Shown: positions 1 to 64,000 of the stretch, piece by piece
Numbering within the stretch: the stretch's first letter is position 1
How the letters are laid out: each line of letters starts with the position of its first letter
DNA from: Desulfurococcales archaeon
Lineage (GTDB): Archaea; Thermoproteota; Thermoprotei_A; Sulfolobales; Desulfurococcaceae
Reading direction: 5' to 3'
Length of the DNA: 64,000 nt
Assembly: GCA_027022365.1 (NCBI GenBank)
Contig: JALVYU010000026.1
Location: forward strand, 124,001 to 188,000
Made by a program: the position numbers and the translations under genes
Notes under the pieces: model-generated
What the model was told of the DNA's origin: nothing
Databases searched by the model: none
The model's input: only the letters and a program-made list of their open reading frames with translations

Positions 1-120
1 TCTGTTATCTATGGTAGTAGATTCACCATTGTCTATGTTCAGCACGAGTATCTCTCTCGAATCCTTGAGGCCACCGACATTATCTCCTTTCTTAAGTATC
101 AATACTATGTATCCCTTCAA
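1..120 (-). CDS. 5' end of an unidentified protein gene, cut by the window edge
   Basis: The minus strand is open for 40 codons from a TTG at 118-120 to the window edge, beginning (M)KGYIVLILKKGDN and continuing as an alternating hydrophobic and charged sequence that looks coding. An AGGTGAT ribosome site lies about 7 bases upstream of the TTG (around 126-133), which supports this start. The gene is divergent from the AGOG gene, with 76 bp between starts. I do not recognise the family. Only the N-terminal 40 residues are visible. Confidence 0.5.
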   Translation of the reverse strand, partial: MKGYIVLILKKGDNVGGLKDSREILVLNIDNGESTTIDNR

Positions 121-156
121 CTACGTATCACCTGTAGCTTGGTACTTCAATTAGTA

Positions 157-164
157 TTTTAAAC
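157..164 (+). promoter_or_regulatory. TATA-like element for the AGOG gene
   Basis: TTTTAAAC lies 33 bases before the AGOG ATG, in the AT-rich divergent spacer. This spacing suits archaeal box A with a very short leader. Inference from position and composition only. Confidence 0.35.
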
Positions 165-196
165 GGTTAATATATTATCTTGAATGATGACCAAGA

Positions 197-1099
197 ATGT
201 ACAGGATAGATATCAAAAGATGTAGAGAAATAGGTGTATTTCTTAAGTCTCTTCCCGAGATCCTTGAAATAATTGATTTGATCGAGGAACATGATAGGCA
301 GTATATAGCTCTAAGAGAACTATCAAGGAAGATCCCAGCAAATATCGCTACCAATATGGTTATAGCTAATGCGCTCATAAGTTATTTCTTGACCGGTAAA
401 GGCGAAGACTATTGGAGCGAATTCGCCAATTTCTTACTGGCCAAGAGATCATTGTTGTCGGAGAAGCTTAAATGCAGTGATCTATTAGCTCTTCATAGGG
501 AATTCCTAGGTTTCTCTAGGTTCAATAAATTATCGTTACGCAACAAGTATGCTAGGTTAGAGAAGTACTATCGCTCAAACATATGTGTTAAGATAATGGT
601 CGATCCGTTCCGGTATACCAATGATATAGCTAGGCTGGCCAGAGATTTAGCCAAGATTACTGGTTCAAGAGAAACCAGCAAGACAATAGTTTTTGCATCC
701 AAGATGTACTGGTATATCTGTAGGGCTCTCGGAAGAAAGGTTTCCGGAGATATAGGCATGCCCATTGATAGGAGGAACGCATTCATATCCCTTAGCTCGG
801 GACTCGTAAAAGGATGTAATTCCAGCATAGAAGAATGTGTCTCGGAACTAATATCTGTAAAATACTCAAAGCTACTTGTCAGAGCATGGGAGACTGTCAA
901 ACATCATTCAGGAATACCCCTTTATAGGCTCGATGCACTGACCTGGAATATAGCCCCTCATATCAGGTATGCTGAGAGCCCTACATCAGCAGTAGGCAGT
1001 TTCTGCCGATGCTTTCCTAGAATCTGTGGCAAGTATCCTGAGCAGATCAAAGCACTAATATGGGAGCTCGGCAGGCAAATACTTGGGGCCAGAACATAA
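197..1099 (+). CDS. AGOG-family 8-oxoguanine DNA glycosylase/AP lyase
   Basis: 300 residues resembling archaeal AGOG (COG4047), a helix-hairpin-helix glycosylase that removes 8-oxoguanine from DNA and can nick the abasic site. Seen: the early stretch ISYFLTGKGEDYW, then SRETSKTIVFASKM, whose Lys162 lies where AGOG carries its Schiff-base lysine, then MPIDRRNAF with Asp191 in the position of the catalytic Asp. The 29-residue spacing is close to that in characterised AGOG proteins. It is slightly longer than the usual length of about 250. The ATG at 197 follows a TATA-like element. The creatininase-like gene follows after 30 bp, probably co-transcribed. The family is fairly sure; catalytic assignment is from motif position. 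Confidence 0.78.
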   Translation: MYRIDIKRCREIGVFLKSLPEILEIIDLIEEHDRQYIALRELSRKIPANIATNMVIANALISYFLTGKGEDYWSEFANFLLAKRSLLSEKLKCSDLLALHREFLGFSRFNKLSLRNKYARLEKYYRSNICVKIMVDPFRYTNDIARLARDLAKITGSRETSKTIVFASKMYWYICRALGRKVSGDIGMPIDRRNAFISLSSGLVKGCNSSIEECVSELISVKYSKLLVRAWETVKHHSGIPLYRLDALTWNIAPHIRYAESPTSAVGSFCRCFPRICGKYPEQIKALIWELGRQILGART

Positions 1100-1129
1100 T
1101 AGTATGATGATACTATACGGTGTCCATGC

Positions 1130-1831
1130 ATGGATGCGATTGATCTGTCCTCAGCAACAATGGTTGATGAAAAACATGAATATATAGTAGTGCTGCCTCT
1201 CGGAAGCACAGAGTATCATTTTAACAAGTTACCGTTTGGCGTCGATACTTTTATCGCTGATAAGTTAGCCAAACTACTGATACACAGTATTGACGGAGAA
1301 CAGGATAAATACAAGGTGCTCCTTTTACCAGTACTTCCTTACGGTTCGTCGATAGAGTGGCTGGAATGGCCTGGAACAATATCAATAAAGCCCCAAACAT
1401 ATTACGAGCTTATATCAGATATTATCGAATCGCTGGAACAAAGACTCCGGATAAAAGGATATATCATTGTCAATGGGCACGGCGGAAACTATAGCATAGT
1501 CGAGAGATATGCACAGCGGTTTTGGAATAAGTATCATAAGCCCTTCATAGTCATCGACATATGGAGAGCAGCCGGCGATCTCGGCCTAAAATATTGTCAT
1601 GCTTGCTGTACCGAGATAAAACTCTACAACGCATTAAACGATATAGCATCTGATGATAAATGCGTCGACAATCCGATAGAACACGGGGGTCTAAGGGGAA
1701 GGTATTCGCCATTATCCGCTGGAGCTGAGGGGTATGTTGAGCCGCATGATCTAGTTGAATATCTAAAACAATTGTTCGCGAAAGCAATTGAAATCATAAC
1801 TGATTCTACGTATTCTTTAGATAATCATTAA
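1130..1831 (+). CDS. Creatininase-family amidohydrolase (divergent)
   Basis: 233 residues of the creatininase/ArfB family (COG1402), metal-dependent amidohydrolases. The N-terminal metal motif reads GSTEYHFNKLPFGVDT, keeping Glu, His and Asp of the canonical E-x-H...D pattern although the usual EQHG is altered. VNGHGGN is the hallmark glycine motif. HACCTE matches the later His...Glu pair (usually HAGxxET). In methanogens the relative ArfB deformylates a flavin/F420 precursor, but whether that holds here cannot be told. The substrate is unknown. It probably forms a transcription unit with the AGOG gene upstream. ATG 1130 is the start used; another ATG at 1126 is out of frame. Confidence 0.75.
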   Translation: MDAIDLSSATMVDEKHEYIVVLPLGSTEYHFNKLPFGVDTFIADKLAKLLIHSIDGEQDKYKVLLLPVLPYGSSIEWLEWPGTISIKPQTYYELISDIIESLEQRLRIKGYIIVNGHGGNYSIVERYAQRFWNKYHKPFIVIDIWRAAGDLGLKYCHACCTEIKLYNALNDIASDDKCVDNPIEHGGLRGRYSPLSAGAEGYVEPHDLVEYLKQLFAKAIEIITDSTYSLDNH

Positions 1832-1888
1832 TATTCTTCAAATAGAATTTTTCAATGTAATACAGTTGTTACGAGGTAATATCAGGCC

Positions 1889-3841
1889 TTGGACTCTCAC
1901 CTTGTCGAAAAAGGAATAGTGGTGGAGACAACCGTATCGATAGACCCGTTTAGACTGATGAGTAGGCGTGGCTACAAGTGGTTCGGCATAATACCTGTTA
2001 GAATAAAGAATGAGACAGTAAATCTGTGGACAACCGGTGTTATAGCTCAATGGTTCAGTAGAGGCGAGAAGGTAAAGATAATCATAAAGGATGAGCCTAA
2101 AAAGATAGGGAGCACATGGATCCTTGGTCCGCAGGATTACGTTCTCTATAGAATATATAACGGTGAAGAAGTACCTATCTGGCCTCCTTGGAGCAAGGAT
2201 TACGTTCTCGAGAGAAAAGACCCTCTCAACACCAAGAAAGTCTACGAGTACCGGATAACTGCAAGGGAAGCCGTATCCGAAGAAGATTATATGGATATCG
2301 TGAACCTCGAGCAACACCACTATGCAAGCAAAGAAGAGATCGTAGCCATATGGAGGTGCCCCAGATGCGGCGAGTACATGGAGGCAAACATACAACCCAG
2401 ATGTCCGCGGTGCAGAATACCGATGAAGCTTCAAGAAATACGTGGAAGTATACCTAGTAGCAGGTTCTTGGTCCTCGAGCTAAGATCAAGAAAGCCTTAT
2501 GAGCCAAGAATAGTTGGTTACGTAAGAGTAGATACACCAATACCATTGATGAACAGGAGGCTTCCCGACGGCAGAATACAGAAGATGATTCGTGAAAAAG
2601 TATTTCCCAAAGACTGGTTCCACCCGACCTTCTGGCCCACAGCACTCAACGAGAGAATGAACATTATTTCACGATACAAGGACCTTAGAGAGCTGTACGG
2701 GAGCCGTAGGTTAGCGAGAGCCATAGTCGGCGAAGAAGTAAGCGAGAGAGCACTCAAGATCGCGAACTCTGCCGCTGCGAGAATAGCGAGAGTAGTTGTT
2801 CATCCAGACTATAGAGGCGACGGACTCGGCATACTTGCAGTGAAAGCAGCGATTGAGTGGATTAGGGCTAGAAGAATCCCGGAGATGAAGAAGAGGAAAC
2901 ACATTGTAGAGACAATAGCGATGATGGCAAAGTACAACCCGTTTTTCGAGAAGGCAGGATTCTACTACATGTGGGACACTGGGAGCGGTAGACCAGTACT
3001 AATGTATCCCCTGACCGAGGAGGCAAGAAAATACATAGAGAGATTCCTTGAGACAGACCCATATGCCAGAAAGCACGGGGGAAAACTATACAGGCCAAGA
3101 TATAGTGGTGTAGATGTTTTAGCGGATAACATAGTATTGAGGGGGCTGGCCAAGATATATCGCAGCGTCCTGGATGTCTCGCGCTTGCCACCTAGCCTTA
3201 GAGAAGTCCTACTCGCATTCGGTGTTGAGAGGAGAATAGTTGAGAAATATGTCCTAAGAAATGTGGACATCGAGATCAAGCCACGAGAAGTAGTTGTAGT
3301 CGTAGGTGCCAGCGGGGCGGGCAAGACAACCTTGCTAAGAATGATCATAGGAGCCGCTAAACCCGAGCTTCGCACAAATGAGAATTATCGTCCAAGCCAA
3401 GGAGAAGTCAGAGTTCCGCCCAACACCAAGCTAGCATACCTCCTCCCCGGCGAGGCGGAACCCTCATTTGGTTCAGAGACATTGCTCGAACACATAACGA
3501 TGAAGGTAGGAGATCCTGCAGAAGCCGTTGAAATACTGAATATGGTCGGCCTAAGCGACGCAGTATTCTACCGTGCCAAGTTCGTTGAGCTATCAACTGG
3601 TCAGAAAGAAAGAGCTAAACTAGCGAGCCTGCTGGCTGAAAAACCTAATCTTCTCATAATCGACGAGTTCGCTGCTCATCTAGACTCTCTAACGGCTCAG
3701 AGGGTTGCTAGAAAGCTCGGTAAACTAGCTAGGCAGGCCGGGATAACCCTTATCGTTGCGACTAACAGGCCCGACATTATTGAAGCACTGAATCCAGATA
3801 AGATCATATATGTAGGGTATGGGAGGGCACAACTAGGCTGA
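1889..3841 (+). CDS. Zinc ribbon - GNAT - ABC ATPase fusion (COG2401 type)
   Basis: 650 residues in three modules: an N-terminal region with a zinc ribbon (CPRC 157-160, CPRC 172-175), a GNAT-like acetyltransferase core around 295-365 (RVVVHPDYRGDGLG is the acetyl-CoA binding loop) and a C-terminal ABC-type ATPase from about 450. The ATPase has Walker A GASGAGKTT near 473, signature LSTGQKERAKLAS near 568 and Walker B LLIIDEFAAHLD near 588. This architecture is known as COG2401 in archaea. No membrane segments are present, so it is not a transporter by itself. The biological substrate is unknown; RNA or protein acetylation is speculation. TTG 1889 follows GAGGT, which supports the start. The 198-aa ORF antisense to its 5' end is a shadow. 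Confidence 0.85.
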   Translation: MDSHLVEKGIVVETTVSIDPFRLMSRRGYKWFGIIPVRIKNETVNLWTTGVIAQWFSRGEKVKIIIKDEPKKIGSTWILGPQDYVLYRIYNGEEVPIWPPWSKDYVLERKDPLNTKKVYEYRITAREAVSEEDYMDIVNLEQHHYASKEEIVAIWRCPRCGEYMEANIQPRCPRCRIPMKLQEIRGSIPSSRFLVLELRSRKPYEPRIVGYVRVDTPIPLMNRRLPDGRIQKMIREKVFPKDWFHPTFWPTALNERMNIISRYKDLRELYGSRRLARAIVGEEVSERALKIANSAAARIARVVVHPDYRGDGLGILAVKAAIEWIRARRIPEMKKRKHIVETIAMMAKYNPFFEKAGFYYMWDTGSGRPVLMYPLTEEARKYIERFLETDPYARKHGGKLYRPRYSGVDVLADNIVLRGLAKIYRSVLDVSRLPPSLREVLLAFGVERRIVEKYVLRNVDIEIKPREVVVVVGASGAGKTTLLRMIIGAAKPELRTNENYRPSQGEVRVPPNTKLAYLLPGEAEPSFGSETLLEHITMKVGDPAEAVEILNMVGLSDAVFYRAKFVELSTGQKERAKLASLLAEKPNLLIIDEFAAHLDSLTAQRVARKLGKLARQAGITLIVATNRPDIIEALNPDKIIYVGYGRAQLG

Positions 3842-3892
3842 TAAGCAATCTATGTAACCCTGTTTTACACCCTACTATACCGGGGAGTATCC

Positions 3893-4501
3893 TTGGAGAA
3901 AATATTAGTGTTAGCCTCATCCAGTCCTCGAAGGGCTGAACTACTTAGAAAATATGTTTCGAGGCTAGTCATATTAAAGCCGAAGATAGTTGAGAAAATA
4001 TACGATGATCCCTACAAGACGGTCTTGATAAATTCACATGAGAAAGCCCTTAGCGTATTGTATGAAGCCCCTCCGAGAGCGGTGATCATTGGAGCCGATA
4101 CAATTATATATTCAAAACAATACGGTATCATAGGAAAGCCTCGGAGTATGAACGAGGCAGCCGAGATACTATTGAAACTACGGGGGAAATGGCACTCCGT
4201 AATAACCGGCGTAACTATAATTGATGTTGATACCCTAGCAACAAGCAGTTTCACCACAGAAACCAGTGTTAAGCTAAGGGATTTCACGGAACAAGAACTA
4301 CATGAGTATCTAGCAACAATGGAGCCCATGGGGAAAGCAGGCGCCTACGCGATACAGGGGATCGGTGCATTATTCGTTGAAATAATAGTTGGTGACTTCT
4401 ACAACGTTGTTGGGCTACCTCTGTCCAGGCTCTACGTAGAGCTAAGGAAGTACGGTATAGACCTTCTGAACGAGTTCCTCAAGAAAAAAGTAGTTGGCTG
4501 A
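3893..4501 (+). CDS. maf: Maf-like nucleoside triphosphate pyrophosphatase
   Basis: 202 residues, the usual Maf/YhdE length. VLASSSPRRAELL at residues 5-17 is the family signature, followed by IIGADTII and GKPRSMNEAAEILLKLRGKWHSVITGV. Maf proteins hydrolyse non-canonical or modified nucleoside triphosphates (dTTP/UTP or m7GTP) to monophosphates. Substrate class cannot be told here. TTG 3893 has GGGGAG six bases upstream. The gene sits 5 bp before the radical SAM gene and likely shares its transcript. Confidence 0.88.
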   Translation: MEKILVLASSSPRRAELLRKYVSRLVILKPKIVEKIYDDPYKTVLINSHEKALSVLYEAPPRAVIIGADTIIYSKQYGIIGKPRSMNEAAEILLKLRGKWHSVITGVTIIDVDTLATSSFTTETSVKLRDFTEQELHEYLATMEPMGKAGAYAIQGIGALFVEIIVGDFYNVVGLPLSRLYVELRKYGIDLLNEFLKKKVVG

Positions 4502-4506
4502 TAATA

Positions 4507-5631
4507 TTGTTCGAGTACTTCTACCTAAGACCCGATGCCTTAAGCGTGTGGGCTGACCCCGATGTCAGGGAGAGGCTATCATGGTACTACAGCGTTATGA
4601 AGAACGAAAAACCAGCTAAGTTCATCATAGCCCGTAGTCTAGAGATAGACCTAGACCCCTATGACCCTGAGATCACGGAGGAAGAGCTATGGAGAATACA
4701 TGAGAAATACCGGGACACCTTCAGGAAGATATGGGTGGAAATTAGAGAAGGACATGTCGAATTAGAAAAACAGGATTCTTATCCAAAACATAGTTTTCTA
4801 GACCTAAAAATATCGTTAGCCAAAAGACTCTATAGTCCCTGCCGACTATGTGCGAGAAGATGCGGAGCCGAGAGAAATATGGGTCAGAAAGGAGTATGCG
4901 GTGTTAGCGGTCACTGCATTGTACACTCGTATTTCCACCACCTAGGCGAAGAAGCCCCACTTGTCCCAAGCGGCACAATATTCTATGGAGGATGCCCCCT
5001 AAAGTGTGTTTATTGCCAGAACTGGGATATCAGCCAGGTAGGTATAGAGGATGGAGCAAAGATAACGCCGTTCAGACTGGCTGAGATACAGAAAGAGTTG
5101 AGGCTGGGTGGGGCACGTAACATCAACCATGTCGGAGGAGATCCAATACCACACATACCATTTATTCTTGAGAGCTTAAAGTACTTGGACGTGAATGTTC
5201 CACAGCTATGGAATAGCAATATGTACATGACCAGGGAAGCGCTCACTCTGATCATTGATGTTATAGACATCTGGCTCCCCGATCTAAAGTACGGTAATAA
5301 TAAATGTGCCGAGAAATACTCGCTCGTCAAGAACTACTGGGAGATTGTTACCCATAACATAAGGATAGCTCATGATAATGGCGACATGATAATAAGGCAT
5401 CTAGTACTCCCTGGCCACATTAACTGCTGTACCGAGAAAATACTGAAATGGATCGCAGAGAACACGCCGAGAGCACTAGTCAATATCATGGATCAGTATA
5501 GGCCGGAATACCTTGTTAGAAAGTATCCGGAACGATATCCAGAAATAGCGAGACGTATAAAGAAAGAGGAACTCCTCGAAGCATATAGGTTGGCCGATGA
5601 GCTAGGAATAGTTTTTAGACCGGTATCCTGA
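4507..5631 (+). CDS. Radical SAM protein of the COG1313 (PflX-like) family
   Basis: 374 residues. The radical SAM motif is CPLKCVYC (C163, C167, C170), a C-x3-C-x2-C cluster. Upstream is a second Cys set, PCRLCARRCG at 111-120 plus CG at 131-132, probably another Fe-S or zinc site. HVGGDPIPHIPFIL and WLPDLKYGN are typical of COG1313. These resemble activases of glycyl radical enzymes, but no such target is adjacent, so the substrate is unknown. TTG 4507 follows the maf stop by 5 bp, suggesting translational coupling. Confidence 0.82.
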   Translation: MFEYFYLRPDALSVWADPDVRERLSWYYSVMKNEKPAKFIIARSLEIDLDPYDPEITEEELWRIHEKYRDTFRKIWVEIREGHVELEKQDSYPKHSFLDLKISLAKRLYSPCRLCARRCGAERNMGQKGVCGVSGHCIVHSYFHHLGEEAPLVPSGTIFYGGCPLKCVYCQNWDISQVGIEDGAKITPFRLAEIQKELRLGGARNINHVGGDPIPHIPFILESLKYLDVNVPQLWNSNMYMTREALTLIIDVIDIWLPDLKYGNNKCAEKYSLVKNYWEIVTHNIRIAHDNGDMIIRHLVLPGHINCCTEKILKWIAENTPRALVNIMDQYRPEYLVRKYPERYPEIARRIKKEELLEAYRLADELGIVFRPVS

Positions 5632-5645
5632 ATCCGCATAGATGT

Positions 5646-6062
5646 ATGGTGAACAACGTGTCAGCCATGGAAAATGTTAGCGAGTACTGGTTCCTAGACC
5701 ACTATAGAGTAATTGTGGCAAGGCTTGCCTCGGGAAAATATCTTTTGTCGGTGGATGTTTACAGGCGTAACTGGGTCTTTGAAGAACACGATCAAGTATG
5801 TATTAAGGACTACTGCCTCTTATATGCCGAGGTGGATCCCGGCAGATATGATCTCGCGGACAAGGGTGTCTCAAAAATAATAGTTACGGGTTTCAAATAC
5901 GATGGTCGTAAGGAGACAATAAACGTACGCTATATAATGGATCAACAACCAACATACCCCTTGATAGAAAGACTGTTCTATCAGTCATGGCGGATTATTG
6001 GTTGTGGACAACCTGTGTCCGCATGGGAAACTAGATGTCCCGAGGAGAAGAACCGGGTATAA
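5646..6062 (+). CDS. Hypothetical protein, 138 aa
   Basis: I do not recognise this protein. It is soluble, has no signal peptide, and is rich in aromatic residues and beta-type segments (YRVIVARLASGKYLLSVDVYRRNW). Four cysteines are present, two of them paired as CIKDYC. It follows the radical SAM gene by 14 bp and may belong to the same operon, but no functional link can be proved. ATG 5646 lacks a clear ribosome site; ATG 5667 is an alternative. Codon use looks like that of its neighbours. Confidence 0.6.
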   Translation: MVNNVSAMENVSEYWFLDHYRVIVARLASGKYLLSVDVYRRNWVFEEHDQVCIKDYCLLYAEVDPGRYDLADKGVSKIIVTGFKYDGRKETINVRYIMDQQPTYPLIERLFYQSWRIIGCGQPVSAWETRCPEEKNRV

Positions 6063-6138
6063 CTTATTTTAATCACACATTGTATTATTAATTAGTTCAA
6101 TCTTTACGATACGAGAAAGATAGTACTAGGTGTGAGTA

Positions 6139-8589
6139 TTGGGGTTTAAGCCGAAGATAAAGGATAAGCGTTGGAGCATTGATAAAGAGAAGCAACTTTA
6201 CGAGAAATGGATGGAGGAAAAACTCTACGAGTTCAAATTTGATCCAAAAGATAAGAGGCCAATAATAGCGGTTGATACCCCCCCGCCATACGCGAGCGGG
6301 AAATGGCATGTCGGGGGGACAGCTCATTATGCACAGATCGACATGATTGCAAGGTACTTTAGAATGAAGGGATATAACGTACTCGTGCCATTCTATGCGG
6401 ACAGAAATGGTTTACCCGTAGAGGTACAGGTCGAGAAGGCATACGGTATAAACCCGCATGAAATATCACAGACCCCTGAAGGGAGAGAGCATTTCCTAAA
6501 ACTATGCAAGGAATTTCTCGATAAGGCCGAAGACGAGATAGTTAAGGTGTGGAGGAAGATAGGTTGTAGCTTCGACTACTGGAGAAACGGCACGGATAGC
6601 CCAGAGTATAGGAGGATAACCCAGGCAACGTTCATCGAGCTATTCAATAAGGGCCTAATATACGAGGATGAAAGACCCGTCAACTGGTGTCCCCGATGCA
6701 GGACAACGCTGGCGGACGCGGAGCTAGAGCACAAGGATGTCGAGGGATACCTCTACTACATCAAGTTCAAGATAAAGGAGACTGGAGAAGAAGTAGTAGT
6801 CGCTACAACTAGGCCCGAAATGCTCCGAGCATGTAAAGCCCTCGTCTATAACCCCGAGGATGAAAGGTATAAGAGGCTTAAGGGTCTTCACGCGATAAAC
6901 CCTGCTTATGGACACGAAATGATTATCACTGAGTATCCAGAAGTAGATCCTTCATTTGGCACAGGCCTTGTAATGGTATGTAGTTATGGTGACCAGACAG
7001 ATGTCAAGATGTTCCGGGACCTCTGCCTGGAGCCAACGATAATAATCGATAAAGACGGCAGGATGAGGGATATAACGGGGCCATTGGCCGGGCTAACAGT
7101 TGAGGAGGCCAGGAAGAAGATCGTCGAGATACTCGAGGAGAAGGGAGCCTTAGTCAAGAAGGAGAAGATCAAGCACAGCATCCCCATATGTTGGCGTTGC
7201 AAGACACCCATCCAAATAATACATACTAGGGAATGGTTCCTAAAACAACTAGACTTCAAAGACCAAATAAGAAGAATAGCTGAAGAGATAAGCTTCCACC
7301 CCGAAATGCATAGGAAAAAACTTCTAGACTGGATAGACAGTGTCTCAACTGACTGGCCCATAAGCAGGGACAGATACTACGCTACAGAGGTACCATTGTG
7401 GAGATGCCGTCGCTGTGGAGCCGTACTAGTGCCGGAGCCCGGCAAATACTATAGGCCGTGGATCGATGAGCCTCCATGGGATAAGTGTCCGAGATGTGGT
7501 GCACCCAAAGAAGAGCTTGAGGGAGAGAAAAAAGTATTTGATACATGGTTTGACTCAAGCATATCGGTTCTCTACGTAACCGGGTATAGGAGGAACGAGG
7601 AGTTATTCAAAAGAGCATTCAATAACACGCTCAGGCCTCAGGGACAAGACATTATCAGGACATGGCTATACTATAGCCTCCTAAGAGTATACCAGCTCAC
7701 AGGAAAACCGGCATTTAAATGGGTAAGAATAACAGGTATGGGGCTGGACGAGAAAGGAGAAGCTATGCATAAGTCAAAGGGCAACATCATCGACCCAGAG
7801 CCCTACATAGAAAAGTATGGCGCCGACGCGTTCCGCTACTGGGCTGCAGCGGCCTCAAAGCTCGGATATGACTATAGGTTCTCCGAACAAATGCTTAGAA
7901 CGGGCCTTCTTTTCGCCACCAAGCTATGGAATATAGCCAGATTCATATCGATGTTCCCGGAGCCGGACGATATTAGCGAGGATAAACTGGAGCCTATAGA
8001 TAAGGCAACGATCGCCCTGCTGCATAGGGAGCTGAAGGAAATAGATAGAGCATACAGCGATCTAGACGTGTACGAACCAGTAACCCGGATATACCAGTAT
8101 ACATGGAACTACTTCGCCTCCAACTACATGGAACTCATTAAATCCAGGGCCTATAACCGGGATAACTCCTTCACGGAGTCAGAGCAAAAAGCCGCGTGGT
8201 ACACCCTCCACTACGTGCTGAAGACGATATTAAGAGCACTCGCACCCATAATGCCCTTCGTAACAGATGCGATCTATAGGGAACTATACGGAAAGACAGT
8301 CCACCTCGAGCACTTCCCGGACCCCGAGGATAAATGGTTAGTAACGCCAGCTGATCTAGCGGAAATACTGGTTCAGGCAAACTCGGCTATATGGAGCTAC
8401 AAGAAGAAAAACAACATTAGATTTAAGAAGGCATTGCCAGGAACACTGCTACTGCCCGAGAAAATGCGGCCACTCGAGAAAGACTTCATAAGACTTCACC
8501 ATATAACAGATTACGTGTTCTATAAGGAGAACGAGAAGCCCGAGAAAGCAATAGAGATAGGGGCAGGCATATATCTAGTCCAGTCCTAG
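6139..8589 (+). CDS. valS: Valyl-tRNA synthetase
   Basis: 816-residue class I synthetase that charges tRNA-Val. Seen: PPPYASGKWHVGG (the archaeal form of HIGH, residues 48-60), the CP1 editing-site motif VATTRPEML near 223, zinc-binding CxxC pairs (WCPRC; WRCRRC...CPRC), and MHKSKGN near 542-548 as KMSKS. The WISRDRYY-like segment is present as WPISRDRYYA. TTG 6139 is chosen because GGTGTGAG lies just upstream. Length matches archaeal ValRS. The last 15 bases overlap the convergent PHP gene. Confidence 0.95.
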   Translation: MGFKPKIKDKRWSIDKEKQLYEKWMEEKLYEFKFDPKDKRPIIAVDTPPPYASGKWHVGGTAHYAQIDMIARYFRMKGYNVLVPFYADRNGLPVEVQVEKAYGINPHEISQTPEGREHFLKLCKEFLDKAEDEIVKVWRKIGCSFDYWRNGTDSPEYRRITQATFIELFNKGLIYEDERPVNWCPRCRTTLADAELEHKDVEGYLYYIKFKIKETGEEVVVATTRPEMLRACKALVYNPEDERYKRLKGLHAINPAYGHEMIITEYPEVDPSFGTGLVMVCSYGDQTDVKMFRDLCLEPTIIIDKDGRMRDITGPLAGLTVEEARKKIVEILEEKGALVKKEKIKHSIPICWRCKTPIQIIHTREWFLKQLDFKDQIRRIAEEISFHPEMHRKKLLDWIDSVSTDWPISRDRYYATEVPLWRCRRCGAVLVPEPGKYYRPWIDEPPWDKCPRCGAPKEELEGEKKVFDTWFDSSISVLYVTGYRRNEELFKRAFNNTLRPQGQDIIRTWLYYSLLRVYQLTGKPAFKWVRITGMGLDEKGEAMHKSKGNIIDPEPYIEKYGADAFRYWAAAASKLGYDYRFSEQMLRTGLLFATKLWNIARFISMFPEPDDISEDKLEPIDKATIALLHRELKEIDRAYSDLDVYEPVTRIYQYTWNYFASNYMELIKSRAYNRDNSFTESEQKAAWYTLHYVLKTILRALAPIMPFVTDAIYRELYGKTVHLEHFPDPEDKWLVTPADLAEILVQANSAIWSYKKKNNIRFKKALPGTLLLPEKMRPLEKDFIRLHHITDYVFYKENEKPEKAIEIGAGIYLVQS

Positions 8590-9237
8590 CCTTCTCCTAA
8601 TACTCCAACCAACTCTTTTAACAAACGCCCTAAAATCAGGATATCCATAGTGGGGCTGAACACGTCCTCTTTTAACAGCTTCCAGTACATTCTCAACGCT
8701 GGGTTCATCAACATCTATCACAGTGTACGCTACACCAATATATTCGGGAATATGAGCGTCGCTAGAAGCTATGCCGGGGAGACCCAGTATTTTAGCGGCT
8801 TTTATGGCCTCTTTATTCGCGTTTGGAGGCGCTGACGCATTCCATACTTCGACCGCATCCCATCCACGAATGCTATAAAGGTTTTCGCCAACCCCATGTC
8901 TTATGATATCGAAGGGATGAGCCGGAACAACTAAGCAATTGTTTTCATGCGCCCGATCTATTAGTTCCAAAGCATTTCTAGGGGGATCAAATGCCTCGAG
9001 ACAATATACCAGTATATCGCCCAGATCTGTTCTAACCTCGTTACCTATAATTACTAGGGGCGCGTCGGGTAGTTCCTTAGCATAACGGGAACCAATAATT
9101 GCACCCTGGAAACTATTATGGTCCGTAATACTGATGATCTCGATGCCTTTATTGATTGCTTCGAGAATAATATCCTTTGGCGTACAACGGCCATCACTGT
9201 ACGTGCTATGTATGTGGAGATCCGCTTTGAGCCTCAA
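8575..9237 (-). CDS. PHP-domain metal-dependent phosphoesterase
   Basis: 220 residues of the PHP superfamily (COG0613). Metal ligands are visible in order: DLHIHSTYSDG near the N-terminus, ISITDHNSFQG, GNEV, VPAHPFDI, and SSDAH near the C-terminus. Relatives hydrolyse nucleoside 3',5'-bisphosphates or short RNA ends, but the substrate here is unknown. It is convergent with valS (15-bp overlap) and divergent from the ferredoxin gene with a 23-bp spacer. Confidence 0.85.
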   Translation of the reverse strand: MRLKADLHIHSTYSDGRCTPKDIILEAINKGIEIISITDHNSFQGAIIGSRYAKELPDAPLVIIGNEVRTDLGDILVYCLEAFDPPRNALELIDRAHENNCLVVPAHPFDIIRHGVGENLYSIRGWDAVEVWNASAPPNANKEAIKAAKILGLPGIASSDAHIPEYIGVAYTVIDVDEPSVENVLEAVKRGRVQPHYGYPDFRAFVKRVGWSIRRRLGLD

Positions 9238-9260
9238 AGCTCTATCACCGGTGGGATGTA

Positions 9261-9449
9261 TTGGTTAGTGTGATGGTTGATCGTGGTAGATGTAATATGT
9301 GTAAGCTATGCGTTGAATACTGTCCCGCACATGTATTTGTGATCATTGATGGAGAGCTCGTGGTTAAGCAGGAAAACTGTACAGAGTGCTATGCATGTAT
9401 TCCTTTATGTCCCGAAAAAGCGATCAATATAATCGATGATGATCCCTAG
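9261..9449 (+). CDS. Small 2[4Fe-4S] ferredoxin
   Basis: 62 residues with two CxxCxxCxxxC(P) motifs: CNMCKLCVEYCP and CTECYACIPLCP, so two cubane clusters. It resembles the stand-alone bacterial-type ferredoxins of 2-oxoacid metabolism, although no such oxidoreductase is adjacent, so it may be a general electron carrier. TTG 9261 is preferred because GGTGGGAT lies at proper distance; ATG 9273 is the alternative, 12 bases downstream. The last 4 bases overlap the convergent zinc-ribbon gene. Confidence 0.88.
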   Translation: MVSVMVDRGRCNMCKLCVEYCPAHVFVIIDGELVVKQENCTECYACIPLCPEKAINIIDDDP

Positions 9450-9682
9450 TAGTAGGGTTTTAGCTCGCTTCCGCAGAATGGGCATTTATAGTGTACGTTT
9501 CTTGCATGAGCTGCACAGAAATATGCTTCTCGACCAGCTTTTAAGCACTTCGGACAGTAGTATACGTCCCCGGTATCAACCGCTTTGAAGAGGTCTAGAT
9601 CTCTGTGGCAGATCACGCATTTGACGGTGGTCCATCCCTTATGTCCTGCCTTGTTGACGCCTTTTAGCAATCCGATCGTCAT
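9446..9682 (-). CDS. Small zinc-ribbon protein
   Basis: 78 residues from ATG 9682, chosen because GGGTGA lies just before it; an upstream in-frame ATG at 9700 would add six residues. Cysteine pairs CVICH, CPKC, a CAAH and CPFCG suggest two zinc-binding sites. Function unknown; such proteins often bind RNA or act as adaptors. It is convergent with the ferredoxin gene (4-bp overlap). Confidence 0.65.
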   Translation of the reverse strand: MTIGLLKGVNKAGHKGWTTVKCVICHRDLDLFKAVDTGDVYYCPKCLKAGREAYFCAAHARNVHYKCPFCGSELKPYY

Positions 9683-9761
9683 ATTCTTTTCACCCAACAT
9701 ATAATACTATACTCGAACTGTAGGATAGGGGAATATTTCCCTAATAACATTTATCTCGGCG

Positions 9762-10499
9762 ATGACAATGAAAATAGCTGCGACAGCAGATATCCATAGC
9801 CCTAAGTACTTGGCCCTGTTTATAAGATCACTTAGGAAACTTAAAGAAAAACCATCTCTCTTCATCCTAGCCGGGGATCTTGTCTACAAGAATAGAATCG
9901 AGATGCTGAAACCTGTTGTAGACGCCATACACAGGATGCTCGGAAACATAACAATTATCAGCGTATTTGGTAATGAGGAGTTCAGAGATCATGAAGAAGA
10001 ATATGTGAAGAAATACCCTGAGATTACCTGGCTTAATGACAACTACACAGTGGTTCAAGCGGATGATTTAAAAATAGGATTCATAGGCACAAGAGGAGCG
10101 CTCGACAAGCCAACTACATGGCAGCTCAAAAACATACCTGGAATTAAGAGATACTACGACACATTGCCCGATAAGATAGCGGAGATAGCCTCAACCCTCA
10201 AGAACCGCGTAGACAGGGTGGTCCTCGTAAGCCATTATGGTGTAACTTATCGAAACCTAAAAGGAGAACCAAGACATGTATGGCCACACTTAGCCTCTAC
10301 AAAATTCGAGAGGCTGATCGAGAAAGGATTGTTTGACATTGTTATCCATGGCCATGCACACAATGGATTGATCGAGAAAATAACTATTGGTGAAACACCG
10401 GTATACAATGTATCTCTCCCGGCGAGAAAAAAGATCGTAATGATAGATATAGATCAATATACCCCGCAAGGCCTAGAGAGATGGATATTTAGACGCTGA
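9762..10499 (+). CDS. Calcineurin-like metallophosphoesterase
   Basis: 245 residues with the five metallophosphoesterase motifs: TADIHS (D-x-H), LAGDLVYK (G-D-x-V), VFGNEE (GN with the usual HE/HD replaced by EE), LVSHYGVT, and HGHAHNG. Cytosolic and metal-dependent; the substrate cannot be read from sequence. The GNEE variant also occurs in some archaeal members, and may change metal geometry or specificity. No obvious operon partner; rhomboid follows after 48 bp. Confidence 0.82.
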   Translation: MTMKIAATADIHSPKYLALFIRSLRKLKEKPSLFILAGDLVYKNRIEMLKPVVDAIHRMLGNITIISVFGNEEFRDHEEEYVKKYPEITWLNDNYTVVQADDLKIGFIGTRGALDKPTTWQLKNIPGIKRYYDTLPDKIAEIASTLKNRVDRVVLVSHYGVTYRNLKGEPRHVWPHLASTKFERLIEKGLFDIVIHGHAHNGLIEKITIGETPVYNVSLPARKKIVMIDIDQYTPQGLERWIFRR

Positions 10500-10547
10500 G
10501 CACAATGAAATAGTATGCTAGAACATGCTTGTCCACGGTGTTAGTTA

Positions 10548-11342
10548 TTGGCAGGCATTCCGATCTGGCAGAGCGCTCCACATAGGAGACCAGTAGTCAC
10601 GCTCACAATAATCGCTTTAAATTTCATAATATTCATACTCATGTATGTTGATCCATCCCTCCTCGTCAACGGTGCCAAAACCTATTTTGATGTACAACGT
10701 GCTCTGGCAATGGTGCCCCTAGATATAGTGATGGGGCGCCGCCTATGGACTATATTCACCGCAATGTTTCTTCACGCCAACCTTATCCACATTCTCGGTA
10801 ACATGATATTCCTGTTTTTCTTCGGCGCTCCCGTAGAGAGCGTTATGGGTAAGAAGAGATACATCGTATTCTATTTTCTATGCGGTGTTCTAGCAGCATT
10901 TTTCCATATATTTAGTATCGCTATAACGCCCCAGGAAACACTGGCTGGCTCTTATTCAGGTATTAACCCCTGGATAGTGCCTACTCTGGGGGCCTCCGGC
11001 GCTATCAGCGGCGTTATGGGTGCTTACCTGGTATTCTATCCTAGATCGAAGATAACAATGGTTTACCCGATATGGTTTATACCATTGATATTCACGCTGC
11101 CGGCATGGGCTTATATAATCATGTGGTTCATATTCCAGTTGGTCATGGGAGTATATGTATTGATAGGATTTGCGTCCTCGGTAGCGTTTTGGGCTCATAT
11201 AGGAGGATTCCTCTCAGGCATAGCTTTCGCCCCGTTCTTCATGGATCCAAGGATTAAAGCACAGATAAAGGTATTTAGGAGCCTAGAAAAGCACATAGGA
11301 GAACCCATGAGCGAACTATACTATGACGACTTCATCTACTAA
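10548..11342 (+). CDS. Rhomboid-family intramembrane serine protease
   Basis: 264 residues, about six to seven membrane helices. The catalytic dyad is Ser150 in LGASGAISG and His217 in WAHIGGFLSG. HANLIHILGNM supplies the oxyanion-stabilising His and Asn near 75-85. Cleaves transmembrane substrates in the membrane; the target is unknown. TTG 10548 follows a weak CGGTG site. Eight bases separate its 3' end from the convergent CitG-like gene. Confidence 0.9.
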   Translation: MAGIPIWQSAPHRRPVVTLTIIALNFIIFILMYVDPSLLVNGAKTYFDVQRALAMVPLDIVMGRRLWTIFTAMFLHANLIHILGNMIFLFFFGAPVESVMGKKRYIVFYFLCGVLAAFFHIFSIAITPQETLAGSYSGINPWIVPTLGASGAISGVMGAYLVFYPRSKITMVYPIWFIPLIFTLPAWAYIIMWFIFQLVMGVYVLIGFASSVAFWAHIGGFLSGIAFAPFFMDPRIKAQIKVFRSLEKHIGEPMSELYYDDFIY

Positions 11343-11347
11343 GAGCC

Positions 11348-12232
11348 TCATGGTCTTAGCCCCTCATATATTGCGAGGCTCGTTATTATCGCCACCAACC
11401 CGATATACTCTCTGAACAAGCGTTTCTCCTTCCTAAGCCGTAAATCTATGTTGAACAGCATCTTGCTTCCTTCTCTAGAAGTCATCAGTCCATTGTTTCT
11501 CGCTTCCTCGACCATTTTTTCAGCCCAGCTTGGAAGTCTCTTTTCTATTAGATCCAAGTATGTGGCGACGACTGCGGATTCTGGATCGCTATACTTCCTA
11601 TTATATTCAATTAGTCGTTTAACGTGGTCGAATAACTCAGTATATCTTGTGTCTAGCGACATGAAACCAGGCCATTTGCTCCCAAGAACTCTGAAGACGT
11701 CCTCAAGAGTCATGCCGCTCTCCAGCGCGTGCACATGGTCTATGCCCGACGTCCTGAGATGATCGACCATATCGTATCTATGAATGCTTCTAAGAGCATC
11801 TATGAACACCTTTATATCTCTCCAACCGGTGCCGTGGAGGAATATGTTCAGCGTTCTACGTATCTTCCCCGAATCCTTAACAATACTGTCTACGTCCGTG
11901 TATGCTAGCACGGAGGCATAGATTAGGTGGGGGACAATGATGTCTGGGAACACATGGTCGGGAATCCACCTATATGCTTCTCTCAGCGCTTTCCCTAATA
12001 GTGTTCCCCAGGAGGCGTGGGGGGCTGCTAGTTCTCCTCGCCTTATCTTCTCACCGATCATGCTTGCTTGGTCTAAGTAGTCGATCACTGATACAAGCGA
12101 TGATACCAGATACCTTGCGTCCTTATCGAGGCTTAGCCTATGATAACATCCAGGCTTTATCGACGAGTAGACGGCGAGATGTACGCCCTCCATAAAGGAT
12201 TTTACAATGAAGGTGTTCAAAGTTTTTAACAC
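11348..12232 (-). CDS. CitG/MdcB-like triphosphoribosyl-dephospho-CoA synthase family protein
   Basis: 294 mostly helical residues resembling COG1767. SIKPGCYHRLSLDKD corresponds to the KPGLVD-type active-site segment of CitG. LGKALREAYRW and the later helices also fit. In bacteria CitG makes the prosthetic-group precursor of citrate lyase, but archaeal members usually occur without citrate lyase and none is seen here, so the real reaction is unknown, possibly transfer involving ATP and a CoA or other nucleotide acceptor. It is divergent from the DUF1614 gene with 32 bp between starts. Confidence 0.68.
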   Translation of the reverse strand: MLKTLNTFIVKSFMEGVHLAVYSSIKPGCYHRLSLDKDARYLVSSLVSVIDYLDQASMIGEKIRRGELAAPHASWGTLLGKALREAYRWIPDHVFPDIIVPHLIYASVLAYTDVDSIVKDSGKIRRTLNIFLHGTGWRDIKVFIDALRSIHRYDMVDHLRTSGIDHVHALESGMTLEDVFRVLGSKWPGFMSLDTRYTELFDHVKRLIEYNRKYSDPESAVVATYLDLIEKRLPSWAEKMVEEARNNGLMTSREGSKMLFNIDLRLRKEKRLFREYIGLVAIITSLAIYEGLRP

Positions 12233-12264
12233 CCGCTCAAAGATTATAAGCTGTTAGGCGAATC

Positions 12265-12897
12265 ATGATAGTTGCTGGTTGTTCTATATTGAGACACAGT
12301 GTTATAGGTATTATTGTTGCCGCTGTGTATTGGCTAGCCATATTTTCGTCGCTGTTAGTCCTAACTGATCATTTAACTGCTTTGTTTGAAAGCAGTATTG
12401 TTGTCGCAACTCTTTATTTTGGCTCCAAAATAGTGGTCAGATTATCTAGCCATATCTTCATTAATGTTGGGGGCTTCTTTGTGCCTATGATTATTTCCGC
12501 CGAAATGCTTGCCAGGACATATAATATTGTAGCATTATATCCGCAAGTGCTTGTTGTACCTGTTTTCATAAATATAGTCGTCGCATATCTTTCATCCTAT
12601 GTCGTTGTAGGTCACGGCGTCATAGTGCGTTTTCTGCCGCCTATAATAGGTGTTTCGTCAGCTACAGCGCTTGTACTGTCCATGTATAATATCTCGCCAT
12701 ATTATTCACTGCCGCTATCAATAGTCGTGGGATACGTCTCGACCTTGCTTGGGGCAGATATTCTCGGTTATAGGAGTTCAAGAGAAAAGCTTGTCTTCGG
12801 CGGAGGAGGGTTTTATGACGCATTAGTAGTAATTCCTTTGTTCTCGCCCGGGATCTCGTATGGTCTCACTATTTTGAGCCTGCTCGTGATGAAGTAA
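12265..12897 (+). CDS. DUF1614-like integral membrane protein
   Basis: 210 residues, mostly hydrophobic, with about six predicted membrane segments. The motif GADILGYRSS followed by GGGGFYDALVVIPLFSPG resembles the conserved end of DUF1614 (COG4089) proteins. No known biochemical role. A short leaderless-like transcript is likely because the upstream spacer is only 32 bp and shared with the divergent CitG-like gene. Confidence 0.65.
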   Translation: MIVAGCSILRHSVIGIIVAAVYWLAIFSSLLVLTDHLTALFESSIVVATLYFGSKIVVRLSSHIFINVGGFFVPMIISAEMLARTYNIVALYPQVLVVPVFINIVVAYLSSYVVVGHGVIVRFLPPIIGVSSATALVLSMYNISPYYSLPLSIVVGYVSTLLGADILGYRSSREKLVFGGGGFYDALVVIPLFSPGISYGLTILSLLVMK

Positions 12898-12960
12898 CAC
12901 ATGGATCAGGGTGAGAGCTCCTCTTCACGAGTATAAGCTGATCCGATGGTTTGCTATTCA

Positions 12961-13851
12961 TCATCTCCTAGTCTTCTCTACTAGGTAGGAGATAATAGAT
13001 TTAGCCGGATCGATCCCGGTTGCTTCTCTTAGGCCACGCCATAACGGGAAAGCATTTGCTTCTACCACATAGTGTTTCCCGGTATTCTTATCGATTATTA
13101 TGTCGACGCCTGTATAGTCTAGGCCAAGAACCTCGGCTGTTTTGATCGCCGTCTCGAATTCATCGGGGTAGTCTTTCTCGGAAACCCTTACTCCTCGTGC
13201 ACCCTGAGCTATATTTGTTTTCCAGCCACTACTTACAACTCTCTTCATTGCCCCTATGACTTTCCCCCCTACAATAAATATCCTCAGATCATAGCCTGGC
13301 TTCTCAATATATTCTTGGAGATAGCTTGGTAGACGCAGTGATAACAGGCTCCTCGATATATGATAGGCTAGATCAGGATCCGGTATAAGTGTGGAGCCCA
13401 GGCCTAGGCTCCCTATTAGGGGTTTAAATACGGCTTTACCATGTTTATCCACGAAATCCTTCGCAATATATGGGTTCTCGGTCATTATAGTTGTCGGGAC
13501 AGGGATTCCGTTGAAGGCTAGTCTTAGTAGGCTACGCCACTTATCTCTCGTGTCAATGATCGCTCTCGAGGAATTGATTATACATATATTATGTTCCAAT
13601 GCCTCGATAATGCCCAGCCTCTTAAAGAATAGCTCTAAGCTAGGCGTTAGTCCTAGGCTTCTTACCACTGCAGCGTCTACTTCTACATTGTTTCTTCTGC
13701 TGTAGACCCGTATTTCGCCCCTATCGATCTCGGCATCTAGCTCCTGTATCTTCATGTATACTGGTGTATGGCCAAGCCCGCTGGTCGCCCTTATGAGGTC
13801 TTGTGCGCTCCAAGGAGGCGTGGATCGGTAGTGGATAATGCCTATTTTCAT
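12961..13851 (-). CDS. RimK-type ATP-grasp ligase
   Basis: 296 residues of the COG0189 ATP-grasp family. Visible are the substrate domain start (MKIGIIHYRSTP), the ATP-binding lysine strand VFKPLIGSLGLGS, LQEYIEKPGYDLRIFIVGG, and VVEANAFPLWRGL with the metal-binding acidic and Asn residues. Family members attach glutamate or other amino acids to carboxyl or amine acceptors (RimK, MptN, CofF, LysX). Acceptor unknown here; it is not near lysine or arginine biosynthesis genes. Heads a minus-strand group with the small membrane protein gene immediately upstream (14 bp). Confidence 0.82.
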   Translation of the reverse strand: MKIGIIHYRSTPPWSAQDLIRATSGLGHTPVYMKIQELDAEIDRGEIRVYSRRNNVEVDAAVVRSLGLTPSLELFFKRLGIIEALEHNICIINSSRAIIDTRDKWRSLLRLAFNGIPVPTTIMTENPYIAKDFVDKHGKAVFKPLIGSLGLGSTLIPDPDLAYHISRSLLSLRLPSYLQEYIEKPGYDLRIFIVGGKVIGAMKRVVSSGWKTNIAQGARGVRVSEKDYPDEFETAIKTAEVLGLDYTGVDIIIDKNTGKHYVVEANAFPLWRGLREATGIDPAKSIISYLVEKTRR

Positions 13852-13864
13852 AAGATGATGTACC

Positions 13865-14212
13865 TCAGATCCTTGATAACTTCGTCACAGTAAACAATAT
13901 TATGATTGATACAACCGTCATTGTTACCGTGTAGAATGCGGATCCTAGTGCAGGATTGATTACCGTACCGGTGATCGCGCCAAGGGACATAGAGAGCAGT
14001 ACGAATGTCAGGAGAGCAATACCTTCACGCTCGCTTCTGTGCTCCTTGGTATAGTATGCGTGGTAGAGTAGGGTTATCGCGGCTATTACTGTGCATGCTA
14101 TAATTGTCTCGAGCTTAAACGTCATGGTGAGATACAGAAGATCAATATAGAGGATTATGAATGTTAGAATCAAGAATTTCCGGGAGTATGAAAGACGTTC
14201 GAGGATACCCAT
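13865..14212 (-). CDS. Small membrane protein, four predicted helices
   Basis: 115 residues with about four hydrophobic segments and short charged loops (YYTKEHRSEREG). Not recognised. It lies between the SIS gene (33 bp) and the ATP-grasp gene (14 bp) on the same strand, so it is probably part of one operon running from the phosphoribosyltransferase to the ligase. Confidence 0.6.
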   Translation of the reverse strand: MGILERLSYSRKFLILTFIILYIDLLYLTMTFKLETIIACTVIAAITLLYHAYYTKEHRSEREGIALLTFVLLSMSLGAITGTVINPALGSAFYTVTMTVVSIIILFTVTKLSRI

Positions 14213-14244
14213 TAGTGCTCACTTCTCTTCCCAGTTATCCGTGT

Positions 14245-15147
14245 TCACCGTTTTCTGGCTATATATAATCCAATTATTGAGGCATAAATATTGGTTTCTA
14301 GAGGATCTGTGTTGAACACTATCTGGTGTATTTTCGCCCTCATAAGCCTTAATTTGAAGATCTTTTCCTTCATATAGTGTTCCTCGACGGTAGATGATAT
14401 AATGAGAACATCGCCGGGGCCCGCGACGTATTCTAGGGGCTCATATCTTGATTTAATACCTCTACGTCTCAGCGCCTCTGAGATCAGGTATGCGGATGGC
14501 TCCAGTATCTTTGGTGACGTTACAATGATGTCCTCGGTACTGGCGACACTATCTATTACGTTGCTGTATTTTTCGATTAACTCTGCAGTCACTGGGTGGA
14601 ATCCTTCCTTCATATGTGTATCCAGACGCTCATGTCTTCGTCCAAGCCCCTTATAGATCTTTATCCCTGTGTTGAACGCCGCTATCCCCATGGTGATGGA
14701 AGTTTCTATCTCATCTTGTAGGTCGACGTATATTTTATCGTACGGGGCCAACATATCCGCTAGTATGTCGTTCTGCGGCCTCGTTGATATCATTAATATT
14801 TTGTTGCCCATGAGTCTCGCTGCTTGTAATATGTTGAGCGTTATATTTGATCCCGGATCAGTGGTGAAGAAAACTATTGTTGAAGGCTCAGTATATGCTG
14901 CGACATAGTATGAGTAGCTCATTGCATCTAGAAGACGGACATCGTTTTCCGGCGTCATTGTCGATATTATCCAGTAGAGTATGTTGGCTGGAAGATATCC
15001 TAGGCGTGAATAAACAATGTATAATCTGCCTCTCGAGGACTCGAGATACTGATTAAGATTATTTGAGATCTTCTTCGCAATATCTTCTAGGGCTTGGACC
15101 CTATTCGCCAGCAGCCTTATATCACTGCGTTCTCCAGTGCTCTGCAA
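14245..15147 (-). CDS. SIS-domain (phosphosugar-binding) protein
   Basis: 300 residues that appear to fold as two SIS-like halves: [23 protein letters not shown] and [15 protein letters not shown] in the first, [25 protein letters not shown] in the second. SIS proteins bind phosphosugars as isomerases or regulators. The sequence is divergent from PGI/PMI and GlmS, so substrate is not assigned. The start overlaps the end of the MTA phosphorylase gene by 31 bp, indicating coupling and a possible role in ribose-1-phosphate or methylthioribose-1-phosphate use, which is inference. Confidence 0.6.
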
Positions 15148-15938
15148 CAGCTACAATACCTCTCGTCCGGGTTTTCGGGTATCTTCTCAATTATCTTCGG
15201 CAACAGTCTTTTAGCCTTCTCTGTATTCTCCCTCATCACCCTTAGCACCTCATCCGCCGTAACGGGTTTCTCTGCCCATACATCATAGTCTGTTATCATA
15301 GCAACGGTGGCGTAGCATAGCTCTGCCTCACATGCAAGGACGACCTCTGGGACGAGTGTCATACCTATTATGTCGGCTTGGAACACGTTCTTCCATATAT
15401 TGCTCTCCGCCCTCGTGGAGAACCTTGGGCCCTCGATACAGATATATGTGCCTCTCTCATGGAGCCTTATTTCAGGGACGTCTTTAGCCGCCTCGATTAT
15501 TATTCTCCTGAGATGCTCGCAGAACGGGTCAGCCATACTTACATGTGCGACCACTCCGCCCTCGAAGAACGTCATTGGCCTCGCTCCCTTGGTCATGTCT
15601 ATAAATTGATCCGGCACTACGAAGTCTCCGGGCCTATAATCTTCCCTCAAGCTCCCGACGGCTGAGAATGATATAATCCATTTGGCGCCCAGTGCTTTGA
15701 GCGCCCATATATTCGCTCTATAATTGACGCGGTGGGGTGGTATTCGGTGTCCTCGGCCATGCCTTGGGAGGAACGCTATTTTCCGGCTCCTTAACCGCCC
15801 GATCACTATTTTGTCGCTGGGCTCACCGTACGGGGTGTATACTTTTATCTCGTCGATCTTCTCTAGCCCATCAATGCTGTAAAGCCCGCTACCACCAATA
15901 ACGCCTATTTCGACCCGTGTTTTGGGCCTGATCAGCAC
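15117..15938 (-). CDS. mtnP: S-methyl-5'-thioadenosine phosphorylase
   Basis: 273 residues of the PNP/MTAP family. [10 protein letters not shown] opens the protein; [19 protein letters not shown] binds phosphate; [13 protein letters not shown] and [14 protein letters not shown] are nucleoside-site motifs. It phosphorolyses methylthioadenosine to adenine and methylthioribose-1-phosphate. The C-terminal CSCC segment matches the CxC disulfide known from hyperthermophilic MTAP II and probably stabilises the fold. Its neighbour upstream is a purine-type phosphoribosyltransferase, consistent with adenine salvage. Confidence 0.93.
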
Positions 15939-15958
15939 TCTATCCTACCCCGCACGTA

Positions 15959-16642
15959 TTAGGCGTTGAGCACGTATTTTCTCGTGGATTCATCGTATTT
16001 AATGAGGCCCTTCTCTTCAAGTATTCTTAGTGCATCGCGATAGTATCGTTCACCAACATCTATACCGTACCACTCCTTGAACCCGTTAATGATCTCCTGA
16101 TAAGTCCACTCCTTCTTCCCTGACTCCTTGTATGTCTCGAGCATCATTCGTTTAATGAACTGGTATGTGTCCTCTAGCCTTGTCCATGGGTATTGGAACC
16201 AGATCCACTCCTTGACCTCGATGTAGTAGTAGTCTGGTTTAAACCTGGCTACAGAGCTGATCCACTGGAGAGCTGCTGTGCGTGTCTCTGCAGGATTCCA
16301 GTTCTCCTCTACGAACTTCTTGGCGAGGCTGAGAGTATCACCAGTGTCAACGATATCGTCAACAAGCAGGGCCTTCATACTACTGAGATCTATCTTGTAC
16401 GGGAACTTGATGATAGCTCTCTCTTCTGCTTTAGCAGCCTCTGTCCAGTGCTGGCTCTGAATACTTAGTAGATTCTCAATATCAAGAAAATCACATATCA
16501 GCCTCGCCGGTACATAACCGCCGCGAGCAAGAGCCACAACAACATCGGGCTTATAGCCGGAAGAACGGATCTTATCTGCAAGACCCCAAGCCCAATCAAC
16601 AATATCCTCCCAAGACACAAGCCTAACATTAACGCGAGGCAT
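15959..16642 (-). CDS. Purine-type phosphoribosyltransferase with C-terminal extension
   Basis: 227 residues from the ATG at 16642, preferred over 16669 because GGTGATGG lies at ribosome-site distance. ALLVDDIVDTGDTL is the PRPP-binding motif, and VVALARGGYVPARL the loop before it. Resembles COG2236 (xanthine/hypoxanthine-type PRTases). A tail of about 90 residues, helical with a winged-helix-like end (DALRILEEKGLIKYDESTRKYVL), follows the PRTase core, which may be regulatory. Immediately upstream of mtnP (20 bp), so probably the adenine/hypoxanthine recycling step. Exact base preference unknown. Confidence 0.8.
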   Translation of the reverse strand: MPRVNVRLVSWEDIVDWAWGLADKIRSSGYKPDVVVALARGGYVPARLICDFLDIENLLSIQSQHWTEAAKAEERAIIKFPYKIDLSSMKALLVDDIVDTGDTLSLAKKFVEENWNPAETRTAALQWISSVARFKPDYYYIEVKEWIWFQYPWTRLEDTYQFIKRMMLETYKESGKKEWTYQEIINGFKEWYGIDVGERYYRDALRILEEKGLIKYDESTRKYVLNA

Positions 16643-16744
16643 AAAGCCCATCACCATAACAATAAACAAGAAATATAAGATATAAGCTTTAACAAAAACC
16701 CAAAACCCATTAAAACCCCTCCAATAACTATCCCAATAATGGAT

Positions 16745-16832
16745 GCGGGGGTGCCCGAGCTAGGTCAAAGGGGTCGGGCTTAGGACCCGATGGCGTAGGC
16801 CTGCGTGGGTTCAAATCCCACCCCCCGCACCA
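16745..16832 (+). tRNA. tRNA-Leu (anticodon TAG)
   Basis: Acceptor stem GCGGGGG pairs with CCCCCGC (16822-16828), followed by A and an encoded CCA at 16830-16832. Anticodon stem TCGGG/CCCGA encloses loop CTTAGGA, giving TAG. A long variable arm (TGGCGTAGGCCTGC) marks it as class II Leu. T-arm GTGGG-TTCAAAT-CCCAC. No intron. The accessory tract begins directly downstream. Confidence 0.96.
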
Positions 16833-16955
16833 CTCTCCTAGAGATTTTCCTCAAAGAAGCAGATAACAGCTTCTTCGACAATACACTTGGTTATTTATTC
16901 ATCTCAACCTATCAACTTATTTCTCAAATTGAGGTCTCGGGGGAGCAGGAGAGGA

Positions 16956-17319
16956 CTTTTCAGTTTTCTTGTTTGTAACATGTAGACACCCACGATCCTG
17001 TTTACCGATACATATCTTGTAATATTGATCTTTCAGTTCTATCTGTCTGTTTGTAACAAGTTCTTGATGCTGGAGCCGTTCACGCTACTACAGCTACCCT
17101 TCATGGTGATAGCAATGTATGCGAGCTACGCCGTGGATCCCGATACGCTTTCAGTTCTATCTGTTTGTAACCTGATAACACTTGTAAGCGTGAACGCACC
17201 CGCAACACTACGCCCACCACTCTTTCAGTTCTATCTGTTTGTAACTGAGCCAGCACCACTATCTGTGTTGGTGTTACGAATACATCCCAGATAATCTTTC
17301 AGTTCTATCTGTTTGTAAC
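16956..17319 (-). CRISPR. Small CRISPR array: five 24-nt-type repeats, four spacers
   Basis: Repeats at 16956-16979, 17030-17057, 17148-17171, 17222-17245 and 17296-17319. Three are identical 24-mers that begin CTTTCAGTT and end GTTTGTAAC. The second carries an extra CTGT (28 nt). The first (lowest coordinate) is degenerate, as expected for the leader-distal end. Spacers are 50, 90, 50 and 50 nt. On the minus strand the repeat ends ACTGAAAG, matching the crenarchaeal 5' handle style ATTGAAAG, so transcription is predicted leftwards from a leader right of 17319. No cas genes are in the window. The spacer size is longer than usual for Crenarchaeota, which lowers certainty. Confidence 0.7.
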
Positions 17320-17400
17320 CGTTTTTGTTTGTTTATTTGGTTGTTTTAATATTTTATGTTTTGCTCTGGGTGCCTCCCCCAACGATCCACTGGCCCGATG
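17320..17400 (-). promoter_or_regulatory. Candidate CRISPR leader (AT-rich)
   Basis: Directly beyond the intact-repeat end the sequence becomes T-rich on the plus strand (A-rich on the minus strand), with a TTTTAATATTTTAT tract that could hold a TATA box for leftward transcription. Assigned by position and composition only. Confidence 0.35.
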
Positions 17401-17509
17401 AGAGCATCCATAAACTGGTTGGTATAGATCAGCGATAAAGTGTTAAGCATAGGCTAACACAGTGTAAGATTAAGTGTATTTTTTCTGATGCCGAACAATC
17501 TCATGTTAA

Positions 17510-18124
17510 CCCTACTCAAAGATAAGTTCCGCTACTGATAATGATGATGATAAGAAAATACTGCTCGAAATAGAGTTCCCAGTCCTTTTAGAGAAGATTA
17601 AGATCCCTTTTGAGAGGCTGCCCGGGCTCCTTAAACTTTTAGGAGAAACAGGGGAAAACCCTGAGTTTTTAATGAAAGAGCCTGAAAACCCCGAGCCATA
17701 TTAAAAGGAGATACCAGATATTAAGGTAGGCATCCAGCACTGGAGGGGCAGACACGTACGGCTTTATAGAGCACCAAGTAATCCCTGGATAGATATTGTT
17801 AGCAAGGTCTCAGGACTGGAGTTCAGCGGTGATGGTAAAAGGGTTTACTGCTCCAAGCATGGCTGGGTAAACTACATAGTTACCTCGGACGGACGCATAC
17901 TATGTGGCTACGACTACCATACACTATTTGACCCCAACAAGCCAAAGACCTACCCACCAAGTGAGATAAAGAAAATGAAGAAGGAACTCCAAGAAACAAT
18001 GAACGAGATAGAGGAGCTAAGAGATAAGGCTTCTATGTCTATCGAGTCGTCGCCTATGAGGGATATTAATGGTAGGGAGGAGGGTGTTGATGAAGAAGAG
18101 GGAGAAGACTATGAAGAGGAGTAA
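17510..18124 (+). pseudogene. Broken gene of mobile-element type, interrupted by an in-frame TAA
   Basis: One reading frame is open from 17510 to a TAA at 17702-17704 (reads ...IKIPFERLPGLLKLLGE...) and then continues in the same frame to TAA at 18122-18124 (KVGIQHWRGRHVRLYR..., FDPNKPKTYPPSEIKKMKKE, acidic tail DEEEGEDYEEE). Both parts look coding, but neither has a usable start: the first ATG in the second part comes only about 105 codons in. A short ATG frame at 17504 enters from another frame through a GATGATGAT run, suggesting a frameshift as well. Family not recognised; possibly viral or plasmid-derived. Confidence 0.55.
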
Positions 18125-18236
18125 TGGTGAAAGAGAAGGGAAAAAGAGGAAAATATACATTCCACGCTCAACAACATTCTATAAGGCTATTAGTGTCCTT
18201 AAGACACTTTTCCCTAAGGACGACTTCACGTATTGA
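18111..18236 (+). CDS. Tiny basic protein coupled to the Doc-like gene
   Basis: 41 residues (MKRSNGEREGKKRKIYIPRS...) beginning within the end of the broken gene (ATG 18111) and ending in a TGA that overlaps the TTG start of the Doc-like gene by 4 bases (TTGA). The coupling is typical of toxin-antitoxin operons, where the small first gene is the antitoxin, but 41 residues is short and no known antitoxin domain is recognised. It could instead be the displaced N-terminal part of a frameshifted Fic/Doc gene, since its end lines up directly before the next frame. Confidence 0.4.
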   Translation: MKRSNGEREGKKRKIYIPRSTTFYKAISVLKTLFPKDDFTY

Positions 18237-18619
18237 AGCCTGAAGCATTCAACACTATCATTGAACACTTAAAGTGGGAGCTACGCTTGCACGGGTTTAT
18301 TAGTTCGGCGGCTTCTCTATTCTATGATATAATAATGGATCATCCCCTAGTCGATGGGAATAAGAGATCGGCAGTATTGATGCTTAATGCCTATCTATTC
18401 AGGAACGGGTATAGTCTTAGGGGGATTGAGGAATTGTATGAATTAGCTATAAAGGTTGCTGAGAAGAAAATAGGTAAAAACAGGTGTATTGGAATGGCTA
18501 AGGAAAAGAGTCGTGGAAAGAAAATGACATGGGAAGAAGCAATTAGAGAAGCTGCTGAAAAAACCTACCCAATACTTGTAAAGCTGAGGGAATATGACCT
18601 AAAACATGAAAGGTGCTAG
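18233..18619 (+). CDS. Doc-like Fic-domain protein (death-on-curing type toxin candidate)
   Basis: 128 residues. The motif DHPLVDGNKRSAVLMLNAYL carries His37, Asp41, Asn43, Lys44 and Arg45, the HxFx(D/E)GNKR variant found in Doc, which phosphorylates its target rather than AMPylating it. ASLFYDIIM before the motif and FRNGYSL after it also fit. It is slightly atypical because the N-terminal helices of Doc are short, and a charged C-terminal extension follows. TTG 18233 is preceded by an in-frame TAA 15 bases upstream. Overlaps the tiny upstream ORF by 4 bases. May be a functional toxin or a truncated remnant. Confidence 0.65.
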   Translation: MKPEAFNTIIEHLKWELRLHGFISSAASLFYDIIMDHPLVDGNKRSAVLMLNAYLFRNGYSLRGIEELYELAIKVAEKKIGKNRCIGMAKEKSRGKKMTWEEAIREAAEKTYPILVKLREYDLKHERC

Positions 18620-18947
18620 GGCCTCGTGCTCTGTAAAAATCTACCTAGTACCTTCACGTATTGTGGATAGTATTTATCGGCTGGGACGCTTAGTTTTAGG
18701 TAGTGTTAGGAGAGGATTTCCTAGGCAAGTACTCTAGGTAATTGTTAAGTAATTGATATATCACAAACAATGCTTTTTAAGCTGTGATCTTATCCGAACT
18801 CTATCTATCTCTTATGTATAGCACGGATATCTCTAGTTTCTATAGTCGCCGCCTGGCATGTCAGTCTACGATCATATGATAGTATATAATATATATAGTA
18901 TATAATATGTATTGTCTACCTATATAGTTGGTGAGCCGGGTGTTTAG
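18620..18947 (+). other. Intergenic stretch with AT-rich promoter region
   Basis: No ORF or RNA recognised. From about 18874 there is a run of TATATAATATATATAG-type sequence with two TAGTATATAATAT copies, the likely core promoter of the surface protein gene, whose GGTGAG ribosome site is at 18930-18935. Confidence 0.4.
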
Positions 18948-20579
18948 TTGTTGAACAAGTGGGTCATGGCTGGACTATTACTGGCCATTGTATTGCTACA
19001 GCAACTCTGCCCGGTTGTTCATGAGGGCATAGTCCCGGTATGTAATAACTTTATATCCGCGATAATCAAGCCCATGGGCTATTCATATACCATGGCGCAT
19101 CTCAAATTGAGGTGCCCGGTAAAGAATGTTCTCCCCATCCCTCTACCACTATTTAATACACGGATTAACGGTACGTTATGTGCACATATAAATAATACCA
19201 TGATACGAAGCATATCAACGTTCAGCTTAAAAATGATCCCTGCCAACACGCCGATGACGAAGGTGATCTGGGGAAAAGGATCCCTGAGGCTAAATACAAC
19301 TATTAATAATTCTTCATTCGAGACAATTTATCTCGAGTATCACTATAGGGTCTACAACGTCTCAAGTATAATCTCTGGGACGGGATCGGGGATTGTAAGG
19401 ATAAATATTAGTGATAACAAGTCGATTATAGACGCTATAATTAAAGCAAATAATGCAACTATGAGCTTTGTGGAAAATGCAATAGAGACTTTCATAGTAA
19501 CACCGCTCCTAGGTAGACCATTAAGCCTCAGAGTGAGACATAATACAACACTATACTTGTTGAGAGTTGAGTATACAGGGATCCCCGCAATTATATGGGT
19601 CAATTTCACCGGCAACTACAATGCGGTTAGCTGGCAATATAATGGGCTCTCCTATCCATCTGCAAATGGAAGCTTCACCCTAAATTACAAGGTTAAGTAT
19701 GCTATAGGCCTAGATAGGATCATTAATATGACCATGAATATGAGTGACAATATCTACAGACTATCTGACCTACTTCACCCTATCGAGACATACAACATTT
19801 TCCCAATAACATGGGAGGCTCAGCATATCGTAGAAATACTAGTTTCCAATTCTCTAGCCATATGTAATTCATCATCAATAGACTTAACCATAAGAACAAT
19901 CAACGGAACCTATCTCTATACAGATATTAGAATACTATATCCACGGAGTAGAGTTGACGGGGGCAATGCAGCCCTACTCATAGGTCTAAGTATCAACGGC
20001 TACGGCGCCAACACGTACTTGAGGATCAGGAAGCAATCAGTATTGCTTGACAAGTACCTTGGCAGGAACAGGACATATACTGTTGATAAGCTTATAGGAT
20101 CCCCGCTAATGCCACCTACGGATATTCATGATCTTATAAGCCCTGACAGCTACATGAAAATATATATTGGTGCGTCAGCCTCATTTATACTCCGCTATAT
20201 CCTTGGGGGCAACTGTTTCAGGACACCAAACAAGAGATGGATAAACATTACTAGGGAGTGGATCGTCGTGAGGCCATTTCCAGACGCCATAAACACAGTC
20301 CTTGTCTATCTAACGTTAACAGGATTTACACCACTTTCTAACTATAGATTCTTATATGAAAACAATAGACACATACATGTAACAAGTCCGAACACTACAA
20401 CATCTACAAGCTCCTCGACATATACTACTCCATGTACTACTAGGCACACACTCTCACCATCAACTCATAGGACGGGTAATTCCATGTACACACATATGGC
20501 CGGGTTTATCATATTTGTCACTATCTCATTAATAGCATACGCTATATTACATAAGAGAAGGGGGACATACAGCAACTAA
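18948..20579 (+). CDS. Large secreted, membrane-anchored surface glycoprotein candidate
   Basis: 543 residues. An N-terminal signal or anchor (WVMAGLLLAIVLLQQL) is followed by an extracellular region with dozens of Asn-x-Ser/Thr sequons, a Ser/Thr-rich stalk near 480-505 (TTTSTSSSTYTTPCTTRH) and a C-terminal membrane helix (MAGFIIFVTISLIAYAIL) with a basic tail HKRRG. This layout is typical of crenarchaeal S-layer-associated or surface proteins. No enzymatic motif recognised. Tandem TTG codons at 18948 and 18951 are possible starts. It has no operon partner and lies in an accessory tract, so it may vary between strains. Confidence 0.7.
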   Translation: MLNKWVMAGLLLAIVLLQQLCPVVHEGIVPVCNNFISAIIKPMGYSYTMAHLKLRCPVKNVLPIPLPLFNTRINGTLCAHINNTMIRSISTFSLKMIPANTPMTKVIWGKGSLRLNTTINNSSFETIYLEYHYRVYNVSSIISGTGSGIVRINISDNKSIIDAIIKANNATMSFVENAIETFIVTPLLGRPLSLRVRHNTTLYLLRVEYTGIPAIIWVNFTGNYNAVSWQYNGLSYPSANGSFTLNYKVKYAIGLDRIINMTMNMSDNIYRLSDLLHPIETYNIFPITWEAQHIVEILVSNSLAICNSSSIDLTIRTINGTYLYTDIRILYPRSRVDGGNAALLIGLSINGYGANTYLRIRKQSVLLDKYLGRNRTYTVDKLIGSPLMPPTDIHDLISPDSYMKIYIGASASFILRYILGGNCFRTPNKRWINITREWIVVRPFPDAINTVLVYLTLTGFTPLSNYRFLYENNRHIHVTSPNTTTSTSSSTYTTPCTTRHTLSPSTHRTGNSMYTHMAGFIIFVTISLIAYAILHKRRGTYSN

Positions 20580-21079
20580 AATGTTACTCGCCGACAAGAT
20601 TGGTTTTCCTCTTGAGAGACCTAGTAGTAGGTCTGAAGTAAAGGTATCACTAGTGCCGGTTGTGTCTACGGCCTCGCTTACACTGAACGCTGGGAGCCCG
20701 ATTCCCTGCACTTCTAGTTATCCCGTAGATCACTATTTCTAGCCACGCTTAACATCCATAATCTCGGGATCATCTTCCATTGACTTCTCGGCTACATCCT
20801 TATAGTTTTCGAGATCGGTTAGACCTCATCGCCTTGCGTCTGTTTACTAGGGACAATATCCACTTTTCTCAGGTGTGTCTGAGGATGACGTTGTCATTAG
20901 AGTTTGGATGAGACCAAGCCTATGGAGGAGCATGTGGTCGTGACGCCCGAGATCAGCATTCGTTCCCTAGGGCATCGCCTCGAGGGCTTCCCCAAAGACC
21001 AATAATCATCATCCTAGACTCTTATTTTCCTGTTTAGCTGTTATTTATTCTTCCTAGTAGATGCTCCGGTGTTATTGGT
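20580..21079. other. 500-bp gene-poor stretch with a possible gene remnant
   Basis: No intact gene. On the minus strand, 20739-20825 reads as a short coding-like tail (YKDVAEKSMEDDPEIMDVKRG, then stop) that lacks a start, perhaps the end of a lost gene. The rest shows stops in all frames and no tRNA or sRNA signature I can recognise. Confidence 0.35.
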
Positions 21080-22228
21080 ATGGACGAATATGTGTTGAGA
21101 AGCCTGTGTCGTGCACTAGGAAGTCTCTGTAGGAGTGTTGTCGATGCACTCTATACTCCTCCTAAGAGGCTCTACTTGAGGGTTAATACATTCTTGATTA
21201 AACGGGGCGAGCTTATTGATAGATTAAGGGAGAGGGGGATAAGGGCTTACCCGGATCCTTTCGTTGATGAAGCACTGTACATTGTTCTTGAAGGCCCCTT
21301 CAGAATCGAGGCGCTCCAGAAAAAGATAGTGGTTAACAGACACGCGGCAGAATCCATATTAATGGGGGCCAACACCTATGCCCCCGGCGTTGTCAGCTAT
21401 GATCCTTTCAGGCGTGGAGACACTGTCACGATCATGGCTCCGAATATGAGGCCTGTCGCCATAGGTATCACTGTTATTGATTCCGGCCAGCTCAAGAAGA
21501 TGAAGCACGGCCTTGTAGCCAGAACTATTAAGAGCGTGTACAGTGCGCCCCCGATAAGGGAGATGCCCGAGTACAGGACGGGTTATTTCTACCCACAGAG
21601 CCTCCCAGCCATGATGGTCTCTAAACTCATGGATCCCCGCCCCGGGCAACTCATAGTCGATATGAACTGCTCCCCGGGTGGCAAGACAAGCCATGTGGTG
21701 CAACTCACAAGGGGGAGTGCCAGAATACTTGGTTTCGATCGTAATCTGGGGAAGGTGGAACGAGTACGTGAAACCCTCACTAGGCTTAAACTATACCTGA
21801 ACACAGTACTTGCCCCGGCTGATACGAGGTATATCGATGTAGACCTGCTGGGGGAGAATAGAGCCGATGCAGTACTTATTGATCCGCCGTGCACAGGACT
21901 CGGTGTTAGGCCGAAGATAGAGATAAGGACGAGAAAACCTGATCTCGTGAACAGTTATCTCTATCAGAGACAGTTCTTCAGGCCCGCGAAGAAGATTGTC
22001 AAGCCGGGAGGCAGGATAGTATACTCCACCTGCACACTCACATACGAGGAGAATGAGGGCAACATACTATATGCTGTTAAAGAACATGGACTGGAATGCG
22101 TTGATCTGGGAAGAATACCGTATGCGGAAAAACTCGTTTTCAGAGACTGTACAGCCTACAGGTTTGGGCCGCACATAGATGATATGCCGGGCTTTTTCAT
22201 CTCGGTTCTTAGGAAGCCCTCTTCCTAA
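21080..22228 (+). CDS. NSUN6-like tRNA m5C methyltransferase (PUA + RsmB/NOP2 domain)
   Basis: 382 residues. A PUA-like domain (about 85-150, RHAAESILMGANTYAPGVVSYDPF and VAIGITVIDS) is inserted before a Rossmann methyltransferase with DMNCSPGGKTSH (SAM site), VLIDPPCTGLG (motif IV Cys) and YSTCTLTYEENE (motif VI, catalytic Cys). This arrangement matches NSUN6, which makes m5C72 in the acceptor stem of particular tRNAs, and its archaeal orthologues. Target is inferred. Convergent with nob1, 20-bp overlap. A second, RsmB-like paralogue lies at 61216. Confidence 0.85.
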   Translation: MDEYVLRSLCRALGSLCRSVVDALYTPPKRLYLRVNTFLIKRGELIDRLRERGIRAYPDPFVDEALYIVLEGPFRIEALQKKIVVNRHAAESILMGANTYAPGVVSYDPFRRGDTVTIMAPNMRPVAIGITVIDSGQLKKMKHGLVARTIKSVYSAPPIREMPEYRTGYFYPQSLPAMMVSKLMDPRPGQLIVDMNCSPGGKTSHVVQLTRGSARILGFDRNLGKVERVRETLTRLKLYLNTVLAPADTRYIDVDLLGENRADAVLIDPPCTGLGVRPKIEIRTRKPDLVNSYLYQRQFFRPAKKIVKPGGRIVYSTCTLTYEENEGNILYAVKEHGLECVDLGRIPYAEKLVFRDCTAYRFGPHIDDMPGFFISVLRKPSS

Positions 22229-22775
22229 TTATTGCCGAGCCGCATAGCGGGCATAGAGTCTCCTTGGGGCTTGAGGGCACGTAGCCGCAGACCGGACAGA
22301 AAGCACGATACTTCCTGGGCTTTTTGATCCCGGTGGTCCGGAGGGGCTTGAACCCTATTCCCATATGGTACAGGAGGTTCTGGAGACTATAGTCATCGGT
22401 TATAACTACTACTGCTCTACACTTCTTTCTGAGAGTGAGGGCTAGGGCAGCGACCACTATATCCGTACGCGATAATTTAGTTAGTTCGCCTACTTTTTTA
22501 GCAGTTCTCATAGCTTCATCTATGCTTGTCGATTCAGGCTCAACAACACTGATCCTGCCTATGTTAAGCCCTAGCTCTAGGGCTTCCCGGCTCTCCCTAT
22601 CCTTAACTTCATCGCACACCTCTGCCGGGACAAAGTAGTCCGCATTACCTATATTAGCTATTAAATGATACTTAGCTAGGAGAGCCCCTGTATCAAGCAC
22701 TATACAGATCTTTTTATTGGACGAAAAAGAGCCTCCTCCTATCGAATACTTTCTTAGCCACATCTCTACGTCCAC
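22209..22775 (-). CDS. nob1: Nob1-like rRNA endonuclease (PIN + zinc ribbon)
   Basis: 188 residues: a PIN domain with acidic residues Asp28 (VLDTGALLA), a Glu near 52-57, Asp105 (LSRTDIVVAALAL) and Asp127/128 (ITDDYSLQN), then a zinc ribbon CPVCG...CPLCG (C160, C163, C175, C178). Nob1 cuts the 3' end of 16S rRNA precursor during small-subunit maturation. GTG 22775 or ATG 22763 may be the start; both overlap the NAD kinase end by about 50-60 bp. The GGAGGAGG inside the overlap is not followed by an in-frame start at normal spacing. Confidence 0.9.
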   Translation of the reverse strand: MDVEMWLRKYSIGGGSFSSNKKICIVLDTGALLAKYHLIANIGNADYFVPAEVCDEVKDRESREALELGLNIGRISVVEPESTSIDEAMRTAKKVGELTKLSRTDIVVAALALTLRKKCRAVVVITDDYSLQNLLYHMGIGFKPLRTTGIKKPRKYRAFCPVCGYVPSSPKETLCPLCGSAIIRKRAS

Positions 22776-23583
22776 TCAGCCTTATTATTCTAAAACTACG
22801 GAAATCCATCTCGACGAGGAGCTCCGAGCCCTTACCCATGGATTCCATGTTTTCCCCATCAACGTATAGGTCGACGTGGCCGTGTATTCTAACAAGTAGC
22901 TTTGATAGTCTTGACACTATTATTGGTTTAATATTTAGTTCCATAGGATTTAGGGGAGCAACACTGATCCCGCTGACAGAATACTCCATTAGGCTGCCGC
23001 CCACAGACAAGTTATAGGCGGCAGAACCGGCAGGCGTCGAGATAATTATTCCATCTCCATAGAAGAAAAGATGAGATCTCATCCCGGGAGTCACTATTTC
23101 TAACTCGAACCTCAGTACTCTCCCGTGGTCAATGCTTATGAGAGCTGATTCGTTCAATGCATAGTAGCTAGCTCTAGGTGATAGGATGTGCAGCCTGTCG
23201 TAATCCTCGATCACGAAATCCCCGTTGATAACCCTGTCAATAACAGGCTCTATATCATCAGCTCCGATGTCCTCATAGAGAATTGTACGTCTACCACAAG
23301 GTATTGGTAGGATGAGCGGTGTATTCTCGGGATACACCCTCGATATTTTCAGGAGAGTACCATCACCACCAATCCCAACTATTAGGTCAACGTACTCCCT
23401 CGCCCCACGTATTATGTCGTCAACCCAGAACGTCTCGACATTAACACCCCTCGACATAAGGGCGCGACGCACAGTCCTTGCTAGCTCTATGCATTTCTCG
23501 CTCGGCCTGTAAACGATGTAGGCTTCCTTGAAATAACTATTCCTCTGCAACGCCGATCCGTACTCCGTCGGTAAGCATATCAT
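22714..23583 (-). CDS. nadK: NAD kinase
   Basis: 289 residues of the ATP-NAD kinase family, which makes NADP from NAD. Seen: IVGIGGDGTLLK (GGDG 72-75), YALNESALIS (the NE/D motif for NAD binding), SRHLFFYGDGIIISTPAGSAAYN region (GDG...TPTGSTAY variant with PAGSAAY) and DGENM near the end. Together these cover the family motifs. Lies upstream of nob1 with overlapping ends, so translational coupling is likely. Confidence 0.92.
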   Translation of the reverse strand: MICLPTEYGSALQRNSYFKEAYIVYRPSEKCIELARTVRRALMSRGVNVETFWVDDIIRGAREYVDLIVGIGGDGTLLKISRVYPENTPLILPIPCGRRTILYEDIGADDIEPVIDRVINGDFVIEDYDRLHILSPRASYYALNESALISIDHGRVLRFELEIVTPGMRSHLFFYGDGIIISTPAGSAAYNLSVGGSLMEYSVSGISVAPLNPMELNIKPIIVSRLSKLLVRIHGHVDLYVDGENMESMGKGSELLVEMDFRSFRIIRLSGRRDVAKKVFDRRRLFFVQ

Positions 23584-23666
23584 GTCTATGATTAATTAGT
23601 AGCAGGCCTATAGTTAAACAATTACATGGAGAGATAATAAAAACTAGGATAGGGAGAGAAAACGGC

Positions 23667-24632
23667 TTGAAATGCATCGAGGTACCTAAGAAGTACGCGG
23701 AAAGAACGATAAAACTGCTTCGTGCACTGCATATTATGGATAATGAACATATTATTACTAGGAAGAATGACTATGTGTTGATTCCCGTTAAGAAGGAGCC
23801 TCCTGTGAATAGTGAGTTAAGCTCTATCCCTATGAAGTTAATAATATGTAATCCTCCTGCGAAAAAGAAGAAAGAAGTTAAGGTTCCAGCCCACGATATT
23901 GTAGGAGACATAGCAGTTGTAAGGGAGAATGTTCTCGAATACATGAGTATAGAAGAGATCGTGGAAGCACTCCGTACAACCTATCCGAGAATTAGGACGA
24001 TATATCTTAAGAAAGGAACGGAGGGCGAGTTCAGGGTTGCAGAACTTGAGCTATTATGGGGTGTCGATGATCCTTTAACTATCCATAAAGAGTATGGCTT
24101 GAGACTAAAGGTTGATCTTAAGAGAGCATATTATAATCCACGATTATCCGAAGAGCATAAAAGGATCGCTGAGAACGCTGAGGACGGGGAAACCATATTC
24201 GATCTTTTCTCCGGAATAGGAGGATTTGCAATACATATTGCTTCACTACATAAAGCCACTGTTCTGATGAATGATCTGAACCCGTACGCGGTGAGACTAG
24301 GTGTCGAGAATATACTGCTTAACAAGAGGAGGATCAGGGGGACAATAATACCTCTCCACATGGACGCTATTCTTGCTCCCAAATACTTTAGGGCTGAGAG
24401 TTTTGATAGAGTTATAGCCAATATACCGCGTTCTAGCCATTTGTTCGAGGAGATCTACTGGTATTTACTTAGGAGCAAAGGCATACTTCACCTTTACTTC
24501 CTATCCAGTATTAGCGAGCGGGACGAATTCATAAAACGATATTTCGCACGCTGGAAATTAACCGGCATTAGGAAAGTCATTGATTATGCTCCCTACGTTT
24601 TTATATGGAGAGCGGATCTCGTCAAGCCCTAG
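23667..24632 (+). CDS. Trm5-type tRNA (guanine37-N1)-methyltransferase
   Basis: 321 residues. Contains the Trm5 family signature FRVAELELLWG, then NPRLSEEHKRIA, the SAM motif DLFSGIGGFAIH, NDLNPYAVRLGVENILLNK, and the catalytic motif as NIPRSSHLF (NLP in most Trm5). Makes m1G37 to prevent frameshifting, or with related types the imG tricycle precursor. The N-terminal D1-like segment is present but short, so the a/b subtype is not assigned. Its 3' end overlaps the convergent DUF371 gene by 75 bp. Confidence 0.88.
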   Translation: MKCIEVPKKYAERTIKLLRALHIMDNEHIITRKNDYVLIPVKKEPPVNSELSSIPMKLIICNPPAKKKKEVKVPAHDIVGDIAVVRENVLEYMSIEEIVEALRTTYPRIRTIYLKKGTEGEFRVAELELLWGVDDPLTIHKEYGLRLKVDLKRAYYNPRLSEEHKRIAENAEDGETIFDLFSGIGGFAIHIASLHKATVLMNDLNPYAVRLGVENILLNKRRIRGTIIPLHMDAILAPKYFRAESFDRVIANIPRSSHLFEEIYWYLLRSKGILHLYFLSSISERDEFIKRYFARWKLTGIRKVIDYAPYVFIWRADLVKP

Positions 24633-25049
24633 GACGTATATATCCAAGACTAGCTCCTCTTCTTCTCTAAGCATATCAACGAGGACTCTATTGATATCCC
24701 TAGCAGCCTTGTTGGCTCTTATAGCTAGCGTTGCCGGCTCGACATAGGCGCTCTTCCTAACTACTATTCTGCGCTGGTCGCTTAACTGGAGCTTTGCTGA
24801 CCCCTGCGCTAAAACTATGTCTTGCACATGACCGGCCCTCAATACTATGATTATGATAGCATCATCTCTCCTTATCGCATCCTTCACTCGGGGATCCAGA
24901 TCGTCAGCGGACTTATCGGCATTCACACCTATAATACAGTCGCCTCTAGGAGTGAGATAGGGGTCCTTGGTTATCTCAAATGTCGTTCTATGCGTAGCTC
25001 TTATCATTGGATGGCCATACGCCCTAATAGTCTCATGGAGCACCAGCAC
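24558..25049 (-). CDS. DUF371 family protein
   Basis: 163 residues of COG2090/DUF371, an archaeal conserved family without known function. Recognised by AYGHPMIRATHRTTFEITKD and LTPRGDCIIGVNADKS. Soluble, mixed alpha/beta. Overlaps trm5 3' end by 75 bp in convergent orientation, an unusually long overlap, which suggests one of the two C-termini is under weak constraint. Confidence 0.8.
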   Translation of the reverse strand: MLVLHETIRAYGHPMIRATHRTTFEITKDPYLTPRGDCIIGVNADKSADDLDPRVKDAIRRDDAIIIIVLRAGHVQDIVLAQGSAKLQLSDQRRIVVRKSAYVEPATLAIRANKAARDINRVLVDMLREEEELVLDIYVLGLDEIRSPYKNVGSIINDFPNAG

Positions 25050-25099
25050 TGTTCACCCATATTAGCATTATAGAGGGCTACTATATACTATATTCATGG

Positions 25100-25777
25100 T
25101 TGAGGGTTATGAACGAAAAACGGTTTGACGAAGAAAGAAGGCGTGTAGTCAAGTACTTGGAGAGCCTGGGATATATTAAGAGCGAGAAGGTCAAAAAAGC
25201 ACTGCTCCGTGTACCTAGGGAAGAGTTTGTACCCGCGCCCTATAGAGATCTAGCCTACGTTGATCGCCCACTACCCATAGGGTACGGACAGACAATAAGC
25301 GCTATCCACATGGTCGCCATTATGACCGAGGCCCTGGATCCCCGGCCTGGAGACAAGGTGCTCGAGATAGGTACAGGGTCGGGTTATCAAGCAGCAGTAT
25401 TGGCCGAGATAGTTTGTAGAGATGGATATGGACACGTGTATTCTATCGAGAGAATACCTGAGCTCGCCGAATACGCGCGCAGGAACCTTGAGAGAACAGG
25501 GTATAGTGATTGTGTCACTGTGATAACCGGGGATGGGTCACGCGGCTATCCCGAGGAGGCGCCCTATGATAGAATAATCGTGACGGCGGCCGCACCCGAT
25601 GTACCAAAACCTCTGATTGAACAGCTAAAGGATGGTGGGCGGATGGTTATCCCTGTGGGTGATAGATGGATACAGAGACTCTACATTATTGATAAGAAGA
25701 ATGGTAAAACCGTTATCAGGCGTTCGATCGAGTGCCTCTTCGTCCCGTTGATCGGCGAGTTTGGATGGAAATACTAG
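25100..25777 (+). CDS. pcm: Protein-L-isoaspartate O-methyltransferase
   Basis: 225 residues. Typical PCMT sequence: [31 protein letters not shown] (substrate loop) and [18 protein letters not shown] (SAM motif I), then [11 protein letters not shown]. It methylates isoaspartyl residues so damaged proteins can be repaired, important at high temperature. TTG 25100 or ATG 25109 could be the start. Overlaps fen by 4 bases, convergent. Confidence 0.94.
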
Positions 25778-26826
25778 CGTTTGAACCAAGCCTCGAGACC
25801 CATTTGTCTGCCCTTGATATGCTCCCTGTACGCTTTCATTAGTCTCTGGACAGCGTTCTTCACTCGCTCCGGATTAAAATCGTGCTCCTCGACGAGTATC
25901 TCGTAGATCGCCTTCTCATCGGGCTCTCTCCATTCAAGCTTATAATCCGATGTAACGGGAGGGTTTAGGAAGTACTGCTTAATCTTTTCTGGCGGTACCG
26001 GGAATTCCGCCTTGTATAGTTTTATGATCTTTTCTATTGTTCCGTAGGCTTTTATAAGTTGCAACGCTTTCTTGGGCCCTATACCCTTTATTCCATCAGG
26101 GTTATAATCTGTTCCAAGCATTATCGCGATATCTATTAGTTGTTCACGAGTTATACCAAGTGCTTCCAGTAGTTTCTTAAGCTCTATTACCTCAGGCTTT
26201 ATCTCGATGTAGACATTCTTCCTCGGAAGCTTCCTCCGACCAGTAATGGTCAGATTCCTTACAAGCCTAGGCGAACCGAACAATAAGCTATCATAGTCCT
26301 GCGATGCACTAGCCCACGCATCCCCTCTGCTCGCAATATATGCTGCCTGCGCCTCTCCTTCTGCTGGTGCTTGAACCCATGGTACACCCATTGCATCTAA
26401 GAGCTTCTTAGCATCAGCTACCATTTCATCCGTTAGTTTCGCAGCCATCATAGCGTATCGTCTGGCCGCCTCCAGGTCACCCTTTCTAATAGCCTCCTCA
26501 TACTTCTTCGTCGCATCCTCCTTGATCTTCTTTCTCCTCTCTATCTCCTTGGCCTTCATCTCAGGTGGTTTGCCATCGAAAACATATGCAGGCTTGATCC
26601 CATGCTCCATGATGTTTATCGTCCTATAGAAAAGGCCGCTGAGATGACTTGTTATTCTACCCTGACTATCCATTAGCGGCGTCCCATCGGGCTGCCTAAT
26701 CGCCGTTAGGAACTGGTAGAGAGCATTGTATCCGTCTATAACAATCACTTTACCCCGTAAAGCCCTTAAGTCCTCAATTATTATCTTAGCCTTGTCAGGG
26801 ATCAAATCCCTAAGATTAACACCCAT
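25774..26826 (-). CDS. fen: Flap endonuclease 1
   Basis: 350 residues, typical archaeal FEN-1 length. N-terminal domain [11 protein letters not shown]...[14 protein letters not shown] and [11 protein letters not shown]; internal domain with [15 protein letters not shown] and [10 protein letters not shown] metal-ligand motifs; helix-hairpin [19 protein letters not shown]. It cleaves 5' flaps in Okazaki fragment maturation and repair. The C-terminus ends [10 protein letters not shown], a QxxLxxWF PIP box for PCNA binding. Confidence 0.96.
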
Positions 26827-26893
26827 AAGGGAACACCTCCCTAGCTATCATTATTTTATTTATATCTATAGCAAAATAAGCAGTGAACATAAT

Positions 26894-27151
26894 TCAAGAA
26901 AGAATCTTTATGATATTGGGTGATACTTTAATTATTAGATCCCTACCGACACGGGTGACAACAATAAATCCTCTCAGCTCGAGCTTCATTAATTCCTCGT
27001 AGAACTCTGATCTCGATACATCTACACCATGCTCTTTCTTCAGTGTTTCAAGCAGGTCTTTCTCGCTGACACCAGATGTATGGTTCAGTACTTCTTCTAG
27101 TATTAGTCTGAATAATGGCTGATTTCTCCATATCTCGGAGAACCGCGGCAT
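26894..27151 (-). CDS. Small winged-helix protein
   Basis: 85 residues, predicted winged helix: VSEKDLLETLKKEHGVDVSRSEFYEELMKLELRGFIVVTRVGRDLIIKVS is organised as helix-turn-helix plus a two-stranded wing. Not assigned to a specific family. It lies between fen and cdc48 on the same strand. May regulate neighbouring genes or be a nucleic-acid-binding component of the replication set, which is inference. Confidence 0.65.
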   Translation of the reverse strand: MPRFSEIWRNQPLFRLILEEVLNHTSGVSEKDLLETLKKEHGVDVSRSEFYEELMKLELRGFIVVTRVGRDLIIKVSPNIIKILS

Positions 27152-27252
27152 GACTATCTACCCTGTTCTGCATCGTTATTGTAATTGGTCATGTATGGGT
27201 TATTGTTCCGAGTTATATAAGCATTAACAAGTAGAATAACTATGAGCGGAAG

Positions 27253-29493
27253 CTAGGAATAAACAGACGGCTTGAGATACTCTCTTGGAAGCCTCTGCCT
27301 TGCTCTCGTCGCCCATTCCTCGTATATCCTTACTATCTCCGGGGTTATCGATGGCTTTACCTTCTCCATCGCCTCTAGGAAGTGCCTCATATGTATCTGT
27401 GTGATATTTATGTCTTCCTTAAGCGCTCTCATGGCTGCTTCACGAACAAGTGCCTCTAGATCAGCACCGCTATAACCTTCAGTTCTCTGTGCAAGCTCGT
27501 AGAGGTCCACGTCGGGCGCCAAAGGCATGTTACGCGTATGTATCTTTAGTATTTCGAGCCTCGAGTTGACATCGGGTGGCGGCACATAGATGAGTTTATC
27601 GAATCTCCCTGGCCTCAGTAGGGCTGGGTCTAGTATATCGGGCCTATTGGTCGCCGCTATCACTACTACGTTCTCAAGACCGGATATCCCGTCCATTTCT
27701 GTTAGTAGCTGGCTAACTATTCTCTCGGTAACTCTTGTATCGGCAGCATATCCTCTAGCTGGCGCAATTGCATCGATCTCGTCGAAGAAGATCACTACGG
27801 GCGCGTACATTCTCGCCTTACGGAATATCTCCCTAACAGCCTTCTCTGATTCTCCTACCCATTTGCTTAGGATTTCGGGCCCTCTTACTGCTATGAAGTT
27901 GGCGCCGCTCTCGGTGGCGACAGCCTTAGCCAACAAAGTCTTACCAGTACCCGGGGGGCCATAGAGTAGTATACCCTTTGGAGGCCTTATGCCGAGGCGC
28001 TTGAACACCTCGGGATATTTCATGGGCCATTCAACAGCTTGTTTTAGCTCCTGTTTAGCCTCCTCTAGGCCTCCGATATCGTTCCAGGAGACCTCAGGGA
28101 CTTCAACATAGATCTCTCTTAGGCCGCTCGGCACTATTTCTTTATATGCCGCCATGAAATCCTCCATTCTCACCTCCATTTTCTCGAGTACTTCCGGCGG
28201 TATCGTGTCGCTGTCCAGATCTATTTCGGGCAGGTATCTGCGTAGCGCGTTTAAGGCGGCCTCTCTTACGAGTGCAGCTATGTCGGCGCCAGTGTACCCA
28301 TGTGTTATCTCGGCGAGCTTCTTCAAGTCAACATTGTCTGCCAGAGGCATTCCTCTGGTATGGATCTGTAGTATTTCTAGTCTTCCCTGCTTATCTGGCA
28401 GCGGTATCTCGATTTCACGGTCGAATCTGCCCGGTCTTCTCAGCGCGGGGTCAAGAGCGTTGGGTCTGTTAGTCGCCGCTATCACTATTACGTCTCCACG
28501 GCTCTCTAGACCATCCATAAGGGCTAGTAGCTGTGCTACTACCCTCCTTTCTACTTCGCCCATTACTTCATCTCTCTTCGGCGCAATTGCATCGATCTCG
28601 TCGATGAAGATTATCGCTGGAGCGTTCTTCTTTGCTTGCTCAAATATTTCTCTTAGCCTCTGCTCTGACTCACCATAGAACTTGCTCATTATCTCTGGTC
28701 CGTTTATCGCGATGAAGTAAGCCTCTGACTCATTAGCAACTGCTTTGGCAAGCAATGTCTTGCCCGTGCCCGGCGGGCCGTATAGGAGTATGCCTTTAGG
28801 CGGATCTATTCCTAAGCGCTTGAACAGCTCCGGATGCCTCAGTGGAAGTTCAACCATTTCGCGTATCTTCCTGATGATATGCTTCATGCCTCCGATATCC
28901 TCGTAAGTTACGCGCGGCACTTTGTAGGCATCCATGGGTTTTTCTAGAAGGACGACGTTAGTTGTTCTCTTGATTATGACAGGCCCCTTCGGCTTCGTGA
29001 AGACTACTTTGAGGGGCAGGCTCTGGCCAAGTATTGGTATCATGACAATATCTTCTTCCATAACAGGCCTGTCGAGGAGCTTGTTCTTTACATAATTAGC
29101 CAGCCTATGGTCTGCCGGGGCGAAGTACTTAGCGGGAGCTAGTTTTACAACGACAGCTGGTGGCACGTTTATTTTCTCGATAACCACCTTGTCACCGATC
29201 TTAACGCCGGCGTTCTGCCGGGTTATATTGTCGAGCCTGATAATGCCTAGTCCGCGGTCCTGAGGCCTCCCCTGTATTACCCTTACAACAGTCCTCCTTT
29301 TCCCCTCGACCGCTATTATGTCGCCGTTCTCTAGCCCCAGTTTCTCCATGACCTCCGGATCTATGCGTGCAATACCCTTACCCACGTCCTTAGGCTCTGC
29401 TTCTAGAACCCTCAATGTGATCTTGTTCTTATCCTTCTTGGAAGAGGCTGATATGTTCACCGACCCCCACACCTTAAACAGTGGTAAACACAT
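27253..29493 (-). CDS. cdc48: Cdc48/VCP-family AAA+ ATPase
   Basis: 746 residues: N-terminal double-psi barrel ([17 protein letters not shown]), then two AAA modules, each with [15 protein letters not shown] (Walker A near 239 and 512), Walker [13 protein letters not shown] and [12 protein letters not shown], and arginine-finger segments [11 protein letters not shown] and [11 protein letters not shown]. It unfolds proteins for degradation. The last residues are VYS, a hydrophobic-Tyr-X tail used to dock on the 20S proteasome. The first 11 residues may not be translated: GTG 29460 is an alternative start close to GGGGGT. Confidence 0.95.
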
Positions 29494-29601
29494 ATGAATT
29501 AGTGATAGGCATCATCCTACGGTTAGAGAATCGTATAATCCCCTTAAATACTATTGTTAACAAAAGAGTTCATGCTATTGTTACAGGAGGGATAAAAACC
29601 G

Positions 29602-29877
29602 TTACTCGCTAATCCTGTGTACGGCTTCTACCTCTACCTGGCTTACCCCCTCAACACCCATGACGGCTTTCTCCAGCGGCTCTGTGCCTCCTTCAGTCTC
29701 CTCGGGCATGAATACGTATAGCCTGAGAGCTTTCAGGCCGAACGCGATGGGCTCAATATCGTATCCCTTGATCTCGTAGCCCTTCGGTAAAGCCTCAGCG
29801 ATCTTGTTCTTGAGCTCTTCTAGGTCAATATTTATATCTTCAGGTAGAACCTTTAGAAGTACGAGCACCTTAGCCAT
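29602..29877 (-). CDS. Archaeal elongation factor 1-beta (aEF1B)
   Basis: 91 residues matching aEF1-beta, the guanine nucleotide exchange factor for aEF1A. VLVLLKVLPEDINIDLEELKNKI, YDIEPIAFGLKALRLYV and EGVSQVEVEAVHR are typical. It sits 19 bp downstream of a zinc-ribbon gene on the same strand, an arrangement I know from other archaea, so a translation-related operon is likely. Confidence 0.92.
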   Translation of the reverse strand: MAKVLVLLKVLPEDINIDLEELKNKIAEALPKGYEIKGYDIEPIAFGLKALRLYVFMPEETEGGTEPLEKAVMGVEGVSQVEVEAVHRISE

Positions 29878-29896
29878 ACATGTACACCTCTCCTAG

Positions 29897-30115
29897 TTAT
29901 GGGCCCCTGAACCCGCAGTTGGGGCATACATATGGTACGGATAGCTTTCTACACTTCTTACATCTTCTTATAATTACCTGTCCACAGTTTGGGCAGATAA
30001 ACGCTGTACCGTGCTCGTGGGGCGGGATTATTCGGTGACAACTACTGCATACTGGCGGCGAAGCAGCCTCCAGCAGCGATATGTTCTCCGTCTCCAAAGT
30101 GTATTTCGCACCCAT
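29897..30115 (-). CDS. Zinc-ribbon RNA-binding protein (COG2888-like)
   Basis: 72 residues with four CxxC pairs: CSSC, CPNC, CKKC and CPNC, spaced for two zinc ribbons, the typical form of the archaeal COG2888 protein usually found beside aEF1-beta. Probable nucleic acid or ribosome binder; no enzyme activity expected. Divergent from pth2 with a 117-bp spacer. Confidence 0.85.
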
Positions 30116-30232
30116 TTCCAGTCACTCCCACAATGCACTTCTACTATGCTATCCGATAATCTTTTAGGGAGACTTAAAAAAGTATTCCAAACTACTCCCG
30201 AGTAATGTATTCTGAGCATTCGGTGATTAGGG

Positions 30233-30595
30233 ATGATCGATGGTGATTATAAGCAGGTAATAGTCGTACGTACAGATATACGTATGAGTAAGGGCAAATT
30301 AGCAGTTCAAGTGGCGCATGCCTCCGTGATAGCAGCGTTCACAGCCTATAGAGAATATAGAAAATGGTTCGATAAATGGTGGTCTACTGGCCAGAAAAAA
30401 GTTGCGTTAAAAGGAGGTGATGAGAAAGAACTCTTAGCGATAGCTGACCAGGCCATACGCTCTGATCTACCAGTAGGTATAGTTAGGGATGCCGGCCTCA
30501 CAGAGCTTCCCCCCGGGACTCTCACGGCAGTCGCGATCGGGCCTGCTCCAGCGGATAAAATAGACCGTATAACGGGGAGGCTAAAACTATTATGA
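30233..30595 (+). CDS. pth2: Peptidyl-tRNA hydrolase, Pth2 type
   Basis: 120 residues. VRTDIRMSKGKLAVQVAHASV and the later LPVGIVRDAGLTELPPGTLTAVAIGPAP are characteristic of Pth2, which releases stalled peptidyl-tRNAs. Starts with ATG 30233. Stop overlaps the truD start by 4 bases, so the two are translated in tandem. Confidence 0.95.
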   Translation: MIDGDYKQVIVVRTDIRMSKGKLAVQVAHASVIAAFTAYREYRKWFDKWWSTGQKKVALKGGDEKELLAIADQAIRSDLPVGIVRDAGLTELPPGTLTAVAIGPAPADKIDRITGRLKLL

Positions 30596-31680
30596 TTAGA
30601 TCTAATAGGCTTATAGACCATATCACTGGGATCAAATACTATTTATTCAATAAGTATATTGATTATCCATTCAGACATACTGAAAAAACCTTCTACGTTG
30701 AAGAGATCGTTGACCTCAAGGGCCTAGGATTTACGGAAGAGAAAACAGACTACACGGTATTTTTGATGACTAAGAGGAATATCGAGACAATAAAAGCGAT
30801 AGAGATCATTGCACGAGTGCTCGGCATACCTTCCTCGAACATATACTATCTCGGCCTAAAGGACAAGCATGCTACATCGAAACAATATATCTTCATAAAA
30901 ACATCTATTCTAAGGAGAAAACCTCCCGAAAGCCTCCACAATGATATGATAGAGCTTCGACTCATCGGCTATGTTAGGCGCAAGCCTTCGAGAAAGTTTC
31001 TCTTAGGGAATAAATTCAAGATCGTTATTGAAAACAAAGACGTTGTTGAAGACTTGGAATCAATGATGAGAGAAATTAATTCCCGTGGTTTACCCAATTA
31101 TTATGGCTACCAGAGATTCGGTGCAAGAAGGCCAAATTCACATATTCTCGGAAAATTTCTTCTCCTTAACCTATACGATCTCTTTACAGGAGAGCTCTTG
31201 AACACTATTTACTCTTATGAGGACGACAAGGAAATAGTTGCTAGGTGTACGAAAAGGTTTTCTGGAAAACGTTTTATCTATGAGGAATTATTTTCTTCAG
31301 TGTACAAGCTTTTCAAGACGAGTACATCAAGAAAGCGTATCCTAACATTATTACTGGAAGCATATCTATCATATCTGTTTAACGCACTACTGAATAAGAT
31401 AATTGAGGAACATGGATGGAGCGCACTAAACAGAGTTTACCCGGTAGCGTCTTGTAGGGATTCCCAGAAATATTATGGTGAAATACTTGTTTCTGAGGAC
31501 ATACCATATGATCTCCTCAAGGGCATTCCATGCTGGTTTAGAACAGGGATCCTTATTCCAAAGAATGTATCAATCTATAATCTCGATGATAGGACTTTCC
31601 TCGAGTTCGAGCTAGGAGTAGGAGAGTATGCTTCAGTAGTTCTCAGAGAGATCTTTAAGAATAAATATATGTTATATTAG
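30592..31680 (+). CDS. truD: tRNA pseudouridine synthase TruD
   Basis: 362 residues. Catalytic motif YLGLKDKHATSKQ with Asp91; NYYGYQRFGARRPNSH and RVYPVASCRDS belong to the TruD core plus insertion domain. Makes pseudouridine 13 (and in archaea other sites) in tRNA. Coupled to pth2 by a 4-base overlap; convergent with the KH-type protein gene (8 bp). Confidence 0.93.
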   Translation: MIRSNRLIDHITGIKYYLFNKYIDYPFRHTEKTFYVEEIVDLKGLGFTEEKTDYTVFLMTKRNIETIKAIEIIARVLGIPSSNIYYLGLKDKHATSKQYIFIKTSILRRKPPESLHNDMIELRLIGYVRRKPSRKFLLGNKFKIVIENKDVVEDLESMMREINSRGLPNYYGYQRFGARRPNSHILGKFLLLNLYDLFTGELLNTIYSYEDDKEIVARCTKRFSGKRFIYEELFSSVYKLFKTSTSRKRILTLLLEAYLSYLFNALLNKIIEEHGWSALNRVYPVASCRDSQKYYGEILVSEDIPYDLLKGIPCWFRTGILIPKNVSIYNLDDRTFLEFELGVGEYASVVLREIFKNKYMLY

Positions 31681-31688
31681 GACTCATA

Positions 31689-32189
31689 TTACTCGAACCT
31701 TATCCTTACAGGACGCCCAAGGAGCTCTGACAATATTTCCTCCAGATATTTCCTCTTGCCAGCCAAAAATCTCTGGTCTTGTCTAGAGATCCTTATGACC
31801 GTCTGCTCCGATCCATCCGGTAGCCATAGAGTGTTTATGCCTAGGAGACTTGCAGGATAGATTAACTGCTCAACAATCCTCTTCTTCTCCGGAGAATAAT
31901 TGACAACTCTGACCCTTGCTCTAAGCTTGCTTGACAACTTCTTGCTTAACCGTTCGAGTATCTCCATATTGTCTATTCCGCGTATCAGTATCACTATGAA
32001 GCTATCATACTTGTATGAGCGAACATATTCTCCTTGATCTCTTAGCTCCTTGATCTGCTCCTCGATCTCCATTAGTGATTTCATTATCGGTATTTCGTAC
32101 TCCTTAACGATCCCCGTGTCTACTTTGCGCTGGCAGCTGGGACAGAGTATACCGCTACGTACACATATTCTATCGAGCGGGTACCTCAA
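31689..32189 (-). CDS. KH-domain protein with N-terminal zinc-binding cysteines (NusA-like)
   Basis: 166 residues. N-terminal C9, C16 and C19 (ICVRSGILCPSC) suggest a zinc site. Two alpha/beta segments follow with KH features, including SFIVILIRGIDN and LLGINTLWLPDGSEQTVIRI. Comparable archaeal proteins beside pth2/truD are annotated as transcription elongation or NusA-like factors. RNA binding is likely; precise role unknown. TTG 32189 follows GGTGAGG, which supports the start. Confidence 0.65.
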   Translation of the reverse strand: MRYPLDRICVRSGILCPSCQRKVDTGIVKEYEIPIMKSLMEIEEQIKELRDQGEYVRSYKYDSFIVILIRGIDNMEILERLSKKLSSKLRARVRVVNYSPEKKRIVEQLIYPASLLGINTLWLPDGSEQTVIRISRQDQRFLAGKRKYLEEILSELLGRPVRIRFE

Positions 32190-32393
32190 TGTTTCTTCCT
32201 CACCGTCCGCCCATTACTCTGTTTCATTCACAGTTAGGACTAGATAAGTCAGTAGAGTATATTAATGGTATCCCTAGGTATCCCTGCAAAGCATGCATGA
32301 AGGAAGAGGTGACATTTTGTCTCCTCGGTAACCGGCGCATCAATCATCCCGGCCCGGTCTCGAGGAGAAGGTACCTCATTGGAACATTGCACT

Positions 32394-32485
32394 AACAATG
32401 GATTGAAGGCCGGGAACCCCCGAGTCATCCCATGCCTGTTCGGCAGATGTCGCTCGGGGAGCGGGGGTCATTCTCCACTATTGTT
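32394..32485 (+). ncRNA. Candidate structured non-coding RNA (GC-rich fold)
   Basis: A nested fold: AACAATGGA (32394-32402) pairs with TCC and ATTGTT (32474-32485); inside, CCCCGAG (32418-32424) pairs with CTCGGGG (32453-32459); at the tip TGCC-TGTTC-GGCA (32433-32445). The GC content is well above its surroundings, a known hallmark of RNA genes in moderate-GC hyperthermophiles. A T-rich stretch (AAATATTTTTGA) follows at 32497 as a possible terminator. No known RNA family matched by eye; it lacks an ACA box, so H/ACA is not supported. Confidence 0.4.
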
Positions 32486-32527
32486 CTCTTCTGATAAATA
32501 TTTTTGACCCCAGTACAAATCCTCGTT

Positions 32528-32581
32528 ATGATGAGGTGTTCCGGCGGAACTGAGCCCCGGCGATGATGTACTCTTCGCTGA
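32528..32581 (+). ncRNA. Candidate box C/D small RNA
   Basis: Order of boxes: C (ATGATGA, 32528-32534), D' (CTGA, 32550-32553), C' (ATGATGT, 32563-32569), D (CTGA, 32578-32581). Guides would be 15 and 8 nt. Such RNAs direct 2'-O-methylation at the nucleotide paired 5 positions before D or D'. The second guide is short and the terminal stem weak, so this is moderate. Targets were not identified. Confidence 0.45.
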
Positions 32582-32588
32582 CCCGACG

Positions 32589-33143
32589 CTACTTGATCTT
32601 CAGACCGATACTGGCTAGCCTGTTCTTTATGAGTATTTGTTCTTCCCGCGGGAATAGCTTAATAGTCCTCTCAATCAGTTTTAGATCAATCTTTTTCAGC
32701 TTCTTTATATAATTGGAGAGTTTCTCTAAATCAATGCCCTGCCTGGCTTTCAGTACAAAATATTCTTCTTGCTTGATGAGCTTGACCTTGTATCCTTCAA
32801 GCTTAATACTTCTAGCAGATTCTAGTATCTCTAGAGGAATATTGAAATCCATGAAATTCTCATATATCTCAATTATGATCTCTTTATCGCCCACCGACGC
32901 TATGAACCTGGGCGTACCTATATCGGTAGTAGTATAGCCCCACCCCTCCTTCTCGGCTATTTCTCCATAGAACTCCTGCTCAATAAGGGGACTCGGCTCC
33001 AAGGCATATAAATCCACGTCTCCACGAAACGTCCGGGTTTTTAATGCCAATTGCACGACTGTATCTCCTATAATCACATAGTCTACACCGTGATCAATAA
33101 GTCTACCTAGGACAAACGCTAGTTCTTTCAAACCATAACCCAT
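32589..33143 (-). CDS. Nucleotidyltransferase-fold protein
   Basis: 184 residues. VDYVIIGDTVVQLALKTRTFRGDVDLYAL resembles the minimal nucleotidyltransferase core: a degenerate GG/S motif then D-x-D (DVDLY). RGDVDLY supplies two acidic residues. The rest is helical and charged. Similar proteins serve as toxin-like or uncharacterised NTases; no antitoxin or HEPN partner is adjacent. ATG 33143 has GGGTGACGGG upstream. Confidence 0.6.
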   Translation of the reverse strand: MGYGLKELAFVLGRLIDHGVDYVIIGDTVVQLALKTRTFRGDVDLYALEPSPLIEQEFYGEIAEKEGWGYTTTDIGTPRFIASVGDKEIIIEIYENFMDFNIPLEILESARSIKLEGYKVKLIKQEEYFVLKARQGIDLEKLSNYIKKLKKIDLKLIERTIKLFPREEQILIKNRLASIGLKIK

Positions 33144-33219
33144 TACCCGTCACCCTCACGAGTCATGATAGTATTTCATCAATGCTAATTTAAAGTATAG
33201 GTGTCCCTTAGGGAGAAAA

Positions 33220-33227
33220 CTATATAG
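33220..33227 (+). promoter_or_regulatory. TATA box for tRNA-Arg(CCT)
   Basis: CTATATAG located 32 bases before the tRNA start, in an otherwise non-coding spacer. Good distance for archaeal box A. Confidence 0.5.
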
Positions 33228-33258
33228 AGACAACTACCTAGGAGAACAATTATTGGAT

Positions 33259-33355
33259 GGGCCCGTAGCCTAGCCAGGATAGGGCGCCGGCCTCCTAAGC
33301 ACATCTCGACTGCAGGGCCAGCCGGAGACCCGGGGTTCGAATCCCCGCGGGCCCG
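33259..33355 (+). tRNA. tRNA-Arg (anticodon CCT) with a 22-nt intron
   Basis: GGGCCCG (33259-33265) pairs with CGGGCCC (33348-33354), then G; CCA is not encoded. The anticodon arm CCGGC-CTCCTA is interrupted after position 37 by 22 nt (33298-33319), and resumes with A and GCCGG. Anticodon CCT at 33294-33296. T-arm CGGGG-TTCGAAT-CCCCG. The intron at 37/38 fits the canonical bulge-helix-bulge site cut by the archaeal splicing endonuclease. Confidence 0.94.
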
Positions 33356-33379
33356 CATAACTCATTCTCCTACAACAGC

Positions 33380-33739
33380 TCAGATACATTGTTCCGCCTT
33401 CAGACCAGTCACGTATGCTCCAGCTATTACTGCGATAAACCATAATTCTAGGAACAAGTAGCCAAGGTATAGTGGCCCGATACTGGTTAGTATGAGCCAT
33501 AGAACTCCTATAAAATACGCGATCAGGGTCACTACACCGTGAAAGATCCCGGCTCTCCTTATGCGTTGATCGTTACCACCTATTTTCATCCATCCAGTTG
33601 GTAGTGGCAACCAGTCGAAGAAGGCTGCTATGAGGAACAAGAATTTAATATTATAGATGACCGCTGTTATGAAGAATACACCTGCTATAGCTACGCATAG
33701 TAGTGTTTTTGACATGTTGGATATCAATATTTTCTTCAT
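33380..33739 (-). CDS. Small membrane protein, unknown
   Basis: 119 residues with about four hydrophobic segments (LLCVAIAGVFFITAVIY, FLFLIAAFFDWLPL, GVVTLIAYFIGVLWLIL, LFLELWFIAVIAGAYV). Not recognised. ATG 33739 follows a GGGAGATGA site. Its 3' end lies close to the tRNA gene, convergent to it. Confidence 0.6.
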   Translation of the reverse strand: MKKILISNMSKTLLCVAIAGVFFITAVIYNIKFLFLIAAFFDWLPLPTGWMKIGGNDQRIRRAGIFHGVVTLIAYFIGVLWLILTSIGPLYLGYLFLELWFIAVIAGAYVTGLKAEQCI

Positions 33740-33806
33740 CTCCCACGAAACTTTTTTGTTTAAAAATAGGAAGAGATAGCCTAAAACTTTTTAGATATAT
33801 TCATAC

Positions 33807-34985
33807 CTAGGAGAACATCGTATGTATATCGTAGTATATCTGCCACGCCTTATTCCTAATTCGATTGCTAAAGCCTATGGCTTCATAGCCTATCGGTGTC
33901 CGTTCTTGAAGCACAGTACAACTGGCATAACTAGATGTTTCTTCGCACTTTATAGTCGGTGAGAGGCCGAGAGATTCAGCTTCCTTCAAGCTCAGCCCTA
34001 CCCTGATTATATGTGCTCCACCGATATTCTCATAGATTGTTGGCACGATCCCTCTTGTCTCCTTCCTAGTCCCCGTAATGTTCCTCGCTATGATCCTAGC
34101 ATAATGGGCGGCAATAAAGCCGAGGGGCCTATACACTTCTTTCCCGGTTATCAGGTCATGGCTTAATGAACAGTCTCCAGCGGCATAGATGCCGTCAATG
34201 CTCGTCATGCCGTTTCTCCGTATCCTTATCACTCCACGCAGCATCTCAATACCTGTTCCTTTAACTAGCTCGGTGTTCGGCCTTACACCCGTGGCAAACA
34301 CAACTATGTCTACTGGCTCGATTTTCCCAGAGGCTTTTATTTCTCTAGCAGATTTATCGCCTACGATCTCCTCGACCCTTGACCTCGTACGTATCCTAAT
34401 ACCTTTGCTCATCAGGTATTTCTCCAGTTTAGTAGATAACGGGTGATCTATCACTCCCGGCAAAATATCTTCCATAAGCTCGTAGACAGTAACTCGTACG
34501 CCAAGCTTATTGAGTGCCGTTGCCGCTGAGAGACCAACTAGTCCCGCACCGATCACCGCCACTCTTGCTGTTCTAGGTATTCTAGATAATTTCTTCAAGT
34601 CCTCGAGATCATAGAATGTCATAACGTTTTTCAGCTCGGTCCCCTTTAATGGGGGTATGAACGGCTTCCCACCGGTGGCGATCACGAGGTTATCATATGT
34701 GATCTCACCGTTACGTCTTAGTACAACTGTCTTATTACCAATGTTGAGTCTCGTGGCTACATCTTGCAGGATTTTCACTCCTTTATCTAGGAGCATGTTG
34801 TATATCCCTATGTAGGCGTAATCGATCGATAATTTCTCGCCGAGGATTTCTGCAAGTCTATGTTTTGAGTAAGGCGGCCACTCCGCGGCAACCAGTACTA
34901 TATTGCTTGGCTTATAACCATATTTTACTAGATAATATGCAGTATATAATCCCCCTATTCCTCCCCCTATAATAACTGTCTTCAC
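33807..34985 (-). CDS. FAD-dependent pyridine nucleotide oxidoreductase
   Basis: 392 residues of the two-dinucleotide-binding-domain flavoprotein group. FAD site MKTVIIGGGIGGLYTAY; NAD(P)H site VAVIGAGLVGLSAATAL; ATG motif VFATGVRPNTELV; second FAD motif IYAAGDCSLSHD. The Cys of CoA-disulfide reductase/NADH oxidase is missing (PPYSKHRL), so it is more like a ferredoxin/rubredoxin reductase than a peroxide-forming oxidase. Seven bases downstream of the 158-aa Fe-S protein gene, so they probably act together, moving electrons between ferredoxin-type clusters and NAD(P)H. This is inference. Confidence 0.82.
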   Translation of the reverse strand: MKTVIIGGGIGGLYTAYYLVKYGYKPSNIVLVAAEWPPYSKHRLAEILGEKLSIDYAYIGIYNMLLDKGVKILQDVATRLNIGNKTVVLRRNGEITYDNLVIATGGKPFIPPLKGTELKNVMTFYDLEDLKKLSRIPRTARVAVIGAGLVGLSAATALNKLGVRVTVYELMEDILPGVIDHPLSTKLEKYLMSKGIRIRTRSRVEEIVGDKSAREIKASGKIEPVDIVVFATGVRPNTELVKGTGIEMLRGVIRIRRNGMTSIDGIYAAGDCSLSHDLITGKEVYRPLGFIAAHYARIIARNITGTRKETRGIVPTIYENIGGAHIIRVGLSLKEAESLGLSPTIKCEETSSYASCTVLQERTPIGYEAIGFSNRIRNKAWQIYYDIHTMFS

Positions 34986-34992
34986 GGCCCGC

Positions 34993-35469
34993 TCACCCTC
35001 TATTTATTATGTTTAGGTACTCGTACACTGTTCTTGTAGCGCCTCCTATACGCCTCATCTTCACCTGGTGTGCTGGCAAATACATTATGGCACCAGTGGG
35101 ACAAACGCGAACACAGGCTGGATCCCCGCCGCAGAGATCACATTTGACCAGCTCACCGCCGTAGGATTCCCTGATCGCGCCGAAGGGGCAGACGGATATA
35201 CATGCTTTACATGTGGTGCATTTCGACTGATCTAGTATAACGCGTCCGTTCTCAACATGGAGGGCATCGAATTCGCAGACATTGACACACGGTGCTGGTT
35301 CACAATGTCTACACACAGCTATATCTACGACTACTCCTTTCTCCACCACTATTGTTATCATGGCCTGTCTTTCATCGATTACACCGCTTCTGGCAAGAGA
35401 ACAGGCAAACACACATCTCATGCACGCGTTACATTTTTCCAGATCTATATCGAGCACGTGCTTGACCAA
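34993..35469 (-). CDS. Four-cluster [4Fe-4S] electron-transfer protein (second)
   Basis: 158 residues with sixteen cysteines in four sets: CNACMRCVFAC, CRHCEPAPCVNVC, CTTCKACISVC and CDLCGGDPACVRVC. This is the polyferredoxin subunit form (HycB/DMSO-reductase-B like). TTG 35469 is followed by VKHVLDIDLEKC. Its gene leads directly into the FAD oxidoreductase gene. A 106-bp gap separates it from the AOR partner subunit, leaving room for a separate promoter. It is similar in layout to the 191-aa protein upstream, perhaps a paralogue. Confidence 0.88.
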   Translation of the reverse strand: MVKHVLDIDLEKCNACMRCVFACSLARSGVIDERQAMITIVVEKGVVVDIAVCRHCEPAPCVNVCEFDALHVENGRVILDQSKCTTCKACISVCPFGAIRESYGGELVKCDLCGGDPACVRVCPTGAIMYLPAHQVKMRRIGGATRTVYEYLNIINRG

Positions 35470-35575
35470 TACCGATCATCTCTCTCCCTTATACAAACAA
35501 ACCCCTATGCTCCATCCTCCAACAATATCTAACTAGAGGGTTAATTAGAAGGGAAGAGAAAAAATAGTGTTAAGG

Positions 35576-36151
35576 TTAGATATTGAGCTTCTTCCTCTCC
35601 TCCCAGATCCTATACAGGGTCTTGACGGCCTCTTCGGCCTCCTTTACCCTATTGCCAGCAGGTACCTCAACGCCTTTCTCGAGAACCTCATAGACTATTC
35701 CAACAGACTTGCCTTTCTTCAGCTTTCTTACAACCTCGTATTCTGGACCGTAGAATATTGCTCCGTGCGGACATACTTTTACACATTCTGGGTCTCCGCC
35801 GCAGAGATCACATTTGATCGGCTCGGCTTTCACAGTCAATGATATGGCTCCGAACGGGCAGGCGTACACACACTCGCGGCAACCTATACACTTGTTATAA
35901 TCTATAAGCCATGCACCAGCCTTCTCGTCAAAGTATATCGCGTTAGCGGGGCATGCACGTGCACATAATGCGTCGTTGCACTGCAGGCAGAATACTGGTG
36001 TTGATGCCTGTATCTCGGGCTTCGTGATAATCGTTATTCTTGACAGGTACGGGTTAACAACGCCGTAGTGTTTGATACTGCATGCTAGTTCGCATAGATG
36101 GCATCCAGTACATTTCTCATAATCTACGGCTAGGATATACCTATGGGCCAT
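35576..36151 (-). CDS. Four-cluster [4Fe-4S] subunit partner of tungsten AOR
   Basis: 191 residues from ATG 36151. This start is decided by GGGAGGTGATC immediately upstream; the longer open frame to 36247 runs into the AOR gene and is not supported. Sixteen Cys in four sets: CTGCHLCELAC, CLQCNDALCARAC, CIGCRECVYAC and CDLCGGDPECVKVC. A helical tail of about 40 residues follows. Five bases downstream of aor, so co-transcribed. Comparable small subunits pair with WOR5-type enzymes in Pyrococcus and with AorB in Aromatoleum. Confidence 0.9.
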   Translation of the reverse strand: MAHRYILAVDYEKCTGCHLCELACSIKHYGVVNPYLSRITIITKPEIQASTPVFCLQCNDALCARACPANAIYFDEKAGAWLIDYNKCIGCRECVYACPFGAISLTVKAEPIKCDLCGGDPECVKVCPHGAIFYGPEYEVVRKLKKGKSVGIVYEVLEKGVEVPAGNRVKEAEEAVKTLYRIWEERKKLNI

Positions 36152-36156
36152 CACGA

Positions 36157-38100
36157 TCACCTCCCACGCGGATACTTGTCCAGAGGCCATAGGGGTGGGC
36201 CATCCCATTCTGGGAACTCCTTGTTCTCGATCTCGTCGGCAACCCACTCGATCCCCAGGTTTCTCAGCGTCTCTCTCTTCGGCACCGCGGTCTCTACGTC
36301 ACACCCTCTCCTTTTAAGATACTCGTCGACCATCTCCCAGTGCCTCTTTATCTCGGCCTGTACCTTCGGCGTATTGATTATTTCTGGCGGGAACGGCACT
36401 GCGTAGTGCTTCTTCTTGATGCCCTGCTTGACGTTGAACGCCATCTCGATCAGGTATATCCTGTCGGCAATCTCTACTAGCTTCTCCTCGGTGAACTCGT
36501 AGCCTGTGGCGGCTGTCAGTAGCTTGGCTAGCCCCTTGAATAACGGGTACTTCCATACTAGTGGTACGGCCTGTGGCCAAGAGTTGATTGAGCCCTTACA
36601 CCTACCGATGCTGTCGGCGAGTGTACAGGCGCGTTCGCTGACGATCAACGCTCCTACAGGGTCTTTCCTATAGTCTGGGAGGCCGCCCTCAAGGAGCTTT
36701 AGGGGCAGCTCTGGATCCATGTTTCTGTCGTTCTCCCAGTATGCCCAGCTTCTTCCGCGCAGGTGGTCTGCTCCTCTCGTTGAGGTTGCATGTGCTAGTG
36801 TGAAGATGCCGTTGAGAAAGTCTACGTGGTACCATCCTCTGCTTAGTCCTTTGACATCATAACTGTATTTGAGCGCTTCTGGGCCTATGATCTTGGCGAA
36901 GTTCCTGTATCCTTCAGCCAGCTTGTTTCCGAAGCCCTCCCTGTATGCTATCATCTCTATGAGCTTGATCTGGGTCTCAGCATCGCCCCATTTCAGCGGT
37001 ATTCCGCCGGTGTCCGTGTCTGTTATTATTCCTTTCTCGTAAAGGAACTTGGCCATTGCAAGGGTGTCTCCGAGCGTGATCACATCCATGCCGTACTCGT
37101 CGGCCATCTGCTCCATCTTCAGTATAGCCTCAGTATCGGTTATCGCGTTGTTTGCTCCGAGCGCGTAGATCGACTCATACTCGCTCGATACTCCGTACTC
37201 GTTCCACCTAGGAAGCTTATAGACGTCCTTGCACGATACTGGGCAGCTGAAACACTGTGTCCTGCCTACCTCGTACTTGGCGAGGTCAACGGGCCTTATG
37301 CCCTCGGGCAGTTCTTCGGGGCCCAGGTATTTCTCGAAGTATTTCCAGCCGGGATACCATGCTAGTAGTCCGTAATGGGTCCCTATCACACTGTATATTT
37401 TCTTTACGAACTCGTTTTTCTTGAACCATTCTTCGTCCTCCTTGGCCAGCTTGAAGAAGGTCTCGGGATCAGCGATCTCGACGCCCTTGGTTCCCCTCAC
37501 TGCTATGGCTTTGAGGTTCTTAGAGCCCCAGACAGCGCCTGTTCCACGGGCTCCACTGTGGTACTTATCGATCATGGTGGTGGCGAATCTTACGAGGTGC
37601 TCGCCCGCCGGGCCTATGCCGGCCACAGCTATGTCGTCGCCATGGATGTCTCTCAGCGTGTCAACCATTTCGCTGACCTTTAATCCCCACAGATCACTTG
37701 CGTCCCTGATCTCCACCGTGTCGTCCTCGATCCAAATGTATTTAGGCTTGCTAGCTCTCCCGGTAATGACTATCTGGTCGTAGCCGGCATGCTTTAGGAT
37801 CGCTGAGAACTCGCCGCCAGCACTGCCGTCGCCTAGTATTCCTGATAAAGGCGATAGACTGCTTATCTCGGTCCTGCTTGTCATCGATAAGGCTGTGCCA
37901 GCCAACGCACCGTTAGCTAGACACAACACGTTCTCCGGGCTCAGCGGGTCTATTCCCGGCTTAACCATCTTGAATAACCTGTAGGAGTTAAGGCCTCTCC
38001 CGCCAAGATACATCTTGGCCTCTGTCTCGCTGAGAGGCTGTACTACGACTTTTTCCCTGGTTAAGTCGACATAGATTACTCTGCCTCCCCAACCATACAA
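36157..38100 (-). CDS. aor: Tungsten-containing aldehyde:ferredoxin oxidoreductase
   Basis: 647 residues of the AOR family. GGRGLNSYRLF near 33 and the SPLSGILGDGSAGGEF region bind the pterin cofactor; a [4Fe-4S] motif CFSCPVSC plus the later Cys in the DSIGRCKG segment; ATSTRGADHLRG is near the active site. Oxidises aldehydes to carboxylates and reduces ferredoxin. The dedicated polyferredoxin subunit suggests the WOR5-like branch rather than the classical stand-alone AOR. TTG 38100 has GGTGATC upstream. Expression is likely from a promoter in the 38101-38402 spacer. Confidence 0.93.
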   Translation of the reverse strand: MYGWGGRVIYVDLTREKVVVQPLSETEAKMYLGGRGLNSYRLFKMVKPGIDPLSPENVLCLANGALAGTALSMTSRTEISSLSPLSGILGDGSAGGEFSAILKHAGYDQIVITGRASKPKYIWIEDDTVEIRDASDLWGLKVSEMVDTLRDIHGDDIAVAGIGPAGEHLVRFATTMIDKYHSGARGTGAVWGSKNLKAIAVRGTKGVEIADPETFFKLAKEDEEWFKKNEFVKKIYSVIGTHYGLLAWYPGWKYFEKYLGPEELPEGIRPVDLAKYEVGRTQCFSCPVSCKDVYKLPRWNEYGVSSEYESIYALGANNAITDTEAILKMEQMADEYGMDVITLGDTLAMAKFLYEKGIITDTDTGGIPLKWGDAETQIKLIEMIAYREGFGNKLAEGYRNFAKIIGPEALKYSYDVKGLSRGWYHVDFLNGIFTLAHATSTRGADHLRGRSWAYWENDRNMDPELPLKLLEGGLPDYRKDPVGALIVSERACTLADSIGRCKGSINSWPQAVPLVWKYPLFKGLAKLLTAATGYEFTEEKLVEIADRIYLIEMAFNVKQGIKKKHYAVPFPPEIINTPKVQAEIKRHWEMVDEYLKRRGCDVETAVPKRETLRNLGIEWVADEIENKEFPEWDGPPLWPLDKYPRGR

Positions 38101-38402
38101 TTAGATCACCAGGACATGTTGTTCAAATAGAAAATGTAGGGTCCACGACGGATAATAAGCATTCCCCAATATTCTATCACAGAGTGTTTACTCTTCATAT
38201 AAGCAAAGCATTCCTTCCAACAAATAATATGTACAGCAAAAACAAACAAGATAGAATACTCTAATAAACACCGAGACAAAAACAAGATAAAATGAAGCAA
38301 TGACGAAGGAGTCACGAGACTGAACAAATGATGACCGGGCTATCAAGCCGAGCAAAAACACAGAAATAGGCAACAATACTATCACAAAATACACGGACAA
38401 CA
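38101..38402. other. AT-rich promoter region between aor and tRNA-Arg(TCG)
   Basis: 302 bp without a supported gene. Two hydrophobic minus-strand ORFs here (38106-38327, 38188-38463) are rejected because one runs antisense through the tRNA and neither has a ribosome site. The stretch should contain divergent promoters for aor and the tRNA, but no single element stands out. Confidence 0.4.
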
Positions 38403-38481
38403 GGGCCCGTAGCCTAGCCAGGACCAAGGCGCCGGCCTTCGGAGCCGGAGACCCCGGGTTCAAATCCCGGCGGGCCCGCCA
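38403..38481 (+). tRNA. tRNA-Arg (anticodon TCG)
   Basis: GGGCCCG (38403-38409) pairs with CGGGCCC (38471-38477), then G and encoded CCA (38479-38481). Anticodon stem CCGGC/GCCGG with loop CTTCGGA gives TCG. T-arm CCGGG-TTCAAAT-CCCGG. No intron. Its 3' end and following 29 bases recur at 39450-39490, the sign of an integration site. Confidence 0.96.
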
Positions 38482-38510
38482 CTTATGAACTCACTATATA
38501 AGTCTTTCCT
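38470..38510 (+). repeat. Left copy of 41-bp direct repeat (att-like, tRNA 3' end)
   Basis: Identical to 39450-39490. Begins in the tRNA-Arg acceptor strand (GCGGGCCCGCC) and runs 29 bases past the tRNA end (ending AAGTCTTTCCT). Sequence after the repeat differs, so the copies bound a discrete 980-bp unit. Confidence 0.9.
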
Positions 38511-38606
38511 TTTTATCCAAGATAAGGCCGTAGCTTCTAGTTCAGATAAGAACTAAATTAGTTCCTAGCTTCATCGTTGATAACCTCGGCAGATAATCTT
38601 GACGAT

Positions 38607-39059
38607 CTAGGGCGCAACTTTTAGCCAGGGAACTCTCTTAAAGTCTTCATCGAATGTTATGATAGTGTCTATGTTATTGTGTTTACATGTTAGGGCTATG
38701 ATTGCGTCGCTTGGAAGGAGTTTTAGTTGGCTAGCTGTTTCTATCATGTCTTGGTATTCCACGTTTTCTACTAGGACTTCTACCTCAAGGTCTTCCAGTA
38801 ACTTCCTTATACCATTAACTATGAACTCTGGATATCCCTTGTTCACTATTAGTTTTCTTAGGCTGTACGGCCCTTTAAGTTCCTCCATGGTCTTGTAGCA
38901 TTTTCTTGTGGATATGTAGAGTAATTCGTTTATCACTGTTAGACTAGTATAGAACTTGTTTTCTTCGTAATCCTCTAGCAACTTTCGGGCTTTACGTGTG
39001 AGGTTTGTCTCAAATAATACATTATAAAATATATTCGTGTCTATGAAGACCTTATTCAC
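38607..39059 (-). CDS. vapC: VapC-family PIN-domain ribonuclease toxin
   Basis: 150 residues. PIN acidic residues: Asp7 (VFIDTNIFYN), Glu45 (VINELLY), Asp118 (LLPSDAIIALTC) and Asp137/139 (TFDEDF). VapC toxins cleave tRNA or rRNA when free of antitoxin. Its start overlaps the antitoxin gene stop by 4 bases, the classical order. Lies within the repeat-bounded unit. Confidence 0.9.
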   Translation of the reverse strand: MNKVFIDTNIFYNVLFETNLTRKARKLLEDYEENKFYTSLTVINELLYISTRKCYKTMEELKGPYSLRKLIVNKGYPEFIVNGIRKLLEDLEVEVLVENVEYQDMIETASQLKLLPSDAIIALTCKHNNIDTIITFDEDFKRVPWLKVAP

Positions 39060-39271
39060 TGAGCTTGAGCCTCCTCCTCATACTCCTTGAGCTCCTCTAC
39101 AGAAGCCTTACCGAATAACCCAACATATTTGTCGAGTACTTCGCTCACTCTATGCTTACGTATGAAGACTACTAGCTCCTCTCCCTCCTGTAACTCTACC
39201 GGCTCCAACGGCTTTAATACTCCCTTCTCATATCGGACACGTATAGCCTTAGACAAGACCCTATCCACCAC
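39056..39271 (-). CDS. vapB: DUF104-type antitoxin (VapB-like)
   Basis: 71 residues. AIRVRYEKGVLKPLEPVELQEGEELVVF is the typical beta-rich DUF104 (AF2212-like) DNA-binding part; the C-terminal acidic helix (VEELKEYEEEAQ) would cap the toxin. First gene of the pair, overlapping vapC by 4 bases. Expected to bind the toxin and repress its own promoter. Confidence 0.85.
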   Translation of the reverse strand: MVDRVLSKAIRVRYEKGVLKPLEPVELQEGEELVVFIRKHRVSEVLDKYVGLFGKASVEELKEYEEEAQAQ

Positions 39272-39417
39272 TTATAAGTAGTACTCCTCAAGGCAATTAG
39301 CCTTTCTAGTCTAGGCGTTTCCGGATCATCAGTAACAATATTTATGGGCGATAATCATTTTTGAAGTTTGTTTCCAGTTCATGGTTTCCTCTGGAAACTC
39401 CACTTATATTTCCCGGG

Positions 39418-39460
39418 TTTTCGGAGCGGAGATCCTGGCTCTAATCCCTGCGGGCCCGCC
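39418..39460 (+). pseudogene. Decayed 3' half of tRNA-Arg
   Basis: TTTTCGGAGCGGAGA onwards aligns to the tRNA-Arg(TCG) anticodon loop, anticodon 3' stem, variable and T arms, with about eight changes and one missing base, then becomes identical at GCGGGCCCGCC. It starts at the anticodon loop, where archaeal tyrosine integrases commonly cross over. It cannot form a whole tRNA. Confidence 0.75.
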
Positions 39461-39490
39461 ACTTATGAACTCACTATATAAGTCTTTCCT
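39450..39490 (+). repeat. Right copy of 41-bp direct repeat
   Basis: Exact match to 38470-38510, including the 29 bases that lie outside the tRNA. After AAGTCTTTCCT the two loci diverge (TTTTTATCC on the left, GACTGTTCC on the right). Confidence 0.9.
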
Positions 39491-39559
39491 GACTGTTCCC
39501 GATAAGTTTTTATACCCTTGGGATTGTCCCATTTCTCCTCATGAGATTTGGGACACTTG

Positions 39560-39926
39560 CATTGTATCTTGGAGGAGTGGCAGGCAAAGGAAGTTCTCCA
39601 GCACCTCTATTGCCAGCACAAGAGTATTAGAGAGCTGGCTAGCCTGTTAAGTGTTAGTAAGAGTACTCCCCATAGATGATTGAAGGGGGAGCAGCCAATC
39701 CCAGCTCTGCTAAGGGTAAGGCTCTGCGAATTACTGCCAGAGGAAGAACTCTTACATATTCAGAGCTTCCAAAGTACCTCGAAGACTATTTCAGAAAATT
39801 TCCAGAAAGTGTGTTATAATCTATAATCATAGAAACATTACTAAAATACGCCATATTCTTACTATGATAATTGTGGTTTTGGGCTGGAAAACAGCCATAG
39901 ACAAAGGTATTAACTATAAAGCATAA
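39560..39926 (+). pseudogene. Decayed gene with an N-terminal helix-turn-helix (possible recombinase remnant)
   Basis: Three coding-like segments in different frames. The first (from about 39569) reads EEWQAKEVLQHLYC, then a helix-turn-helix SIRELASLLSVSKSTPHR, is hit by a TGA, and goes on as LKGEQPIPALLRVRLCELL. The next is in another frame (LTYSELPKYLEDYFRKFPESVL, stop at 39817-39819). A third reads NHRNITKIRHILTMIIVVLGWK to a TAA at 39924-39926. The HTH start reminds me of crenarchaeal integrases and transposon resolvases, but the catalytic part is absent, so the family is open. It sits 70 bases right of the tRNA-derived repeat. Confidence 0.5.
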
Positions 39927-40211
39927 ATGCTTCCAAATGAGATAATAGAATATCTATAAATATCTGTTTAGGTCATAAGGAATTAAGATGATCTTGGGGT
40001 ATTTCCTACTGCTTCTACGTATATCTGCTTTTATAAATTACGTCTTGTATTAAAATTGTGCCATACAAAAGGATATGACCAATGAAGGGTCAATATCTTT
40101 TATAAGTTTCTCTCTATTGCTTCTTTTTTGGTTCTCTTTATCGTGTCATCAAAGCAAGTAATAGACTTTATTTAGTAGAGATATGCTAGAGATTGCCGGA
40201 GGTTAATTATA
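39927..40211. other. AT-rich stretch upstream of the restriction gene
   Basis: No gene seen. Base composition is AT-richer than the housekeeping blocks. The CCGGAGGTT ribosome site for the restriction endonuclease lies at its end (around 40196-40204). Confidence 0.35.
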
Positions 40212-41066
40212 ATGGATCTTGCTATATTAAGAAAGAATGTGGAGCTATGTTTCTCTTCTGCTATTAAGGATTCAGAAAAAAGAAAAGTGGCTGTTTCTCG
40301 AAGGGCAACTGGAAGTGCAAGTGGACTACCTTTTGAGCCTTGGGCTAGAGACATACTACAAGAATGTGGATTCTCTGTATTTCTTCAAGAAGAGTTCATT
40401 GGTACAGTTGTAAGAGAGATGAGAAAAAGAGGTTATACCAATGACAAAATATCGTATATTATCAGGGAGAGAACTTGGTGGGGTATGAAGGATTACATGG
40501 TTTCAAGAAAACAACTAGAGGCAGCTCTTAAAAATACCGATATACCTACATATCAACAGAGTATTGCAGATATTGTACTATTTTATGGAAATGATATAGT
40601 CAGCGAACTCAATAACATAGTTATTATCAATGTCAAATCACATGATATTGATAGAAAAAGTAGGGATCCTAATATTATATCAGCTAAAAGAGTTTTGGAG
40701 TTTTTCAAGGATCTCTTGGAAAAGGCTGTCACCTATCCGGAATTCATCGATAAGGCTAATTTATGGTTTATAGGTTTCTACTATAAGAGATATCGAAGCT
40801 ATAGTGAAATAAAAGAAATATATGTAAAAGATTTATTCAAACTTGATGTTACAAGAATACCTGTTATAAACTTCGATGCTGCAATTCAGATACAGTGGCA
40901 TGTTAAAAATATGATTGAGAAAGAGGATATGGACAAGCTAAAATTCATTGAAAGTCTTGCAGAGGAGTATCTTAAAAGATGGCAGGAATTCGTGCAGAAG
41001 CGTACCCAAAAACTAGAGGAAACAATTCAAGAATTGAAGTCGTTAATTAAGAAGGTAAAAAGCTAA
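40212..41066 (+). CDS. HincII/HindII-like type II restriction endonuclease
   Basis: 284 residues. A PD-(D/E)xK-like core is seen: SIADIVLFYG (Asp120), then IVIINVKSHDID with Asn140-Val-Lys142 in the place of the D-x-K pair, followed by RDPNIISAKRVLEFF, which I recall from the HincII/HindII family (recognising GTYRAC). The helical C-terminus ends in a coiled-coil-like stretch. Convergent with a gamma-class N6-adenine methyltransferase, 11 bp apart. Codons and AT content resemble the rest of the island more than its neighbours. Family assignment moderate; recognition site inferred only. Confidence 0.7.
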   Translation: MDLAILRKNVELCFSSAIKDSEKRKVAVSRRATGSASGLPFEPWARDILQECGFSVFLQEEFIGTVVREMRKRGYTNDKISYIIRERTWWGMKDYMVSRKQLEAALKNTDIPTYQQSIADIVLFYGNDIVSELNNIVIINVKSHDIDRKSRDPNIISAKRVLEFFKDLLEKAVTYPEFIDKANLWFIGFYYKRYRSYSEIKEIYVKDLFKLDVTRIPVINFDAAIQIQWHVKNMIEKEDMDKLKFIESLAEEYLKRWQEFVQKRTQKLEETIQELKSLIKKVKS

Positions 41067-41077
41067 AGAAGGCTTTT

Positions 41078-42685
41078 CTAATGAAGGGTGATTCGTAGAA
41101 GTTTAGAAACTAGTCTGTTAATTTCATCGATATACGTTCTCCACGATTTCTTACTAATTATTTCATTTGTTAAATTAACTATTTCTTCATATAGTTTCTT
41201 TTCTTCACTATTATTCCAGTCTATTCTAATAATGGGTATAGTTGCTAAAGGTTTCTCTGAGAAATCATAAACTCCTCCACGGGTAAATCCCTTATATATT
41301 ATATATTGTTGATAAGGCTCGGAATTTAACAGGGCCAATAAATACTTTGCGCCTTCGCGAAATTCAGCCTTAGGACAGATTACGGTTACATCTTGAGTAG
41401 CATAGTATAAGCCCTTTATATAAGCAAACCTGAAGTAACCCCGGGTATCGTACCGCTCCTTGCTTGGTACAAGTATTTTTTCTTCATATCTTTCAAAAAG
41501 ATGCTTATTCCGGGGGAACACCCAATGCCACCACGGTATGTATCTCCCGTAGTTATATCTCTTGAGTAGCCTGTCTTTGTACTGGGTAAGCTTTTGATAA
41601 AAATATGGATAGTCTTTCCTTAGCTCATCTTCCCTCTCGACATCATTTATATAAATATAAGGTATGGGGTTTTTTATAGGGTAAAATCTATCTAGAGTGC
41701 TTGCTTTATATACGTATATCACATGATTCTTTTCTTTTGAATTTAGTTTTTGTATTTCATTTTCGTTTAACTGGAAAACTTTATCGAGGCCACTGACCAT
41801 TCCGTTGCCTATCTCAGCTATATTACCGAGAAGCGATATTCTCCTGAAATGTATTAATGGTGAGAATTGGAAAGATAACAGGGGGTTTAAAGTTGATATA
41901 TTATCAGGAACAGGTCTCCACGGCTCTCCGTCTTTGAATTGTTCGTGAAGAAAAGCTTCGTAGATGCCATCACGGATATATTTTTCCCCGTTATCTAGTC
42001 TAAGGAGTAATTTCTTTATCCTATCAAGATGAGTAGGCGTGAGACGCTCCTTTGTATGTAAATTAACTATTTTTATTTGTTTCAAGGATTTTCTTTTCAC
42101 ATATTTAAATATAATAATAGTAGAGGACACTTCCTCAAATATACGCATCTCATTAAAATTAATCAGTAATTCTAAATGACCCCTCTTGATAAGGTAATTT
42201 CTCAGTTTCCTTCCATGAACAGTTTCTGTCCAGAAAATTGGTGTAATAAAGATGAGTTCTCCTCCGGGCTTTAACATATTAACACTATGATAAATAAATG
42301 CGTAGGTTAAATCCGATAAACCGTTCATTATAGAACTCCAATAATTATCGCTTCTAAATTTATCCCTCCATTTTTTAGGTATATTTTTCCATCTAACATA
42401 GGGTGGATTTCCAATAACTACATCATACTTTTCTTCAGGTTTCACTTCTAAGAAATCCTTGTACACTATTTTTACGGGCGAGTAGTTTGGTAGGTTTTGG
42501 TCTATTTCATAAGCATGTATATTCGTGTATCCAGCCTCAACAAGAGCAGAAAGGAACACGCCAGTACCAGCACACGGATCTAAAATCAATGCATTTTTAG
42601 GCTTAGTTATAAGAGAAACCATAAACTTGGCAACAAATTTTGGCGTGAAATATTGCCCTAGCTCCTTAGTCTTCTTCTCCCTCAT
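41078..42685 (-). CDS. Gamma-class N6-adenine DNA methyltransferase (restriction partner)
   Basis: 535 residues. LGQYFTPKFVAKFMV near the N-terminus, SAM motif ILDPCAGTGVFLSAL (36-42) and catalytic NPPY (93-96), in the X-I-IV order of gamma adenine methyltransferases such as M.HincII. A C-terminal target recognition domain follows (about 230-535). It protects host sites from the endonuclease. ATG 42685 has GAGGTG upstream. It follows the small RHH gene by 33 bp, so both likely share a transcript. Confidence 0.88.
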   Translation of the reverse strand: MREKKTKELGQYFTPKFVAKFMVSLITKPKNALILDPCAGTGVFLSALVEAGYTNIHAYEIDQNLPNYSPVKIVYKDFLEVKPEEKYDVVIGNPPYVRWKNIPKKWRDKFRSDNYWSSIMNGLSDLTYAFIYHSVNMLKPGGELIFITPIFWTETVHGRKLRNYLIKRGHLELLINFNEMRIFEEVSSTIIIFKYVKRKSLKQIKIVNLHTKERLTPTHLDRIKKLLLRLDNGEKYIRDGIYEAFLHEQFKDGEPWRPVPDNISTLNPLLSFQFSPLIHFRRISLLGNIAEIGNGMVSGLDKVFQLNENEIQKLNSKEKNHVIYVYKASTLDRFYPIKNPIPYIYINDVEREDELRKDYPYFYQKLTQYKDRLLKRYNYGRYIPWWHWVFPRNKHLFERYEEKILVPSKERYDTRGYFRFAYIKGLYYATQDVTVICPKAEFREGAKYLLALLNSEPYQQYIIYKGFTRGGVYDFSEKPLATIPIIRIDWNNSEEKKLYEEIVNLTNEIISKKSWRTYIDEINRLVSKLLRITLH

Positions 42686-42718
42686 ATTTATTCACCTCTT
42701 TAATCAAATTATAAATGA

Positions 42719-42877
42719 TTATATTATGGACTTCTCTGCCAACCATGACAAAACTATTACTTTAACAGTTTCAGAATCGCTATTAAGTCCAAGTTTTTTC
42801 CTTATCATTTTAATTATTTCATATTGCTTTTTAGAAAAAAGGACTTGTACCCGCTTATACCGTTGCTCCGTAGACAT
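42719..42877 (-). CDS. Small ribbon-helix-helix regulator of the restriction system
   Basis: 52 residues (MSTEQRYKRVQVLF... to ...LSWLAEKSII), found by reading the minus strand. A short basic beta strand (YKRVQVLF) followed by two helices (SKKQYEIIKMIRKKLG and SDSETVKVIVLSWLAEK) fits CopG/MetJ-type proteins. The ATG at 42875-42877 lies within a perfect palindrome, so the protein is probably autoregulated and controls the methyltransferase, much as C proteins do in other restriction systems. The mRNA is probably almost leaderless. Confidence 0.65.
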   Translation of the reverse strand: MSTEQRYKRVQVLFSKKQYEIIKMIRKKLGLNSDSETVKVIVLSWLAEKSII

Positions 42878-42928
42878 TATACTCGTACCCGAGTATAATA
42901 ATACTCGATTTTGAGTATATTTGAGTAT
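42876..42928 (-). promoter_or_regulatory. Palindromic operator array and promoter of the RHH-methyltransferase operon
   Basis: A perfect inverted repeat, ATTATACTCG (42876-42885) and CGAGTATAAT (42890-42899) with a 4-base spacer, covers the RHH start codon. A second, ATACTC/GAGTAT with 6-base spacer, is at 42901-42918, and a third GAGTAT half-site at 42923-42928, 10 bp from the previous one (one helical turn). TATA-like CATATATAC lies just beyond. Arrays of direct and inverted hexamers are typical RHH binding sites. Confidence 0.6.
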
Positions 42929-43240
42929 ATATGTTATGCACTTAGTAGATCTAGATCTTCAAGTGGAATTCATATGCTATTCATTCTTTTTCATAAAGCC
43001 TATATTCATAATATTCATACCCGAGCTCAAGTTTATAGAAGGTAGATCTTGAATATACTCTAGAACGCTAGTTAGTTTAAGAAGACCAATATAAAGACAA
43101 GGCGCCAAGCCCATTATAGAATAGGAAGGGCGAGATGAGCTTTTGTCTCGAGATCCTGGAATCCCCTAGTATTATGGCTTAGACCTACACTTTTCTCTTC
43201 GATATATAGATGTTGTGCTGAGAGTTATAGGCTTCTTCCT
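42929..43240. other. AT-rich spacer, no gene seen
   Basis: Contains a further sequence near 43015-43030 (ATACCCGAGCTCAAG) that partly resembles the upstream operators. No ORF with start and ribosome site found, and no tRNA or C/D signature. Confidence 0.35.
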
Positions 43241-43810
43241 GTGGATGTAAGAAGGGTTTTGGAGGATAAGAAGCTTGGATATTTCGGTGATGTTCGGCGT
43301 TCGCTAGATCTGCTTCTATGTATGCATGCTTATTGGGATCTCCAGTATGGGCCTAAAAGGGTTAAGAATGCTCCGGAGCTGAGAAGGCGTGTAAAGTTGG
43401 GTTGGATAGCTTATAGCATGAATGCTGCTCAAAAACTTCTTGATCAATGGAGCCAGTTAGAAGAAGAGTTATGGAAATGGTATGAAGATGAGGGCAACAA
43501 ATACAGGGATAAGAAGACGTTTAAGGATTCCATAGACTTCCTGCACGGCTACATACAGACAACAATTGCCGAACTGGCAGATATCACGCTGTTTAACATA
43601 CGGTTTCAGAGTCCACTTCACTTCATCGTACCACGTTTCTTAAGTTTGGTTGAGATAAACAAGTACAAACACTTTAATGAAGAGAAGTACTTCTTCGTCA
43701 GTGACCTCATAGCTATCCGTCTCGTACTCTACAAACCAACAAACCCGTCCGTCGATGATTTCTTGACTGTGAGTCTTGAACCCTTGAGAAAAAAGAATAT
43801 TGTTATGTGA
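43241..43810 (+). CDS. Hypothetical helical protein in the accessory tract
   Basis: 189 residues from GTG 43241. Mostly helical, aromatic-rich (MHAYWDLQYGPKRV, WSQLEEELWKWYEDEGNKY); no signal or membrane segment. I do not recognise the family. There is no clear ribosome site, so the start is uncertain, and it may be the surviving part of a longer gene. It is flanked by the restriction island and a GNAT fragment, consistent with horizontally acquired DNA. Confidence 0.45.
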   Translation: MDVRRVLEDKKLGYFGDVRRSLDLLLCMHAYWDLQYGPKRVKNAPELRRRVKLGWIAYSMNAAQKLLDQWSQLEEELWKWYEDEGNKYRDKKTFKDSIDFLHGYIQTTIAELADITLFNIRFQSPLHFIVPRFLSLVEINKYKHFNEEKYFFVSDLIAIRLVLYKPTNPSVDDFLTVSLEPLRKKNIVM

Positions 43811-43839
43811 TATTATGGCTAGCTGTGGAGAAGAATTAA

Positions 43840-44028
43840 CATGGAAGAGGATATGAAACTCACTTACTGAAGAAAGCCGAGAAGTATGCCTGCATTAGAG
43901 GGAAGTATACCCTCACCGCTAAGACTTACGGAGGAGGGACTACGAACCCTATATTAAAAACATTGAAACTCTACAAGAATGAAGGGTTCAAAGTATATGA
44001 GACAATAGATCAATACAAAATCCTTTGA
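43840..44028 (+). pseudogene. Fragment resembling the C-terminus of a GNAT acetyltransferase
   Basis: An open frame of 62 codons without start: ...LLKKAEKYACIRGKYTLTAKTYGGG, NPILKTLKLYKNEGFKVYETID. The N-x-x-x-x-x-x-LYKNEGFK segment resembles motif B of GNAT proteins. The upstream end is a TAA at 43837-43839. No N-terminal half is seen. Confidence 0.4.
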
Positions 44029-44096
44029 CGGCAATCAGCCACTATCCTAATGGAAAAATTACCAGAATATTGAAAATCTTAATGATTAATTCGTTA

Positions 44097-44543
44097 TTAA
44101 GATGGTGTTTGTTCTTGCTCGTTATTTTCCTCTATGATTTTAAGTATTTTTTCTGCAAGTATTTCGAATCTCTTTAGATCTCTCAAAAGTTCGTTCAGAT
44201 TATCTGAGTGTTTAACTGTTACTTCTTTCTCAAGGATATTTCTCAGGGGGATCAAATATTCCTTGAGTATTCTTCTAGGGAATAGAAGTAGCTGATTCAG
44301 AGCGCTTTTTGCTTTGTATAGTTTCATTTTGCCTAGTTTAACATGATACACTAGGCCGTCATGCTCGAGCAGTCTTAGTGCTGTCGATGCTGTTGACTTA
44401 CCTATTCCTGCTTTCTCGGCTAGCTCTGTAATAGACATTTCCTTACCAGTATACAGGAGTATAGCGTATACCCTTGCCGCTGCAGGTGGATAACCAAAAT
44501 GTTCCAGTATTTTGGATATATAGAAGATAGGTGATTCCCTCAC
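44097..44543 (-). CDS. TrmB/MarR-like winged-helix transcription regulator
   Basis: 148 residues. A winged helix near 20-75 (AARVYAILLYTGKEMSITELAEKAG, recognition helix IGKSTASTALRLLEHDGLVYHV) followed by a helical region that could dimerise. Resembles TrmB-type regulators without the sugar-binding half. Transcribed away from the two tiny genes and the respiratory operon. A palindrome TTTGTTC/GAACAAA lies in the shared upstream spacer and may be its operator. Confidence 0.75.
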   Translation of the reverse strand: MRESPIFYISKILEHFGYPPAAARVYAILLYTGKEMSITELAEKAGIGKSTASTALRLLEHDGLVYHVKLGKMKLYKAKSALNQLLLFPRRILKEYLIPLRNILEKEVTVKHSDNLNELLRDLKRFEILAEKILKIIEENNEQEQTPS

Positions 44544-44609
44544 AGTCTACACCTTTGATTACTGTTTATTCTACCGGTACTAACGATTGTATCACTACTA
44601 TTTATTTTA

Positions 44610-44633
44610 TTTGTTCAGTTAAAACCGAACAAA
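44610..44633. promoter_or_regulatory. Palindromic operator candidate between TrmB gene and small genes
   Basis: TTTGTTC (44610-44616) and GAACAAA (44627-44633), separated by 10 bases, in an AT-rich spacer 67 bases before the regulator start. A related pair (TTTGTT...GAAC) appears just before the respiratory operon start, 45254-45271. Confidence 0.5.
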
Positions 44634-44700
44634 CGAAATAAACAAAAAGTATAAAAATAACTACACACTATACTATTTCAAAACAAAATCTTATCCGGAA

Positions 44701-44919
44701 GTGATGGAATTGGCTAAAATGTCCGCGAATATGACTGTTGAAATAGCCGATGAGGTTCTCGGAAAAATTGCCGAGAGCCTTGGACTAGGCAAAAGCAAAG
44801 CGCCTCAAAAAGTAGTCATAGAAGTAAAGGACATAGGCGGAAAAATAGTAATAACAGCTGAGCCCACCAAGGAATCGGTGGCCGAAGGCGGTTTAAAGCT
44901 AGAAGCCGAGAAAGAGTAA
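44701..44919 (+). CDS. Small unknown protein 1 upstream of the respiratory operon
   Basis: 72 residues: an amphipathic helix (MTVEIADEVLGKIAESLGLG) then a two- to three-stranded beta part (KVVIEVKDIGGKIVITAEP). Not recognised. Followed after 20 bp by a second small gene with a comparable beta segment (TIIIAQEKSNTITIVLEE), suggesting the two proteins may interact. ATG choice is uncertain since ATG 44704, 44719 and 44731 are also in frame. Confidence 0.55.
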   Translation: MMELAKMSANMTVEIADEVLGKIAESLGLGKSKAPQKVVIEVKDIGGKIVITAEPTKESVAEGGLKLEAEKE

Positions 44920-44939
44920 CAGCAACATAGTGACTTAAT

Positions 44940-45116
44940 GTGGTTAAGCTGAACATTAAGTTCGACATCGAAATTGATGACGATAAAATAATAAACACTA
45001 TTAGGAAATATGGTAAAGCAACTATTATCATAGCACAAGAGAAAAGTAACACCATAACTATAGTCCTCGAAGAAACAGGACAAATAATCGGATATGCCGA
45101 GCTAGTCTTTTTATAG
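44940..45116 (+). CDS. Small unknown protein 2
   Basis: 58 residues from GTG 44940: VVKLNIKFDIEIDDDKIIN, RKYGKATIIIAQEKSNTITIVLEE and GYAELVFL. A beta-rich, acidic protein with no cysteines or known motif. Ends immediately before a 16-bp inverted repeat. Likely real, because its frame has strong coding character and it follows gene 1 in tandem. Confidence 0.55.
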   Translation: MVKLNIKFDIEIDDDKIINTIRKYGKATIIIAQEKSNTITIVLEETGQIIGYAELVFL

Positions 45117-45121
45117 CATAC

Positions 45122-45166
45122 TCCAGTAGGATCCCAACACCCAGTCAGTATTGGGATCCTACTGGA
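45122..45166. repeat. Perfect 16-bp inverted repeat (hairpin)
   Basis: Arms TCCAGTAGGATCCCAA (45122-45137) and TTGGGATCCTACTGGA (45151-45166) around a 13-base loop. It begins 5 bases after the end of small protein 2 and lies 108 bases before the respiratory operon start. A transcript would form a strong hairpin. It is not followed by a T-run, so it is not a simple terminator. Confidence 0.85.
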
Positions 45167-45231
45167 TCTATACCTTGCTGTTGTGCTATTTTTACAAAGG
45201 TCTTTTGATGTTTGGATATCAAGCACTATAG

Positions 45232-45277
45232 TTTATATATTACTTTATTCAATTTGTTAGGTTAGGTGAACCTAATG
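45232..45277 (+). promoter_or_regulatory. Promoter, operator-like repeat and ribosome site of the respiratory operon
   Basis: TATA-like TTTATATA at 45232-45239, ribosome site AGGTGA at 45264-45269, ATG at 45275. TTAGGT...ACCTAA forms a 6-bp inverted repeat (45258-45276) covering the ribosome site. Confidence 0.5.
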
Positions 45278-46837
45278 CTCGACTCTACGGGGCCAGGTTT
45301 GCTGGCGCCTTTGTCTGCTTTTTTGTTGATTGGCGGCGCGTTTTCAGTAATATTGCTTAAGGCTTTAAAAACTCCCAAGGTAGTGACCAGGATTTATTCT
45401 TATATTTTTGTTCTTGTTTCCCTAGCTTTTTCGCTTTGGCTTTACATCGAAACAAGCGGGGGCAATGTATTTGTATATACTGTTGGAGGCTTCCCTCCTC
45501 CTATCGGGATTGTTTACCAGGTTGACGGTTTCTCCGCCCTTCTTGGTTTGGTCATTGCGGTACTTTTTGCTGTCTTCTATCCCCTGATCGGCGTGTTATC
45601 TGATGCTAATGAGTATTTCTATGCATTGTTCTTGGGCCTGGAGGCTGGTATGCTTGGAGCGGTCTATACTGGTGACTTGTTTAATTCTTTCGTTATGCTT
45701 GAAGTACTCACGATCTCGGCTCTCGGCCTGATCGCTATGTCTAAAACCAGGGATTCCTATGTAGCGGTTTATCGCTATGGTATTCTAATGTTTATCACCG
45801 GCATCCTATACTTCTTCGCGGCTGCTTTGATGTATTTCGCGACAGGATCTTTATCTATAGGATATATTGCGGCATGGAACTATGCTCCCAGAATATTGGC
45901 TGGAAAATCAGTATATATCGGAGCAAGTATGGGTGCTGTTATAGGATTTATACTATTATTGCTAACATGGAGCCTGATAGCCGAGGAGGCCCTCGCCCCA
46001 TTGCACTTCTGGCTACCCGACGCATACAGCTCAGCACCCCCAGTTATTGCTGGTTTACTGGCTGGTGTAGGCGAGGCTGTAGGCTATTATCTCATGCTTA
46101 GATTCTACTACACAATATACGCAGGCGTGCCTTGGAGCATAGCCGTTCTCCTCAGGGTACTCGGCATAATAACCATAATCATAGGAGGGTTCGGCATCGT
46201 TTATTCTGACAGGCTACTCAAAATGATATCATATAGCGTTGTCTTGGATACAGGATATATCGCATTAGCAGTATCCATCGGTCCTCAGGGAGTGCCCGTT
46301 GTGTTATCCTATGTCATTGCACACGCTATTGTGAAGCCGCTCTTATTCATTTCCGCGGGATGGGCTAGGCAAGTTTCAGGCACAGATAAGCTTGACGGAT
46401 TATCAGGAGTGTTCAGATCGAGTAGGTTAATGCAAGTAGGATTCGTATCAGGGGCATTAGCAGTTATAGGTATTCCACCAACTATCTTGTTTGCCGCAAA
46501 ACTCGAACTATATATCAACATGTTCAACAGCCTATTGGGAGACCCGCTAATGATTATCGCAATAATAGCTGCTTTTATAGGTTCAGGCCTAGCCGCCGCC
46601 GGGTTTATCAAGGCGATATCGGCGACTATTCTATCGCCGAATAAACAGTCATTTAGCGTTAAGCCCGGTATAAAGGCATATGTACTACTGCTAACACTAG
46701 CCGTTTTCGCTTTCGGACTACTTTACCCAGCATTTCATAGCCAAGTGATAGTTCCAGCATCAAATACTCTAATCGAGCACAGAGACGCTTACATCAACGA
46801 AATATTAAAGCTCATACCACAATTAGCGGGTGGATGA
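45275..46837 (+). CDS. MrpD/NuoN-like antiporter subunit (MbhH/MbxH type)
   Basis: 520 residues from ATG 45275 (chosen over GTG 45266 due to AGGTGA). About fourteen membrane helices of the proton-conducting transporter family. LLTWSLIAEEALAPLHFWLPDAYSSAPPVIAGLLAG carries the conserved Glu and Lys/His region of antiporter-like subunits. Cation or proton pumping module H of the complex. Only one such subunit is encoded here, as in Mbh, whereas Pyrococcus Mbs/Mbx has two (H and H'). First gene of a twelve-gene operon. Confidence 0.9.
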   Translation: MLDSTGPGLLAPLSAFLLIGGAFSVILLKALKTPKVVTRIYSYIFVLVSLAFSLWLYIETSGGNVFVYTVGGFPPPIGIVYQVDGFSALLGLVIAVLFAVFYPLIGVLSDANEYFYALFLGLEAGMLGAVYTGDLFNSFVMLEVLTISALGLIAMSKTRDSYVAVYRYGILMFITGILYFFAAALMYFATGSLSIGYIAAWNYAPRILAGKSVYIGASMGAVIGFILLLLTWSLIAEEALAPLHFWLPDAYSSAPPVIAGLLAGVGEAVGYYLMLRFYYTIYAGVPWSIAVLLRVLGIITIIIGGFGIVYSDRLLKMISYSVVLDTGYIALAVSIGPQGVPVVLSYVIAHAIVKPLLFISAGWARQVSGTDKLDGLSGVFRSSRLMQVGFVSGALAVIGIPPTILFAAKLELYINMFNSLLGDPLMIIAIIAAFIGSGLAAAGFIKAISATILSPNKQSFSVKPGIKAYVLLLTLAVFAFGLLYPAFHSQVIVPASNTLIEHRDAYINEILKLIPQLAGG

Positions 46838-46838
46838 C

Positions 46839-47858
46839 ATGGGTATCCTAGAGAAGATATTCAAGTGGTCCTTCAGTAGGAGTTTGTGGATGATACACTA
46901 CTGCTCTGCATGCGGAGCCGTGGAATTCCCACCCTTAGTAATGTCCCCGGTGGACTGGGAGAGATACGGGTACATGCCCGCCCCCAGCCCGAGACAGAGT
47001 GACATCTATATTGGAATGGGGTACCTGACCAAGAAAACCGTGAAATTCTTCCTTAATATGTATAGGCAGATGCCAGAACCAAAGTTTGTAGCTGCTGGAT
47101 GCAATTGTACGGCTACAGGAGGATTATACTGGGATAGCTATGCAACATACAAGAGGCTTGATGACTTCGTCGAGGTAGAGGGATGGGTTCCTGGATGCAT
47201 GCCTATGCCTGACGACTACACTGCATTCATCGAGTACTTCAGAAGAAATCTAAAGGAGAGAGAGATCGAAAAATATGTTTCCAGAATAAAGCCCGAAGCG
47301 TTCAAGAAGATTATGGAGTGGGAAAAACTAGAGCGTGAATGGCTTAAGGAATACGAGGAAAAAATGAAGAAAGAATCTAATACACCTATTCAATACGATT
47401 TCGCCGAAACCTATCCCAAATGCTTTGAGAAGGATGAAGCCAAGGGAATATGCAAGACAAGTATCAGCTCGACTAAAGTTAGAAAGGCGCTTAAAGAATT
47501 AAAAGACAAGGGATACGTGTTATTTATCAATATTAATACCATTGATTGGCCCAAGAAAGGAGTGATTGAGATATTCTATATCGTCGAGAATCCTTCCAGC
47601 GGCGAACAAGTCTGGGTGAAAACATTTGTTCCAAGGGCTAATCCCGTGATCGATAGTGTACACGACATATATCCGATAGCCTATTACATCGAACGAGAAG
47701 TCTATGAGATGATGGGCGTAGTGTTCAGTGGGCACCCTAATCTGAAGAAATGGATACTTGAAGGAAACTGGGATGGCCCGCCACCGCTTAGGAAAGATGT
47801 AGATACTCCTAGTTTTGTCGTAAAAACGATGTATGGGGGCTACAGGTATGGGAGATAA
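46839..47858 (+). CDS. Fused NuoB-like and NuoC-like subunit (J-K fusion)
   Basis: 339 residues from ATG 46839, preferred to GTG 46830. N-terminal part: NuoB-like cluster ligands (YCSACGAVE, AAGCNCTATGG, WVPGCMPMPDD) with the APSPRQSDI segment. A linker of about 40 charged residues follows, then a NuoC-like domain (FAETYPKCF, IEIFYIVENPSSGEQVWVK, IPIAYYIEREVYEMMGVVFSGH, NWDGPPPLRKD). Usually two separate genes (mbhJ and mbhK). Here they form one protein that holds the proximal cluster and the connection to the large subunit. Confidence 0.88.
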   Translation: MGILEKIFKWSFSRSLWMIHYCSACGAVEFPPLVMSPVDWERYGYMPAPSPRQSDIYIGMGYLTKKTVKFFLNMYRQMPEPKFVAAGCNCTATGGLYWDSYATYKRLDDFVEVEGWVPGCMPMPDDYTAFIEYFRRNLKEREIEKYVSRIKPEAFKKIMEWEKLEREWLKEYEEKMKKESNTPIQYDFAETYPKCFEKDEAKGICKTSISSTKVRKALKELKDKGYVLFININTIDWPKKGVIEIFYIVENPSSGEQVWVKTFVPRANPVIDSVHDIYPIAYYIEREVYEMMGVVFSGHPNLKKWILEGNWDGPPPLRKDVDTPSFVVKTMYGGYRYGR

Positions 47859-48954
47859 GGGGAAGCTAGTACAGGTTTATTTCGGGCCGCAACATCCGGG
47901 AGCTCCCGGCAATATAGGTTACAAGCTGTGGCTAGACGGAGAAAGAATTGTTAGAGCGGAAGTTATACCTGGTTTTCTGCATCGTGGATTTGAGAAAATG
48001 ATGGAAAATCGAACGTGGGAAATGAGTATCACGCTCAGCTATAGGTTTTGTGTAGAAGATCCTGATCCCTTGGAAATAGCGTATGCCTTAGCAGTTGAGG
48101 ACTTATTTAGTGCAGAAATACCTGAAAACGCCAAGTATATTAGAATGATCCAGGCAGAGTTCTCCAGAATAGCCTCCCATATGTTCTGGATTCATTTCAT
48201 AGGTGGAAGCACAGGTCTCAGAACACCAGCATACTGGGCAGTAACTGCACGTGAGGAGATTTTAAAGTGGTTCGGATGGTATGCCGGGCATAGAGTATAC
48301 CACAATATAAGCGTTCCTGGAGGGGTAAGGTACACTCTTCCGGAGGGATTCATCGAAAGAACACTTAAAGTTCTAGACTTCGTTGAGAAAACAGTTAAGG
48401 ATGTAGAGAAAGCATTAATGCGGAACAGTATATTCAAGGCCAGAACCATTGGTATGGGTAAACTTTCCACCAAGGAAGCATTAGAACTAGGTGTAACCGG
48501 GCCCGTTCTAAGAGCTACTGGTATGCCGTATGACATAAGGAAGGCTAGGCCTTATCTAAATTATGATAAGGTAAACTTTGAAGTCCCGACAGGCTCTGCT
48601 GGAGATTCTTATGATAGATGTCGTGTAAGGTTTCAGGAGATATACCAGAGCATAAGGATCATCAGAGAAAGTTTGTCGAAACTCGACCCTAGCGAACCTT
48701 TCAGGATAAAGCTACCAATAGTTGCGCCTGCAGGTGAAGGGATCGCTAGGGTCGAGACAGCCAGGGGAGAATACTTAGTTCATATTGTTAGTACTCGTGG
48801 TAGACAACCGTATCGTGTGAGGCTTAGGAGCACATCAATGCCGTTACTCACAACTGTTGTTAACTATATCATAGAAAACGAGGAGATCACTATAGCTGAT
48901 TTCCCGGTATTACTTGCCTCGCTAGATCCATGTGCACCCGACTTAGACAGGTGA
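47833..48954 (+). CDS. NuoD/[NiFe]-hydrogenase-like large subunit (MbxL type)
   Basis: 373 residues; ATG 47833 or ATG 47848. FGPQHPGAPGN and PGFLHRGFEKM mark the family. Hydrogenases have CxxC twice; here the N-terminal motif is only YRFCVEDPDP (C73) and the C-terminal is LDPCAPDLDR (C367), one Cys of each pair. A [NiFe] centre is therefore not expected, as in Mbx/Mbs, where polysulfide is thought to be reduced instead. Conserved layout with J-K and N around it. Confidence 0.88.
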   Translation: MGATGMGDKGKLVQVYFGPQHPGAPGNIGYKLWLDGERIVRAEVIPGFLHRGFEKMMENRTWEMSITLSYRFCVEDPDPLEIAYALAVEDLFSAEIPENAKYIRMIQAEFSRIASHMFWIHFIGGSTGLRTPAYWAVTAREEILKWFGWYAGHRVYHNISVPGGVRYTLPEGFIERTLKVLDFVEKTVKDVEKALMRNSIFKARTIGMGKLSTKEALELGVTGPVLRATGMPYDIRKARPYLNYDKVNFEVPTGSAGDSYDRCRVRFQEIYQSIRIIRESLSKLDPSEPFRIKLPIVAPAGEGIARVETARGEYLVHIVSTRGRQPYRVRLRSTSMPLLTTVVNYIIENEEITIADFPVLLASLDPCAPDLDR

Positions 48955-48960
48955 TCTATT

Positions 48961-49458
48961 ATGGTGCTTTCAACTATAAAGAACGCAATAAAATACATGG
49001 TTAAAAAACCGTACACAAGGCAAGTGCCCCGGAAAGACGACAAGTACAGGAGCGAGAACCTGAGAGGGGCACATATCTTATACATGGATAGGTGTACTGG
49101 TTGTTCAATGTGTCAGCGGGTATGCCCGGCAGCATGTATTGATATGGTGGTCGTCGAGGGTGATTGGCCCCGTAACCATAGGAAAAGGTTTCCAAGGATA
49201 GATCATAGCAAGTGTACTTTCTGCGCGCTATGTGTCGAATACTGCCCGTTCAATGCCTTGTCAATGACTGATGCGACGGGGTTTGAATTGTTTACTACAG
49301 ATAAATCGAGGACGCTTAAGATGCCACAGGACCTAAAACCGATCGGGAAAGAAACGCTGACCAAACAGAAGCTATTAAGCAGTTACGCGCCCTCCTATGC
49401 TCTCAAGAAGTTCGTGGAGACACTGGAGGGATCTAGGAAGGTGAGCCCAAATGGTTAG
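48961..49458 (+). CDS. NuoI-like 2[4Fe-4S] subunit (MbxN type)
   Basis: 165 residues with CTGCSMCQRVCP and CTFCALCVEYCP. N-terminal extension is basic (KKPYTRQVPRKDDKYRSENLRG). It receives electrons from ferredoxin and passes them to the J part. Its end overlaps the MrpF-like gene by 8 bases. Confidence 0.9.
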   Translation: MVLSTIKNAIKYMVKKPYTRQVPRKDDKYRSENLRGAHILYMDRCTGCSMCQRVCPAACIDMVVVEGDWPRNHRKRFPRIDHSKCTFCALCVEYCPFNALSMTDATGFELFTTDKSRTLKMPQDLKPIGKETLTKQKLLSSYAPSYALKKFVETLEGSRKVSPNG

Positions 49459-49732
49459 CTATAGTGTTCTCGAAGGAGTTTTACCACTACTTTTCGGCTT
49501 GTTTACGCTAGCTATGATTATCTATTCTTTAAGAGTATTTACATCAAAGTCTGTATCGGATATGGTTTTAGCTGTTGATGCTCTAACAATTGATTTAATC
49601 ATAATATTTGTTCTCATAGGATTGTATTATAAGTCTCCGTACCTACTCATAGGCGTGATACCTCTTGCCGCATGGATTCTAATACTAGACATAGTTGTGT
49701 CTAGGTATCTTTCTAAGGGTGATAGGAAATGA
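49451..49732 (+). CDS. MrpF-like subunit (MbhB type)
   Basis: 93 residues with three membrane helices (VLPLLFGLFTLAMIIYSL, VLAVDALTIDLIIIFVLIG, LLIGVIPLAAWILILDIV). Resembles MrpF with the acidic residues VDALTID in helix 2. Part of the cation/proton antiporter module. Overlaps genes on both sides. Confidence 0.85.
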   Translation: MVSYSVLEGVLPLLFGLFTLAMIIYSLRVFTSKSVSDMVLAVDALTIDLIIIFVLIGLYYKSPYLLIGVIPLAAWILILDIVVSRYLSKGDRK

Positions 49733-50106
49733 TTGACTGGATATTGTTTTATATAGGCTTAGCGCTCACACTGTTAGGTGGCGTAATGGATTTAATAGCC
49801 TCCATAGGATTCTTCAGGTTCAAGGATTTCTATATGAGGCTTCATGCAGCAACTATAGGAGCCATCGGCGGAGGATTTTATCCTTTGATAGGCTTAGCGT
49901 TAATAGCCCTCTCACTAGATCTTGACATCTACATTAAAGCTTACATTTCGGGCGTATGCGTTATAGCTGCGGCCCTGATAGCTTTAACTGCCCCGGCGGG
50001 CTCCCATATACTTGCGAGAGCAACTCATAGAAGCGGGGAGGTCGTGCCGAAGGTAGTTGTTGATAGAATTAAAGAAGACATGGATAAAGGTGATGGTGAG
50101 CAATGA
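49729..50106 (+). CDS. MrpG-like subunit (MbhC type)
   Basis: 125 residues, three membrane helices, with the MrpG hallmark SIGFFRFKDFYMRLHAATI. Charged C-terminal tail (VVDRIKEDMDKGDGEQ) in the cytosol. Overlaps its neighbours by 4 bases. Confidence 0.87.
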   Translation: MIDWILFYIGLALTLLGGVMDLIASIGFFRFKDFYMRLHAATIGAIGGGFYPLIGLALIALSLDLDIYIKAYISGVCVIAAALIALTAPAGSHILARATHRSGEVVPKVVVDRIKEDMDKGDGEQ

Positions 50107-50351
50107 TCACACTTATAATGGGAGCTATAGCTGTAACACTAGCACTTGTTTCAGCGATACTTATTGTTAATGAAAAAGATGTTTTAAAGGCGATAGTCCT
50201 AGCCGGTGTGGAGTCGGTGTTCTTTGCTATTGCTCTAGCGATATTTCTAGCACCGGATCTACTGATAGCCTATATTGCAATAGGCCTTGGTTTGAACAGT
50301 TTACTGTTTATATATGCGCTGAAGAGGGGTGAAAGATATGAGGAGGAGTAA
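50103..50351 (+). CDS. DUF4040/MbhD-like subunit (MrpB N-terminal part)
   Basis: 82 residues with three helices: LALVSAILIVNEKDVLKAIVLAGVESV and LLIAYIAIGLGLNSLLFI. Matches the MbhD/DUF4040 form of MrpA C-terminus. Part of the antiporter module. Confidence 0.82.
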   Translation: MITLIMGAIAVTLALVSAILIVNEKDVLKAIVLAGVESVFFAIALAIFLAPDLLIAYIAIGLGLNSLLFIYALKRGERYEEE

Positions 50352-51150
50352 GTCCTTCCTGGCGATCTGCCTAATAACGGCGATCTCGATTGTTCTCATA
50401 TTAGCATTTCTGTTAAATATATCTGGGCTTACAACATACGGGGTCAACGAATTAACGGGGCTAGCCAAACTATTCGTTCTAAACATCCCCGATCCTACTA
50501 AGCCCTGGTCATCGCACGCATTTGAAATAGTTACAGCTATTTTGTGGGATCAAAGAGGCCTCGACACGTACTTTGAGACAAGCGTATTATTTCTTGCGAT
50601 AGTTGCATCTGTTGCCTTACTGTCTTACTATGGAAGAAGACACGTACATGAAGGTACTGGCGACGGATACACTACTATGATTGTAAAAGTCGTAACAAAA
50701 CTTGTTGTACCAATAATCGCTGTTGTAAGCGCCTCTATAGCTATTCATGGTCATCTGACCCCTGGAGGAGGTTTTCAGGGCGGTAGCGTTTTCGTTGTTG
50801 CACCAGTTTTGATGCTCCTGGCCTACGGGAGCAGATTTTTATCGTCTAGAGGCTTCAATGAGCTAAGGCTATTAGCCATCAGAGCTTTAAGCGTGACCCT
50901 GATATTTGTTGTGGGCTTACTACCTGTTCTGTATCTCCTAACACATGGTACAGCGTATCTGTTCCAGAACACGTATAAGCCGGACTCAGCTTTTACGTAC
51001 CCGTACCTTATACCGACACCTATAGGAATGATACTGACTGCAGGCTCGATAATGATATACAATATACTCGAGTTCTTTGCTGTAGCCGCAGGCTTTACCC
51101 TAGCCATACTATTATTGACGAGGGAGTTCGAAAGAGGTGATAAGAAGTGA
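50338..51150 (+). CDS. Fused MbhE-MbhF-like subunit (MrpB)
   Basis: 270 residues from ATG 50338 (GGGGTGA upstream). Residues to about 105 correspond to MbhE (IVTAILWDQRGLDTYFETSVLFLA), and the rest to MbhF/MrpB (IHGHLTPGGGFQGGSVFVVAPVLMLLAYG). These are two genes in Thermococcales Mbh. Six to seven membrane helices in total. Confidence 0.83.
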   Translation: MRRSKSFLAICLITAISIVLILAFLLNISGLTTYGVNELTGLAKLFVLNIPDPTKPWSSHAFEIVTAILWDQRGLDTYFETSVLFLAIVASVALLSYYGRRHVHEGTGDGYTTMIVKVVTKLVVPIIAVVSASIAIHGHLTPGGGFQGGSVFVVAPVLMLLAYGSRFLSSRGFNELRLLAIRALSVTLIFVVGLLPVLYLLTHGTAYLFQNTYKPDSAFTYPYLIPTPIGMILTAGSIMIYNILEFFAVAAGFTLAILLLTREFERGDKK

Positions 51151-51557
51151 TGTCACTGGATGGTTTTCTTTGGTACTATATAGTTGTCGCGATATTGTTC
51201 ACGATTACTTGTGCGCTCTACGGCATAGCTACGAAACCACATATTATTAAGAAGCTCGTCCTACTAACCATAGTCTCTGATGCTGTCTACGTGTTGCTTG
51301 TTCTTATGGGTTACAGGATAGGGGCAACGAATCCACCAGTTGTTCCCGGCGGAGTACTCGAAAACCCGGTTTTTCCGTCCCATAAAACAATCGTGGAGTT
51401 TATGCATAAAGTAGTTGATCCTGTTCCTCAAGTACTGATCGTAACAGCTATAGTTATAGGACTCGCACAATTCGTTTTCCTCGTAACTATATCGATGCAC
51501 TTGGTGAAATCAACTGGCTCATTCGATATTAGGAGGATCGAAGGTGAAAAAGAATGA
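51150..51557 (+). CDS. MrpC-like subunit (MbhG type)
   Basis: 135 residues from ATG 51150. Three helices; resembles MrpC/NuoK (LLTIVSDAVYVLLVLMGYRIGATNPP, PVPQVLIVTAIVIGLAQFVF). TAIVIGLA is the family core. It ends 4 bases into the MrpE gene. Confidence 0.87.
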   Translation: MSLDGFLWYYIVVAILFTITCALYGIATKPHIIKKLVLLTIVSDAVYVLLVLMGYRIGATNPPVVPGGVLENPVFPSHKTIVEFMHKVVDPVPQVLIVTAIVIGLAQFVFLVTISMHLVKSTGSFDIRRIEGEKE

Positions 51558-52057
51558 GAAAAGCCGTATCGATCATAATATATGGCTTGCTAATGGCTAT
51601 TGTATATCTAGTATATACTGGAGTGTTTTCTCTAGTAGAGATCATACTATCAATAGCAATAGGATTAATTGTTGCATATATATTTGCGGGAGACATTATA
51701 ACTTATCCTTCAAAGTTCTCGCTATCAAGGATCTACCACGCTATAGCATATCTAATTAAGTACTTCACTGTCATAGAAGCCAGGGCTCACTGGAGCGTTA
51801 TGAAAATCATCCTGTCAAGAAATACGAGCCTCAAACCAGCAATTGTAAGGGTACCATTCAAAGCTAATAATCCTTACACTATAGTATTCGTCGCCAACAG
51901 CATCACTAATACCCCTGGAACAGTTGTCGTAGATATGGATGAGAATAAAAAAGCATACTATGTTCACTGGCTCACGCCGACCAGTCTAACTGATGATGAC
52001 GCATATAGGAATATTTCACTGGAATTCGAGAAGCACCTTACAAAGGTTTTCGAGTAG
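51554..52057 (+). CDS. MrpE-like subunit (MbhA type)
   Basis: 167 residues, two membrane helices (LLMAIVYLVYTGVFSLVEIILSIAIGLIVAYIF) then a cytosolic domain with FVANSITNTPGTVVVDMDE, the MrpE signature (NSITLTPGT). AAGGTGAAAAAGA ribosome site upstream. Confidence 0.88.
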   Translation: MRKAVSIIIYGLLMAIVYLVYTGVFSLVEIILSIAIGLIVAYIFAGDIITYPSKFSLSRIYHAIAYLIKYFTVIEARAHWSVMKIILSRNTSLKPAIVRVPFKANNPYTIVFVANSITNTPGTVVVDMDENKKAYYVHWLTPTSLTDDDAYRNISLEFEKHLTKVFE

Positions 52058-52066
52058 GTGGTATAA

Positions 52067-52411
52067 ATGATGAGCGTGTTCGGGTTCCTGAGCACTATAA
52101 TAGGTTTGACTGTGCTGATAGGCTTCATTATTTATATTGTCTTCTACGAGTTTTTCCAGAGGCTAATTGCGGTTAAAATACCTGCTTTGAGAGACGATGT
52201 TTCAGAAAAACCCGTCATGTGCGGCTTCGTTGTCGATGAAATAGATAGTCCGCCGGTTACGAAAATAGTTAAGGAGATCTTATATAGGGCTTGGAGGCAG
52301 GGAGCAAAGTTTGTAGAAAGGAGCGTGTCATCATATCTGAGTGACTGGTATTTTGTCTCAATAGTCTTGTTGCTCATACTGGTATTGTTATCATTCATTA
52401 TGGGGTGGTAG
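52067..52411 (+). CDS. MbhI-like small membrane subunit
   Basis: 114 residues: one N-terminal helix, a central soluble part (MCGFVVDEIDSPPVTKIVKEI) and a C-terminal helix. The position between the antiporter module and the NuoH-like gene, and the short length, fit MbhI, which bridges the two halves of the complex. Assignment is by position and pattern. Confidence 0.7.
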   Translation: MMSVFGFLSTIIGLTVLIGFIIYIVFYEFFQRLIAVKIPALRDDVSEKPVMCGFVVDEIDSPPVTKIVKEILYRAWRQGAKFVERSVSSYLSDWYFVSIVLLLILVLLSFIMGW

Positions 52412-52413
52412 GA

Positions 52414-53394
52414 ATGACTGGGCAGGCAGTTACATTGTTTATTGAAGCCCTGCTTTATCCCGGCTTACTATTCACAATATTCCTCATTATATTCACACAG
52501 TGGCTTGCAAGAAAGCTTGTTGCGAGAATACAGTTTAGGCGCGGACCCATATATGCTGGTCCGGCAGGCTTTCTCCAGCCAATGGCCGATCTATTGAAGC
52601 TCGTGATGAAGAAGGACTTGATAAACAAGTACAGTATGAAGATCAGTCCTTTAATAGCGGTTGCTATCGGGATAGGTGCATTAATATCAATAACTGTAGC
52701 AACTCCAATAGCGTTTCAGCCCATATATGGAGATTACGACTTTATAGTAATACTTTATCTATTATTGATGGTTCCATTTACGCTAGCGTACTTAGCTGTC
52801 GCCCATCCAAACCCCTACACGGCTATTGGTGCCGGTAGGTTTATAGCGCAGTTGTTTTCAAGCGAGCCGGCATTCGCACTATCTCTTCTCGTACCAGTAA
52901 TAATCGCATCAAAAGAGTTCAGTGCTTCCTATTCTCTATACATGACAAGCATATATTCTGCTTACTTATGGGGTATAAGCTTCTCGAAAACACTAGCTAT
53001 GATACTCGCGGCTATTGCGGGGTTTCTCGGATTACTTGCCGTGCTGATGGTAAAGCCCTTCGATACGCCCGAAGCAGAATCAGAGCTTTATTGGGGCATA
53101 TTTACTGAGCTCGGTGGTCCTAGGCTTGCACTGGCCTTTTTCCTAAAATTTGCGGAGAAGATAGTTTATCCGTTGATCTACTCGCTTTTATTCTTGGGTG
53201 GAATATGGCCAGCGTCTCCTGACAACTGGTTGGCAGGTACAGTTGCTGTGTTATTTAAGACAATCATAGTGTTCATTGCGATAACAGTAATTGATGCTTC
53301 TCTACCTAGGTATAGGCCTGACCAAGCTGTCAAGTTTATGTGGAAATACCTATATCCCATCTCTATAATTGCAATACTACTATCGATTATTTAG
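52414..53394 (+). CDS. NuoH-like subunit (MbhM type)
   Basis: 326 residues from ATG 52414 (GGGGTGG upstream; GTG 52405 is less likely). Eight helices. RIQFRRGPIYAGPAGFLQPMADLLKLVMKKD and the acidic loop PFDTPEAESELYWGIFTELGG are the NuoH signatures. It is the membrane anchor through which redox energy reaches the antiporter module. Last gene of the operon. Confidence 0.92.
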   Translation: MTGQAVTLFIEALLYPGLLFTIFLIIFTQWLARKLVARIQFRRGPIYAGPAGFLQPMADLLKLVMKKDLINKYSMKISPLIAVAIGIGALISITVATPIAFQPIYGDYDFIVILYLLLMVPFTLAYLAVAHPNPYTAIGAGRFIAQLFSSEPAFALSLLVPVIIASKEFSASYSLYMTSIYSAYLWGISFSKTLAMILAAIAGFLGLLAVLMVKPFDTPEAESELYWGIFTELGGPRLALAFFLKFAEKIVYPLIYSLLFLGGIWPASPDNWLAGTVAVLFKTIIVFIAITVIDASLPRYRPDQAVKFMWKYLYPISIIAILLSII

Positions 53395-53867
53395 GAAGAA
53401 TCTTTTCATCAGTAAATTCGGCCTGTACCTAGTATCGACATAGTTAGTTATAGCCATGACGGCTACATGGCATGCTCTGCAATGATAACGTAATCCAGGC
53501 TACGGAAAGCACGGAAAACTGGGGTTTATAATAGAATAGTATGTTTTTGTCAACACATTGTTTCTGAAATTCATCGAATGTATATCAACAGGACTTTTTT
53601 AGGGAAAACCATATAAGCTATGCAATTTATCCAGACGATTTTATCTATACACCAAGAAGGATATACAAGAACGTTGTTAAAGTTTTTATGATAATGTTTG
53701 CGACAATGTTCTAAGCTTATATTTATCCGGGTCTAGGACGTATGCTGACAAGCACCGATAATATCCTCGAATACACTATACCTATGCTTGTTTTTCCTTA
53801 AAAACACTGGAGAGGGCAGAGGAGACGAAAGATAGCAGAAAAGATTAACAACTGAAGGGAATAAGAG
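53395..53867. other. 470-bp intergenic region, no gene seen
   Basis: No ORF with a start and ribosome site, and no RNA fold recognised. Contains AT-rich runs that may include the respiratory operon's terminator and the MFS promoter (for example AAAGTTTTTATGATAATG near 53680). Confidence 0.4.
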
Positions 53868-55073
53868 TTGATACAGCGAAAACTAGCGGCAATGTTATTC
53901 ATAGTCACGGCCTACACTGGTACAGTTGCTTTTAGGTTGAGTATGCCAGCCATAGCTTTTTATGCAAAAAACGTTCTCGAAGCATCAATGTTAGGTATAG
54001 GTCTTCTTACTTCATCCTTCTTTATTGCCCGCGGAATCACGGCAATAATTGCGGGTGGTCTAACGGATAAGCTCGGATCAAAGGTGCTGGTTGCATCGGC
54101 AGCGGGTTTCCTATTGAATGCTCTCGTGGTACAGCTTTACCCCGCTGTACCCAACATATACTGGTTGCTCCTTCTGAGATTTGTACAAGGAGTACTAAAC
54201 GGCTTTGCATGGGTGCCTATACAGGCTCTCCTCGGATTTATAACTAGTAAGAACATACGTGGAAGAATATACTCGATCTACTTTATACTTGGAGCGCTTG
54301 GAGCCCTATCAGGTAATCTCTTATATTCGGTGCTCTCATCAGCGCCGCTAACACGTATACTTATGATCTCATCAATATTCTTCATTATCTCGGGCATCGA
54401 GATAGTACTCGCTAAATCAATGATCGGCGAGAACGTATCGATAGACGGTAGATTCGAGAAGCGCGGCGAGCCAAGCGCAAGACATGCTGTCCAAACAACC
54501 ATCCTGACAATCGTGCCGTTGATACTTGTTGTGCTTTCAAGCAGTATGTTCAGCTCGATACTGAAGGGTGATCTTATATATGTTTACCTCAACGTATACC
54601 TAGGACTATCCAGATCTGCTGCTTCCCTCATAATCGGGTTTGCAGGAGTGATCGTTCTCCCCGTGAACTATATGATCAGTTGGATAGCTGATAAGAAAAG
54701 CAGCAAAATAGCGCTAGAAATAGCATTGACTATGGGCATTCTAGGGGGATTGTTACTATCAACTAGAAATCCCCTACTAGCAGTACCCGGGCTCATCCTT
54801 GCAATGATAGGTGGATCAAGTATTGTACCTGTAACAAGGAAACTAGCCGTTTCGATTAGATCTTATGGTGGAACGAGTATCGGCCTAATAAATACTTCTG
54901 GAAACATCGGCAGCATGGCCGGATCAGCTATCGCAGGCTTATTATTTGATCGTCTAGGCAACATCTATCTCGCCGGAGAACTAGTATTACCTATGATACT
55001 AATGATTCTGCCCCTAGTTATCGCGATTGCCCTTGTCACATTAGCGTTAAAGGAGAATTTCTCTGAGAACTAA
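53868..55073 (+). CDS. MFS transporter (first)
   Basis: 401 residues, about twelve membrane helices. Family features: GGLTDKLGSKVLVASAAGF between helices 2 and 3, and a second half with WIADKKSSKIALEIA. Substrate not readable. TTG 53868 starts the protein. Neighbouring transporters suggest a nutrient uptake or efflux area. No other gene in its transcript. Confidence 0.85.
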   Translation: MIQRKLAAMLFIVTAYTGTVAFRLSMPAIAFYAKNVLEASMLGIGLLTSSFFIARGITAIIAGGLTDKLGSKVLVASAAGFLLNALVVQLYPAVPNIYWLLLLRFVQGVLNGFAWVPIQALLGFITSKNIRGRIYSIYFILGALGALSGNLLYSVLSSAPLTRILMISSIFFIISGIEIVLAKSMIGENVSIDGRFEKRGEPSARHAVQTTILTIVPLILVVLSSSMFSSILKGDLIYVYLNVYLGLSRSAASLIIGFAGVIVLPVNYMISWIADKKSSKIALEIALTMGILGGLLLSTRNPLLAVPGLILAMIGGSSIVPVTRKLAVSIRSYGGTSIGLINTSGNIGSMAGSAIAGLLFDRLGNIYLAGELVLPMILMILPLVIAIALVTLALKENFSEN

Positions 55074-55337
55074 CCATAATTTTTCTCGTCTTACTGAGGA
55101 GCAGGCCTTACTGTTCGGTAAACGTAATATTTTCCTTCTCTAGTCAAATGCATCCCGAATCCCTATATCCTCTAATAAAAAGAAGTGAATCAATTATGGT
55201 TCGCTAGCTACTTCTATGATCTCATAATGTTGCGGTCATGCAATAAACATGCATTCTCACACAAACTAAGGTGGTGCTAGCATATTTTATCTTATTGAGC
55301 ATAATATAGGTACATGATAGAGATCAAGGTGTTATGA

Positions 55338-56954
55338 TTGACGAATAGAGAATCCATTGGGTTCACCGAGGCTTTTAGTATAGGAGTAGGCGGCATGATT
55401 GGCGGAGGAATATTCGCTGTCCTTGGTCTCAGCCTTCAACTAGCAGGCGCTGCTGCGCCAATAGCCTTTCTTATTGCTGGCCTTATAGCATTAGCAACGG
55501 CTTACTCATATTCAAAACTATCTATTAGATACCCCAGCGAGGGAGGAACGATAGAGTACCTGGTAAGGGCTTATGGGAACGGCGTCTTCTCGGGCGGCCT
55601 CAACATAATGTTGCTTGCAAGCTACATCGTTATGATATCGCTCTATAGCTATGCCTTTGGAAGCTATGGAGCAAGCATACTTGGGGGCTCCATACTAGCT
55701 AAACACTTACTGGCAACACTGGCTATAGTCATATTCACAATAATCAATGCCTTGGGGGCGGTGATAACCGGGAGGACCGAGGACGCCCTTGTCTTGTTCA
55801 AGGTGGCGATACTCGTTCTAGTTGTTGGTGCTGGTTTCTCCTTCGTGGACTGGGGGCGGATGTCTCCCTCAAACTGGCCAGGTCCTGTTAACATCATAAC
55901 TGGTGGGATGATCATATTTCTAGCCTATGAGGGCTTCGAACTAATAGCCAACACTGCAAAGGATGTCAGTGACATAAAGGTTTTGCCCAAAGCATTCATA
56001 TCAGCCGTGGTATTCGTAACAACAATTTACGTCCTAGTAGCGATCGTCACGGCCGGTACACTGACCCCACAACAAGTCGCTGTCGCCAGAGACTATGCAC
56101 TAGCCATGGCGGCTAAACCGGCCCTCGGCGAGCTAGGCTTTCTACTCATAGTTGTAGCAGCTCTTGCATCAACTAGTAGCGCCATCAATGCTACGCTTTA
56201 CGGCACAGCAAGGGCTAGCTATATTGTCGCTAAATATGGCCAGCTACCAAAGATCGTTGAGAAGAGAGTATGGAGAAACGCCTACGAGGGACTAATACTG
56301 ATCAGTATCCTCAGCGTCATAATGGTTAACACTACAAGCCTAGAAGCAATAAGTGCGGCTGGTAGTGGAGGCTTCCTAACGATCTTCATGATGGTTAATT
56401 TCGCTGCCTATAAGCTCCGTAGAGAAACAGGCGCAAATAAATACATAACGTTGCTTGGAGGCTTCGCAACACTATTTGCTCTGGCCCTGCTCGTCCTTAG
56501 GATGATCCAGCTTGCCCCGACGAAACTATCCGTGTTCATAACGCTCCTCGTTCTCTCGTTCCTCATAGAATACATCATACGCCGCACGACAGGCAGGGAG
56601 ATATCGAAATACATAGACCCGGATCTCGAGAAGCGCGAGAAACACATAAGGAGCTGGCACGAGTGGATACACAGGGTTATCAAGGAGATCCTCGAGGAAT
56701 TCAGAGATGCGGAGATATATATTGTCGGAAGCATTGCTAGGGGAGAAATACATAGATCCCACGATGTCGACGTAATGATTGTTAGTAGTAAGGTCCCGGC
56801 AGACAAGAATGAGAGGCTAAAGAAGAAGCTAGAGCTCATGACTATTAAACCCCATCTTAGAGAGTACCCTGTCGACATACATTTGGTGAGGCCAGAAGAA
56901 AAAGAGGAGTGGCTCAAGAAACAACACAAAAAACTAGAATCAAAGGAAGCATAG
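55338..56954 (+). CDS. APC-family amino acid permease fused to a C-terminal nucleotidyltransferase domain
   Basis: 538 residues. Residues 1 to about 420 form an APC permease with about twelve helices (GVGGMIGGGIFAVLG in helix 1, FLAYEGFELIANTAKDV). A charged linker follows, then a soluble domain from about 445. It carries GSIARG (464-469) and HDVDV with Asp476 and Asp478, the G-S-x(9-12)-D-x-D core of minimal nucleotidyltransferases, followed by an acid-basic tail. TTG 55338 begins the protein. Possible regulatory nucleotidylation of the transporter or sensing of a nucleotide is inference. Confidence 0.85.
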   Translation: MTNRESIGFTEAFSIGVGGMIGGGIFAVLGLSLQLAGAAAPIAFLIAGLIALATAYSYSKLSIRYPSEGGTIEYLVRAYGNGVFSGGLNIMLLASYIVMISLYSYAFGSYGASILGGSILAKHLLATLAIVIFTIINALGAVITGRTEDALVLFKVAILVLVVGAGFSFVDWGRMSPSNWPGPVNIITGGMIIFLAYEGFELIANTAKDVSDIKVLPKAFISAVVFVTTIYVLVAIVTAGTLTPQQVAVARDYALAMAAKPALGELGFLLIVVAALASTSSAINATLYGTARASYIVAKYGQLPKIVEKRVWRNAYEGLILISILSVIMVNTTSLEAISAAGSGGFLTIFMMVNFAAYKLRRETGANKYITLLGGFATLFALALLVLRMIQLAPTKLSVFITLLVLSFLIEYIIRRTTGREISKYIDPDLEKREKHIRSWHEWIHRVIKEILEEFRDAEIYIVGSIARGEIHRSHDVDVMIVSSKVPADKNERLKKKLELMTIKPHLREYPVDIHLVRPEEKEEWLKKQHKKLESKEA

Positions 56955-57065
56955 TGAGTAGGCATTCCATCAAGAATTTATTTGTTATCCTTCAATTAAT
57001 TCGTATCCGGAGAAACATATGCATGTATCTATGATATAGGATAAATAGGGTAAGGTTGATGAGAT

Positions 57066-58277
57066 ATGGCAAAGCCCAGGGGACTAGTTGTAGGCCTGGA
57101 CTTGCTGTTCATGAGCGTTAACTTCAGCGCACTAACACTGTTTGCCGCACTCAGTACGTATATATCAAGCTCTATCGGTATCGATAAGTTCACCGAGTGG
57201 CTGGCGTCAGCCGTTTATAGCGCTGGTATATTCGCCGCGTTTTTCATCGGCCACTCGAGATACACGGAAGAACATCCCAGGAAGACAGTGTTCATCGCAG
57301 CCATACTGGCGTCAATACCCCAGTTCCTCATACCATACTCCATAAATCCATGGGAAGTGGTCATCTTGAGATTCATACAGGGAATGGTTATGATGGCGTT
57401 GCCGATATTCTCATCACAGGTCGGACTATTGTTTGCTGAGGCTCGACCATTAGCGCTGGGCATAATATTGTCGGGAATATTCGTCGGAGGCCTAATAGGC
57501 TCCAGTGTAGGCCCTCTACTGGCAACAAGCATAGGCTGGAGAGCCACCTACATATTGTTCGGTATCGCAATGTTAATAGCGGCATTCATATGGATCGGAC
57601 TGACGCCGTGTGACGCACTACCGGTTCACAAAGAAGTTAAGACCGAGAAACGCGTTAGTGTATGGAAAGACCCGTTCACAATCCTCTGGGGCTTCTCGTT
57701 CTTCCCAGCAATATGGATAATCTTCACACTGGCACCACTGATCTCATTCATAGTTGAGAGTATGGGTGCCCCTTGCAGCGTTAATAAGCTGTCCTCAACG
57801 GTGCTTGAAGCATCCTATCTCAGCTGGTCTATAATCATAGGCGGAGTAGCATATGCCTTAGCCCGTCGCAAAACCGGGACGCCGCACAACATGTTCAATA
57901 CGTTTGCATCAGTACAGCTGTTCTGCTTCATAGTAACGTTCGTAGGAGTACTGATCGTTATGAACTCCCGTAACGTCGCTATGTTATTGGCGGGACTAGT
58001 ACTTGTAGCAATGATTCAGGGAACAGGCCCTACATTCTGGTCGGCGCCATCAACGGCGTACCCTGAAGACCTAGCGATAAGAGCAGGATATGCTCTCGGT
58101 TTGATCTCCAACTCTGCCGCATTGGTCGGCCCTATGACATCTGTCGCAGTGCACAGCGTCACTGCTGTTTGGGGTATAATACTGTTCATGGCGATACTCG
58201 GTGCGGTACTGACATTCATTGGTATGAAGATGAAACTACCCATCGAGAAATACGGTTCTGAAAACCGAGTAGAATGA
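57066..58277 (+). CDS. MFS transporter (second)
   Basis: 403 residues, about twelve helices. GHSRYTEEHPRKTVFIAAILASIPQ and LRFIQGMVMMALPIFSSQVGLLFAEARPLALGIILSG fit MFS; the second half holds LARRKTGTPHNMFN. Not closely similar to the first MFS protein by eye, so probably not a recent duplicate. ATG 57066 follows GGTTGATGAG. Substrate unknown. Confidence 0.85.
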   Translation: MAKPRGLVVGLDLLFMSVNFSALTLFAALSTYISSSIGIDKFTEWLASAVYSAGIFAAFFIGHSRYTEEHPRKTVFIAAILASIPQFLIPYSINPWEVVILRFIQGMVMMALPIFSSQVGLLFAEARPLALGIILSGIFVGGLIGSSVGPLLATSIGWRATYILFGIAMLIAAFIWIGLTPCDALPVHKEVKTEKRVSVWKDPFTILWGFSFFPAIWIIFTLAPLISFIVESMGAPCSVNKLSSTVLEASYLSWSIIIGGVAYALARRKTGTPHNMFNTFASVQLFCFIVTFVGVLIVMNSRNVAMLLAGLVLVAMIQGTGPTFWSAPSTAYPEDLAIRAGYALGLISNSAALVGPMTSVAVHSVTAVWGIILFMAILGAVLTFIGMKMKLPIEKYGSENRVE

Positions 58278-58316
58278 ATAAGATCTACATAAACATAACA
58301 TAAACGTTTTTATCAA

Positions 58317-58880
58317 TTATTTCTCGGTCTTCATTGTTTCACGTAGGAAGAATGGGATAAATGATATACTTGAAAGTATCTCTGGAATAGCGGCGCCGGG
58401 CGGAAGATGATATGCGAAGTGAAGCATCCATATTACGACATCTATAATAGCAATAATAAACGCTGGCAAGGAAACATGGATGTAGCCATAGGATGTCAGG
58501 TAAGCAATTATCGCTAGGAAAAACGCGACCGATACGATGAAATGAATGTATCCATACGATTCATTCAGGACACCTATGAGGATTAATGTGAACCCGGCAA
58601 TACACAATATGAGCCTATTTACTGCTCTGATGCCCTGGGATAATGCGGTTGCCAAACCGAGTAGATATCCTCCGAGCGCTAGTCCCGAATTGAAGATTGG
58701 TGCTGAACATATATGCTCCATCTCGCCTAGGTCGCTGAGAGCATTTGACCATATACTAAACCAAGGTGCACGTATTACAGCCAGTATTATCGCTATGTAT
58801 GGAGCCAATATTGAGGATATTGCGATGACTTTGAAAACATTGTCTCGTGTGATGAGAAGGTGTTCGGTGGGATTGTTCAT
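58317..58880 (-). CDS. DUF998-like membrane protein
   Basis: 187 residues with six membrane helices. WFSIWSNALSDLGEMEH near the N-terminus and the regularly spaced helices resemble DUF998 (PF06197). Function unknown. It follows the secreted-protein gene on the same strand by 12 bp and may be co-transcribed. Confidence 0.65.
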   Translation of the reverse strand: MNNPTEHLLITRDNVFKVIAISSILAPYIAIILAVIRAPWFSIWSNALSDLGEMEHICSAPIFNSGLALGGYLLGLATALSQGIRAVNRLILCIAGFTLILIGVLNESYGYIHFIVSVAFFLAIIAYLTSYGYIHVSLPAFIIAIIDVVIWMLHFAYHLPPGAAIPEILSSISFIPFFLRETMKTEK

Positions 58881-58892
58881 AGTTTATACCCG

Positions 58893-60113
58893 TCATATTT
58901 TTTCTATTAATAACGTTATAAGGTATGCCATCAGCACAATTGCTACTACTAGTGCAATATTGATTATTATTATTTGAAATGCTGTGGCTGGCCCCGTCTT
59001 TTTATGCACTATGAATGTTATGTCCAAGTTCTTGACAAGCTTAACCCTTGTATCGCTACTCGGTGTCTGGATGAGTATATGCTTTATTTCCTTCATAGGT
59101 ATTGGTTTCGATATCAGGACATAGTAGTTTGACGAAAAAATTTTCTTCCCATAAATTGGCGACGCGGTTGTGCCGTTCTTGTATATAATTACTAATCTGT
59201 AGCTTTGTTTTACGGGAGCGGGGCCACTAATATTCTCTTCTTCGATCACAATACGTAAAGGAGATGTAGAAGAGCCTACTAGGTTTACCCTTATTTGCTT
59301 GTCCTGATGCTGTAGGGAGACATTGATAGGTGCTGAAGATATAAATGCTATTTTCCCAATTATCTCGGGTTTTCTACGTTCTATGAGTAATCCAGTAGAG
59401 TAATGTGCTCCGAAACCCGGGTTATCAGTGGTTATCTCGACTTCCGATTCAACGAGTAAATTGGTATTATTCTTGTTATCTTTTTGGTAATACATGTAGT
59501 ATTCGTATAGTGGTGTGCCTGTTAGCATGTCGCTGTACGAAGCATAAATGAATCTCTCAACAACTTTATCGTGGCGGTAAGTGTAGGAGTATCTTGTTTC
59601 GAGGCAGTATGTGTTCTTATAATATGCTACAACCGTTGCGTTGGGCTTCGTAACCCATTTAGGCCATATGAAGGGCTTAGACGCAAGTTTTATCTGTACA
59701 TTACCTGTTATATTGGTTAGCTGTAGGATCAATGGGATCATGGTTCTGTTCTTAGTAGTGATGTATTCATGTAGATGTGCTATCTGAGCGTTTACGGTTA
59801 TACTTGGTATTCCAGCTATTTTCGTTATACTTATATTGATCAGCGATACTGATACCGGTGTAACCATATTTTTTCCTAGAGGACCTACAAGGAGCTTGTA
59901 TTTCATGATTATTTCAAATCCTTTAGGTGATACAAGCCCGAGTAGTACGGGGACAAGTGGCTTGCCCGAATATATTATTCTGAAATACCCCCGATACAGG
60001 TAGTAGCCAATGTATAGTGTACTCTTATCCGTGCCTCCATACACTAACAAATTCGTGAGACTTCCGAGAATGATCAGGGCAAGCAATAATATGGTTAAAA
60101 TGTTTTTGGACAA
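58893..60113 (-). CDS. Secreted, membrane-anchored protein of unknown function
   Basis: 406 residues with an N-terminal signal-like helix (ILTILLLALIILGSL), a beta-rich extracellular part with many N-glycosylation sequons, and a C-terminal membrane helix (IIIINIALVVAIVLMAYLITLLI). Similar in plan but not in sequence to the surface protein at 18948. TTG 60113 with AAGGGGA upstream. Possible S-layer-associated protein. Confidence 0.65.
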   Translation of the reverse strand: MSKNILTILLLALIILGSLTNLLVYGGTDKSTLYIGYYLYRGYFRIIYSGKPLVPVLLGLVSPKGFEIIMKYKLLVGPLGKNMVTPVSVSLINISITKIAGIPSITVNAQIAHLHEYITTKNRTMIPLILQLTNITGNVQIKLASKPFIWPKWVTKPNATVVAYYKNTYCLETRYSYTYRHDKVVERFIYASYSDMLTGTPLYEYYMYYQKDNKNNTNLLVESEVEITTDNPGFGAHYSTGLLIERRKPEIIGKIAFISSAPINVSLQHQDKQIRVNLVGSSTSPLRIVIEEENISGPAPVKQSYRLVIIYKNGTTASPIYGKKIFSSNYYVLISKPIPMKEIKHILIQTPSSDTRVKLVKNLDITFIVHKKTGPATAFQIIIINIALVVAIVLMAYLITLLIEKI

Positions 60114-60248
60114 ATTATTCCCCTTAACTAATGGTTATTCGGTTAAGGGCCCACCTCCTCACAGCCGTCCACGGCTCGGCTATGCGGGCAAACATTCATC
60201 AATAATATTATCAATAATACTAACAATTTATTAGTGTAGGGGGACCAG

Positions 60249-61046
60249 GTGGTATCCGTGTTTAATATAGAAGGATTAAGAGTGATAATTACTGCATCAA
60301 GTAGAGGTATAGGCTTCGGTATTGCCAAGGTATTAGTCAGGGAAGGGGCCAGGGTAGTGATCTCTTCTAGGAATAAGGAGAGGCTGTATAGGGCGCTACA
60401 TGAGCTTAACAATATAGGCTCTGGAGAGGCCTATGCTGTACAGGCTGATCTCACTCGCCGAGAAGATATTGAGAGATTAGTCGAAGAATCCCTGGATAAG
60501 CTTGGCGGGCTAGATGCCATAGTCTATGTTACTGGGCCCCCTAGGCCAGGGAGATTCCAAGACCTTGGACTCGATGATTGGGAATACGGTGTCAGACTGC
60601 TGGTAATGAGCGCGGTCTGGCTTACTTATTACTCCCTGCCCTACATACTGGAGTCGGCTAATCCTTCTATAGTATATGTCACGAGCGTCGCTGTAAGGGA
60701 GCCTATCGAGACCATTGCTTTGTCTAATACGCTGAGAATAAGTGTTCATGGTCTCGTAAAGACACTTGCAAGAGAACTTGGAAGGAAAGGTGTGAGAGTC
60801 AACGCGGTGCTCCCTGGGTACATATACACGGATAGGATCAGGGAGATCGCGTCCGATAAGGCTGTGAGAACCGGGAAATCTGAAGAAGAAATAATCAATG
60901 ATATGATCAAAGAAGTGCCTCTCGGCAGGATAGGTAGACCCGAAGAAGTGGGTTATCTTGTCGCTTTCCTGCTGAGCAATTACGCATCTTATATCAATGG
61001 TGCATCTATACCTATAGATGGAGGGCTCCTTAAGTCGGTGTTTTGA
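60249..61046 (+). CDS. SDR-family oxidoreductase lacking the usual Tyr-Lys pair
   Basis: 265 residues. Rossmann motif ITASSRGIGFGIAKVL, VYVTGPPRPG (the NNAG position), catalytic Ser region VYVTSVAV, and PGYIYTDR and IDGG near the end. The catalytic YxxxK is replaced by SNTLR (Ser and Arg), so activity as a standard dehydrogenase is questionable. A few archaeal SDR subfamilies show this. GTG 60249 has GGGGGACCAGGTG just upstream. Confidence 0.8.
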   Translation: MVSVFNIEGLRVIITASSRGIGFGIAKVLVREGARVVISSRNKERLYRALHELNNIGSGEAYAVQADLTRREDIERLVEESLDKLGGLDAIVYVTGPPRPGRFQDLGLDDWEYGVRLLVMSAVWLTYYSLPYILESANPSIVYVTSVAVREPIETIALSNTLRISVHGLVKTLARELGRKGVRVNAVLPGYIYTDRIREIASDKAVRTGKSEEEIINDMIKEVPLGRIGRPEEVGYLVAFLLSNYASYINGASIPIDGGLLKSVF

Positions 61047-61159
61047 TCGGACAATACCAGCCTAAACATTATGAGACTTGATCGGAAAACATATTTTGTC
61101 GGGTGCTGAGCGGCTGGTACCTGATTCTAATGATGAACAACACCTAGGCTAAGCATGGG

Positions 61160-61211
61160 ATGATGAGGCCGGCCTGTCCCTAGTGATGGGGAGGGCCTTG
61201 GCCTCTGCTGA
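61160..61211 (+). ncRNA. Candidate box C/D small RNA
   Basis: Boxes in order: C ATGATGA (61160-61166), C' GTGATGG (61183-61189) preceded by CTAG as a weak D', and D CTGA (61208-61211). Flanking GGG (before C) and CCC (after D) can close a terminal stem, as in C/D RNAs. Lies in the convergent gap between the SDR and RsmB-like genes. The second guide ends GGCCTCTG; the target was not identified. Confidence 0.55.
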
Positions 61212-61215
61212 CCCT

Positions 61216-62574
61216 TTATTTCTTCTTTCTCAGCAACGCGTAGTAAAAGCCGATGGTCCCGTGAATGTGGGGATACGCTCTCATAGTTCCGGGGAGTAGT
61301 GGTGATGGCTTGAAGGGTTTTGTTAGATGTATTAGTTCTGCATCGTCGTGGCTCTCAGTGAATTCTTTTATGATTTTTTCTCCCTCCTCGACTAGGACAC
61401 TACATACTGTGTATAGGAGTCTCCCACTTGGCCTTAACAGCCTCCATCCAGCCTCGAGAAGCTCGCGTTGAAGCCTCGTTATCTCTCTTATATCCTCGTC
61501 TCTGTACCTCCATCTCACATCAGGGTTCCTGGCCAGTGCACCGGTAGAGCTACAAGGGGGGTCTACGAGTACATAGTCCATGGTCTCTTCTCCGAGTATC
61601 TCGGGGGCTTTCCTGGCGTCTTCAACATGTATTGTTACCGCCTTCAGCGTGCCTGTTCGTTCGAGAAGCGCTCTCAACCTTTTAGCTCTATCACTGTATA
61701 TTTCAAAGCTGTGGATCTCTGATTTTAGTCCCGTGTACTCGGCCAAGTAGCTTGTCTTTCCCCCCGGCGCCGAGCATAGATCAGCAATACGTGTGCCCGG
61801 TTTTGGATCCAGCAGTTCGACCGCCACCATGCTCGACTCGTCCTGCGGAGTCAGTATCCCTGTCTCTATCAGCTTCACAGCATCTTTGCCGAGAGGGCCA
61901 CGTATTATGACCGCGTTTCTACTATATCTTCCCGGCTCGACGCTGTATCCTGCTTTTTTCAGGAATACGAGAATCGCTTTTCGGCTTGCCTTTAAAGTGT
62001 TTACTCTAAATGTCTTTGTATACTGCTTATATGTTAGAGCCAAGAATGCCTCGAGGTCTTCTCCTAGGAGATCGAAGCTATTCCTCAACGCGTAGTAGAG
62101 GCTAGGTGAAACACGGTATTCTAGAAGTATCTTCTCCTCCGGGCTTTTAGGCCTCCATTTAGTCTCCGCTATTTTATTGATATATTCTATGTTATCGGTT
62201 CTCGCACGGAGTGCCAGATACTTTTTAGCATATCTTGTCACGGTGTGTTTCAGGCTATGTCCGGCTCTTGGGTCAAGCTGTAAGACGTATGTAACAAGTC
62301 TCAGCACCGATCTCGTGATGCTATCTAACTCGTATGGTTTCTTCCCTGTAATCTCCTCTATGATCTTATCTACTATACCGAGGTTTCTGAAGACACTATA
62401 TATTATGCCCGATGCCCGCCTATCCAGAGGTGTCCCCTGGAGCTTGTACTTGATCATGGCTCTCCTGATCGGTTCCTGCACGGGTTTAATTTTCTCTCCC
62501 TGCCTTACAGCCTCGATGACAGCATATATCATTCTCTCATAGTCTTTCGCTGAAACCATTCTTTCCTCCCACAT
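61216..62574 (-). CDS. RsmB-like rRNA/tRNA m5C methyltransferase (NusB + NOL1/NOP2)
   Basis: 452 residues. An N-terminal NusB-like helical domain (to about 130), then a SAM methyltransferase with DLCSAPGGKTSYLAEYT, VLVDPPCSSTGALARNPDVRW (motif IV) and YTVCSVLVEEGE (motif VI, catalytic Cys). Makes 5-methylcytosine in rRNA or tRNA. The NusB part sets it apart from the PUA-type paralogue at 21080. Target unknown. Confidence 0.9.
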   Translation of the reverse strand: MWEERMVSAKDYERMIYAVIEAVRQGEKIKPVQEPIRRAMIKYKLQGTPLDRRASGIIYSVFRNLGIVDKIIEEITGKKPYELDSITRSVLRLVTYVLQLDPRAGHSLKHTVTRYAKKYLALRARTDNIEYINKIAETKWRPKSPEEKILLEYRVSPSLYYALRNSFDLLGEDLEAFLALTYKQYTKTFRVNTLKASRKAILVFLKKAGYSVEPGRYSRNAVIIRGPLGKDAVKLIETGILTPQDESSMVAVELLDPKPGTRIADLCSAPGGKTSYLAEYTGLKSEIHSFEIYSDRAKRLRALLERTGTLKAVTIHVEDARKAPEILGEETMDYVLVDPPCSSTGALARNPDVRWRYRDEDIREITRLQRELLEAGWRLLRPSGRLLYTVCSVLVEEGEKIIKEFTESHDDAELIHLTKPFKPSPLLPGTMRAYPHIHGTIGFYYALLRKKK

Positions 62575-62645
62575 ACCTATGGTCGACTATACTGTATTTG
62601 TACCTCGTCCACCACTATCTATTATGTGGAGAGGTGGTGGTTTGA

Positions 62646-63815
62646 TTGGTGTTTAAACTTGGTTTTGCGACAACATACCCCCCCACTCACTGTGGCATTG
62701 CCGAGTACTCTCGCATGCTTTTAATGGCTATGAAATCCATTATGCCCTCTATCGAGGCATATGTTTTCGCGGACAGGCTCGGCGGTGACAAGAGATTCGA
62801 CGAGTTCGCCCGTGTAAAGGTTTATCCGTCCTTTACTCATCAGGAGAGGGGTTACGGCGGATTACTCGATAAGCTTACGGAACTCGGCGGAGTCGATGTT
62901 CTTCATGTACAGCACGAGTACGGTATCTTTGGCCTGCACAACGGGTTGATCCATGCTGTTGAGGAAGCTGTCAGGGAGAGGCTTGCAAAGAAGATAGTTA
63001 TAACCATGCACACAGTTGATCACCCGAACTCGCCGAGAAAGGCGGCGATAGAGTTCCAGTCCTATCTAAATGTTTTCGATGCCGTCATCGTGCACAGCGT
63101 CCTCCAGGAATTTGAACTACAACACCAGGATATCCACCCACTAAAAATATATAGGATCCCCCATGGAACCATGTTGAACCCATACCTCTGGATGCCGAGA
63201 TTCAAGTTAATGGAGGAGCTCGGCCTCAAATCAGAGCAGCTACGGGGCTTCATAGTTGTTGTCCCGGGTTTTCTCAGGAAGGATAAGGGTTTCGACATAC
63301 TTGTCAGGGCCGTCAAGCCATTGTTGAAGGAGAGGGGTTTTACTCTTATCGTTGCAGGGGAGACGAAGGATCCTGTTCTTAGGCGGGAGCTCGAGGAGAT
63401 GATCAGGAACGGGCCCAATACGATCTTCATAGAGCGGTATCTGGCCAATGAAGAAATACTCAAACTCGTGGCCCTGGCCGACGCCGTCGTGCTACCATAT
63501 AGAGATAGGCCTAAATCCTATAGCGTGTCCGGCATACTTCATCTCTCCATGGGCGGGTTGAAGCCGATCATAGGTACTAGGACGCCTAGGCTGATCGAGC
63601 TATACCAGCACGCCCCACGCCTCACAGTCCCGCCGAAATCACCGAGGGAATTAACAAAGAAGATCAGGTGGCTGTCGAAGAACTATGACCTCGCAATAGC
63701 GTATATGGGGTCGCTATACAGCTATGCTGTGAGAACTCAGTGGCTGAGAATGGCCCGCAGGCACTTGTCCCTCTACGCCTACCTCTTGGGAGTCGACCGT
63801 GTGACCGATATCTAG
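62646..63815 (+). CDS. GT4-family glycosyltransferase
   Basis: 389 residues with a two-domain GT-B fold. [19 protein letters not shown] opens the protein, [14 protein letters not shown] and [19 protein letters not shown] are domain marks, and the EX7E-like segment is [28 protein letters not shown]. Uses a nucleotide sugar donor; likely acts on glycolipid or glycoprotein. TTG 62646 has GAGAGGTGG upstream. The macro-domain gene follows after 23 bp. Confidence 0.85.
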
Positions 63816-63838
63816 ATAACGATAAGGCGACCGGTATA

Positions 63839-64000
63839 GTGGATAAGATCATCTGTAGGACGATGTATCGCAACACCGAGATCATAGGTTTGAGGGGCGA
63901 TATTACCCGCCTAAAAGTCGATGCTATTGTGAATCCGGCGAACAGCCTGATGATCATGGGCGGCGGTGTTGCCGGAGCTATAAAGAGGCGTGGAGGAAAG
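63839..64000 (+). CDS. Macro-domain (ADP-ribose-binding) protein, 5' part
   Basis: 54 codons to the window edge from GTG 63839. [39 protein letters not shown] is the classical macro-domain start: D-I-T, VNAAN-like VNPANS and the GGGVAGAI ribose loop. Proteins of this type bind or hydrolyse ADP-ribose. ATG 63863 is an alternative start. The C-terminal part lies outside the window. Confidence 0.85.

Follow-up and report, generated by a model that had tools for sequence, protein, structure and literature searches.

An archaeal ApcT-type amino acid permease with a fused C-terminal MNT nucleotidyltransferase domain as a candidate regulator of uptake

The window, which is the whole stretch of 64,000 nucleotides from a heat-loving Desulfurococcales archaeon analyzed here, encodes an amino acid permease that carries a nucleotidyltransferase (NTase) domain as its tail. 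A single uninterrupted reading frame with a TTG start (55338-56954, + strand) gives a protein of 538 amino acids, in which an ApcT-type APC permease (residues 1-415) is joined through a linker helix (about 416-443) to a minimal nucleotidyltransferase (MNT; PF01909) domain (444-538). Pfam matched AA_permease_2 to residues 7-398 (E 8e-35) and NTP_transf_2 to residues 446-527 (E 2e-11 with the whole protein, 1.3e-12 with the tail alone). Both matches bear out the first-pass annotation of this DNA, which had read the gene as an APC permease fused to an NTase. We regard the tail as a probable on-board switch by which nutrient uptake is controlled. The explanation we favor, though only tentatively and at a little under an even chance, is that a domesticated MNT regulates uptake in cis, probably via nucleotidyl transfer; it would use NTP, act by AMPylation and control transport. 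The features discussed below are:

55338..56582, + strand: APC amino acid permease core, residues 1-415, about 12 TM helices, ApcT/TIGR00909-like (AA_permease_2, TIGR00909 and MjApcT matches)
55800..55802, + strand: K155, TM5 lysine (alignment with the ApcT lysine)
56418..56420, + strand: R361, in the predicted cytosolic TM10-TM11 loop, a lead only (the residue tracks with an intact tail)
56583..56666, + strand: linker helix, residues 416-443, GRxIxxYxDxxLxxRExxxxxW (conservation; helices in the model)
56667..56951, + strand: MNT domain, residues 444-538 (Pfam NTP_transf_2, AlphaFold2 model, Foldseek)
56727..56744, + strand: GSIARG, residues 464-469, the nucleotide-binding GS motif (alignment of archaeal-type members)
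56763..56771, + strand: D476-V-D478, the metal-binding pair that completes GSX10DXD (alignment of archaeal-type rows)
56874..56882, + strand: D513-I-H515, third acidic position and near-invariant His (alignment of archaeal-type members)

The host assembly is fragmented into 44 contigs, which would speak for two genes having been joined artificially in assembly or sequencing to give the permease-NTase frame, a concern already raised in the first-pass annotation. However, the same fusion is present in about 80 loci from independent assemblies of several phyla. In the light of these full-length relatives the probability of a join is negligible, and we regard it as ruled out. With the tail as query, long frames carrying the fusion turned up across many genera within the order, and the full-length query gave 80 loci, nearly all matched over their entire length with 47-97% identity. 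The hosts comprise Desulfurococcales, Archaeoglobi, Hydrothermarchaeota, Thermodesulfobacteriota, Aquificota and Campylobacterota, while the MAG labels WOR-3, Micrarchaeota and Aenigmatarchaeota among them may be binning errors. Thus the domain pair, for which a search across Crenarchaeota had been suggested, is indeed conserved beyond this genome, but that scope was too narrow since Archaeoglobi and several bacterial phyla carry it too. One Aquificota tailed permease (L204, G540:C1:299655-300907) is split over two overlapping frames, which is a frameshift or sequencing error.

The catalytic core of the window tail is intact, as had been claimed from the sequence of this one protein. The earlier numbering of GSIARG from G464 and of the acidic pair D476 and D478 is right, and in the alignment G464, S465, D476 and D478 are spaced exactly as GSX10DXD, a motif that the bacterial homologs lack. 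The soluble part is present as described, but it comprises about 120 residues instead of 90 because the conserved linker helix is included. In addition, we found a third acidic residue, D513, that was absent from the earlier description and that aligns close to where Pol-beta NTases have their third carboxylate. The alignment of 65 archaeal-type members, in which close copies were left, has G464 in all 65, S465 in 56 (G in the other 9), D476 in 64 and D478 in 65. Residue 513 is D in 37 of them, H in 27 and R in one, and H515 is present in 62. Since His takes the place of the third carboxylate in 27 of the 65, canonical three-acid catalysis is not universal in this group. When the set was thinned at 85% identity, 53 rows were left, with D476 in 52, D478 in all 53 and G464 together with both Asp residues in 52. 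The archaeal tails have about 35-40% overall identity, and their conservation peaks at the catalytic residues. Across fused tails D and H alternate at the third acidic position, where HEPN-linked MNTs mostly have E; both groups share a near-invariant His two residues further on. Further divergent fused members outside the main alignment (L247, L248 and L249) have GG replacing GS and an intact DVD pair. In the antitoxin MntA, the GSX10DXD motif binds two Mg ions and the phosphates, D71 being an additional ligand (PMC7641770), and mutation of the motif abolishes AMP transfer (PMC7641770; PMC11586414).

Profile comparison and predicted structure both gave the Pol-beta NTase fold. On their own, all 61 archaeal tails match NTP_transf_2, and the profile of these 61 finds AF0614 (1ylq, E 1e-7), 2rff and MntA (5yep) among solved structures. 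The AlphaFold2 model of the window tail (pLDDT 86, pTM 0.76) has 1ylq, 2rff and MntA (7bxo) or MNT antitoxins as its best Foldseek matches. Because the domain is small, the Foldseek E-values are modest (best 2e-4), while the matched structures are consistently of one superfamily. Structure prediction, which had been named earlier as the place where an NTase assignment might fail, therefore returned an NTase fold whose best matches are solved MNTs.

Loss of the acidic pair among homologs, likewise named as a possible objection, is found on the bacterial side: the pair is missing from all 20 bacterial members (Thermodesulfobacteriota, Aquificota, Campylobacterota), whereas archaeal-type rows keep it with one exception. 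D476 is replaced by K, H, S or others and D478 mostly by H or N, and the GS motif is gone as well. Bacterial and archaeal tails nevertheless align with each other (hhalign 99.9%, E 2e-33), and a model built from bacterial sequences alone still has 1ylq and other NTases as best matches, with weaker E-values (best 7e-3). Judging from this model, the bacterial tails look like pseudo-enzymes in which the fold has been kept. The loci L086-L112 (e.g., L092:7255-7602) encode such putative pseudo-NTase tails without any catalytic residue, in which the linker and, in the model, the fold are retained. The linker helix is absent from tailless sister permeases and retained in live and dead tails alike: D427 is conserved in 98% of intact and 100% of degenerate tails, L430 in 98 and 100%, and E434 in 88 and 95%, which argues for mechanical coupling. 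Selection was estimated by Nei-Gojobori dN/dS, and the values are approximate because some pairs are near synonymous saturation. Between the window protein and two close relatives of the same genus we obtained 0.05 for the core and 0.08-0.11 for the tail, and for bacterial dead-tail pairs 0.03-0.07 and 0.10-0.33, respectively. The archaeal tail is strongly constrained, while the dead bacterial tail is under weaker yet real purifying selection.

The permease core matches AA_permease_2 and a solved member over the whole transporter and thus belongs to the ApcT-like APC permeases. Among solved permeases MjApcT (MJ0609, PDB 3gi9; E 1e-60 over residues 6-423) is the closest, and the TIGR00909 subfamily match has an E-value of 9e-42, below its curated cut-off. 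K155 aligns with the TM5 lysine of MjApcT in the sodium-2 position and is conserved throughout the 52 rows with intact tails, the 20 with degenerate tails and the 14 of tailless sisters; we take this lysine of ApcT to replace the sodium site. The core is probably a proton-coupled importer of the ApcT type with an amino acid as its substrate. If, as we assume, the APC fold has twelve helices and a cytosolic N-terminus, the tail lies on the cytosolic side. Two other APC proteins, encoded in 751-759-aa frames (G198:C29:41741-43075 and G201:C26:14039-15355), show about 30% identity and carry other long extensions that are perhaps other regulatory tails. In the alignment of intact, degenerate and tailless rows, no acceptor hydroxyl in the permease that tracks with catalysis and no cytosolic Tyr specific to intact-tail members is conserved. 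S/T144 was considered as nucleotide acceptor and rejected, as the position is V in four of five deep-branching intact members. R361 is found in 52 of 53 rows with a catalytic-type tail and in 1 of 20 degenerate rows, and the position is mixed in tailless ones. By analogy with R59 of HepT, which contacts the bound nucleotide in the MntA complex (PMC7641770), R361 might contact a nucleotide bound to the tail, although this single evolutionary contrast is a lead only.

From a phylogenetic perspective, the fusion arose once, and on this point the permease-core tree and the tail tree agree. In the core tree, from which tail columns were excluded, all tailed rows fall within one clade of 80 (SH-aLRT 99), and the intact, degenerate and absent states require 5 changes on the whole tree, compared to 48 when shuffled; one of these changes stems from L246, whose supposed tail is a low-complexity extension and not an NTase. 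Tailless sister permeases are present in Archaeoglobi, Thermodesulfobacteriota and Campylobacterota. Seven tailless permeases from Campylobacterota sit inside the tailed clade; the AU test rejects their forced exclusion (p 0.016), which implies that the tail was lost in this group. The best tree nests the bacterial rows among the archaeal ones (SH-aLRT 92-96). However, a topology with all intact members in one clade passes the AU test (p 0.12), and consequently we claim only the loss of catalysis and not the exact donor. In the tail tree a single branch (SH-aLRT 99) divides the 70 fused tails from the 21 free-standing relatives. Most simply, the domains fused once, catalysis was lost once on the bacterial side, and a single tail loss followed later.

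The closest free-standing relatives of the tail within the same order are MNTs of 110-120 aa. A HEPN-like gene lies immediately upstream of 20 of the 21 free-standing MNTs in the tail tree, usually overlapping, and all ten upstream neighbors that were scanned match Pfam HEPN. Free-standing MNTs and fused tails have the motif HP-x-[EDH]-I/L-H in common, which reads YYHPFEIH in standalone relatives. Since HEPN-linked MNTs are the nearest free-standing ones, the tail is related to the MNT half of HEPN-MNT modules, and the best reading of these sequences is that it would be a domesticated MNT derived from this type VII toxin-antitoxin-like group. Two variants of the module were observed: a second MNT fragment just upstream of a HEPN-MNT pair, making tandem modules (L114:1-267 and 537-1273), and a single 273-aa frame in which HEPN and MNT are apparently fused (L250:363-1181). 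Domestication of HEPN-MNT modules into protein-modifying regulators, for example modifiers of glutamine synthetase, has been proposed before (PMC3710099); in the main text of that HEPN survey the words "permease" and "transporter" were not found. No HEPN gene adjoins the fused gene in any locus examined, including the window, so the type VII arrangement of an MNT encoded beside a HEPN gene does not apply to it. The own genome contained neither a HEPN above the Pfam cut-off nor a HEPN-MNT pair; a marginal solo HEPN-like protein below that cut-off, PaREP1-like by eye and without an MNT neighbor, is encoded at L144:1312-1857. In the window, an MFS transporter gene (57066-58277) lies directly downstream of the fused gene, a position conserved only within the genus, and another MFS gene (53868-55073) lies upstream. 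Among 87 loci there is no conserved neighbor that would point to a substrate. This, together with the lack of a HEPN above cut-off in the own genome, favors a role in cis.

The first-pass annotation had suggested nucleotide transfer to the transporter or a partner protein, or nucleotide sensing, as possible roles of the tail. Regulation of uptake in cis could proceed as follows. The archaeal tail would bind Mg-NTP on the cytosolic side and pass NMP to a hydroxyl of a protein located at the membrane, be it the cytosolic face of the same permease, a neighboring protomer or a partner. Such a transfer would alter uptake according to the energy or nucleotide state of the cell, with the linker helix coupling the tail to the transporter. 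After transfer to bacteria, enzyme activity would have been lost and the tail would have persisted as a pseudo-enzyme until it disappeared in one clade. That both metal ligands have been kept across deep divergences within the archaea speaks for chemistry, while the persistence of bacterial versions without catalysis argues that part of the role is not enzymatic. The nearest rival to nucleotidyl transfer is nucleotide sensing, in which NTP, NDP or NMP bound via the GS motif and the Asp residues would move the linker helix without any transfer. A linker conserved in live and dead tails, a third acid that is often His and a bacterial fold that is kept in the model without catalytic residues would all fit a sensor. 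However, both metal-binding Asp residues are near-invariant in archaea (52/53 and 53/53), which is more than binding alone need require, and without the GS motif the bacterial tails probably no longer bind nucleotides. We consider a sensor without transfer unlikely, albeit to be taken seriously.

A structural or assembly appendage that serves stability or oligomerization, with the active site as a relic, is rather improbable. The bacterial tails, which lack every catalytic residue and yet are under weak purifying selection (dN/dS 0.10-0.33; core 0.03-0.07), and the Campylobacterota clade that dropped its tail agree with such an appendage, but in archaea a relic site should have decayed as the bacterial one has, whereas no tail residues are better conserved than the catalytic ones. 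The tail might also add a nucleotide to the entering solute and thereby trap it, as antibiotic-modifying NTases do. The NTase superfamily does modify small molecules, AAD(9) is among the fold matches of the bacterial tails, and the tail would lie on the proper side of the membrane for vectorial nucleotidylation. Nevertheless, the domain is minimal and is not followed by a substrate-binding subdomain, no conserved pathway gene is nearby, and ordinary tailless sister permeases exist, all of which makes a trapping function very unlikely. More doubtful still is a membrane-tethered antitoxin that AMPylates a HEPN toxin encoded elsewhere. The HEPN-linked MNTs as closest free-standing relatives and the one marginal, PaREP1-like HEPN of the own genome speak for it; against it stand the absence of HEPN genes beside all fused genes examined, the own genome without a HEPN above cut-off or a HEPN-MNT pair, and a fused clade separate from the HEPN-linked MNTs. 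In the most specific form of the favored cis regulation, which we consider possible with lower confidence than its general form, an antitoxin-type MNT would be the first known NTase to regulate an amino acid permease; in hyperthermophilic archaea the transporter would nucleotidylate itself or a membrane partner, and in bacteria the tail would have become a pseudo-enzyme regulator.

Both halves of the protein are known families, and transporters with a cytosolic regulatory domain are known as well, while the enzyme that serves as this domain here is unusual. We found no earlier description of the permease-NTase fusion in the open-access literature, with most subscription papers outside this scope, and domain databases probably list the pairing already since public genomes carry the fusion. 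Little is known about how archaea control their nutrient transporters after translation, and a fusion of single origin makes AMPylation of a transporter directly testable. Live archaeal tails, dead bacterial ones and tailless sisters represent a natural experiment on the recruitment of an antitoxin enzyme as transporter regulator. In these genomes, annotations as "amino acid permease" conceal the enzyme domain.

Compared to known systems, APC permeases with UspA-like tails represent transporters bearing a cytosolic signaling domain. The transceptor CbrA, like the fused protein, is reported to combine a solute transporter with a cytosolic signaling domain. We know of no transporter-enzyme or transporter-sensor fusion with an NTase domain. 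MjApcT resembles the window core over residues 6-423 and shares the TM5 lysine, but ends after the permease and has no NTase tail. AF0614 (1ylq) and the Sulfolobus protein 2rff, the best sequence-profile and fold matches of the tail, are in contrast stand-alone solved proteins of unproven function, whereas the window MNT is the tail of a transporter. The antitoxin MntA of the type VII HEPN-MNT system shares GSX10DXD and the fold with the window tail; the window MNT, however, is fused to a transporter and has no HEPN partner, and the third acidic residue is D or H in the fused tails. GlnE and GlnD are Pol-beta type NTases linked to nitrogen regulation, which modify glutamine synthetase or PII. 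They offer a possible functional parallel to the tail (PMC3710099) at marginal sequence similarity, and they are large soluble multidomain enzymes, unlike the minimal tail borne here by a transporter.
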